Assembly: GCA_944380845.1 (NCBI GenBank)
Contig: CALWIU010000068.1
Span: forward strand, 1 to 35,157
Reading direction: 5' to 3'
Length of the DNA: 35,157 nt
Source of the DNA: an uncultured Clostridia bacterium
GTDB lineage: Bacteria > Bacillota > Clostridia > Oscillospirales > Acutalibacteraceae
The translations under genes and the position numbers were made by a program. Every line of letters starts with the position of its first letter. Within the stretch, counting starts at the first letter, position 1. Of the stretch, positions 1 through 35,157 are shown one piece after another. The notes beneath the pieces were generated by a model, which saw only the letters and a list, made by a program, of their open reading frames with translations, was not told where the DNA came from and made no database searches.

Positions 1-47
1 TTTACCTATTTTTGCCATCCTTTCCTATTTCTTTCGGTTTCTTTTTA

Positions 48-84
48 CCAAAAACAGGATTTATATATTCCAGTCCTGTTTTTT
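48..84 (+). terminator. Putative bidirectional intrinsic terminator
   Basis: An inverted repeat (AAAACAGGA at 51-59, TCCTGTTTT at 74-82) is followed on the plus strand by a run of T. The mirror run of A on the left gives a U-tract on the minus strand too. It probably ends a plus-strand gene lying left of the window. No gene is visible in bases 1-120 itself. Confidence 0.55.
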
Positions 85-120
85 ACCTTCGCACTGTCCT
101 CACACTTTTCACAATGGACA

Positions 121-156
121 AAGAAAACCGCCCCTCGCTTTTATACGAGGGGCGGA
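121..156 (-). terminator. Intrinsic terminator of the first lipoprotein gene
   Basis: A perfect 10-bp stem (CCGCCCCTCG at 129-138 with CGAGGGGCGG at 147-156, 8-nt loop) is followed on the minus strand by TTTTCTTT. It sits about 25 bases after the stop codon of the lipoprotein gene at 182-1144. Confidence 0.9.
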
Positions 157-181
157 ATATTATGTTCGCTTTTACTCAGAC

Positions 182-1144
182 TTAATAGGTAAAGTTCGAG
201 ATCTCAATGGTATTCGTCAGCACACCGCTGCCGGAAACAGGCATGAGCACTTTGATCGTAGCTGCAATATCAACGACCATGACCTGCGTATAAGAAGTGA
301 CCTGATTATTTTCGGTATTAAAAGTAATCGTCGCTGTGCAGTCATGATAATTCAAGTCAAAGGACTCGACATTGATCGGAAGGTCGGCAAGTGTTTTATC
401 GATGTCCGCTTTCTTCAACGGGGAGAAAATGGAGCCGACCGTAGAGGGGGATACGCCATCCGTCGCGGGTTCCGGATTCTTTTCATCCACAAGCGTCAAC
501 ACAATGGTAGCCGTACCGTCACCGTTATCGGTATAAGAAGCGTTTTTGATCTTAGAGGCATCCGTCAGGATACAGCCGACATTGCCCCACGGCGGGATAT
601 CGCCAGGGCCGGCATCGGTTTTGGGAGTAGCGGCATCCTTGCCTTTAACAAACCGACCAATCAAAGGTTCAACAATGCTTTCGACACCGGCAAGATCCAG
701 ATCGGAAACAACCTGATATTCAAGCTTTGTGCACTGCTTCAGGTTGGTCTTCATGTCATTGGTGACCTCGGTAAACTTGGTCAAAATCTCAGCGGGAGTA
801 GACGGACCGGCTGCTGTAGCGCCGCCGCTATCGCCGGCAGGAGTCTGGGCGTCGCCGGCAGGAGTCTGGGCGTCGCCAGCAGGCGTCTGCGCGTTGCCAC
901 TATTGTCGGGCGTTGCGGTGTTGCCGCCGGAAGTATTGCCGGTGCTGCTATTGCCGCCGGTAGAAACATTGCCGCCGGTAGAAACGCTGCCGCCGGCACC
1001 GGGTTTATACGGGCTGTTCTCATCGTATATCATTGAGATGTTCAGCACCTGAGTCTCTTCAGACGAACCGGCACAGGAGGCAAAGGAGAAAAGCATAGCA
1101 ACCAGCAAAACAAGCGAGGAAATGCGAACGATGTTTTTCTTCAT
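182..1144 (-). CDS. Secreted lipoprotein of unknown function, paralogue of its neighbour
   Basis: A predicted surface lipoprotein of 320 residues. The N-terminus has KKN basic residues, a hydrophobic core and the lipobox FASC, so Cys24 should be lipidated after signal peptidase II cleavage. Residues 48-110 are a low-complexity Gly/Ser/Thr/Asn linker that includes three tandem AQTPAGD heptads. The globular part (about 115-320) aligns by eye with the C-terminal part of the lipoprotein at 1395-2372: both share a helical start, a GNGYT/DNGDGT-type strand and a NPE segment before a beta-rich tail. I recognise no named domain. The ATG has AAAGGGG upstream at a long spacing of about 12 nt. It has its own promoter (1251-1279) and terminator (121-156), so it is monocistronic. 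A role in envelope sensing or binding is only a guess. Confidence 0.88.
   Translation of the reverse strand: MKKNIVRISSLVLLVAMLFSFASCAGSSEETQVLNISMIYDENSPYKPGAGGSVSTGGNVSTGGNSSTGNTSGGNTATPDNSGNAQTPAGDAQTPAGDAQTPAGDSGGATAAGPSTPAEILTKFTEVTNDMKTNLKQCTKLEYQVVSDLDLAGVESIVEPLIGRFVKGKDAATPKTDAGPGDIPPWGNVGCILTDASKIKNASYTDNGDGTATIVLTLVDEKNPEPATDGVSPSTVGSIFSPLKKADIDKTLADLPINVESFDLNYHDCTATITFNTENNQVTSYTQVMVVDIAATIKVLMPVSGSGVLTNTIEISNFTY
830..892 (-). repeat. Three tandem 21-bp repeats encoding AQTPAGD
   Basis: Residues 85-105 of the lipoprotein are AQTPAGD three times in a row, encoded by three near-identical 21-bp units; the first unit in the protein (highest coordinates) is the most diverged. They extend the linker between lipid anchor and globular domain. 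Such units can change copy number by slippage. Confidence 0.9.
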
Positions 1145-1192
1145 GGTTAGGTTTTACCCCTTTCATTTAATTGCGGATAAACATTTGCTTCA

Positions 1193-1232
1193 GCATCGGC
1201 ATTCACAGCAAAATACATTCGGATGCCGACGC
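1193..1232 (-). other. Stem-loop in the leader of the first lipoprotein mRNA
   Basis: An inverted repeat of about 10 bp (GCATCGGCAT at 1193-1202 with ATGCCGACGC at 1223-1232, one G-U pair) lies between promoter and start codon. The leader is about 100 nt long. It has no U-tract, so it may affect mRNA stability rather than terminate. It matches no riboswitch I know. Confidence 0.45.
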
Positions 1233-1250
1233 ATTTACCGTTACTCTTAA

Positions 1251-1279
1251 AATTTACAACAAATAGCCGCAAATGTCAA
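1251..1279 (-). promoter_or_regulatory. SigA-type promoter of the first lipoprotein gene
   Basis: On the minus strand a TTGACA -35 box (complement of 1274-1279) is 17 bp from a TAAATT -10 box (complement of 1251-1256). It points to the lipoprotein gene that starts at 1144. Confidence 0.7.
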
Positions 1280-1366
1280 GAGCAATGTTAACAAGAAAAT
1301 ATTTTTTAATGCCAAATGTATGAAAAACGCCCAAAACTTATGAAAAAAACCAAGTTAATTCGCGTA

Positions 1367-1387
1367 TTTTCGGCTTTTTCCCGAAAA
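1367..1387 (-). terminator. Weak stem-loop after the second lipoprotein gene
   Basis: TTTTCGG (1367-1373) pairs with CCGAAAA (1381-1387) just after the stop codon at 1395. The U-tract is poor and distant, so termination here is uncertain. Confidence 0.35.
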
Positions 1388-1394
1388 TTACCTG

Positions 1395-2372
1395 TTACCA
1401 CCCAAAACCTGTAAGCTTTGTATCTGTAACAAGCGTCAGATCCACATCGGAATTGATCGTAATTCCTTTTTTGATCGATGCATCTTTTAAAGTTACCACG
1501 CAATTGACATGCGTCGAATACTCTGTTGGGTTTCCGCTTGCATCCACGGTCAAGGTAGCCGTACTGCCCGTATAGCGAAGGGTTATATTTTCCCGGGCAA
1601 CAGTGGCACCGACCTCCGGTGCATAATCATTCAAAACATCATCAACAGAAACGAACTGAAAGATTTTTCCATATGGGCCGCTGTCTTCGGGATTGGTCGC
1701 TTCCGGCATCGTAACCGTCATCGTATAGCCGTTGCCGGCGGGCTGGATGGTAATATCCGCAATATCCGCCGATGTAATGGTTGAAACATAGCTCTGCCCC
1801 TCCGGGGAAACGATGCCGTTACAGTCCTGCCCTTTTGCAACAGGAGTGGAAACCACATCTTCATCAAGCAGGGCATCCTTGACCACACCGACCAAACTGT
1901 TTGCCAGAGAATTTGACAACACGATATCACTCACACCGGACTGCTCTTCTTTTGTAAACGAAGGTTTGTTGGTTTTTATTTTATTCGCACAGCTATTAAA
2001 ATAGGCGACCAGTTCATCTTTTGAATAACTCAATGGAGATGCCGCCGTGTTGCCGCCAGCCTGCGAAGCAGCGGGCGCTGTTGCAGAGGGAGCAGCGTTT
2101 TGCGCAGCAGCAGAAGAATTCGGAACTGTCGGTGAAGCGTTCTGCGTTGTCTCCAGAAGGCCGGGAACCGCCTGCAAAATGGAATACTGTTCACCGTCCA
2201 AGGTCACAATTATCGTCGGACGATCACCACTGACCGTCTCATCCTGCATCTGTGCGTTCTGCTCATCCGGTTCGGTCAGATCACCCAGATCCCTGCCGCA
2301 GGCGCTGAAAACCGTCAGCACCGAAAGCACGGAAAGCACAGCCGCCGCCGGCCGCAGAAAAGAATTTTTCAT
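1395..2372 (-). CDS. Secreted lipoprotein of unknown function, paralogue of its neighbour
   Basis: A predicted lipoprotein of 325 residues. The N-terminal segment carries a Leu/Val-rich core and the lipobox FSAC with Cys25 as the lipid-modified residue. Residues 26-75 include an acidic stretch and a short beta-like patch (TIIVTLDGEQYSIL), followed by an Ala/Ser/Pro/Gln linker up to about residue 110. The C-terminal 210 residues are the part shared with the lipoprotein at 182-1144. I chose the ATG at 2372: the in-frame GTG three codons upstream lies almost on top of the AGGAAAG ribosome binding site. A strong promoter lies at 2415-2443. No named domain is recognised. The two paralogues are in the same direction but each has its own promoter, suggesting duplication followed by separate regulation. 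Confidence 0.87.
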   Translation of the reverse strand: MKNSFLRPAAAVLSVLSVLTVFSACGRDLGDLTEPDEQNAQMQDETVSGDRPTIIVTLDGEQYSILQAVPGLLETTQNASPTVPNSSAAAQNAAPSATAPAASQAGGNTAASPLSYSKDELVAYFNSCANKIKTNKPSFTKEEQSGVSDIVLSNSLANSLVGVVKDALLDEDVVSTPVAKGQDCNGIVSPEGQSYVSTITSADIADITIQPAGNGYTMTVTMPEATNPEDSGPYGKIFQFVSVDDVLNDYAPEVGATVARENITLRYTGSTATLTVDASGNPTEYSTHVNCVVTLKDASIKKGITINSDVDLTLVTDTKLTGFGW

Positions 2373-2414
2373 ACACTTCACGCTTTCCTGATTAAAAATA
2401 AGCTAATCAACATT

Positions 2415-2443
2415 ATTCTATCGAAAGGCTCGCTTTTTGTCAA
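2415..2443 (-). promoter_or_regulatory. SigA-type promoter of the second lipoprotein gene
   Basis: TTGACA (complement of 2438-2443), a 17-bp spacer and TAGAAT (complement of 2415-2420) on the minus strand, about 45 bp before the start codon at 2372. Confidence 0.8.
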
Positions 2444-2464
2444 GCAGATTTGCGCCGCCGAACA

Positions 2465-2496
2465 TAAAAAAAGGCGTTCCGTTTACGGAACGCCTC
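2465..2496 (-). terminator. Intrinsic terminator of the mini-lipoprotein gene
   Basis: A stem of GGCGTTCCG with CGGAACGCC and a short loop is followed on the minus strand by seven T. It lies about 12 bases after the stop codon at 2508. Confidence 0.92.
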
Positions 2497-2507
2497 TGTG
2501 TAAAACC

Positions 2508-2663
2508 TTACGCCTCAGTACCGGACTCAACAGTTACACCAGCAGGAACACTGGTGCCGGTTTCGCCGCCGGCAGGAGTGTCATCAGAATTGCAAGCAGC
2601 AAGGCTCAAAGCCAGAACTGCGACCATAACGCCCGCGACAACAGCGGAAATAACCTTTTTCAT
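2508..2663 (-). CDS. Tiny lipoprotein, 51 residues
   Basis: The reading frame is short but complete. It starts MKKVISAVVAGVMVAVLA and has a lipobox LAAC with Cys24. The mature peptide is only 28 residues, polar and acidic (CNSDDTPAGGETGT at its start, ending VESGTEA). The ATG follows AAGGAGA at good spacing. A near-consensus promoter (2740-2768) and a strong terminator (2465-2496) bracket it, so this is a real dedicated transcription unit. The TPAGG motif resembles the AQTPAGD heptads in the linker of the lipoprotein at 182-1144. The mature part is too small for an enzyme. It could be a surface peptide, a signal peptide precursor or a structural lipopeptide, but nothing in the sequence decides this. 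Confidence 0.85.
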   Translation of the reverse strand: MKKVISAVVAGVMVAVLALSLAACNSDDTPAGGETGTSVPAGVTVESGTEA

Positions 2664-2710
2664 GATAAAATCTCCTTACACAATGTAATATGAAATGCTT
2701 AAATTTGGAT

Positions 2711-2731
2711 GAAAGGCACGGGGAGCCTTTC
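2711..2731 (-). other. Leader stem-loop upstream of the mini-lipoprotein gene
   Basis: GAAAGGC (2711-2717) and GCCTTTC (2725-2731) form a perfect 7-bp inverted repeat in the roughly 70-nt leader, just after the predicted transcription start. It may stabilise the 5' end. No U-tract follows it directly. Confidence 0.5.
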
Positions 2732-2739
2732 ACGCCCAC

Positions 2740-2768
2740 ATCATAGCACTGAAAAATTTTCCTGTCAA
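2740..2768 (-). promoter_or_regulatory. Strong SigA-type promoter of the mini-lipoprotein gene
   Basis: A perfect TTGACA (complement of 2763-2768), a 17-bp spacer and TATGAT (complement of 2740-2745). This is near consensus, so the 51-residue product could be abundant. I see no gene or other structure in 2769-2951, between this promoter and the one for RNase Y. Confidence 0.85.
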
Positions 2769-2951
2769 CGCCTTTTGGCAAGCTGTAACCAAGATGTAAT
2801 TTTTACGGAACTCTCTTGTAAAGAACTCGACAAAAAAAATAGAATAATCTGGGTTTTCCGTTCATTTTTTACAAAACAGGAAATACCTTCTTACCCTTGA
2901 ATTTTATGCGCTCCTACGCCGCTTTTGCCTTTTCTTTTCTGAAAAATATAG

Positions 2952-2980
2952 TTGACTTATTTTTGTTAGCGCTGTATAAT
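2952..2980 (+). promoter_or_regulatory. SigA-type promoter of rny
   Basis: TTGACT (2952-2957), a 17-bp spacer and a perfect TATAAT (2975-2980) precede the RNase Y gene by about 100 bp. Confidence 0.87.
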
Positions 2981-3063
2981 ATTTAGGATAGTGTATTCCT
3001 ATGAGAACCGGGATGCGCTGTCACATCAACCACAACCAAAATGAATGAAAAAAATGAAAAGAA

Positions 3064-3072
3064 AAGGAGGTG
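3064..3072 (+). promoter_or_regulatory. Ribosome binding site that sets the TTG start of rny
   Basis: AAGGAGGTG is nearly a full anti-Shine-Dalgarno match and ends 7 nt before TTG at 3080. The upstream in-frame ATG at 3041 has no such site, so translation should begin at the TTG. Confidence 0.85.
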
Positions 3073-3079
3073 CCAAAGT

Positions 3080-4633
3080 TTGGATACAGTTTATTGGATC
3101 ATTATTCTTATTGCAGCAATTGCTGTGTCTGCCGTCATCTTTTTTGTTTTAGGCGGTAAACACAGAAAAAAAGTGGCGGAAGCCGCCATCGGTTCGGCAA
3201 CGGAAGAAGCCAACCGGATTTTGTCCAATGCACTTGCAGAGGCAGAATCTAAAAAGAAGGAGACCATCCTTGAAGCCAAGGATGAAATCCACAAACAGCG
3301 CAGCGAGGCTGACCGCGAAATCCGTGAGCGCCGCAACGAAGTGCAGCGTCAGGAGCGCAGGCTGATCCAGAAAGAAGAATCCATGGATAAAAAAGCCGAG
3401 CAGCTGGAGAAAAAAGAAGAATTACTTGCGAAAAAAACCAAAGACGCGCAGGATCGTCTTCAGGATATAGACAATATCAAAAAAAGCCAGTTCGAAATGC
3501 TGGAACGCATTTCCGGATTTACAAAAGAACAGGCAAAGGTATATCTGCTTGAGAATCTGGAAGAATCCCTGACCCACGAAAAAGCGGTCAAAATCATGGA
3601 GTTCACCCAGAGGACAAAAGAAGAAGCAGATACGCTGGCTCGTGAAATCATCGGTACGGCCATCCAAAGATGCGCCGCAGACCATGCTTCCGAGGCAACG
3701 GTGTCCGTCGTAAATCTGCCAAACGATGAAATGAAGGGCAGAATTATCGGCAGAGAAGGCAGAAATATTCGCACTCTGGAAACCATTACAGGCGTAGATC
3801 TGATTATAGATGATACGCCGGAGGCGATTACCATTTCCAGTTTTGACCCCGTCCGCCGTGAGGTGGCGCGCGTTACGCTGGAAAAACTCATATCTGATGG
3901 CAGAATACACCCCGCCCGCATAGAAGAAATGTATGAAAAAGCAAAGCGCGAAGTCGATCAAACCATTCGTCAGGTCGGTGAGCGCGCGGTTGTTGACGCA
4001 GGCGTAAACGGCCTGCATCCGGAACTGATCAAACTTCTCGGCAAATTAAAATACCGCACAAGCTACGGGCAGAATGTTTTGAATCACTCATTGGAGGTTT
4101 CCTATCTTGCCGGATTGATGGCGGCAGAAATCGGCGCGGATGTAAAAACGGCAAAGCGTGCAGGTCTTTTACATGATATCGGCAAGGCGCTTGACCATGA
4201 GTTCGACGGTTCCCACATTGAACTGGGTGTAGAATACGCGAAGAAATATCACGAAAATGAAAATGTCGTTCATGCCATCGCAGCCCATCACGGCGACATC
4301 GAAGCAAAAACAGTCGTTGCGTGTCTGGTACAGGCTGCCGATGCCATTTCTGCAGCGCGTCCCGGCGCCAGAAGCGAAAATGTTCAAAACTACATCAAGC
4401 GTCTGGAAAAGCTGGAAAATATCGCAGTCAGCTTTGATGGTGTGGAAAAATCTTATGCCATCCAGGCGGGCAGAGAGATTCGTGTAATGGTTAAACCCGA
4501 AGCCATCTCTGACGATCAAATGGTTCTCACGGCAAGGGCAATTGCACAGAAGATCGAAGACGAATTGGAATACCCGGGACAAATCAAAGTTCACCTGATT
4601 CGAGAAAGCAGAGCTTTCGATTACGCAAAATAA
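3080..4633 (+). CDS. rny: Ribonuclease Y
   Basis: RNase Y is the membrane-anchored endoribonuclease that starts mRNA decay in many Firmicutes. From the TTG start at 3080 the product has 517 residues, close to the family's usual 520. In order it has one N-terminal membrane segment (about 3-25), a long charged coiled coil (about 28-200), a KH RNA-binding domain with a [10 protein letters not shown] loop from residue 220, and an HD domain with catalytic H365-D366 in HDIGKALDH. An upstream in-frame ATG at 3041 would add a lysine-rich 13-residue extension, but the strong AGGAGGTG belongs to the TTG. The gene has its own promoter (2952-2980) and terminator (4678-4715). The identification is secure; the rare TTG start may limit expression. 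Confidence 0.97.
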
Positions 4634-4677
4634 ATAAACAATACCGGCTGATGATGGTTTCATCAACCGGATCGGCA

Positions 4678-4715
4678 AACGCCCCCTGTGGTAACAGATC
4701 CACAGGGGGCGTTTT
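4678..4715 (+). terminator. Intrinsic terminator of rny
   Basis: An 11-12 bp stem (GCCCCCTGTGG with CCACAGGGGGC) is followed by GTTTTCTGCTTTT on the plus strand. A smaller hairpin with CCGG ends lies just upstream (about 4644-4670). On the minus strand the same stem may also stop the convergent oxidoreductase gene, but the U-tract there is poorer. Confidence 0.88.
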
Positions 4716-4735
4716 CTGCTTTTGTCAATCAGCAA

Positions 4736-5746
4736 TCACAACGCAAAATTGAATTTTCGCCCTGCCGCACGATAGATCCAGTCTGTCAGCTCCGCTGTGG
4801 GCAATGCTTCCGAAGCGCCAACGGCAAACGGACGATTTGCTTTGATGCTCTCATAAAAATCATGAATAATCGCCTGATGGCAGGAACCCCAATAACTTTT
4901 CTGTCCAGAAGGACGAGCAATCTTTCGGGTTTGAACCTCTTCTCCCGGTATACTGACTTTCAATTGCTCTCCCAATTCAATTTTCCCTTTTTCACAATGA
5001 ATAACCATTTCGATCGGATCATTTCCCGCCTGGCACAAGGTCGCAAAAAAGACGGCTCTGGCGCCGTTGGCAAAGGTAATCAATGCGTCAGCCGTATCTT
5101 CAGTCTCAACAACATCTGCAAGGCGTTTCGTGGAAATATTCGCTTTGACATCAACAACCGGTGAATCCATAAACCATCGCAAAAGATCCAGCGTATGAAT
5201 CGCCTGATTGATGACCACCCCGCCGCCTTCTGTGGCGATTTTTCCCCGCCATGAATCGGCAAGATAATATTCCTCGTCTCTGTCCCAGGGAACCACGGCC
5301 CTTGCACCGAGTATTTTTCCCAGTTTTCCTTCTCTCAAAAGTTCCTTAATGCAAACCGATGATTCATTGTACCGGTTCTGAAAACAGACGCCGTATTGCC
5401 TGCCGCTTTTTTCAGCGGCTGCCAATACATCCAGCGCGTCTTTGTATCGGATCGCCATGGGTTTTTCACAAAAAACATGGCAGCCTGCCTGCAAAGCGGC
5501 TATGCTTTGATCTGTATGCAGATAATGGGGCGTGCAGAGATGTACCGCATCACATACCCCGTCGGAAAGCATTTGATAAAAATCGGTATAGGCGCGAACG
5601 CCAAATTGTGCCGCACGCTTTTCAGCTCGATCCTGTTGAATATCACAAACCGCCGTCAACTCAGAATTTTCCAATTGCTCAATTGCCGAAAAATGCCTTG
5701 CGGAAATATTTCCGCACCCCACCACTGCAATTCTGATCATATTCAT
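4736..5746 (-). CDS. Gfo/Idh/MocA family NAD(P)-dependent oxidoreductase
   Basis: A 336-residue protein of the family that oxidises or reduces sugars, inositols and related polyols using NAD(P). The N-terminal Rossmann fold opens with VVGCGNISARH (about residues 8-18). The family's cofactor-binding E-K-P is at 94-96 in CEKPMA. The C-terminal alpha/beta domain carries NQAIHTLD, with His184 a candidate catalytic residue. The substrate cannot be read from the sequence. I placed the start at the ATG at 5746, preceded by a GAGGCGG-type site; an ATG two codons later is also possible. It has its own promoter (5812-5840) and no sugar-transport or kinase neighbours, so the pathway is open. Confidence 0.93.
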   Translation of the reverse strand: MNMIRIAVVGCGNISARHFSAIEQLENSELTAVCDIQQDRAEKRAAQFGVRAYTDFYQMLSDGVCDAVHLCTPHYLHTDQSIAALQAGCHVFCEKPMAIRYKDALDVLAAAEKSGRQYGVCFQNRYNESSVCIKELLREGKLGKILGARAVVPWDRDEEYYLADSWRGKIATEGGGVVINQAIHTLDLLRWFMDSPVVDVKANISTKRLADVVETEDTADALITFANGARAVFFATLCQAGNDPIEMVIHCEKGKIELGEQLKVSIPGEEVQTRKIARPSGQKSYWGSCHQAIIHDFYESIKANRPFAVGASEALPTAELTDWIYRAAGRKFNFAL

Positions 5747-5811
5747 ATGCCACCGCCTCAAAAAATCCAGATTAAAAAACAACCGTTGTAAAAATAACGC
5801 CGCTCGTTATG

Positions 5812-5840
5812 ATTGTAACAAACTGAGGGTAGATGTGCAA
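5812..5840 (-). promoter_or_regulatory. Promoter of the oxidoreductase gene
   Basis: TTGCAC (complement of 5835-5840), a 17-bp spacer and TACAAT (complement of 5812-5817) on the minus strand, about 65 bp before the start codon. I see nothing else of note in 5841-5940. Confidence 0.72.
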
Positions 5841-5944
5841 CCCCGGTAAAAAATTTTTGAGCAGGATTGCCGCCCTTTCTTCCCTGCAACACGACTTGTT
5901 CCCACTTTCACGAAACACCCCTCGACTGCTGACCGGCAGCAAAC

Positions 5945-5994
5945 GAAAAAACAAAAACCCGCCGGTTCTGAACAGAAAAGAACGGACGGGTTTT
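5945..5994 (-). terminator. Intrinsic terminator of the DUF4474 gene
   Basis: An imperfect 16-bp stem (AAAACCCG arms with one mismatch and one G-U pair) closes on the minus strand into TTTTTGTTTTTT. It follows the stop codon at 6000 immediately. Confidence 0.87.
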
Positions 5995-5999
5995 CTCTC

Positions 6000-7094
6000 T
6001 TAATATGCCCAATCTATGGTAATATCATTGCCCTCGCGGGTGTAAGTCAATTTGCTGTTTGACGCGCATTGCTCGCGCACAGCTTCCTCAAACGCATCGC
6101 ACATTTTTTCATTAGGCATATAATATTTACAAATCATGTGCAGCGCCTCAGATTCAGAAGAATCCAACAAGCGGAAACCGGTCAGCCACCAATGGCGAGC
6201 CGGACCGTTTTTAAACATCAGATCTTCATAGCGGTACAGCTCAAAATACATACCAGGCAAAGGATCTTCATCAGTAGGGATTTCATAGAACTGCCGGTTT
6301 TCGGTACGGCGATCCTGATAGTAAACCCCCATTTCACAGCCGCTGGTCACGCCGTAGCGTCCTTTCCAGATTTGATACATCCAGCGTTTGTCACCGTATT
6401 TAAAAACAAAGCGTACCGTATCATAATACATATTTCCCAGCACAGACAGTTCATCATAAAAGGAAGTATATCCCATGTTTCTCTGCCACGGGTCATTTTG
6501 GGAATAAAACATATTTTGATCTGCATTATAAACAAAACCCAAATTATACAAAACCCTTTCCAGAGCATTGTAGTCTTCGGTATTGACCTCAAAATGGGTA
6601 ATCGGCGCTTCTGTATTCAGCGGTGCGGTACTTTGTATGTCCGGCAGGGTCGGCGCATTTGTTGAAGGAACCGTCGCCGGTATTTCGGTCTGCGAGGCAG
6701 TCGTCCCCGGTTCCGTCACAACTTCAGACGGAAAAAACACTTGAGCCGACGCACTAAGCGTTACTTCAGCGGCGCTGGGTGCAGAAAGAGAATTTTCCGG
6801 CGTTTTCTTCTGGATTCGGTTTCCGGCTATAAAAATGCCGCCGATCATTGCCGCACAAAGGATCCCCAAAAAAATCACCAGATATATCAGCTTTGTCTTT
6901 TTATCCAGTTTGACATAATCCTCACCGTCCGGCGGAACTTCCTTTTCCGGCGCATCACCATTCGGCTGCGGTTCGGCATCTTTCGGCTCGTCAGGGTTCT
7001 TTTGCGGTTCTGTATTTTCTGCTTTTTCCGGCTTGGCTACCGGCACCGCACCAGTTTCACTCTGTTTGCCGAGATAGAATTCTTCATCGATCAT
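6000..7094 (-). CDS. Single-pass membrane protein with extracellular DUF4474 domain
   Basis: A 364-residue protein. Residues 1-72 are cytoplasmic in prediction and very rich in Pro, Glu and Asp. One membrane segment follows (about 75-98, LIYLVIFLGILCAAMIGGIF). A Ser/Thr/Pro linker (100-175) leads to a domain at about 180-340 that I recognise as DUF4474 from its sequence pattern: a MFYSQNDPWQRNMGYTSFYD block, a WKGRYGVTSGCEMGVY block and an RHWWLTGF block. The function of DUF4474 is unknown. I chose the ATG at 7094: the TTG at 7136 lies only about 10 nt from the predicted transcription start. Its ribosome binding site is weak (GGTGAT, close to the ATG). It is monocistronic, with its own promoter and terminator. 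Confidence 0.87.
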   Translation of the reverse strand: MIDEEFYLGKQSETGAVPVAKPEKAENTEPQKNPDEPKDAEPQPNGDAPEKEVPPDGEDYVKLDKKTKLIYLVIFLGILCAAMIGGIFIAGNRIQKKTPENSLSAPSAAEVTLSASAQVFFPSEVVTEPGTTASQTEIPATVPSTNAPTLPDIQSTAPLNTEAPITHFEVNTEDYNALERVLYNLGFVYNADQNMFYSQNDPWQRNMGYTSFYDELSVLGNMYYDTVRFVFKYGDKRWMYQIWKGRYGVTSGCEMGVYYQDRRTENRQFYEIPTDEDPLPGMYFELYRYEDLMFKNGPARHWWLTGFRLLDSSESEALHMICKYYMPNEKMCDAFEEAVREQCASNSKLTYTREGNDITIDWAY

Positions 7095-7151
7095 ACGATC
7101 ACCGATCCCTGTTTCCGACAAAAATTTACAAATCAAGCGATACTTTTATTT

Positions 7152-7180
7152 AGTATATCACAAATCAATTCTTCTGTCCA
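7152..7180 (-). promoter_or_regulatory. SigA-type promoter of the DUF4474 gene
   Basis: TGGACA (complement of 7175-7180), a 17-bp spacer and TATACT (complement of 7152-7157), giving a leader of about 50 nt to the ATG at 7094. Confidence 0.75.
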
Positions 7181-7283
7181 CCCCGGGAAAACCGATTAGA
7201 AATTTATTTACAATTATTTTTCCGGCATATCCTGGCGCAAATCAAATAGTTCTGCGATTTCCGTTCGCAAAAAAGTCTGGCCA

Positions 7284-7337
7284 TAAAAAGACTGTCCGCC
7301 GGCTGAAACCGTTTCAGCAAGCAGACAGTTTTTTCTT
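7284..7337 (-). terminator. Terminator of the hrcA-grpE-dnaK-dnaJ operon
   Basis: A long stem, ACTGTC/GACAGT at its base with GCTGAAA/TTTCAGC inside, is flanked by T runs on both strands. It lies about 70 bases past the dnaJ stop codon and is the only obvious terminator between dnaJ and the DUF4474 promoter. Confidence 0.83.
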
Positions 7338-7403
7338 TTCCCTTCACAAAGAATAAATCCGCAAAGGGTGTGTATTTTCATTAAAAGCAGCAGGAAATGC
7401 CTT

Positions 7404-8549
7404 TTATCTCTTCTTTTTACCAAAGAAACCTTTTCTTTCCTCTGTCTCATGGATATTGGTCTGACCAAATTCCTTGCCCAGTTCGCGGATCAGCTCTTTC
7501 TGACGAGGCGTCAGATTTTTGGGAACATCAACCACAATCCGAACCAGCTGATCGCCTCTGCCTCTGCCGTTGACATTCGGAATACCACGGTCACGCAATT
7601 TAAAGACATCTCCGGGCTGTGTACCTGCGGGAATGCTGTATTTTACCTTGCCGTCCAGCGTAGGCACTTCCAGTTCGTCGCCGAGCGCAGCCTGTGCAAA
7701 GCTGACAGTCACTTCACACCATACATTATCGCCATCGCGTTCAAAAAACGGGTGAGGACGCACATTCACGCCTACGCGCAGATCACCAGCAGGACCGCCG
7801 TTTATGCCTTTATTGCCCTGACCGCGCACGGTGAATACCTGACGGTCATCAATGCCAGCCGGAATGGTAACCTCAATTTTAACATTACGACGAATTCTGC
7901 CGTTGCCTTTACATTTATTGCAGGGCGTGGGAATAATCGTTCCCCGCCCACCGCAGCGCGGACAAGCTTTTGAAGTCTGGATCACGCCAAAAGGCGTTCT
8001 CTGCTGTGTACTAACCTGCCCTCTGCCGCCGCATTCCGGACAGGTCTGCGTCGTGGTACCGCGAGCCGCACCGGTGCCGCTGCATTCGTCACAGACTTCA
8101 ATGCGCGGTACTTCAATGGTTCTCCGGCAGCCTTTCGCCGCTTCTTCAAAAGAAATTGTCACGCCGGTCTGGATATCACTGCCGCGCCGGGGCGCATTCG
8201 GATTGGCACGCTGAGCAGATCCACCGAATCCACCGCCAAAAAAGCTGGAAAAGATATCCCCCAGGTCAAAATCCATATTCATGCCGCCAAAGCCGCTGCC
8301 CTGCCCGGCTCCGTAAGACGGATCGACTCCCGCGTGACCAAAACGGTCATATTTCGCCTTTTTATCGCTGTCAGACAGCACCTCATAGGCTTCGTTGATT
8401 TCTTTAAATTTTTCTTCTGCCGCCTTGTCGCCGGGATGCAAATCAGGGTGATATTTCTTCGCCAATGCACGGTAAGCTTTTTTAATTTCATCGGTGCTCG
8501 CGTTGCGGCTAACGCCCAACACCTCATAATAATCTCTTTTTTCAGCCAT
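7404..8549 (-). CDS. dnaJ: Chaperone protein DnaJ (Hsp40)
   Basis: DnaJ delivers unfolded clients to DnaK and stimulates its ATPase in the cytoplasm. The 381-residue product has the full class A layout: a J domain with HPD at 34-36, a Gly/Phe-rich region (about 78-118, FFGGGFGG), a zinc-binding region with four CxxCxGxG repeats (Cys pairs at 153/156, 170/173, 196/199 and 210/213), and the C-terminal peptide-binding domains. The start is the ATG at 8549 in [12 protein letters not shown], preceded by AGAAAGGG. It is the last gene of the heat-shock operon, 150 bp after dnaK, with two inverted repeats in the gap that could set its level relative to dnaK. Confidence 0.98.
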
Positions 8550-8593
8550 ATTTTTTCCCTTTCTTATTCCTAAAAATCCCATCGGAACATCAC

Positions 8594-8628
8594 ACAAATG
8601 TCTGCCCGTTTTCCCGACCGACATTTGT
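8594..8628 (-). other. Inverted repeat in the dnaK-dnaJ gap (dnaJ side)
   Basis: ACAAATGTC (8594-8602) and GACATTTGT (8620-8628) are perfect 9-bp arms with a 17-nt loop, about 45-80 bases before the dnaJ start. There is no U-tract, so it is not a standard terminator. It may be an mRNA-processing or stability element. Confidence 0.6.
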
Positions 8629-8655
8629 CTGATTGCCCGAATGCACGAACAGGTT

Positions 8656-8688
8656 TCGCAGGGAAGCGGAAATTCCGCTTCCCCGCGA
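8656..8688 (-). other. Long stem-loop just after dnaK
   Basis: Perfect 11-bp arms (GGGAAGCGGAA and TTCCGCTTCCC) around one base are extended by TCGC/GCGA after one mismatch. The stem starts 12 bases after the dnaK stop codon. The minus-strand sequence after it is not T-rich, so it looks more like a 3'-end-stabilising or partial attenuator hairpin than a terminator. Confidence 0.7.
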
Positions 8689-8699
8689 CAAAAACGATA

Positions 8700-10595
<1,896 letters not shown>

Positions 10596-10630
10596 TCAAA
10601 ACCCGCTCTTTCAAACAGGCGGTTTGCTGT

Positions 10631-11227
10631 TTAATTTGCCACGCGAACGCTGGCAGGTCTCAAAATCTTTTCACCCAGACGATATCCTTTGGCAAACACT
10701 TCTACGATCTCGTTTTCGCCATAAGACGCATCCTCGATGTGCATCACGGCAGCGTGCAGATTCGGATCAAAAGTTTCGCCTTTTTCCCCGAACGCCTCGA
10801 CACCGAGACTTTGCAGACTGTCGCAGAATTGTTTGTGGATCATTTGGATCCCTTTTTTGTAATCCTCGAAGCTTGCGCTTTCATTCTGTGCCGCCCGTTC
10901 AAAATTATCAACCAGCGGCAAGATTTTCATAAGCACTTCGCTTTTCGCGTATTGACAGGCATTTTCCCGATCTTTCGCCGAACGCTTGCGGAAGTTGTCA
11001 TATTCCGCCAACGAACGCAACAGCCGGTCTTTGACCTCCAAAAGCTCTTTGCGCAGCGTTTCCGCTTCTTCGTTAACGGCTGCTTCTTCCCCGTCGGCAG
11101 ACTGGGCTGCCGCATCACTGGTTTCATCAGCGTTTTGTGTTTCCGGCTTTGTTTCTGCCGCTTCAGGCTCCTGAGCAGTGGTTTTCTGCTCCGTTGCTTC
11201 TGCGTCATTTATTTTGTCTTTCTGCAT
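10631..11227 (-). CDS. grpE: Nucleotide exchange factor GrpE
   Basis: GrpE releases ADP from DnaK. The 198-residue product has an acidic, disordered N-terminus (about 1-50, Glu/Ala/Thr rich), a long helix for dimerisation (50-110, LRKELLEVKDRLLRSLAEYDNFRKRS) and the compact C-terminal beta domain that contacts DnaK. The family signature ends in EVFAKGYRLGEKILRPA near the C-terminus. The ATG at 11227 was chosen because a start further upstream would overlap hrcA; the ribosome binding site is a weak AAGAGAA. It lies 28 bp after hrcA and 83 bp before dnaK, in the same transcript. Confidence 0.97.
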   Translation of the reverse strand: MQKDKINDAEATEQKTTAQEPEAAETKPETQNADETSDAAAQSADGEEAAVNEEAETLRKELLEVKDRLLRSLAEYDNFRKRSAKDRENACQYAKSEVLMKILPLVDNFERAAQNESASFEDYKKGIQMIHKQFCDSLQSLGVEAFGEKGETFDPNLHAAVMHIEDASYGENEIVEVFAKGYRLGEKILRPASVRVAN

Positions 11228-11255
11228 GACGATTCTCTTTTCTGTTAGAGATTTT

Positions 11256-12281
11256 TCAGCCCTGACCGGCTTCTTTAAAAACTTCGCTGACCGCACGGCA
11301 CATAAATTCAAGCTGCGCCGTGTATCGAGCGTAATCCATTCTTGTGGGTCCTACCAGTGCCAGTTCGCCGGCGCGCTCGCCGTCAACCTGATACCCGGCA
11401 ATTATTATGCTGGAATTTTCAGTCTCTCGGTAACCAATCTCACGACCGACTAAAATCGACACCCCATCTGCGGCACGGTTCAAGATCCGTTTTAATCGTC
11501 CGCCTTTGCTGAGGAACTCTGCCGCTTCATAAGCGCTGCCTTCATACGCGCGGTTGCGTAAAAGATTCGACTGTCCGCGAACAATCAGTTCACAATCATT
11601 CACCGACGACGCCAGATCATACAAGGCAACCAGCAGCGGCGCCATATCCAAACTGCGATCTCCCAAGCTGGCATCAATGCTCTGTAGCCGTGTGCGGGTC
11701 AGCTCTGATGCGCGTTTACCGGTGAAATCGGCAGCGGCAATACGGTAAAACAACTGCGCATCGCTCATTTCCACCTTTTCATAACAGCGGCAAACGGTGC
11801 TTTTTACGACTCCGGTAGAAGCCAAAACCACAACCATTGCGCTCTGCTCACCTAAAGGGATCAGTTCTACCCTGCGCACTGTGGTACGATCATTCAGCGG
11901 AGTTGTTGCAACGGCGGCGCATCCGGTCATTTCGGCAAGGATACGGCAGGCGTCCTCCAAAATTTTTTCCGGTTGGCCAGCCGTGCGATCCAGACCGCTC
12001 AGCATTCGATACTGTTCCGCGGGCTGCGGTTCATAATGCCGCATTAAATGATCGATATAATACCGATATCCCCGTTGAGACGGGATCCGCCCGGCTGAAG
12101 TATAGGGCTGCTCCAGATAACCTCTCATGGAGAGGTCGCTCATCTCGTTGCGAATGGTAGCGGAGGAGATTGCTGTTTCAAACAAATCGGAAAGAAACTT
12201 AGATCCCACTGGTTCACCGGTAGTAATAAAATGCTCCACCACCAAACCCAGAATTTTTTCTTTTCTGGCGGATAGTTCCAT
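11256..12281 (-). CDS. hrcA: Heat-inducible transcription repressor HrcA
   Basis: HrcA is the negative regulator of class I heat-shock genes and binds the CIRCE operator; its activity depends on GroEL in studied bacteria. The 341-residue product has the N-terminal winged-helix DNA-binding part (residues about 1-75, with GEPVGSKFLSD and ATIRNEMSDLSMRGYLEQP) followed by the HrcA regulatory domain. Length matches the family (about 340). The ATG at 12281 follows AAGGAGGAAAGG. It is the first gene of the operon and its own promoter carries a perfect CIRCE element, so it represses itself with grpE, dnaK and dnaJ. No groES-groEL pair is in the window. Confidence 0.98.
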   Translation of the reverse strand: MELSARKEKILGLVVEHFITTGEPVGSKFLSDLFETAISSATIRNEMSDLSMRGYLEQPYTSAGRIPSQRGYRYYIDHLMRHYEPQPAEQYRMLSGLDRTAGQPEKILEDACRILAEMTGCAAVATTPLNDRTTVRRVELIPLGEQSAMVVVLASTGVVKSTVCRCYEKVEMSDAQLFYRIAAADFTGKRASELTRTRLQSIDASLGDRSLDMAPLLVALYDLASSVNDCELIVRGQSNLLRNRAYEGSAYEAAEFLSKGGRLKRILNRAADGVSILVGREIGYRETENSSIIIAGYQVDGERAGELALVGPTRMDYARYTAQLEFMCRAVSEVFKEAGQG

Positions 12282-12302
12282 TTCCTTTCCTCCTTAGTAG
12301 GT

Positions 12303-12329
12303 TTAGCACTCTATATGTTCGAGTGCTAA
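12303..12329 (-). promoter_or_regulatory. CIRCE operator
   Basis: TTAGCACTC at 12303-12311, nine spacer bases, then GAGTGCTAA at 12321-12329: an exact match to the CIRCE consensus. It covers the region just downstream of the -10 box at 12341-12346, where HrcA binding would block transcription. Confidence 0.99.
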
Positions 12330-12340
12330 TCACTATCCTT

Positions 12341-12369
12341 AGTGTATCCCCATCTCGCGGATTTGTCAA
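12341..12369 (-). promoter_or_regulatory. SigA-type promoter of the heat-shock operon
   Basis: A perfect TTGACA (complement of 12364-12369), a 17-bp spacer and TACACT (complement of 12341-12346), directly upstream of the CIRCE element. Confidence 0.9.
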
Positions 12370-12430
12370 CATTTTTTCCAAGAAAATTTGTGAATTTTTT
12401 ATGAACAACCAAAATTCAGATAAAATATTC

Positions 12431-12474
12431 GGCACTCTGTTCAGGAAAGTGCGAATTTTCCGGAGCAAAGTGCC
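12431..12474 (-). other. Large stem-loop between the XRE regulator gene and the hrcA promoter
   Basis: GGCACTCTGTTC (from 12431) pairs with GAGCAAAGTGCC (to 12474) using G-U wobbles, with an inner GGAAA/TTTCC stem. On the minus strand it is followed by an A/T-rich stretch but no clean U-run. It could terminate the XRE transcript before the heat-shock promoter. The rest of 12475-12652 holds no gene I can support. Confidence 0.4.
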
Positions 12475-12652
12475 TTATTTATCAATATATTATGCGCATT
12501 TTACAATAAAATTCAGAACAGCAGCATGATTCCCATAGAGATCTCCATTTTTTGCGCCGCTCTCGCCTGCCAAATCGCCGTTGCCTTTCGCCTCTTTTTT
12601 CGCGACGCTTTTGGATTTGACTTTTTTTCAGGATTCTTTTACAATAATTCTG

Positions 12653-13252
12653 CTATTCTTCCAGCCGAAGGGAATCCAAGGAAGAGCGAATTTGCTGTTT
12701 TGCTTCATCCAGCACCGTTTTAACACAACGCGGACACTCAAAACTTTTTCCCTCCGCCCGGCTGGCTGCTTTTGAAAGAGCGTGCAGCTCCATATGTGCG
12801 GCAACACTAAAATAAAACGGGTCCAGTATTTTTCCAGCGCCCCGAATCGTTCCCTTTTCCATCAACACACCAACCATACGGCAGAGAGAAAGAACATATA
12901 GGCGCAGCACCCGTGAACCGAGCATGGGAGAACACTCATCCGCCGATTGAAAAAGCAGCACCAGGGCACGATAGACAGTCTGCGGCGTCACATCACCATC
13001 AAGCGGCTGTTCTTCCCGGGAAAAAATGGCGTTGGTATTCCGCTTTTCTTCCGACAGTCCCAAGAGGTAATCGGCAGACACTCCGTAATATACCGCTGCC
13101 TTTGCCAAAAAAGCCGGACCGCATTCGCGGATTCCCTTTTCGTAATGCGATAGAAGTGCCTGCGAGACCCCAAGTTCCAGCGCCGCTTTTTTCTGCGGAA
13201 TTTCCTTTTCTTTCCGAACGGCTGCCAGCCGCTCACTTAATACGGTTGCCAT
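12653..13252 (-). CDS. XRE-family helix-turn-helix transcriptional regulator
   Basis: A 199-residue predicted DNA-binding protein. Residues 4-65 form a Cro/cI-type helix-turn-helix, with QKKAALELGVSQALLSHYEKG as helices 2 and 3 and the VSADYLLG end typical of the family. The remaining 130 residues are helical, with a CPRC pair near the C-terminus (about 172-175), and match nothing I can name. The ATG at 13252 follows AAGGGG. The gene has a near-consensus promoter (13281-13309) and a small palindrome between -10 box and start codon that could be its own operator. It is divergent from the phosphatase-fold gene at 13329, so it may control that gene as well; this is inference from position. Confidence 0.9.
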   Translation of the reverse strand: MATVLSERLAAVRKEKEIPQKKAALELGVSQALLSHYEKGIRECGPAFLAKAAVYYGVSADYLLGLSEEKRNTNAIFSREEQPLDGDVTPQTVYRALVLLFQSADECSPMLGSRVLRLYVLSLCRMVGVLMEKGTIRGAGKILDPFYFSVAAHMELHALSKAASRAEGKSFECPRCVKTVLDEAKQQIRSSLDSLRLEE

Positions 13253-13265
13253 ACAAAACCCCTTC

Positions 13266-13280
13266 TATACATTTTGTATA
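13266..13280. promoter_or_regulatory. Candidate operator palindrome
   Basis: TATAC-ATTTT-GTATA is a perfect 5-bp inverted repeat between the -10 box and start codon of the XRE gene. It is also in the upstream region of the divergent gene at 13329. Position suits autorepression; sequence alone does not prove it. Confidence 0.4.
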
Positions 13281-13309
13281 ATCATAACAAAGAACCATTG
13301 ATTTGTAAA
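13281..13309 (-). promoter_or_regulatory. SigA-type promoter of the XRE regulator gene
   Basis: TTTACA (complement of 13304-13309), a 17-bp spacer and TATGAT (complement of 13281-13286). On the plus strand a TATAAT at 13277-13282 overlaps it but lacks a matching -35 box. Confidence 0.75.
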
Positions 13310-13328
13310 CCCATGAAAGGATTTTTTT

Positions 13329-14018
13329 ATGAAAACATATAAAATTCACCTGATCCGAAACGGTCTGACAAAGGGCAATTTAGCCGGCGCATACATTGGC
13401 ACAACCGACGAACCGCTTTGCCCCGAAGGAATCGCCGGCATACTGGACCTGAAGGAAAAATATGGTTATCCACTTGCTGACCACATCTTTACTTCTCCCT
13501 TAAAGCGCTGCCAGGAAACGGCGCGATTGATTTATCCCGACTTTCCGACAGCAATCATCGGAGAATTACGCGAATGCGATTTCGGCGCATTTGAAGGGAA
13601 AACGCCTGATGAACTGAAAATTGACCCGGCGTATAAAGCCTGGCTTTCCGGGAATGCCGATGCCTGTCCGCCGAACGGCGAAAGCAACCGGGCGTTCGCC
13701 ACAAGAGTACTCGGCGGTTTCTGCCGGATTGTAGATGGCATGATCGCTTCCGGCGTACAACAAACCGCCGTAATTACTCACGGCGGCGCAATTATGGCAA
13801 TATTAGCGGCATACGGCGTACCGCAAATGCCCATGAGCGAATGGCTCACACCGGCAGGCTGCGGTTATACGGTGCTGATTACGCCCGGACTGTGGGCGTC
13901 CCATAAAAAGCTGGAAGTTTACTGCGATGTACCGGAACTGCCCATGACCAACGAAGAGGAAGCACAGCTTTGGGACTGGTACCCGGAAGAAACAAACACC
14001 AGCGGGTTTCTGTCATAA
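13329..14018 (+). CDS. Histidine phosphatase superfamily protein with RNG in place of RHG
   Basis: The fold is that of phosphoglycerate mutase-like (histidine) phosphatases, which use the His of an RHG motif as phospho-acceptor. In this 229-residue protein the motif is R10-N11-G12 (LIRNGLTKGN): the catalytic His is Asn, encoded AAC. Other hallmarks are intact: TSPLKRCQETA with its phosphate-binding Arg, LRECDFGAFEGK with the acid, and the second His at 151 in ITHGG. It may therefore be a pseudo-phosphatase that binds a phosphorylated ligand, or use another acceptor. The ATG at 13329 is preceded by AAAGG. It is divergent from the XRE regulator and ends 10 bp from the convergent GNAT gene. Confidence 0.9.
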   Translation: MKTYKIHLIRNGLTKGNLAGAYIGTTDEPLCPEGIAGILDLKEKYGYPLADHIFTSPLKRCQETARLIYPDFPTAIIGELRECDFGAFEGKTPDELKIDPAYKAWLSGNADACPPNGESNRAFATRVLGGFCRIVDGMIASGVQQTAVITHGGAIMAILAAYGVPQMPMSEWLTPAGCGYTVLITPGLWASHKKLEVYCDVPELPMTNEEEAQLWDWYPEETNTSGFLS

Positions 14019-14028
14019 ATTTCCGACA

Positions 14029-14475
14029 TTACCGGTCTTCAGAAATCAATTTTTTCATCTGGTTCGGTTCATACTCCCAGTATCCGTTTTTTCGGTAAAA
14101 CGCTCTGGATTCATACCATTCCTGACCAATACCAAGGTGAATATATATTGTTTTTTTACCCAGAGCCCGAACATATTGTTCCGCCGTGTCGAGCAAGGCA
14201 GTGCCAATTCCCTGACGCTTTCTGCTGCACTTGACAAACAGACGGTGCAATGTTACATCCTCACGATTTTCATGAACATGGAATCCTACGCTGCCGATCA
14301 CCCGATCATGTTCATCCAAAGCGATCCAGAACATATCGCCCCTATCAAAATAATTTTTCTGAATATCCAGCAAGTTGGAATTCAGCCCCGGTATGCGTCC
14401 GAGGGCGTTTTTCGCTTCCAAAATCATAAAGATCGTATCGTCGCGGTATTTCTCTGCAAACGGAATAATTTTCAT
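14029..14475 (-). CDS. GNAT family N-acetyltransferase
   Basis: A 148-residue protein of the GNAT fold, which transfers an acetyl group from acetyl-CoA to an amine. The acetyl-CoA pyrophosphate loop is CSRKRQGIGTALL, an R/QxxGxG/A motif at about 85-100, after the LHRLFVK beta-4 strand. The C-terminal segment WYESRAFYRKNGYWEYE is the usual motif B-like end. The acceptor substrate cannot be told. The ATG at 14475 has AGGAGAG 5 nt upstream; the six codons before it are not needed. A terminator lies between this gene and the membrane-protein gene upstream, so it probably has its own unrecognised promoter. Confidence 0.9.
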   Translation of the reverse strand: MKIIPFAEKYRDDTIFMILEAKNALGRIPGLNSNLLDIQKNYFDRGDMFWIALDEHDRVIGSVGFHVHENREDVTLHRLFVKCSRKRQGIGTALLDTAEQYVRALGKKTIYIHLGIGQEWYESRAFYRKNGYWEYEPNQMKKLISEDR

Positions 14476-14541
14476 AGGTCTCTCCTGGCGCATGCTGCCT
14501 GTAATGATGATGGAAATCGGGAATCTGCTTTCTGAAAAGCC

Positions 14542-14576
14542 AAAAAAATCGCCGCAAAATCCTGCGGCGATTTTTT
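14542..14576 (-). terminator. Strong intrinsic terminator after the membrane-protein gene
   Basis: AATCGCCGCA and TGCGGCGATT form a 9-10 bp stem with a short loop, with T runs on both sides. On the minus strand it directly follows the stop codon at 14575-14577 and ends in seven T. Confidence 0.93.
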
Positions 14577-15027
14577 ATCGTCTGAAGGCACCGCCGAACG
14601 AGCCGACAAAGGAGGCAGAATCGCTATTCCAATACTTAGACAATAAGGTGCGAATGCCAACACCAATCCCATAAAGAGCCAGCAACGCCGCCGAATAAAA
14701 AACATACAACACCCATTCGCCTGCATCAAACGCACGGATCAGCGCATACAAAGGACTGAAAAGATACGCGCTGGTCGGCAACAGAGGGAAAGAAAAAAGA
14801 ACATGAGCCAAAAGCGGATAAAAGAAACCCTTTTTCCGCACCACCCCGAGGATCAGCGATGCAACCAGCGTTACGCCGCCGTAAGCCAGTGAAAAAATCA
14901 GCTGGAAGGTTGTCGGCTTGCCGTCCTCAAAAGCGAAGCCAAAAAAAGCGCAAAGCACCCCGACGAGCAAAAGCACCAGAAAAGGGATCACAGCACGCAG
15001 GATGGTATTTCGTTTCTCTTTGGTCAT
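14575..15027 (-). CDS. Small four-helix membrane protein of unknown function
   Basis: A 150-residue protein with four predicted membrane segments (about 12-32, 41-62, 68-92, 103-125) and a Ser/Gly-rich C-terminal tail (SFVGSFGGAFRR). No conserved domain is recognised. The ATG at 15027 follows AAGGAGA at good spacing. It has a good promoter (15156-15185) with a CRP-like palindrome downstream of it and a strong terminator, so it is a separate transcription unit. Transport, lipid or envelope functions are all possible. Confidence 0.85.
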   Translation of the reverse strand: MTKEKRNTILRAVIPFLVLLLVGVLCAFFGFAFEDGKPTTFQLIFSLAYGGVTLVASLILGVVRKKGFFYPLLAHVLFSFPLLPTSAYLFSPLYALIRAFDAGEWVLYVFYSAALLALYGIGVGIRTLLSKYWNSDSASFVGSFGGAFRR

Positions 15028-15124
15028 GACAATCTCCTTACAAGAAAGATGGATTACGATACCTGCAAACGCAGCGGCGGTTTTCGATTGCGCGCAGCGA
15101 TTCTCTTTCGCAGTTATCGTATTT

Positions 15125-15140
15125 TGTGACGCAAATCACA
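15125..15140. promoter_or_regulatory. CRP/FNR-like palindrome
   Basis: TGTGA-CGCAAA-TCACA is an exact TGTGA-N6-TCACA site. It lies roughly 10-25 bp downstream of the predicted transcription start of the minus-strand membrane-protein gene, a position that would suit repression. Whether a Crp/Fnr-type regulator uses it is unknown. Apart from this and the promoter, I see nothing in 15028-15277. Confidence 0.45.
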
Positions 15141-15155
15141 CAGCCGTTTATTTGT

Positions 15156-15185
15156 ATTATACCCAACCCTTCCCTTCGGGGTCAA
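15156..15185 (-). promoter_or_regulatory. SigA-type promoter of the small membrane-protein gene
   Basis: TTGACC (complement of 15180-15185), an 18-bp spacer and a perfect TATAAT (complement of 15156-15161), giving a leader of about 120 nt. Confidence 0.72.
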
Positions 15186-15277
15186 GAGCTTTTTCCCATA
15201 AAACCGCTTTTTTCTTTTACCAAAATAAAAGAAAATCGACAAACGCTGAAAAATTATCAAAAATTCCGGCGGTTCTA

Positions 15278-15306
15278 TTTACTTTTATTCCATATTATAG
15301 TAAAAT
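15278..15306 (+). promoter_or_regulatory. Probable promoter of the flavodoxin-patatin-murC-hemW cluster
   Basis: TTTACT (15278-15283), a 17-bp spacer and TAAAAT (15301-15306), about 45 bp before the start at 15352. Confidence 0.6.
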
Positions 15307-15351
15307 CATAGTGGAAGATTTGCGGGCGATTTCGGAAAAGAGGTACAGTGT

Positions 15352-15909
15352 ATGAAAGTAACGGTTTTATTTGGCTCGCCGAATCCCGGAGGAACAACGG
15401 CTGCGCTGACAAAAAGTTTTTTAGACGCGCTGCCAAAGGATACGCCGGTTCGTTTTTTTGACTGTTTTTCCCTTGCGCCGAAATGCTGCACCGGCTGCGG
15501 TGCCTGTGAAAAAACCGGAAAATGCAAAGACCGGGATTTGGATGATTTGTTTTCCGCCTGTGAAGATTGTGATGTACTGGTTGTGGCAGCGCCGGTATAC
15601 AACTATTCCGTACCCGCTCCCCTGAAAGCGGTTTTCGATCGCTGTCAACCGTATTATTATAAAAATTTCCGTTCCTTTGATATGCAAACCAACCCCAGAC
15701 GAAAAGGACTTCTGTTCCTGACAGCAGGAAGAAGCGGTAAATACAGTTTCGATATCATAAAAAAACAAACTGGTATTTTTTTCAAAAATTTGGATATTAC
15801 TTATACTTGCGGCAGATTCTACCCGGGCACCGATGCGGCGGATTTTGATTGTTCCCTTTTGCGTGCAGATGATATTGCCGAGGTTCTTTTACAGGAGGAA
15901 AAAGAATGA
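15352..15909 (+). CDS. Flavodoxin-like NAD(P)H-dependent FMN oxidoreductase with a Cys cluster
   Basis: A 185-residue protein with the flavodoxin-like fold of the NADPH-dependent FMN reductase group, which moves electrons through bound FMN. The FMN phosphate loop is GSPNPGGTTAAL at 8-19, and APVYNYSVPAPLKAVFDR (about 80-97) is the second FMN-binding segment. Between them is a Cys-rich segment, C45, C46, C49, C52 and C58 (CCTGCGACEKTGKC), a pattern seen in members of this family and possibly metal-binding or redox-active. The start has AAGAGG upstream. The stop codon overlaps the start of the patatin gene (ATGA), so the two are translationally coupled. Confidence 0.9.
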   Translation: MKVTVLFGSPNPGGTTAALTKSFLDALPKDTPVRFFDCFSLAPKCCTGCGACEKTGKCKDRDLDDLFSACEDCDVLVVAAPVYNYSVPAPLKAVFDRCQPYYYKNFRSFDMQTNPRRKGLLFLTAGRSGKYSFDIIKKQTGIFFKNLDITYTCGRFYPGTDAADFDCSLLRADDIAEVLLQEEKE

Positions 15910-17144
15910 AAAAAGCACTGGTTTTCGCCGGCGGCGGCTCTAAGGGCGCTTACCAGTACGGCGCATGGAAAGCGCTGCGTGAAGAGGGCGAATCTTTCGA
16001 TTTAGCAGTAGGAACCTCCATCGGTGCAATTAACGCCGGATTTTATGTGCAGGATGATTTTGAGGCAGCCGGCGAAATGTGGCACGAACTCAATCCTGAT
16101 TCCGTTATGACCAACGGGATGAATTTTGAAAAATCTCTGGCGGCATTATATGAACAGCGTGAAAGCATTGCGCCTTTTTTAAAAACCTATTTTAAGGATG
16201 GCGCCGGCGCGGATATTACCCCCTTCCTCAATTGTCTAAAAAAATACGCAAATGAGGAAAAATTCTTTCATTCTCCGGTTGACTACGCTCTTTTGACTGT
16301 AAAATCCCAGGGGATGCAGCCACTTGAAATCTTGAAAAAGGATATCAAACCGGGATATTTCGTGCAGTGGCTCAATGCCTCCTGCGCGTGTTTTCCCGCT
16401 TTTCCCCGGTGTGAGATCGACGGTCAGATGTATGTAGACGGTGGCTACTATGACAATCTGCCGATTTTGACCGCTTTGCGCATGGGCAGCGATGACATTA
16501 CCGCAATTGATTTGCGCCCGGAAGGCAATCATCCAGCCTATATGCACCATCCGCAGGTACGGTATTTGAAGCCCTCAAAGGATTTGGGCAGTTTCTTATG
16601 TTTTGACCGACAAGTGCTGGACTCGCTGATTCAGCTGGGATATCACGACACGCTGCGGTTTTTCGGTCGCGTAAAGGGTTTGAACTACTTTTTTGACAAC
16701 AGCGCTGACCAGCAATCGCGCCGTGCGCCGGCCGCTCGCCGGTTCCTGCGGCAGATCAATGCCGCCGAGCTGATGTACGAAAGCAACCGGCGTTCGGTTC
16801 TCAGCCGCGCAGCCCGTTCCGCCCCGTTTATTAAAAGTCTTTTGTCTCATCTGTCAGGCGAAGGCGAAGACGCCCTGTTTTTGGCGGCTTGCGAACTGGC
16901 TCTTTCCCGCACGGGAGCGCCGGACGATAAAATATATACTTTTGATTCTGTGCGTGAGAATTTACTAACCTACTATCAGGAGATTCGCGAAACGGTCTTT
17001 TTTGACCTGACAGCGGCAGCGGAAGCGATTGAAAAACGGAACGAAGAAAAAAGCCGCTCCCTGCTTTCAGAATTGAAAAGAAATGATCCAGAAACGGAAG
17101 ATTACCTGATTGCTCTTTTGACCCGTGTACTTTGGGACGAATAA
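15906..17144 (+). CDS. Patatin-like phospholipase
   Basis: A 412-residue patatin-fold acyl hydrolase, expected to cleave acyl chains from lipids with a Ser-Asp dyad. The oxyanion loop is GGGSKGAYQ (9-17), the nucleophile is S38 in GTSIG, and D178 in DGGYYDN is the dyad Asp. The catalytic domain ends near residue 215. The remaining 200 residues are helical, with a Glu/Lys-rich end, and unknown. No signal peptide is seen, so it should act in the cytoplasm or on the inner membrane face. It starts inside the flavodoxin stop codon and is 30 bp ahead of murC, which suggests a shared transcript. Confidence 0.93.
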   Translation: MKKALVFAGGGSKGAYQYGAWKALREEGESFDLAVGTSIGAINAGFYVQDDFEAAGEMWHELNPDSVMTNGMNFEKSLAALYEQRESIAPFLKTYFKDGAGADITPFLNCLKKYANEEKFFHSPVDYALLTVKSQGMQPLEILKKDIKPGYFVQWLNASCACFPAFPRCEIDGQMYVDGGYYDNLPILTALRMGSDDITAIDLRPEGNHPAYMHHPQVRYLKPSKDLGSFLCFDRQVLDSLIQLGYHDTLRFFGRVKGLNYFFDNSADQQSRRAPAARRFLRQINAAELMYESNRRSVLSRAARSAPFIKSLLSHLSGEGEDALFLAACELALSRTGAPDDKIYTFDSVRENLLTYYQEIRETVFFDLTAAAEAIEKRNEEKSRSLLSELKRNDPETEDYLIALLTRVLWDE

Positions 17145-17174
17145 GCAGTACGATATTTGAATTAAGGTGATTTT

Positions 17175-18548
17175 ATGACAATTGATCAATTACTGCAATC
17201 GGCAAAGCGAATTCATATGATCGGAATCGGCGGAGCGGGAATGTGCCCGCTTGCAGAAATTCTGCACCATGAAGGATATCAGCTTTCCGGCTCCGATAAT
17301 AATGAAAGCGACACTTTGGCACGCATACGCGCCCTGGGCATTCCTGTTGCCATGGGGCATAAGCCTGAAAATGTTGATGGCGCTGAAATCGTGGTTTATA
17401 CCGCCGCGCTGCTGCCGGACAATCCGGAACTTCTGGAAGCAAAAAAACGAGGCATTCCCACTTTTGAACGGGCAGAGCTTTTTGGCGCAATCAGCCGCCG
17501 TTACCGCAACTGCATCGGCATCTGCGGCACACACGGCAAAACCACCACGACCTCTATGACCATGCAGATTTTAATGCAGTCCGATCTGGATCCCTCGGCA
17601 GTGATCGGCGGCAGACTGCCTTTGATCGGCGCCAACGGCAGAGTTGGAAAATCAGATCTTTTTGTCTGTGAAGCCTGTGAGTTTAAGGATACCTTTCTGC
17701 ATCTTTCACCACGCTGTGCCGTTGTTTTAAACATTGATGCAGACCATCTGGACTATTTTAAAACCATGGAAAATCTGAAGCACAGTTTTACCAAATTTGC
17801 CGATATGGCGCAAACCGTCATTTACAACGGCGACGACAGCAACACGCGTGAGGCAATCGCTCCGCTGAACGGAAAAACGCTGATTACCTTTGGTCTGTCG
17901 CCGGAAAACCAGTGGACGGCAGTAAATATTGAAGAAACCAACGGTGCGTTTGCGCATTTTGATATTCTGCACAACGGTGAATTTTTTGCGCAGGTACAAT
18001 TGGCAGTACCCGGACGGCACAATATCTACAACGCCTTAGCCGCCACGGGTGCTGCGGTTTATGCGGGCGCCGATGCCGAACACTGCAAAAAAGGGCTGGA
18101 AAGCTTTTTCGGCGCAGGCCGGCGTTTTGAAACGCTGTATAACAGAGATGGCATTCGCGTGGTAGACGACTATGCCCACCATCCCAAAGAGCTGCTGGTT
18201 ACCCTAAAAAGCGCGCTGGAAATGAAACCCAAAAGGCTGTGGGCAGTATTTCAGCCTTTCACCTATTCGCGCACCTATATGTTGATGGATTACTTCGCAA
18301 AAGTGCTGTCCCTGGCTGACCGCTGCGTCTTAACGGAAATCATGGGATCGCGCGAAGTCAACGAATGGGGCGTAACCGCGCAACAGCTTGCCGACAAAAT
18401 CCCCGGCAGTGTGCTCATCGGCGATTTCGACCAGGCTGCCCAGTATTTATATGACAACCTGCAATCCGGCGATTTGATGCTGACCCTCGGCTGCGGCGAT
18501 GTCTATAAGATTGCCAAAAAGCTGGTTCAAAAATATGAAAACCGCTGA
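17175..18548 (+). CDS. murC: UDP-N-acetylmuramate--L-alanine ligase MurC
   Basis: MurC adds L-Ala to UDP-MurNAc using ATP, the first amino-acid step of peptidoglycan precursor synthesis in the cytoplasm. The 457-residue protein has the three Mur-ligase domains. The N-terminal UDP-binding domain opens with HMIGIGGAGM, the central ATPase has GTHGKTTTT with Lys122, and NIDADHLDYF and DDYAHHPKEL complete the signature. Length is typical. The ATG at 17175 follows AAGGTGA. It is 30 bp after patatin and overlaps hemW by 14 nt. The other mur genes are not in the window, so it is separated from the division and cell wall cluster. Confidence 0.98.
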   Translation: MTIDQLLQSAKRIHMIGIGGAGMCPLAEILHHEGYQLSGSDNNESDTLARIRALGIPVAMGHKPENVDGAEIVVYTAALLPDNPELLEAKKRGIPTFERAELFGAISRRYRNCIGICGTHGKTTTTSMTMQILMQSDLDPSAVIGGRLPLIGANGRVGKSDLFVCEACEFKDTFLHLSPRCAVVLNIDADHLDYFKTMENLKHSFTKFADMAQTVIYNGDDSNTREAIAPLNGKTLITFGLSPENQWTAVNIEETNGAFAHFDILHNGEFFAQVQLAVPGRHNIYNALAATGAAVYAGADAEHCKKGLESFFGAGRRFETLYNRDGIRVVDDYAHHPKELLVTLKSALEMKPKRLWAVFQPFTYSRTYMLMDYFAKVLSLADRCVLTEIMGSREVNEWGVTAQQLADKIPGSVLIGDFDQAAQYLYDNLQSGDLMLTLGCGDVYKIAKKLVQKYENR

Positions 18549-19695
18549 GCCGATCGGCTTGTATATTCACATTCCTTTTTGCCGCAGCAAATGTCCATAC
18601 TGCGATTTTTATTCCTCTGTGGGCAAAGAGGAAGTCATGGATCACTATCTTGCCGCTCTTGTCAATGAAATGCAAACCCTGCGCCGCGTCTCCCCCTTCC
18701 TCAAAGGTCCGCTTCCGCCGATCGGCACCATTTATTTCGGCGGAGGTACGCCCTCGCTTTTCGGTGGGAAGCGTATCGCCTGTCTGTTGGATACGATTGC
18801 TTCGCGTTTTTCCGTGACGGAAAATCCGGAAATCACCGTTGAAGCAAATCCCTCTTCCACAGACGCTGCTTTTTTATCGGCGATTCACAGCGCCGGTGCA
18901 AACCGTCTTTCGCTGGGGCTGCAATCCGCTGTGGATACGGAGCGAAAAGCCTTGGGGCGTCAAAGCGGAGCCAAAGAAACTTCACAAGCGATCGAAAAGG
19001 CAATACAAGCAGGATTTTCCCGCCTGTCTCTGGATCTGATGATCGGCATCCCAAAACAAACCCCGGAAAGTCTGGCAAAAAGCCTGTCCTTTTGTCTATC
19101 CAGCGGCGCCGGACATATCAGCGCCTATCTTTTGCAGATTGAAGAAGGGACCGTTTTTTACAAAAGACGAAACACCCTGTCACTTCCAGAGGAAGACACA
19201 CAGTGCCAGCTCTATTTCCAGCTTTGTGAAACGCTCCGCGACGCAGGATTTTGTCATTATGAGATTTCCAATTTTGCAAAACCAAACGAAGAAAGCCGTC
19301 ATAATCTGAATTATTGGCGCTGTGGCAGCTATCTGGGGCTTGGCGCTGCCGCCCATTCTTTTCTGTTTGGCAGGCGTTTTTATTTTCCTCGTGATATTCA
19401 GTCTTTTTTGGATGGTCATGTTCCTGTCGACGACGGCGACGGAGGAACCAAAGAAGAATTTATCCTCCTGTCGCTGCGCACCAAAAACGGGCTTGATTTT
19501 GCCGACTATCAGGCGCGATTTCACGAAAAGCTGCCTCAGGCATTTTTTATGGCAGCAAAGAATAAAATTCCCCCTGCCTGCATTCACCTTACCGAGCAGT
19601 CTCTTTCTTTGACGGAAAAAGGCTTTCTGCTGGAAAATGAAATTCTTGCCGAATTGCTTTCCGCCATGCCGGAAGAAAAATCCTTCCATATTTAA
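18535..19695 (+). CDS. hemW: Radical SAM heme chaperone HemW
   Basis: A 386-residue radical SAM protein of the HemW family, often mislabelled oxygen-independent coproporphyrinogen III oxidase. It binds a [4Fe-4S] cluster with C16, C20 and C23 in the CRSKCPYC motif and delivers heme in studied members. IYFGGGTPSLF and GLQSAVD are the usual SAM-binding features, and a HemW C-terminal domain follows. The ATG at 18535 lies within the end of murC (14-nt overlap) and lacks a clear ribosome binding site, so it is probably translated by coupling to murC. A start 12 codons earlier is less likely because the residues there do not resemble the family. Confidence 0.95.
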   Translation: MKTAEPIGLYIHIPFCRSKCPYCDFYSSVGKEEVMDHYLAALVNEMQTLRRVSPFLKGPLPPIGTIYFGGGTPSLFGGKRIACLLDTIASRFSVTENPEITVEANPSSTDAAFLSAIHSAGANRLSLGLQSAVDTERKALGRQSGAKETSQAIEKAIQAGFSRLSLDLMIGIPKQTPESLAKSLSFCLSSGAGHISAYLLQIEEGTVFYKRRNTLSLPEEDTQCQLYFQLCETLRDAGFCHYEISNFAKPNEESRHNLNYWRCGSYLGLGAAAHSFLFGRRFYFPRDIQSFLDGHVPVDDGDGGTKEEFILLSLRTKNGLDFADYQARFHEKLPQAFFMAAKNKIPPACIHLTEQSLSLTEKGFLLENEILAELLSAMPEEKSFHI

Positions 19696-19822
19696 CGAAA
19701 AATAAGTTACTGTGAGAGCATATTTTGCGCAAAAGCGAAAAAATTAAGAAAAATTTCTTTGATTATGAGGAATTTCTTCATTTCTATTGTTTATTGTAAA
19801 AGAAAAAGGAAAGGGGTACCAT

Positions 19823-20374
19823 ATGGAAGACGGTTTTATCGGGTACAACCGCTTCCTTGAGGGTGACGACGACGCCTTCGGCGCGACGGTCAATGAATAC
19901 GCAAACAGACTGTTGTTATACATCAATCGTTATCTTCTCAACCTTACCGCATCCGAAGATATCATGGAAGATGTCTTTGCTGAATTGATTGTCCGCCGCA
20001 AAAAATTTGACTCGGAAAAAGCTTTTAAAGCCTATCTTTTCAAAACCGCAAGAAATAAATCTCTGAACATGATAAAAAAAGAATCCCGCTATGAAGGAGA
20101 AGTTCCCGAAAATGAGCCGGACGAAGAGGCAATCATTGAAGAGCAATTTCTTTCTAAAGAAAAAAGGCAGCTTTTGCACTTTTGTATCCATGAGCTGAAA
20201 GACGATTACCGCGAGGCAATTTACCTTGTTTATTTTGAAGAGTTATCTTACGAACAGGCTGCAAAGGTCATGCACAAAAGCAAAAAGCAAATTGATAATC
20301 TCGTTCAGAGAGCCAAAGCGGCGCTGCGCACCCGTCTGGAGCGCGAAGGCATAAAAAGTCTTGCTGATCTTTGA
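19823..20374 (+). CDS. ECF-type RNA polymerase sigma factor
   Basis: A small sigma-70 family factor of 183 residues that should redirect RNA polymerase to a special promoter set. Region 2 (about 10-90) includes the SEDIMEDVFAEL helix and the FKAYLFKTARN segment. A short acidic linker (residues 95-110, PENEPDEEAI) leads to region 4 (118-175) with LSYEQAAKVMHKSKKQIDN as its helix-turn-helix. Regions 1 and 3 are missing, as in ECF factors. The ATG at 19823 follows AAAGGGG. It is followed 18 bp later by a membrane protein that is likely its regulator. I could not find a clear promoter; no terminator separates it from hemW. Confidence 0.93.
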   Translation: MEDGFIGYNRFLEGDDDAFGATVNEYANRLLLYINRYLLNLTASEDIMEDVFAELIVRRKKFDSEKAFKAYLFKTARNKSLNMIKKESRYEGEVPENEPDEEAIIEEQFLSKEKRQLLHFCIHELKDDYREAIYLVYFEELSYEQAAKVMHKSKKQIDNLVQRAKAALRTRLEREGIKSLADL

Positions 20375-20392
20375 CGAAAGGGGAAGAATGCA

Positions 20393-21364
20393 ATGAGAAG
20401 CAACGACGAACGACTGCAAAATATTTTTCAGAAAGCAAAAGAGAAAAAAAGAAGAAAGAAAATGTGGGTTAGAACCGCCGTTATTACCACCGTTTGCCTG
20501 CTGTGCACGGTGACCGGTGTTGCTGTGGTATTGAGCGATCAGAACCATACCATTACCGTTACCCAGCAGACAAACAGCAACTCTCCGACTTCGATACGCC
20601 CCAATTCCCACCCTGCGGATCCTTCCGACCCGCAACCCACGGAAACCGGTCAGGCAGGTGAAGCGATTGAAACTGCGCCGGGTGATTCCAGTGCCGGCGG
20701 ACAGAAGAATCCGGAATTGAACGATCCTGCATCCGAAGGATCCAATCTTCCGGCGCCGACCGAACCGTCTCTGGGAGATACCCCGCAGGATTCAGATCCG
20801 ACACAACCGGCGGCAACCGAGCCCGCCGCCGATCCAACCGATCCCGGGAATGACGCGTCAGAACCAATCAACAGTCCTGTCGAGCCGCCGACAATTCCTG
20901 TTGAAAATCCAGTAGCAACCGAGACTCCTACCCTTGACGAACAAAAACACACGACCCCTCAGCTTGGCACACAGGCAACAGATCCCGAGGATCTGTCTCC
21001 TTCCCAGAAACCCTCCGTCAAATACTATGACAGCCGGTATGAAACGGCGGTGATTCATTCTTTCACAAGCACTGATATTACGGAAGATCACGATTTTCTT
21101 CTGGGACTGAAGAACAGGCAGATCCTGATTTCGGATTCCTTAGCGGAAAAAGCGGAAGAATCCAGTTCCGACAGGGTTCTTCGTACTAAAATCTACGCAA
21201 AATCCAAACATGTCGAAGATATTCTTGCTTTCTTCTCTGCTCATACGGTCTCCTATACCCTCTCCGGCAACTCCTATCTGGTGTATATGACCGGCGAGCA
21301 ATTGCAAAACATCGGCAACCATCCTGTACCAGAGGATTTTTACCTGCTGATTACAGAAGGTTAA
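20393..21364 (+). CDS. Single-pass membrane protein, candidate sensor/anti-sigma partner
   Basis: A 323-residue protein encoded immediately after the ECF sigma gene. Residues 1-24 are a short basic cytoplasmic tail (LQNIFQKAKEKKRRKK), 25-47 form one membrane segment, and 48-205 are a Thr/Pro/Ser/Asp-rich extracellular stalk with many TEPxxDP-like units. A compact C-terminal domain (about 210-323) is not recognised. Gene order suggests it controls the sigma factor across the membrane, but it lacks the HxxxCxxC zinc anti-sigma motif and the cytoplasmic part is short for sigma binding. It may instead be an effector or partner. A terminator follows at 21394-21430. Confidence 0.85.
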   Translation: MRSNDERLQNIFQKAKEKKRRKKMWVRTAVITTVCLLCTVTGVAVVLSDQNHTITVTQQTNSNSPTSIRPNSHPADPSDPQPTETGQAGEAIETAPGDSSAGGQKNPELNDPASEGSNLPAPTEPSLGDTPQDSDPTQPAATEPAADPTDPGNDASEPINSPVEPPTIPVENPVATETPTLDEQKHTTPQLGTQATDPEDLSPSQKPSVKYYDSRYETAVIHSFTSTDITEDHDFLLGLKNRQILISDSLAEKAEESSSDRVLRTKIYAKSKHVEDILAFFSAHTVSYTLSGNSYLVYMTGEQLQNIGNHPVPEDFYLLITEG

Positions 21365-21393
21365 CTTTCATCATTTTTCACATCCTCTATAGG

Positions 21394-21430
21394 AAAGCGC
21401 CGGCAACCCTTTACGGGAACCGGCGCTTTT
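21394..21430 (+). terminator. Terminator after the sigma factor operon
   Basis: A 10-bp stem (AAAGCGCCGG with CCGGCGCTTT) plus an inner CCC/GGG pair is followed by TTTT on the plus strand. It lies 30 bases after the stop codon of the membrane protein. I see no gene in 21431-21547. Confidence 0.9.
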
Positions 21431-21547
21431 ACCTGTTCACAAAAGCCATCAACCCCTGCGGCAGGCGTTCACGCCGCCTGTACCTGACAAGCACTAACAG
21501 ATAAATATACTTAGGAGAAATGAGAAAAATTTTTTCTGTCAATCAGC

Positions 21548-21568
21548 AAAAAGCACGATCAGCTTTTT
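21548..21568 (-). terminator. Weak stem-loop after the S1-domain gene
   Basis: AAAAAGC and GCTTTTT form a 7-bp stem whose arms contain the A/T runs, about 35 bases past the stop codon at 21601 on the minus strand. Termination is plausible but the stem is weak. Confidence 0.4.
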
Positions 21569-21600
21569 GTTTACAAGAGATCCGATGGAAAAAAGACAAA

Positions 21601-22509
21601 TCACAGAAAGATCGTCTCCACTCGCTTTTTGCACCCGGGCGGCGAATACAAAAAAGAATCCATATGTTCTCCCTCATAAAAATATCGTGGCTCCTGAGGC
21701 GGCGGTGCGGGAAATGTATTCACCAAAAGCAGCTTACACTTCATTTTTTCCGGCAGAAGGCTTTTGATCAAAACCGCCGCTCCGTCGCCTTCTTTGATGC
21801 CGTCAATCCGTTCGCACAAACCCGATAAATTCGGCATCAATTCGACAAAAATGCCATATGACGCAACCGAGCGAACGACCCCGGGTACGGTTTCACCCGG
21901 TGAAAACAAGGCGGCATTTTGCTCCCATGTGCCCAAAAGCTCTTTCATGCTCAGCGTCAAACGATTTCGATCGTCTCTCATCTTAACAACGACACGAATG
22001 TTTTGTCCGACACGAATCCGGGCAGACGGATGGGGAATTCGTGAAACCGACAGAAAAGCAATGGGCAGCAGTGCAGATATTCCTTCACCCACATCGCAAA
22101 ATGCGCCGAAGCTCTCCAGCCTTGTTACCGTCGCATCAATGATATCTCCCGGCACAAGCTGATTTAAATATTCCCTCTGACAATTTTCCTGCAAGCGCCG
22201 GCGAGATAAAACAGCAATTGGCGTGCCGTTGGTTTCTACATCCAACACCTGAAAACGCACGATCCGTCCCACTCGCGACAAAATCGCGCTGTCAGAACAA
22301 AGTCCTTCCTCAATACCAAGGGCGCATTCATTTTTGGGAATGATTCCACGCATACAGCCCAAATCCACATGAAGATTCCGTTCATGATCGCATAAAATGA
22401 CACGACCGGACAAAATATCCCCGTCTACGGCTGCTTTTATCATTTCCCCCATGGTATACTCCCGGCTTTGCGCCCGATCCTCCGGTTGATACCGGTTTAT
22501 TTTGCTCAT
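21601..22509 (-). CDS. Triple S1-domain RNA-binding protein
   Basis: A 302-residue protein with three S1/OB-fold modules at about 28-100, 120-190 and 205-270. Modules 2 and 3 show the standard LESFGAFCDV and SVASYGIFVEL beta-strand motifs. It resembles short S1-like proteins of Clostridia rather than full ribosomal protein S1, which has more repeats. RNA or ribosome binding in the cytoplasm is the likely role. The ATG at 22509 follows GGCGGGG. The gene is divergent from the DUF951-prfA operon, with promoter regions sharing about 100 bp. No clear -35/-10 pair could be fixed for it. Confidence 0.9.
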   Translation of the reverse strand: MSKINRYQPEDRAQSREYTMGEMIKAAVDGDILSGRVILCDHERNLHVDLGCMRGIIPKNECALGIEEGLCSDSAILSRVGRIVRFQVLDVETNGTPIAVLSRRRLQENCQREYLNQLVPGDIIDATVTRLESFGAFCDVGEGISALLPIAFLSVSRIPHPSARIRVGQNIRVVVKMRDDRNRLTLSMKELLGTWEQNAALFSPGETVPGVVRSVASYGIFVELMPNLSGLCERIDGIKEGDGAAVLIKSLLPEKMKCKLLLVNTFPAPPPQEPRYFYEGEHMDSFLYSPPGCKKRVETIFL

Positions 22510-22567
22510 GCTTTCCCCGCCTTTGCGATAAATTACAATAAAATGTATTTTCTTTTGGCGGCAAGTA

Positions 22568-22576
22568 TGCTATACT
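22568..22576 (+). promoter_or_regulatory. Extended -10 promoter of the DUF951-prfA operon
   Basis: TGCTATACT is a TGN extension joined to a TATACT -10 box. The -35 region is poor (TTTTCT-like), which fits an extended -10 promoter. It lies about 33 bp before the start at 22609. Confidence 0.6.
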
Positions 22577-22608
22577 ATTTCCCGGATTAAGCGGAAAGGC
22601 GGCGGCAT

Positions 22609-22824
22609 ATGGATATTCAGCTTGGCGATCATTTGATTATGAAAAAGGAACATCCCTGCGGCGCCAAAGAATTTGAAGTGCTGCGGGTGGGGATGGATTT
22701 CCGACTGCGGTGCGTCAATTGCGGCAGAGAATTTCTGATTCCCCGCCGTAAAGCGGAAAAAAACATCCGCCAAATTATCAGAAGCGATCTGCTGCCGGAA
22801 ACAAAGGAGAATGCCGATGGTTGA
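22609..22824 (+). CDS. DUF951 domain protein
   Basis: A 71-residue protein of the DUF951 family, recognised by its pattern of MKKEHPCGAKEFEVLRVGMDFRLRCVNCGR in two segments (about 11-28 and 29-40). It has C17 and the C35-x2-C38 pair, which could bind zinc. Its molecular role is unknown; family members often sit beside translation genes. The ATG at 22609 has AAAGGCGG upstream. Its end overlaps prfA by 8 nt, so the two are probably coupled. The sequence sits in an operon of translation and coenzyme genes. Confidence 0.9.
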   Translation: MDIQLGDHLIMKKEHPCGAKEFEVLRVGMDFRLRCVNCGREFLIPRRKAEKNIRQIIRSDLLPETKENADG

Positions 22825-23890
22825 GCAATACCGGCAAATTTTAGAAAAATATCGGAATCTGGGCAAAGAGCTTTCCAGCGGAGTGATTTCCGGCGAACAG
22901 GCGGGCTACGCCGCTGCGATGAAAGAATTTTCCGCTCTTGCCCCCCTTGCCGAAAAAATACAGGAACTTCAGAAACTGGAAGAAAACCTTGAGGAAACAA
23001 GAAAAATTCTTTCTGATCCGGCTACAGACGAAGAATTGCTGTCCCTTGCAAAAGAGGACGAGTACCAAACCGAAAAACAGATCGAAAAAACAGAACAGGA
23101 GCTTCGCCTTTTGCTGTTGCCGAAAGATGAGGACGCCGATAAAAATGTCATCATTGAAATTCGCGGCGGCACCGGAGGCGAAGAGGGCGCATTATTTGCC
23201 GCGACTTTATATCGAATGTACACCATGTATTGCGAAAAAAAGCACTGGCAAACAGAAATTCTTTTCATGAACGAAACAGAACGGGGCGGTTTTAAAGAAA
23301 TCGGATTTCTGGTAAAAGGCAAAGGGGCTTATGACGCTTTGCGCTTTGAAAGCGGCGTGCACCGGGTTCAGAGAGTGCCGGAAACCGAATCACAGGGTCG
23401 AATACACACCTCCGCGGCAACAGTTGCGGTTCTTCCGGAAGCAGAAGAAGTTGATGTTACCATTGACCCTTCCGATTTGCAGATTGATACCTTCCGTTCC
23501 GGCGGTGCAGGCGGTCAGCATGTCAACAAAACCGAATCCGCCATCCGCATAACACACCTGCCGACCGGCATCGTTGCCGAGTGTCAGGACGAACGCAGTC
23601 AATATAAAAACAAAGAAAAAGCGCTGCGCATTCTGCGAGCCCGAATCTTTCAGGCGGAAAAAGAAAAACAGGCACGCGCCATTGCAGGAGAACGCAAGGC
23701 GCAAGTTGGTTCAGGTGACCGCAGTCAGCGCATCCGCACATATAATTACCCGCAGGGACGGGTCACCGATCACCGCATCAACTTAACCATATACCGTTTG
23801 GCGGCGGTTTTGGACGGCGATCTGGATGAATTGACCAATGCCCTGCGTGAAGCCGATCAGGCAAAAAAATTAGCGGAAAGCGGCGTGTAA
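22817..23890 (+). CDS. prfA: Peptide chain release factor 1
   Basis: RF1 ends translation at UAA and UAG. The 357-residue protein has the stop-codon recognition tripeptide PxT as P-E-T in VPETESQGRIHTS, which marks RF1 rather than RF2, and the GGQ peptidyl-hydrolysis motif in SGGAGGQHVNKTES. Length is typical (355-360). I chose the ATG at 22817 because GGAG ends right before the earlier in-frame ATG at 22811, leaving it no spacing. The gene overlaps DUF951 and is 21 bp before the fused sua5-coaE gene. The prmC gene, which often follows prfA and methylates its Gln, is not here. Confidence 0.98.
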   Translation: MVEQYRQILEKYRNLGKELSSGVISGEQAGYAAAMKEFSALAPLAEKIQELQKLEENLEETRKILSDPATDEELLSLAKEDEYQTEKQIEKTEQELRLLLLPKDEDADKNVIIEIRGGTGGEEGALFAATLYRMYTMYCEKKHWQTEILFMNETERGGFKEIGFLVKGKGAYDALRFESGVHRVQRVPETESQGRIHTSAATVAVLPEAEEVDVTIDPSDLQIDTFRSGGAGGQHVNKTESAIRITHLPTGIVAECQDERSQYKNKEKALRILRARIFQAEKEKQARAIAGERKAQVGSGDRSQRIRTYNYPQGRVTDHRINLTIYRLAAVLDGDLDELTNALREADQAKKLAESGV

Positions 23891-23911
23891 ACCCGCAAAG
23901 GAAGTCCATTG

Positions 23912-25540
23912 ATGAAAACAGTTATTCTTCATACCGATACCGATCCTGATTACGCCCAAAGAGCCTCTCAAGTTCTGAAAAACGGCGGCCTTGTCGCAAT
24001 TCCGACCGAGACAGTATACGGATTAGCCGCCAATGCGCTGGATGAAAAAGCGGTTGAAAAAATCTATCTCGCCAAAGGACGCCCGTCGGACAATCCTCTG
24101 ATCGTCCATATCTCTTCTTTTGCTGAATGGGAACCACTGGTACAAACCATCCCCGAAAAAGCAAAAAAGATTGCCGACGCGTTCTGGCCGGGTCCATTGA
24201 CCATTATTCTGCCGAAATCCGATCTGGTACCAAACCGTACCAGCGGCAATCTTGCCACCGTGGCGGTTCGCATGCCCGCACATCCGGCAGCACGGGCAAT
24301 CATCGCTGCGTCGGGGCTTCCTCTGGCGGCGCCCAGCGCCAATATTTCCGGATTTCCCAGTCCGACAAAAGCGGAATATGTAATAGACGACATGAACGGG
24401 CGAATCGATATGATTGTCGATGGCGGTGATTCTGCGGTCGGCGTAGAATCTACCGTTATTACATTTGCCGGCGATATGCCCGAAATCCTGCGTCCGGGCG
24501 GGATAACCCCGGAACAGATTGAAGGTGTGATCGGTAAAATCCGCATCAACAGCGCCGTCTTGCACCCGTTGCAAAACGGCGAAAAAGCCGAAAGTCCCGG
24601 CATGAAATACAAGCACTACGCCCCCAAAGCACAAATTACCATCTACACCGGCAGCAAAAAGGGATATTTCCGACTGTTGGAAGAAAAAAAAGCAGAAGGT
24701 ATTTATGCCCTCTGTTTTCAAGAAGATCAAGCGAACTGCCCGGTTCCTTGTGTAACCATGGGCAGTGAAAAAGATCCGCTTTCTCAGGCCGTTCGGCTTT
24801 TTGACGCCCTGCGGGAACTGGATGAGCAGGGAGCGCAAAAAGTACTTGCCCGCTGTCCCGATGAAACCGGCGTCGGCCTTGCCGTTTGCAACCGGCTGTT
24901 CCGCGCGGCTGCGTTTCGTTTCTTCTATGAAGCGCCCATTCTCGGACTGACCGGCGAAAGCGGCGCTGGCAAATCCACCGTCGCCGCGTTTTTTGCAAAC
25001 AATGGTTTTGCCGTGGTAGACTGCGATCAAATCGCCAGACAGGTCGCGGAAAAAGAAGAAATACAAAAACAGCTGGCAGAAGCCTTTGGGCAGGATATTT
25101 GTCAGAACGGCGGACTGAATCGCAAACTGCTTGCTCATAGAGCGTTTTCATCCGAAGAAAAAACTGCCCTGCTGAACCAGATCACCCATCCTGCTATTTT
25201 GCGGCAGACCATAGAGCAGGCGCTGACTTTTTCCCGCTCGGGCAAACCGGTTGTTATCGATGCGCCGCTTCTGTTTTCGACCGGACTGGACAAATTCTGC
25301 GATTGGACAATCGCTGTCACCGCTGATGAAAAAACCCGCCTCCTGCGCATTATGGAGCGTGACAGCATCAGCATGGAAGACGCCAAAAAACGCACGGCAC
25401 GACAGCAGAAGGAAAACTTTGCAGAACGGGCAGATCAACTCGTTTGCAACGATGACAATACAAATTACCGAAACGATCTTATGTCGCTGATAGAGAGGAT
25501 CCGATCATTCGATGAAAAGAACAAGACCCGTCTCCCGTAA
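23912..25540 (+). CDS. Fused threonylcarbamoyl-AMP synthase (Sua5) and dephospho-CoA kinase (CoaE)
   Basis: A 542-residue two-enzyme protein in one open frame. Residues 1-335 are Sua5, which makes threonylcarbamoyl-AMP for the tRNA modification t6A. They show the KGRPSDNPLIVH ligand motif, the PSANISG loop, VESTV, LRPGGIT, the HYAPK hinge (about 232) and the Sua5 C-terminal domain. Residues 340-542 are CoaE, which phosphorylates dephospho-CoA in the last step of CoA synthesis. They show the P-loop GESGAGKST at 348-356, DCDQIARQV and IDAPLLFSTGLD. Each half has its normal length, and no internal stop or ribosome binding site was seen at the joint. ATG at 23912 has AAGGAAG upstream. It overlaps the lytic transglycosylase gene by 29 nt. 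Confidence 0.95.
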   Translation: MKTVILHTDTDPDYAQRASQVLKNGGLVAIPTETVYGLAANALDEKAVEKIYLAKGRPSDNPLIVHISSFAEWEPLVQTIPEKAKKIADAFWPGPLTIILPKSDLVPNRTSGNLATVAVRMPAHPAARAIIAASGLPLAAPSANISGFPSPTKAEYVIDDMNGRIDMIVDGGDSAVGVESTVITFAGDMPEILRPGGITPEQIEGVIGKIRINSAVLHPLQNGEKAESPGMKYKHYAPKAQITIYTGSKKGYFRLLEEKKAEGIYALCFQEDQANCPVPCVTMGSEKDPLSQAVRLFDALRELDEQGAQKVLARCPDETGVGLAVCNRLFRAAAFRFFYEAPILGLTGESGAGKSTVAAFFANNGFAVVDCDQIARQVAEKEEIQKQLAEAFGQDICQNGGLNRKLLAHRAFSSEEKTALLNQITHPAILRQTIEQALTFSRSGKPVVIDAPLLFSTGLDKFCDWTIAVTADEKTRLLRIMERDSISMEDAKKRTARQQKENFAERADQLVCNDDNTNYRNDLMSLIERIRSFDEKNKTRLP

Positions 25541-26096
25541 CAGCGTTACGCTTTTGATAGGCGTACTTTTACTGCTTGGCGCCGTTCTCATTTGTATAAT
25601 TGCCGGACACTTTCTGCAAAACGGCGTACCGCTGAAATACGAATCTATCGTGGAAAAATACAGCAGGGAATATCAAGTCTCCGAACCTCTGATTTATGCC
25701 GTTATCCGAACCGAAAGCGATTTTGATCCGCAAGCCGTTTCCTCGGCGGGAGCTATGGGGCTGATGCAAATGACACCGGAAACCTTTGCCTGGCTGCAAA
25801 GCCGATCCGGAGAATCGCTGCCCGATTCCGCTCTGCTGGAGCCGGAAACATCTATTCGCTACGGCGTGTATTTTCTCTCTATTCTTTCCGAGCGCTTTGA
25901 AGTCACCGACACCGTTCTTGCCGCCTACAATGCCGGCATGAACGCCGTTGCTTCCTGGTTATCCGATCCGGAACATTCCGCTGACGGCAAGCATTTACAG
26001 AATATTCCCTATCCGGAAACAGAATACTATGTTATTAAAGTAAATCGTGCGCTGGCACAATACCGCGCTTTATTAGAACCCATTACAACTTCTTGA
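25512..26096 (+). CDS. Membrane-anchored lytic transglycosylase (SLT domain)
   Basis: A 194-residue protein that should cleave the glycan strands of peptidoglycan outside the cell. One N-terminal membrane anchor (about 13-36) precedes a soluble lytic transglycosylase domain (about 45-185). The catalytic Glu is E68 in RTESDFDPQAVS, followed by SAGAMGLMQMTP and AYNAGMNAV, both standard SLT motifs. The start overlaps the end of the fused sua5-coaE gene by 29 nt, with GAGAGGATC upstream. A coaE-slt order is, as I recall, common in Clostridia, which supports the CoaE reading of the fused gene's second half. Confidence 0.94.
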   Translation: MKRTRPVSRNSVTLLIGVLLLLGAVLICIIAGHFLQNGVPLKYESIVEKYSREYQVSEPLIYAVIRTESDFDPQAVSSAGAMGLMQMTPETFAWLQSRSGESLPDSALLEPETSIRYGVYFLSILSERFEVTDTVLAAYNAGMNAVASWLSDPEHSADGKHLQNIPYPETEYYVIKVNRALAQYRALLEPITTS

Positions 26097-26106
26097 GGTG
26101 ATCCAT

Positions 26107-27510
26107 ATGTCTGAAGAAAAAAACAACGCAGTTGAACAGTTGAAAAAAAAGCTGCTCTTTACCAATGAGCACGCCGATGAAATCCTTTCCGAACAGGATA
26201 AACGCGGCGCAGATGAGTTTTGCGAAGGGTACAAAGATTTCCTTGACACAGCAAAAACAGAAAGAGAAGCGGCGCGCGAAATTCTGCGATTAGCGGAAGA
26301 AAATGGCTATACGCCTTTTGTAAAGGGCAGCTCCTACCGCCCCGGTGACAAGATCAGTTTTTCTATTCATGGAAAAGCTGTCATCCTCACGGTATTCGGC
26401 AAGCATCCCCTGGCCGATGGCGTCCGTATTGCCGCCGCTCACATCGATTCGCCCCGACTGGATCTGAAGCCCAATCCCCTGTATGAAGATTCAGATATCG
26501 CATACTTCAAGACCCACTATTACGGCGGTATCCGCAAATATCAATGGCCGACAGTCCCGCTGGCGCTTCACGGCGTTGTCTGCAAAAAGGACGGCAGTAA
26601 AATTTATGTAAAAATCGGCGAAGAACCGGGAGAACCAAAATTTGTCATCAGTGATCTTTTGCCCCATCTGGGAGCCAAGCAAGGGCAGCGCAAACTGGCA
26701 GAAGGCATTCTCGGCGAAGAACTGAATATCATCATTGGATCCCGCCGATTCAAGGACTGCCCTTCCGATGCGGTCAAGCTGGCGATTATGGATCTTCTGT
26801 ACGAGCAATACGGCTTTACCGAAAAAGATTTTCAAAGCGCTGAGCTGGAAGCAGTGCCCGCCTATTCGGCTGACGATATCGGTTTTGACCGCAGCATGAT
26901 CGGTGCTTACGGACAAGACGACCGCGTCTGCGCCTATCCGGCGGTTATGGCGTCCATTGATGCCGAAATTCCCGAATACACCTGTCTTTCGGTGCTGACG
27001 GACAAAGAAGAGATCGGCAGCGAAGGCAATACCGGTCTGGAATCCCGTTATCTCGCTCAGTTTATCGAAGATCTGGCGCAGGGAGAAAATACAGATGTCA
27101 ACGATGTACTGCGCAACAGCCTCTGTCTATCTGCCGATGTCAATGCCGCCTATGACCCCACCTTTTCGGATGTTTTTGAGAAGCGCAATACGGCGCAAAT
27201 CAATCACGGCGTAGTGATCACCAAATACACCGGTGCGCGCGGAAAAAGCGGAACCAACGATGCGCCTGCCGAATTTATGGCATGGGTACGCGCTGTTCTG
27301 GAAAACGGCAATGTCCTGTGGCAAACCGGCGAGCTGGGCAAAGTAGATGAAGGCGGCGGCGGAACCGTAGCGAAATTCATTTCTCATCTTGGTGTTCAAA
27401 CCGTTGATCTCGGCGTTCCGGTTCTTTCCATGCACGCGCCTTACGAAATCACCGCTAAATACGATATCTATATGGCATACCGTGCCTTTTGTGAGTTTTT
27501 CAAGAACTAA
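26107..27510 (+). CDS. M18 family aminopeptidase
   Basis: A 467-residue zinc aminopeptidase of family M18, usually favouring acidic N-terminal residues. Metal ligand segments are all present: H112 in AAHIDSPR, the GQDDRVCAYP Asp, TDKEEIGSEGNTG with its catalytic Glu, SADVNAAYDP and a C-terminal SMHAPYE His. No signal peptide is seen, so it is cytoplasmic and likely recycles peptides. The ATG at 26107 has GAGGTGATC at good spacing; the GTG three codons earlier would overlap that site. It is 10 bp after the transglycosylase gene and is the last gene before the terminator at 27554. Confidence 0.96.
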   Translation: MSEEKNNAVEQLKKKLLFTNEHADEILSEQDKRGADEFCEGYKDFLDTAKTEREAAREILRLAEENGYTPFVKGSSYRPGDKISFSIHGKAVILTVFGKHPLADGVRIAAAHIDSPRLDLKPNPLYEDSDIAYFKTHYYGGIRKYQWPTVPLALHGVVCKKDGSKIYVKIGEEPGEPKFVISDLLPHLGAKQGQRKLAEGILGEELNIIIGSRRFKDCPSDAVKLAIMDLLYEQYGFTEKDFQSAELEAVPAYSADDIGFDRSMIGAYGQDDRVCAYPAVMASIDAEIPEYTCLSVLTDKEEIGSEGNTGLESRYLAQFIEDLAQGENTDVNDVLRNSLCLSADVNAAYDPTFSDVFEKRNTAQINHGVVITKYTGARGKSGTNDAPAEFMAWVRAVLENGNVLWQTGELGKVDEGGGGTVAKFISHLGVQTVDLGVPVLSMHAPYEITAKYDIYMAYRAFCEFFKN

Positions 27511-27553
27511 CGGAACAGCACCGGCTTTGCCCTTGTAGCTATTTTATCATTCT

Positions 27554-27595
27554 ACCCGCCTGCTTTGACAAACTACCATGGCAGGCGGTTTTTCT
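27554..27595 (+). terminator. Terminator of the prfA operon
   Basis: CCGCCTGC (27556-27563) and GCAGGCGG (27581-27588) form an 8-bp stem followed by five T. It lies about 45 bases after the M18 stop codon. No gene is seen between it and the next promoter at 27711. Confidence 0.85.
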
Positions 27596-27710
27596 CGCTT
27601 TTGCGTTCATGATAATGGAAAAAACAATACGCAGGAGAAAAATACATTCGTTCCGGTTCCGGAAGCGCCGGTTCTTCTGTTTTTCCTGATGTGTATGTCC
27701 CCTCTTTCGA

Positions 27711-27739
27711 TTGACTTTTTACAAAAAATAGACTATACT
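27711..27739 (+). promoter_or_regulatory. SigA-type promoter of the ATP-grasp gene
   Basis: TTGACT (27711-27716), a 17-bp spacer and TATACT (27734-27739), about 30 bp before the start codon. Confidence 0.85.
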
Positions 27740-27768
27740 TAGATTGTTTGAACAAAGGATGTGACAAA

Positions 27769-28794
27769 ATGAAAAAGGATTTCCATGCGCTGATGCGGAG
27801 AATCGGTTCCGCCAGTTTCAAAAGAATGGGTCAGAATATCGATATTATCCATGGGGAAACCGGTGTTTCCAAAGCCTATTTGCTTTTTGATATGCTTCGC
27901 TGCACGGCAGTTTATAACACCGGGTATCTTGATTACCGCGTGTTCGGCTTTGCCGAGAACCGTGACCCTGCCAACCGCCGCACCTATATGACAATGCACC
28001 ACAATTCCGTACTGTCCAATAAACTCAACAATCGTGACGCCATCGGTGTGTTTATCGACAAGCCCCGTTTCAACAAGCGTTTTGCCGATTTTTTAGGCAG
28101 GGACTATATTTTGCTTGACGAATGTACCGCAGACGATTTCTGCCGGTTCTGCAAAGGCAGAGATTCTGTATTTGCCAAGGTGACCGACTCTTTCGGCGGT
28201 CAGGGATTGGAAAAAGTAGCACTGACAGAAGATACCGATTGCCATGAACTGTACCAGCGGCTGTTATCGGAACATAAAACACTTGTAGAAGAAACCATTC
28301 GTCAACACCCGGTCATGGAAAGCCTGTGTCCCGGCAGTGTTAATACGCTGCGTGTGGTTACGGTGCTGAAGGACGGTGAACCGCATTTTGTTTACGCTCT
28401 TTTGCGAGCGGGCAACGGTAAAAACAGTTTTGACAACATCACGACCGGTGGGATGTACGCCCTGATCGACAAAAACGATGTCATCTCCAAACGGGCGTTT
28501 TGCGACAAAAAATCCGCTTATTATGAAACCCATCCGGTCAGCGGCGTTCGTTTTGCCGATTTTAAGATTCCTTTTTATAAAGAAGCCATTGCCCTTTGCA
28601 TGAAAGCCGCCACTGTCGAACCGCGGGTCGGTTATGTCGGGTGGGATGTTGCCATTACCGAAAAAGGTCCGCTTTTGGTGGAAGGCAATCACTTGCCCTC
28701 TTATGACCTTTGCCAAAACCATGGATTAAACAACAGCAAAACCGGCTACCTGCCGATTTTTACTGAAATATTGGGCGAAGATTTCTTCCGCTGA
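27769..28794 (+). CDS. ATP-grasp protein of the sugar-transfer-associated type
   Basis: A 341-residue ATP-grasp enzyme; this superfamily ligates a carboxylate to an amine or thiol using ATP. The sequence pattern fits the sugar-transfer-associated ATP-grasp group: an SFGGQGLEKV nucleotide loop, ETIRQHPVMESLCPGSVNTLRVVT (two adjoining blocks at about 175-200), a DNITTGGM metal-site segment and a VEGNHLPSYD end. Substrate and product are unknown, though relatives lie in surface polysaccharide loci. Here it stands alone with its own promoter and no glycosyltransferase neighbours. The ATG at 27769 follows AAAGGATGTG; a start seven codons earlier is less likely. Confidence 0.88.
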   Translation: MKKDFHALMRRIGSASFKRMGQNIDIIHGETGVSKAYLLFDMLRCTAVYNTGYLDYRVFGFAENRDPANRRTYMTMHHNSVLSNKLNNRDAIGVFIDKPRFNKRFADFLGRDYILLDECTADDFCRFCKGRDSVFAKVTDSFGGQGLEKVALTEDTDCHELYQRLLSEHKTLVEETIRQHPVMESLCPGSVNTLRVVTVLKDGEPHFVYALLRAGNGKNSFDNITTGGMYALIDKNDVISKRAFCDKKSAYYETHPVSGVRFADFKIPFYKEAIALCMKAATVEPRVGYVGWDVAITEKGPLLVEGNHLPSYDLCQNHGLNNSKTGYLPIFTEILGEDFFR

Positions 28795-28810
28795 GCCGCG
28801 GCAGAAACCG

Positions 28811-28850
28811 GCAAAGAAAGTTCCGGTGTTTGCCTGCACCTTTTCTTTGC
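28811..28850 (+). other. Stem-loop after the ATP-grasp gene
   Basis: GCAAAGAAA (28811-28819) and TTTCTTTGC (28842-28850) are perfect 9-bp arms, 16 bases after the stop codon. No U-tract follows, but the strong terminator at 28861 is close. Confidence 0.45.
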
Positions 28851-28860
28851 TGACTTAGAC

Positions 28861-28897
28861 AAAAAAAGATCGACGATTTTCATCGCCGATCTTTTTT
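28861..28897. terminator. Bidirectional terminator between the ATP-grasp gene and prfB
   Basis: A stem (AAAAAAGATCG with CGATCTTTTTT, one internal mismatch) has T runs in both directions. It serves the convergent plus-strand ATP-grasp gene and the minus-strand prfB gene, whose stop codon is at 28909. Confidence 0.92.
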
Positions 28898-28908
28898 AAT
28901 TGAAAATT

Positions 28909-30042
28909 TTAATCATTTTCCGCTTTAGCGGCTAATTTTTCCTGAGACTGCATTTTCAAATAGGCATTGATAAACCCGTCCAGATCACCGTCCATTACCG
29001 CATTGATATTGCCGTTTTCATAACCGGTTCGATGATCTTTTACCAAAGTATAGGGCATAAAGACATAAGAACGGATCTGACTGCCCCAACCGATTTCCTT
29101 TTGATCGCCTTTGATATCTTCGATCTTATCCAAATTTTCCCGTTCTTTGATCTCAACCAGCTTGGACTTCAGCATCTTCATGGCAACCTCACGGTTCTGA
29201 TGCTGGCTGCGCTCAACCTGACAGGAAACAACGATACCGGTGGGAATATGCGTCAAACGAACGGCAGAAGAGGTTTTATTCACCTTCTGGCCGCCGGCGC
29301 CGCTGGCACGATATACATCCATTTTGATGTCTTCCGGCTTGATTTCCACTTCAACATTATCATCGATCTCCGGCATAACCTCCAGAGAAGCAAAAGAAGT
29401 ATGCCGCCGGCCGGACGCGTCAAAGGGCGACACACGAACCAGACGATGGATGCCCATTTCGCTTTTCAGATACCCATAGGCGTTTTCACCCTCCACCAAA
29501 ACACTGGCGGATTTGATGCCGGCTTCTTCACCGTCCAGGATATCCAGCGTCGAGACCTTAAAGCCATGCCGTTCACCCCAGCGGATATACATACGATACA
29601 GCATCAGCGCCCAATCCTGCGCTTCCGTGCCCCCAGCTCCGGCATGGAAATTCAAAATGGCATTGTTGCTGTCATATTCGCCGGAAAGCAGCGTTGTCAG
29701 GGTCAGGCGGTCGATCTCCTCCTGTACCTTATTCACGCCTGCACGGCATTCCTCCAAAAGGCTCTCATCGCCTTCCTCATTGGCAAGCTCAATCAGGGTC
29801 AGCGTGTCCTCATATTGACTTTTGATGTTCTCATAATCGGCGACTTTATTTTTCAACGCGCTGGTTCGCTGCAACACTTTCTGAGAATTTTCCAAATCAT
29901 CCCAAAAACCATCCTGCGCAGCTTCCGCTTCCAAGGTTGCGATTTCCTCGCGCATTTTATCCAAACCCAGCGCCTCCGCTAAATCTTTCAGCGGTTTTTC
30001 CGACTCCAGAAGAGTCAGGCGCAATTCCTCAAATTGCAGCAT
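28909..30042 (-). CDS. prfB: Peptide chain release factor 2 (no programmed frameshift)
   Basis: RF2 ends translation at UGA and UAA. The 377-residue protein has the SPF recognition tripeptide in VRVSPFDASGRRHTS and the GGQ motif in SGAGGQKVNKTSS. In most bacteria prfB needs a +1 frameshift at a CUU-UGA site near codon 25; here the frame is continuous from ATG to stop. The matching segment reads LAEALGLDKMREEI with no UGA codon, so the autoregulatory shift is missing. I chose the ATG at 30042, with AAAGGA at about 8 nt; an earlier in-frame start 12 codons upstream lacks such a site. A perfect consensus promoter lies at 30147-30175. Confidence 0.97.
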   Translation of the reverse strand: MLQFEELRLTLLESEKPLKDLAEALGLDKMREEIATLEAEAAQDGFWDDLENSQKVLQRTSALKNKVADYENIKSQYEDTLTLIELANEEGDESLLEECRAGVNKVQEEIDRLTLTTLLSGEYDSNNAILNFHAGAGGTEAQDWALMLYRMYIRWGERHGFKVSTLDILDGEEAGIKSASVLVEGENAYGYLKSEMGIHRLVRVSPFDASGRRHTSFASLEVMPEIDDNVEVEIKPEDIKMDVYRASGAGGQKVNKTSSAVRLTHIPTGIVVSCQVERSQHQNREVAMKMLKSKLVEIKERENLDKIEDIKGDQKEIGWGSQIRSYVFMPYTLVKDHRTGYENGNINAVMDGDLDGFINAYLKMQSQEKLAAKAEND

Positions 30043-30146
30043 ACTGTCTGTCCTTTCAAAAAAATAAACTGTATTCATGCTGATGACGCATTATATTAAC
30101 GCATGACAAAAGCTCCCCGTGTATCAAAAAATACTCATACCCATAT

Positions 30147-30175
30147 ATTATAAGCAAGTCGCACCGCCTTGTCAA
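30147..30175 (-). promoter_or_regulatory. Consensus SigA promoter of prfB
   Basis: A perfect TTGACA (complement of 30170-30175), exactly 17 bp, and a perfect TATAAT (complement of 30147-30152). This is the strongest promoter match in the window, about 105 bp before the prfB start. Confidence 0.93.
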
Positions 30176-30247
30176 ATAGAATCCCTTCCCTTTTGCCGCA
30201 AAGAAGATCGGAAATAAAAGATTTTTATAATTTATACAATAATATCA

Positions 30248-30276
30248 TTGAATTTTTTTCGCCTATCGGTTAAAAT
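30248..30276 (+). promoter_or_regulatory. Promoter of the RING-like/galU/MBL/rlmD operon
   Basis: TTGAAT (30248-30253), a 17-bp spacer and TAAAAT (30271-30276), about 30 bp before the start at 30306. It is divergent from the prfB promoter. Confidence 0.75.
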
Positions 30277-30305
30277 ATCCCTAATACAAAGGAAGGATCC
30301 TGCTT

Positions 30306-31289
30306 ATGACTTGGAAAAATGCGGAATGTCCCGTTTGCCATCATATTTTTACAGAAGATGACGATGTTGTCTTTTGCCCCGACTGCGGTACCCCTCATCA
30401 TCGCGCCTGTTGGGAGCAGCAGCAACACTGCGCCAACGAAGCGCTGCACGGCACGGGCTTTACCTGGGTAAACCCTCATGAAGAACCTCCCAAAAAGACT
30501 GCTTCCGCCCCCGCTGCCAAGCGGATTCGATGCGGAAACTGTGGGAGCTGGAACGAACCGGGAACCAATGTTTGCACAAATTGCGGTGAACGGATCGAAA
30601 AAAAGAACGGCAGTTTTTCGCCGGCGAACGGGAAAGGGCCCTCTCGAGGAGGCTTTTTTGACACGGATTTAAACCCCGATGTCGTCCCCTCCAATGTGCT
30701 GATCGACGGCATTCCCGCAGAAGAAGAAGCCGCCTATATCGGTCCGGGAAGCACACGATATCTGCTGAGCTTTATCCATCAGGATCGCGACAACGCAAAA
30801 ATCGGTTGGAACTGGGCTGCGGCGCTGTTCTCTCCTCTTTGGCTGTTTTACCGTAAAATGTATCTGTGGGGCTTTGTGTGGCTGCTTGCCTATCTTCTCG
30901 TCAGCACATTAACCACCGAACCGGGACTGCTGGATATCTTTTTAAATATGATGCGTATCAGCACGGAAACGGGCAGTTTACAGGCAGCGCAAAGTTATAT
31001 GTATCAGGCAATGGAAGCCTTGCCGCCGCTGGCATTTTGGCAGCAGGCACTTTCATCGGTTTTTCAGGCGGGCAGCATGGTTGTCATGGGCCTTTTCGGC
31101 GACCGGATGTATAAAGAAAAAACCAGACGGTCGATCCTGAAACTGCGCGCAAAAGCAAGCTCCATGCCGGAATATATGAGTCTTCTTCAAAAGAAAGGCG
31201 GTGTATCCATTCTTATGCCGCTGCTTTCTATCGTTCTTTATATTTTTATCAATTATCTTGCCATTCTTCTTGCATCTTTATTCCAATAA
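30306..31289 (+). CDS. Membrane protein with prokaryotic RING-like domain, zinc ribbon and DUF2628 region
   Basis: A 327-residue protein of three parts. Residues 8-42 form a binuclear treble-clef finger of the prokaryotic RING type: C8, C11, C24, C27, H31/H32, C35 and a C-terminal H41/C42. A zinc ribbon follows with C76, C79, C90 and C93 (RCGNCG and CTNCGE). After a linker, residues about 155-205 match DUF2628 (GWNWAAALFSPLWLFYRKMYLWGF), with more membrane helices to about 325. The function is unknown. RING-like domains in bacteria have been linked to protein-interaction roles; E3 ligase activity cannot be claimed. It is the first gene of an operon with galU, 23 bp ahead. Confidence 0.9.
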   Translation: MTWKNAECPVCHHIFTEDDDVVFCPDCGTPHHRACWEQQQHCANEALHGTGFTWVNPHEEPPKKTASAPAAKRIRCGNCGSWNEPGTNVCTNCGERIEKKNGSFSPANGKGPSRGGFFDTDLNPDVVPSNVLIDGIPAEEEAAYIGPGSTRYLLSFIHQDRDNAKIGWNWAAALFSPLWLFYRKMYLWGFVWLLAYLLVSTLTTEPGLLDIFLNMMRISTETGSLQAAQSYMYQAMEALPPLAFWQQALSSVFQAGSMVVMGLFGDRMYKEKTRRSILKLRAKASSMPEYMSLLQKKGGVSILMPLLSIVLYIFINYLAILLASLFQ

Positions 31290-31311
31290 CCAATTTCAAT
31301 AAGGGAGTGCT

Positions 31312-32193
31312 ATGACGATGAAAATTACAAAAGCTGTTATTCCTGCGGCAGGGCTGGGAACCCGGGTGCTTCCCGCTTCCAAAGCGGTGCCAAAAGAGAT
31401 GTTGAATATTGTCGATAAACCCGCCATTCAATATCTGGTTGAAGAAGCGGCAGCGGCAGGAATTACCGACATTTTGATTATTACCAACCGGGGCAAAGAG
31501 GTCATTGAAAATCACTTCGATTATTCCTTTGAGCTGGAAGCCGGTCTGCGCGGCAATCCCGCCAAAAAGGAAATTTATGATGAGGTGCACGCCGTAGCAG
31601 ATTTAGCGAACATCTATTATGTTCGTCAAAAAGAGACAAACGGTCTGGCTCATGCGCTGCTGAAAGCGGAAGCCTTTGCAGCCGGCGAACCCTTTGCGGT
31701 GCTCTATGGCGATGATATTATTATCGGCGAAGACCCGGCGGCAGCTCAGCTCATACGAGCCTATGAGAAATACGGGAAATGCACCGTCGGCGTCAATGAA
31801 TGCCCGAGAGAAGAAATTCACAAATACTGCTCGCTGGATGTCACCCCGCTGGAAGATCGGGTCATGACCGTTCACCGCATCATTGAAAAGCCAACAGACG
31901 ATGAAATCATGTCCCTGTTTGCCATTTTAGGCAGAAATGTTTTGTCGCCTGAAATTTTCGATTACATCCGTGCAACACCGCCGAACCCGAAAAGCGGCGA
32001 AGTATACTTAACCGACGCGTTCAATACCATGGCGGCAGAGGGAAAATTGACCGCAGTCAACTTTACCGGCAAACGCTATGATATGGGCGACAAATTCGGC
32101 ATTATGGAAGCCAACTGCGAGGTTGCGATCAATCACCCGCAAATTGGTGAAAAATTCAAAGCCTATCTCAAAGAGCTGGTTAAAACCTTTTGA
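31312..32193 (+). CDS. galU: UTP--glucose-1-phosphate uridylyltransferase
   Basis: GalU makes UDP-glucose from UTP and glucose-1-phosphate, a precursor for glycans, glycolipids and galactose use. The 293-residue protein has the nucleotide-binding signature AAGLGTRVLPASKAVPKEML (about 11-30), a GDDIIIGEDP metal/nucleotide motif, and KPTDDEIMSLFAILGRNVLSP and GEVYLTDAFNTMA typical of the family. Length is normal. Two nearby ATG codons (31312 and 31318) are both possible; AAGGGAG is a little close to the first and a little far from the second. It lies 23 bp after the RING-like membrane gene and 26 bp before the metallo-hydrolase. Confidence 0.97.
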   Translation: MTMKITKAVIPAAGLGTRVLPASKAVPKEMLNIVDKPAIQYLVEEAAAAGITDILIITNRGKEVIENHFDYSFELEAGLRGNPAKKEIYDEVHAVADLANIYYVRQKETNGLAHALLKAEAFAAGEPFAVLYGDDIIIGEDPAAAQLIRAYEKYGKCTVGVNECPREEIHKYCSLDVTPLEDRVMTVHRIIEKPTDDEIMSLFAILGRNVLSPEIFDYIRATPPNPKSGEVYLTDAFNTMAAEGKLTAVNFTGKRYDMGDKFGIMEANCEVAINHPQIGEKFKAYLKELVKTF

Positions 32194-32219
32194 CAACACC
32201 CCCTTGAGGAGGAAAAAAC

Positions 32220-33059
32220 ATGAAGTTTCAATTCTTAGGAACAGCGGCGGCGGAAGGAATTCCGGGTATGTTTTGCAATTGCCCGACCTGCAAGCGTACG
32301 AGAGAGGCAGGCGGCAAAAACTATCGCTCCCGCGCACAGGCCATTGTAAACGACGATCTGCTTTTAGATTTTGGCCCGGATACTTATACCCATATGTGCC
32401 GGTTTGGTCTTGATCTGTCCCGGGTGCGTTTTTTGCTGATTACCCACGCCCATGACGATCATCTGACCCCCTCTGAGCTGCGCTACCGCGAAAACGGTTT
32501 CGCCTATCTCTATGGCGATAAAGCGAACGATGACAGCGACTATGAAAAACTGCACATCTATCTGTCCGAACTGTCCAACTCCTTTCTTCCGCCCGATGTA
32601 AAAAACAGTGCACCGCTCGACATCCACACAATAAAACCCTTTGAGCCTTTCACAATCGGGAAGTATACCGTTACAGCGCTCAAAGCTCACCATGCACCGG
32701 GCTACGGAGCCTTGTTTTATCTGATCGGCGACGGGGAAAAAACCATTCTTTATGCCCACGACACCGGTTTTTTCCCAGAGGAAACCATGAATTATCTGAA
32801 AAAGAACCGTCCGCAGCCCGATTTTGTCTCACTGGACTGCACCGGCATTCTGGGATCCTGCGGACCGCATCATATGAACCTGGCAGATGCGGCGGAAATG
32901 AAACAACGGCTTCTCGATATCGGCTGTGCAAAAGACAGCACAATCTGGTATGTCAATCATTTTTCGCATAACGGAAACTGCACCCACGATGAACTGGTGC
33001 CTCTTGCAGAAAAACATGGATTTTCCGTATCCTATGATGGTTTAGCACTGGAGATCTGA
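32220..33059 (+). CDS. MBL-fold metallo-hydrolase, PhnP-like
   Basis: A 279-residue metallo-beta-lactamase-fold hydrolase. The metal-binding motif THAHDDH is at 75-81, with further His and Asp residues (AHHAPG, YAHDTGFF, SLDCTG). The N-terminal CNCPTC (residues 19-24), just after the GTAAAEGIP opening, resembles the cysteine zinc site of PhnP-type cyclic phosphodiesterases. The substrate is not certain, and no phosphonate genes are near, so a role in nucleotide or cyclic-phosphate breakdown is inference. The ATG at 32220 has GAGGAGG upstream. It is 26 bp after galU and 8 bp before the methyltransferase. Confidence 0.9.
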   Translation: MKFQFLGTAAAEGIPGMFCNCPTCKRTREAGGKNYRSRAQAIVNDDLLLDFGPDTYTHMCRFGLDLSRVRFLLITHAHDDHLTPSELRYRENGFAYLYGDKANDDSDYEKLHIYLSELSNSFLPPDVKNSAPLDIHTIKPFEPFTIGKYTVTALKAHHAPGYGALFYLIGDGEKTILYAHDTGFFPEETMNYLKKNRPQPDFVSLDCTGILGSCGPHHMNLADAAEMKQRLLDIGCAKDSTIWYVNHFSHNGNCTHDELVPLAEKHGFSVSYDGLALEI

Positions 33060-33066
33060 TGGCATC

Positions 33067-34425
33067 TTGAAAAAAAACGATGAATTCCTTTTGACCATTG
33101 ACGGCTATACTGCTGAAGGCAGCGGCGTCGGGCATTTGGACGGATTGGCTGTCTTTGTGCCCGGCGGTGCAGCAGGCGACACACTGTGCTGTCATGTGAT
33201 AAAGGCGAAAAAAAATTATGCGGTTGCCAAACTCCTTTCCATTGAAGAACCAGCCCCCTGCCGCGTACAACCGGACTGTCCGGTCTTTGATAAATGCGGA
33301 GGCTGTGTGTTTCGTCATATCTCTTACGCGGAGGAGCTGCGGCTTAAGCGGCAAAAAATCACGGATTGTTTCCGCCGGCTGGGACATTTGGAAGTCGATG
33401 TTCAACCGGTAATCGGCGGAAACCGTCTGCGCTACCGCAACAAAGCGCAGTACCCTGTCGCAGCCGATCAAAACGGCGTTTTTACCGGTTTTTACGCAGG
33501 GAAAAGCCACCGCGCCATTCGCTGTGAGGATTGCCTTTTGCAACCCGAGGAGTTTGCAGAAATCAACCGACTGATTCTTGCGCATATTCAAAAATACGCC
33601 CTTTCCGTTTATGTGGAGCAAACAGGAAGGGGCTTGTTTCGTCATATCTATCTTCGCAAAGCTTTTGCTACCGGTGAAATAATGGTCACTCTGATCCTGA
33701 ACGGAGAGGAACTGCCGTATCAGGATGAGCTGATTCAAACCCTGGCGAAGCGCTTTCCTTCCATCAAAAGCATTTATCTCAACAGCAACAAAGAAAAAAC
33801 AAATGTCGTACTCGGCAAAGACTGTCGTTTGTTGTGGGGGCAAACAGCCATTGAAGACATTCTCTGCGGTATCCGGGTAAAGCTGTATCCGTTGTCCTTT
33901 TATCAGGTAAACCACGATCAAACGGAAATATTATACCGCACAGCAGCAGAGATATTACAAGTGACCGGTCAGGAAACCGTACTGGATCTATACTGCGGCG
34001 CGGGCACCATTGGACTTTCCATGGCAAACCAAATCAAACACCTGATCGGTGTGGAAATCGTCCCGGATGCGGTGCAGGCGGCAAAGGAAAATGCAGCACT
34101 CAATGGCGTTACCCATGCCCGGTTTTTCTGTGCCGATGCGGAAAAAGCCGCTGAACAATTAGAAAAAGAAGGCATCTGCCCGGACTGTATTATTATCGAT
34201 CCGCCGCGCAAAGGCTGCGGTGCCACGCTGCCCGCCACCATCAATCGAATGAATCCGAAAAAGATTCTGTATATTTCCTGCGATCCCGCTACCTTGGCAA
34301 GGGACTGCGCAGCGTTTGCTTCTTTTGGTTGGCAGATCCATACCGCCGTCCCCGTTGATCTTTTTCCCGGTACGGCGCATGTAGAGACGATAGTACTGCT
34401 TTCCAAGGGAGATATTGACGCCTAA
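33067..34425 (+). CDS. 23S rRNA uracil-C5-methyltransferase, RlmD/TrmA family
   Basis: An SAM-dependent RNA m5U methyltransferase of 452 residues, of the RlmD group that targets 23S rRNA (U1939 in E. coli), though other RNA sites are possible. An N-terminal TRAM domain (about 1-60) is followed by cysteines for a [4Fe-4S] cluster: C71, C77, C80 and C153 or C156 (CPVFDKCGGC, CEDC). The SAM site is VLDLYCGAGTIGL, and DPPRKGCG and the catalytic Cys in YISCDPATLARD close the domain. The start is TTG at 33067, because the upstream ATG at 33059 leads to an immediate stop; the ribosome binding site is weak (GGAG 12 nt away), so coupling to the previous gene is likely. Confidence 0.95.
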   Translation: MKKNDEFLLTIDGYTAEGSGVGHLDGLAVFVPGGAAGDTLCCHVIKAKKNYAVAKLLSIEEPAPCRVQPDCPVFDKCGGCVFRHISYAEELRLKRQKITDCFRRLGHLEVDVQPVIGGNRLRYRNKAQYPVAADQNGVFTGFYAGKSHRAIRCEDCLLQPEEFAEINRLILAHIQKYALSVYVEQTGRGLFRHIYLRKAFATGEIMVTLILNGEELPYQDELIQTLAKRFPSIKSIYLNSNKEKTNVVLGKDCRLLWGQTAIEDILCGIRVKLYPLSFYQVNHDQTEILYRTAAEILQVTGQETVLDLYCGAGTIGLSMANQIKHLIGVEIVPDAVQAAKENAALNGVTHARFFCADAEKAAEQLEKEGICPDCIIIDPPRKGCGATLPATINRMNPKKILYISCDPATLARDCAAFASFGWQIHTAVPVDLFPGTAHVETIVLLSKGDIDA

Positions 34426-34454
34426 AAATCTGAGTGGCGTTTTCACCGGAGGAT

Positions 34455-34709
34455 ATGGATATGTCCGGAGTACCAGCAAGCTTATAAGCAGAGTAAGGCC
34501 TATATACTGGAAAAGCATGGTCTGAAGGTGTCCAGCTCTGTATATCTCCCAAAACAAGCGCAAGTGCGGGCTGGATGTGGGGCAAAACTACAATCTGTCA
34601 AAAAGGGAAGATGCTAAAGTACCACAGTGTCCACTGGAAAAGGAAGAGGCAATTATGGAAAATCCGATTTGATTGGTCGTTTGAAAAGATGTTCGGACAT
34701 GAAATATAA
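34455..34709 (+). pseudogene. Decayed small gene downstream of the methyltransferase
   Basis: A GGAGG ribosome binding site (34448-34452) and ATG at 34455 open a frame (MDMSGVPAS) that stops after a few codons. Strong coding signal continues in other frames: AYILEKHGLKVSS (about 34498-34536), then CTG at 34538 starts LYISQNKRKCGLDVGQNYNL and DAKVPQCPLEKEEAIM in the next frame, then FEKMFGHEI before TAA at 34707. The frames change by +1 three times, including an extra T near 34537. I recall this sequence type as a small domain found at the end of, or next to, RlmD-like proteins in Clostridia; that memory needs checking. It is a pseudogene or a sequencing-error casualty. Confidence 0.7.
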
Positions 34710-34947
34710 AGCAAATTATGTTGGGAATCACTTGGGCAAGGTTTCCTCCTGATTGCCAAGAGGCATGAAAAAATGATGTGTTTTTCTTGCTATTACAGAA
34801 TCCAATGTCCAATCACAATGCAGATTTGTGTCAATTCAGTCAAAACATTGCATGGAATCCGCCGGAAAACAAATATCCAGGTAGATTCATGCCACCGAGA
34901 TGCCGCCTTGCTCATATCTGCCAAACAAGAAAAACCTGTTTTTACCT
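34710..34947. other. Non-coding stretch, no recognised gene
   Basis: About 240 bases, A/T richer than the rest of the window. Neither strand gives a frame with a good ribosome binding site or recognisable product. It may be the remains of further genes or an insertion scar. No terminal inverted repeats were found. Confidence 0.6.
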
Positions 34948-34980
34948 CCCATTTCAAAGAAATGGGGCTTTTTTTGTTTT
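34948..34980 (+). terminator. Intrinsic terminator
   Basis: CCCATTTC (34948-34955) and GAAATGGG (34959-34966) form an 8-bp stem, followed on the plus strand by GCTTTTTTTGTTTT. It probably ends the transcript that begins with the RING-like gene. A wider A/T-rich repeat (AAAACCTGTTTTTA with TAAAAACAGG) surrounds it and may act on the minus strand for the hydrolase gene. Confidence 0.85.
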
Positions 34981-35024
34981 TCCATAAAAACAGGCTCGTC
35001 AAAAAACACTTTTCCGCCGGTTTT

Positions 35025-35157
35025 TCAACGCTCTAAAATCCACCGCAAGCCGGCTGCTGTCCGTTCGACCGTATTCTGAAAATGACCGCCGGGAAACAAT
35101 TGGAAAGTGGTATTGACGCCCTGTTTTTGATAAAAATCATAAATCTGATCGGTATTT
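35025..35157 (-). CDS. Alpha/beta hydrolase, partial 3' end
   Basis: The last 44 codons of a minus-strand gene that continues past the window edge, ending at the TGA at 35025-35027. The visible residues include NTDQIYDFYQKQGV, FQLFPGGHFQ and AAGLRWILER. The pattern, a cap helix followed by a strand and a GGHF loop with the likely catalytic His, fits the C-terminal end of alpha/beta hydrolase-fold esterases such as carboxylesterases and dienelactone hydrolase relatives. Function cannot be given more exactly because the nucleophile region is outside the window. Confidence 0.7.
   Translation of the reverse strand, partial: NTDQIYDFYQKQGVNTTFQLFPGGHFQNTVERTAAGLRWILER

Follow-up and report, generated by a model that had tools for sequence, protein, structure and literature searches.

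Gene fusions are often taken as evidence that the joined proteins act together, a reasoning known as "Rosetta stone" logic, and the enzymes Sua5 and CoaE have little in common beyond ATP. What, then, does a single gene that appears to encode both of them report? Such a gene lies in the window analysed here, a 35,157-nucleotide contig (CALWIU010000068.1) from an uncultured Clostridia bacterium of the Acutalibacteraceae (Table 1). As judged from sequence, we consider it very probable that sua5::coaE specifies a bifunctional protein with Sua5 and CoaE halves that act independently, and that it arose when adjacent genes of one operon were fused by stop loss or an indel. The interesting part is the recurrence of this fusion, which constitutes a natural replicate experiment on when a fusion reports function and when it reports only adjacency.

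Table 1. Coordinates in the window of the fused gene, its parts and its neighbors
Feature	Position	Strand	Evidence and remarks
sua5::coaE fused gene	23912..25540	+	542 aa; Pfam and NCBIfam matches
Sua5 half: TsaC-like domain (residues 20-196) and Sua5_C (198-334)	23912..24913	+	PF01300, PF03481
Sua5-CoaE junction, about residues 335-342	24914..24937	+	No spacer domain, SD-like motif or in-frame start codon
CoaE half: predicted dephospho-CoA kinase, residues 343-542, P-loop from 348	24938..25540	+	PF01121 (343-517), TIGR00152
prfA, peptide chain release factor 1, upstream neighbor	22811..23890	+	TIGR00019, 500 bits; usual operon order
slt, lytic transglycosylase	25512..26096	+	PF01464; 29-nt overlap with sua5::coaE
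M18 aminopeptidase, gene after slt	26098..27510	+	PF02127; PRK02256.1, 627 bits

In the window's open reading frames and their translation, the gene runs uninterrupted for 542 codons from its ATG, which is preceded by GGAAG at 23900, to its TAA at 25540. The Pfam matches to its product were strong for the TsaC-like domain (205 bits, cut-off 25.1), for Sua5_C (108 bits, cut-off 22.9) and for CoaE (145 bits), and the protein passed two NCBIfam equivalogs, TIGR00057 for threonylcarbamoyl-AMP synthase (211 bits, cut-off 123.2) and TIGR00152 for dephospho-CoA kinase (135 bits, cut-off 65.55). The P-loop reads GESGAGKS. Across 29 fused rows, K55-G-R-P, S142-A-N, S228-P-G and H235-Y were invariant in the Sua5 half and G348, G351, G353, K354 and R483-D in the CoaE half, residues that we take to be the motifs of the respective enzymes. 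A preliminary description of this DNA had read it as one frame holding a full Sua5 (residues about 1-335) and a full CoaE (about 340-542, P-loop at 348-356), with the motifs of both halves retained, and it proved accurate on each of these points. Because it carries both the TsaC-like and the C-terminal SUA5 domain, the first half is classed as a putative threonylcarbamoyl-AMP synthase of the two-domain type, which would catalyze the first step of tRNA t6A formation; the equivalog and the P-loop likewise assign the second half as a predicted dephospho-CoA kinase, which would catalyze the last step of CoA synthesis and into which Sua5_C runs straight. In an AlphaFold model of the 542-residue protein (mean pLDDT, 93.8; pTM, 0.82), the Sua5 half superimposed on Pyrococcus abyssi Sua5 (6f89; 45% identity, TM of 0.92 by target length, 343 columns) and the CoaE half on bacterial CoaE structures (TM of 0.81 for 9dug and 0.83 for 4i1v). 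At the junction of the model, a strand at residues 337-339 is separated by three residues from a strand at 343-348. The mutual placement of the two halves is only suggested by the model, because its inter-domain error was unreported.

Several known systems resemble this architecture in part. The animal bifunctional CoA synthase (PDB 2f6r) also contains a dephospho-CoA kinase domain, but the partner there, PPAT, acts one step earlier in CoA synthesis, whereas the partner in the window protein comes from tRNA modification; the Pfam scan of the window protein revealed no PPAT domain, and the protein does not belong with CoA synthases of the animal type. TsaN, a TsaD-TsaC-SUA5-TcdA modular enzyme (PDB 8ide), likewise carries a Sua5 module within a larger fusion, but its partners are, by the PDB title, TsaD and TcdA rather than CoaE. 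Neither module was detected in the window protein, whose Pfam matches are limited to Sua5, Sua5_C and CoaE, plus generic P-loop models that overlap the last of these. In the available passages of one paper, HypF and TobZ are given as fusions that include TsaC-like domains, and CoaE is not mentioned there (PMC10321239). Our searches of open-licence papers found no description of a Sua5-CoaE fusion.

A fused frame in a metagenome might be an assembly or sequencing artefact, produced by a lost stop codon or a frameshift, and all 11 fused loci that have a named record (11/11) carry MAG titles. The junction DNA was checked for a stop or frameshift near 24920-24945, and the stretch 24880-24960 reads through with zero stops, upholding the fusion. 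A fusion with 59% identity to that of the window is present in a congeneric genome (G043, 96% complete), where the single PF01121 match and the single PF01300 match both fall in the fused frame, which makes a sequencing error at the join very unlikely. The fusion is also shared by a clade of ten rows that includes the window, and the window's join lacks both an SD-like motif and a start codon, so that one sequencing error would be insufficient to create it. We regard an artefact as extremely improbable. The preliminary description had further expected no separate sua5 or coaE. This expectation held in the window's own genome (2.01 Mb in 79 contigs, 87.15% complete), where a profile search returned one match each for PF01121 and PF01300, both inside the fused frame; another copy of either gene could lie in the missing 13%. 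In a PF01300 search of 39 fused genomes, 34 had exactly one match. The additional matches comprised those in long, HypF-sized frames of 690-720 aa in three genomes (G021, G071 and G149), others in G034, the best of them in a frame of 499 aa, and a second, partial one on a different contig of G063.

The gene order in relatives, among which the named genera are Ruminococcus, Faecalibacterium, Gemmiger and Subdoligranulum, suggests how the fusion came about. They place the group in the NCBI Oscillospiraceae, which corresponds to the order Oscillospirales of other schemes. Among 179 loci with both domains, sua5 and coaE were adjacent but separate in 120, fused in 50 and apart in 9, and the usual order was prfA-sua5-coaE-slt, followed by the M18 gene. 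Ruminococcus albus 7 has the same enzymes in the same operon context, with prfA upstream and a transglycosylase and an aminopeptidase downstream, but there sua5 and coaE are two genes with a 4-nt overlap (RUMAL_RS20165/RS20170), encoding two proteins, and a VOC-family gene stands between prfA and sua5. In this strain, prfA, sua5, coaE, spoIIGA and sigE are located on a 353-kb replicon (NC_014825.1; L233) that bears the plasmid name pRUMAL02 and was typed as conjugative. The sua5 and coaE genes of S. variabile OY725841 share one frame and looked fused by tblastn; this candidate was rejected when the open reading frames showed a stop separating them. The preliminary description had pictured the gene as if two blocks had met at the stop codon of sua5. 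A joining of blocks is supported only at depth, by three loci (L198, with coaE alone, and L205 and L212, with coaE-slt) in which prfA-sua5 is preceded, at a distance of about 1.4-2 kb, by the coaE block; as an account of the fusion it fails, given the 120 of 179 loci in which the two genes are adjacent and unfused. The fusion is a later small step in many lineages, separate from the event that united the blocks.

The anatomy of the junction points in the same direction. Of 118 unfused sua5-coaE pairs, in which the coaE start relative to the sua5 stop was chosen automatically by script, 63 overlap, 34 of these as NTGA, and 10 are already in frame, with the stop codon as sole separator. In 47 of the 50 fusions, 18-24 residues separate the NRL motif from the P-loop, and 86 of 113 unfused sua5 genes have 14-15 residues from NRL to the stop codon, indicating that most fusions join the genes head to tail and that few residues were added or removed. 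An SD-like motif, scored by simple matching to GGAG, GAGG or AGGA within 30 nt and not as a ribosome-binding prediction, occurs in the tail of 88/113 unfused sua5 genes versus 7/50 fused ones. These observations are consistent with a model in which ancestral sua5 and coaE were separate, adjacent and often overlapping genes of one operon, probably translationally coupled; once the sua5 stop was lost or a small indel arose, the two frames would have come into register, and the internal ribosome-binding-like motif would then have been free to decay. The fused product might nevertheless be cleaved, or coaE might also be initiated internally, yielding two working proteins, as the in-frame start-like codons retained at the join of some fusions could suggest, particularly in L037 (from the window's genus), L146 and L220, where an SD-like motif precedes such a codon. 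The window's join, in contrast, has no in-frame ATG, GTG or TTG and, by the pattern test, no SD-like motif, and we judge two separate products to be quite unlikely. A hidden internal coaE start in the window was rejected on the same grounds, and an ATGA at the junction was not accepted as a relic start, being out of the CoaE frame.

The fusion is a minority state that recurs across the group. A CoaE match was present in 138 of 150 family genomes (over the cut-off in 137), and the fusion was found in 32 of these 138; other families of the order contributed at least seven further fusions. The 32/138 figure is a less biased frequency than 50/179, the 179-locus set being enriched for fusions through the deliberate fetching of long-frame loci and one search with a fused-protein profile. 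The counts of 179 and 50 also include some species twice (L140 and L141 are identical to L080 and L079, respectively, and L136 is very close to L051); L002, which duplicates the window, was left out. Outside the locus set are the CoaE loci of eight genomes (G128, G075, G070, G099, G049, G041, G081 and G005), whose CoaE frames, at most 226 aa and fragmentary in G081, are too short for a fusion as they stand.

On a tree of PrfA, Sua5 and CoaE from 156 loci, 40 of them fused, the fused state requires 21 changes with FastTree and IQ-TREE alike; the tree omits 23 of the 179 loci (10 fused) that had no usable PrfA, Sua5 or CoaE segment, and the PrfA of the window row is a 150-aa piece. When branches with less than 95% support were collapsed, 13 changes (FastTree) or 16 (IQ-TREE) were left, and 7-8 when the threshold was 99%. 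Single-protein trees required 23 changes for PrfA, 24 for Sua5 and 29 for CoaE. Shuffled labels gave about 35 changes (lowest, 29) versus the 21 observed, so the fused rows group together on the tree and part of the count reflects inheritance within clades. Counting gains only again gave 21, and fission is thus not needed. Constraining 33 fused rows to one clade, against 30 unfused rows, cost 416 log-likelihood units (p-AU, 2e-7), which rejects a single origin of these 33; the rows tested were 33 of the 40 fused (the other 7 lie outside the family) and a random draw of 30 from 101 unfused, 15 of 116 having been excluded beforehand, and this subset by itself needs 11 changes. All members of the window's ten-row clade are fused (10/10; support, 91), and the window's fusion has therefore been kept over genera. 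We conclude that the sua5-coaE fusion probably had many independent origins, more than a dozen, among these gut bacteria. Its mechanism seems ordinary, and the number of its origins seems unusual.

Why this gene pair should fuse so often is best approached through its neighbors. Among tight pairs (20 nt or less), unfused and fused cases numbered 42 and 0 for prfA-sua5, 43 and 0 for slt-M18, 35 and 1 for coaE-slt, 29 and 6 for coaE-M18, and 95 and 50 for sua5-coaE, the last set being fusion-enriched by locus fetching. Fusions therefore cluster around CoaE, on both of its sides, and proximity as the sole cause was rejected, prfA-sua5 and slt-M18 being unfused throughout. The slt product, we assume, is probably exported and the PrfA end may not tolerate additions, so the scarcity of fusion in the other pairs is not proof of selection. 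CoaE is joined to the M18 aminopeptidase at six loci (L034, L048, L049, L189, L214 and L219, with L048 and L049 in one genome) and to the lytic transglycosylase (SLT) at one (L139). In a phylum sample of 159 genomes, the CoaE frames of at least 470 aa among the matches listed were, besides that of the window, three MutM-CoaE fusions from three genomes of other families (L235:1345-2892, L236:2044-3474 and L237:2263-3738 [-]). These resemble the window gene in that CoaE forms the C-terminal part of a frame that starts with another enzyme, but differ in that the partner is formamidopyrimidine-DNA glycosylase and not Sua5. One paper lists a "DNA glycosylase / Dephospho-CoA kinase" cluster among those that may combine programmed frameshifting with translational coupling (PMC3711429).

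Two further loci extend the range of architectures. An 829-aa triple fusion in G048 (L054:2475-4961) comprises Sua5, Sua5_C, a linker, CoaE and Pth (PF01195, 213 bits); the linker, which is 83 aa long and lies between Sua5 and CoaE, contains a tandem pair of 111-nt repeats that are 95% alike. In G073 (L061:2596-4962), Sua5 and CoaE share one frame across an acidic-rich linker of about 255 residues, and a TAA is flagged inside the CoaE match. From the variety of CoaE partners, namely MutM, M18, the transglycosylase and the Sua5-CoaE-Pth arrangement, it seems that neighborhood, and not pathway logic, picks the partner. Since fusions sit on both sides of CoaE, and MutM-CoaE and Sua5-CoaE-Pth occur besides, the most economical interpretation is that a covalent neighbor is tolerated by CoaE and perhaps of profit to it. 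Mycobacterial CoaE (Rv1631, CoaE-UPF0157), which is reported to require its C-terminal partner for solubility, offers a precedent for such profit, as a single chain of CoaE and an unrelated partner (PMC2765170). It differs from the window protein in that UPF0157/GrpB is C-terminal there, while Sua5 is N-terminal here; the Pfam scan of the window protein detected no UPF0157 domain, and its match to PRK03333.1 (CoaE-UPF0157) reached 112 bits against a cut-off of 215, ending at profile position 179 of 395. We offer only tentatively, as a generalization about which we have considerable doubt, that CoaE may be a serial fusion acceptor across the Bacillota, to which a covalent partner gives stability or dosage and whose architecture is written by neighborhood and not by biochemistry.

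These patterns bear on whether the two activities are coupled. The preliminary description had mentioned, as speculation only, a functional link between translation fidelity and CoA supply, and in an adaptive version of this idea the fusion would couple t6A to CoA or ATP status, for example through an allosteric contact between Sua5_C and CoaE. Such a role could account for the repeated origin of the fusion (21 changes, or 13-16 with weakly supported branches collapsed), its retention in the window's ten-row clade and the lower rate of fusion in the remaining tight pairs of the operon, and the pTM of the model may suggest a defined domain arrangement. Against it stand the diversity of CoaE partners (MutM, M18, SLT and Pth), the absence of the fusion from 106 of the 138 CoaE-bearing family genomes and the lack of association with CoaBC, which was present in 8 of 32 fused versus 29 of 106 unfused genomes of this set; a tie between the fusion and CoaBC loss was rejected on the same counts. 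We consider an adaptive coupling unlikely, and the speculated link found no support. Independent action of the two halves is the reading we prefer: both are probably active, without channelling or metabolic coupling, and CoaE's fusion partner would be set by the adjoining gene. The fusion would be tolerated or mildly useful, because it would fix 1:1 synthesis and may provide CoaE with a folding partner in cis. The sua5-coaE case thus warns against deducing a t6A-CoA link from domain architecture.

The survey also touched on the CoA pathway itself. In five genomes of 1.0-1.2 Mb that are 94-99% complete (G033, G067, G086, G093 and G116), CoaE and CoaB were unmatched and CoaD had no match over the cut-off, and these genomes seem to lack the final part of the CoA pathway. 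PF04127 (CoaB/CoaBC) exceeded its cut-off in just 38 of the 150 family genomes; the window's genome (G000) had one weak match below the cut-off and the congeneric G043 none, and coaD was found in both (at G000:C71 in the former). This scarcity of PF04127 hints at the salvage of pantetheine-level precursors or at an unrecognised CoaB.
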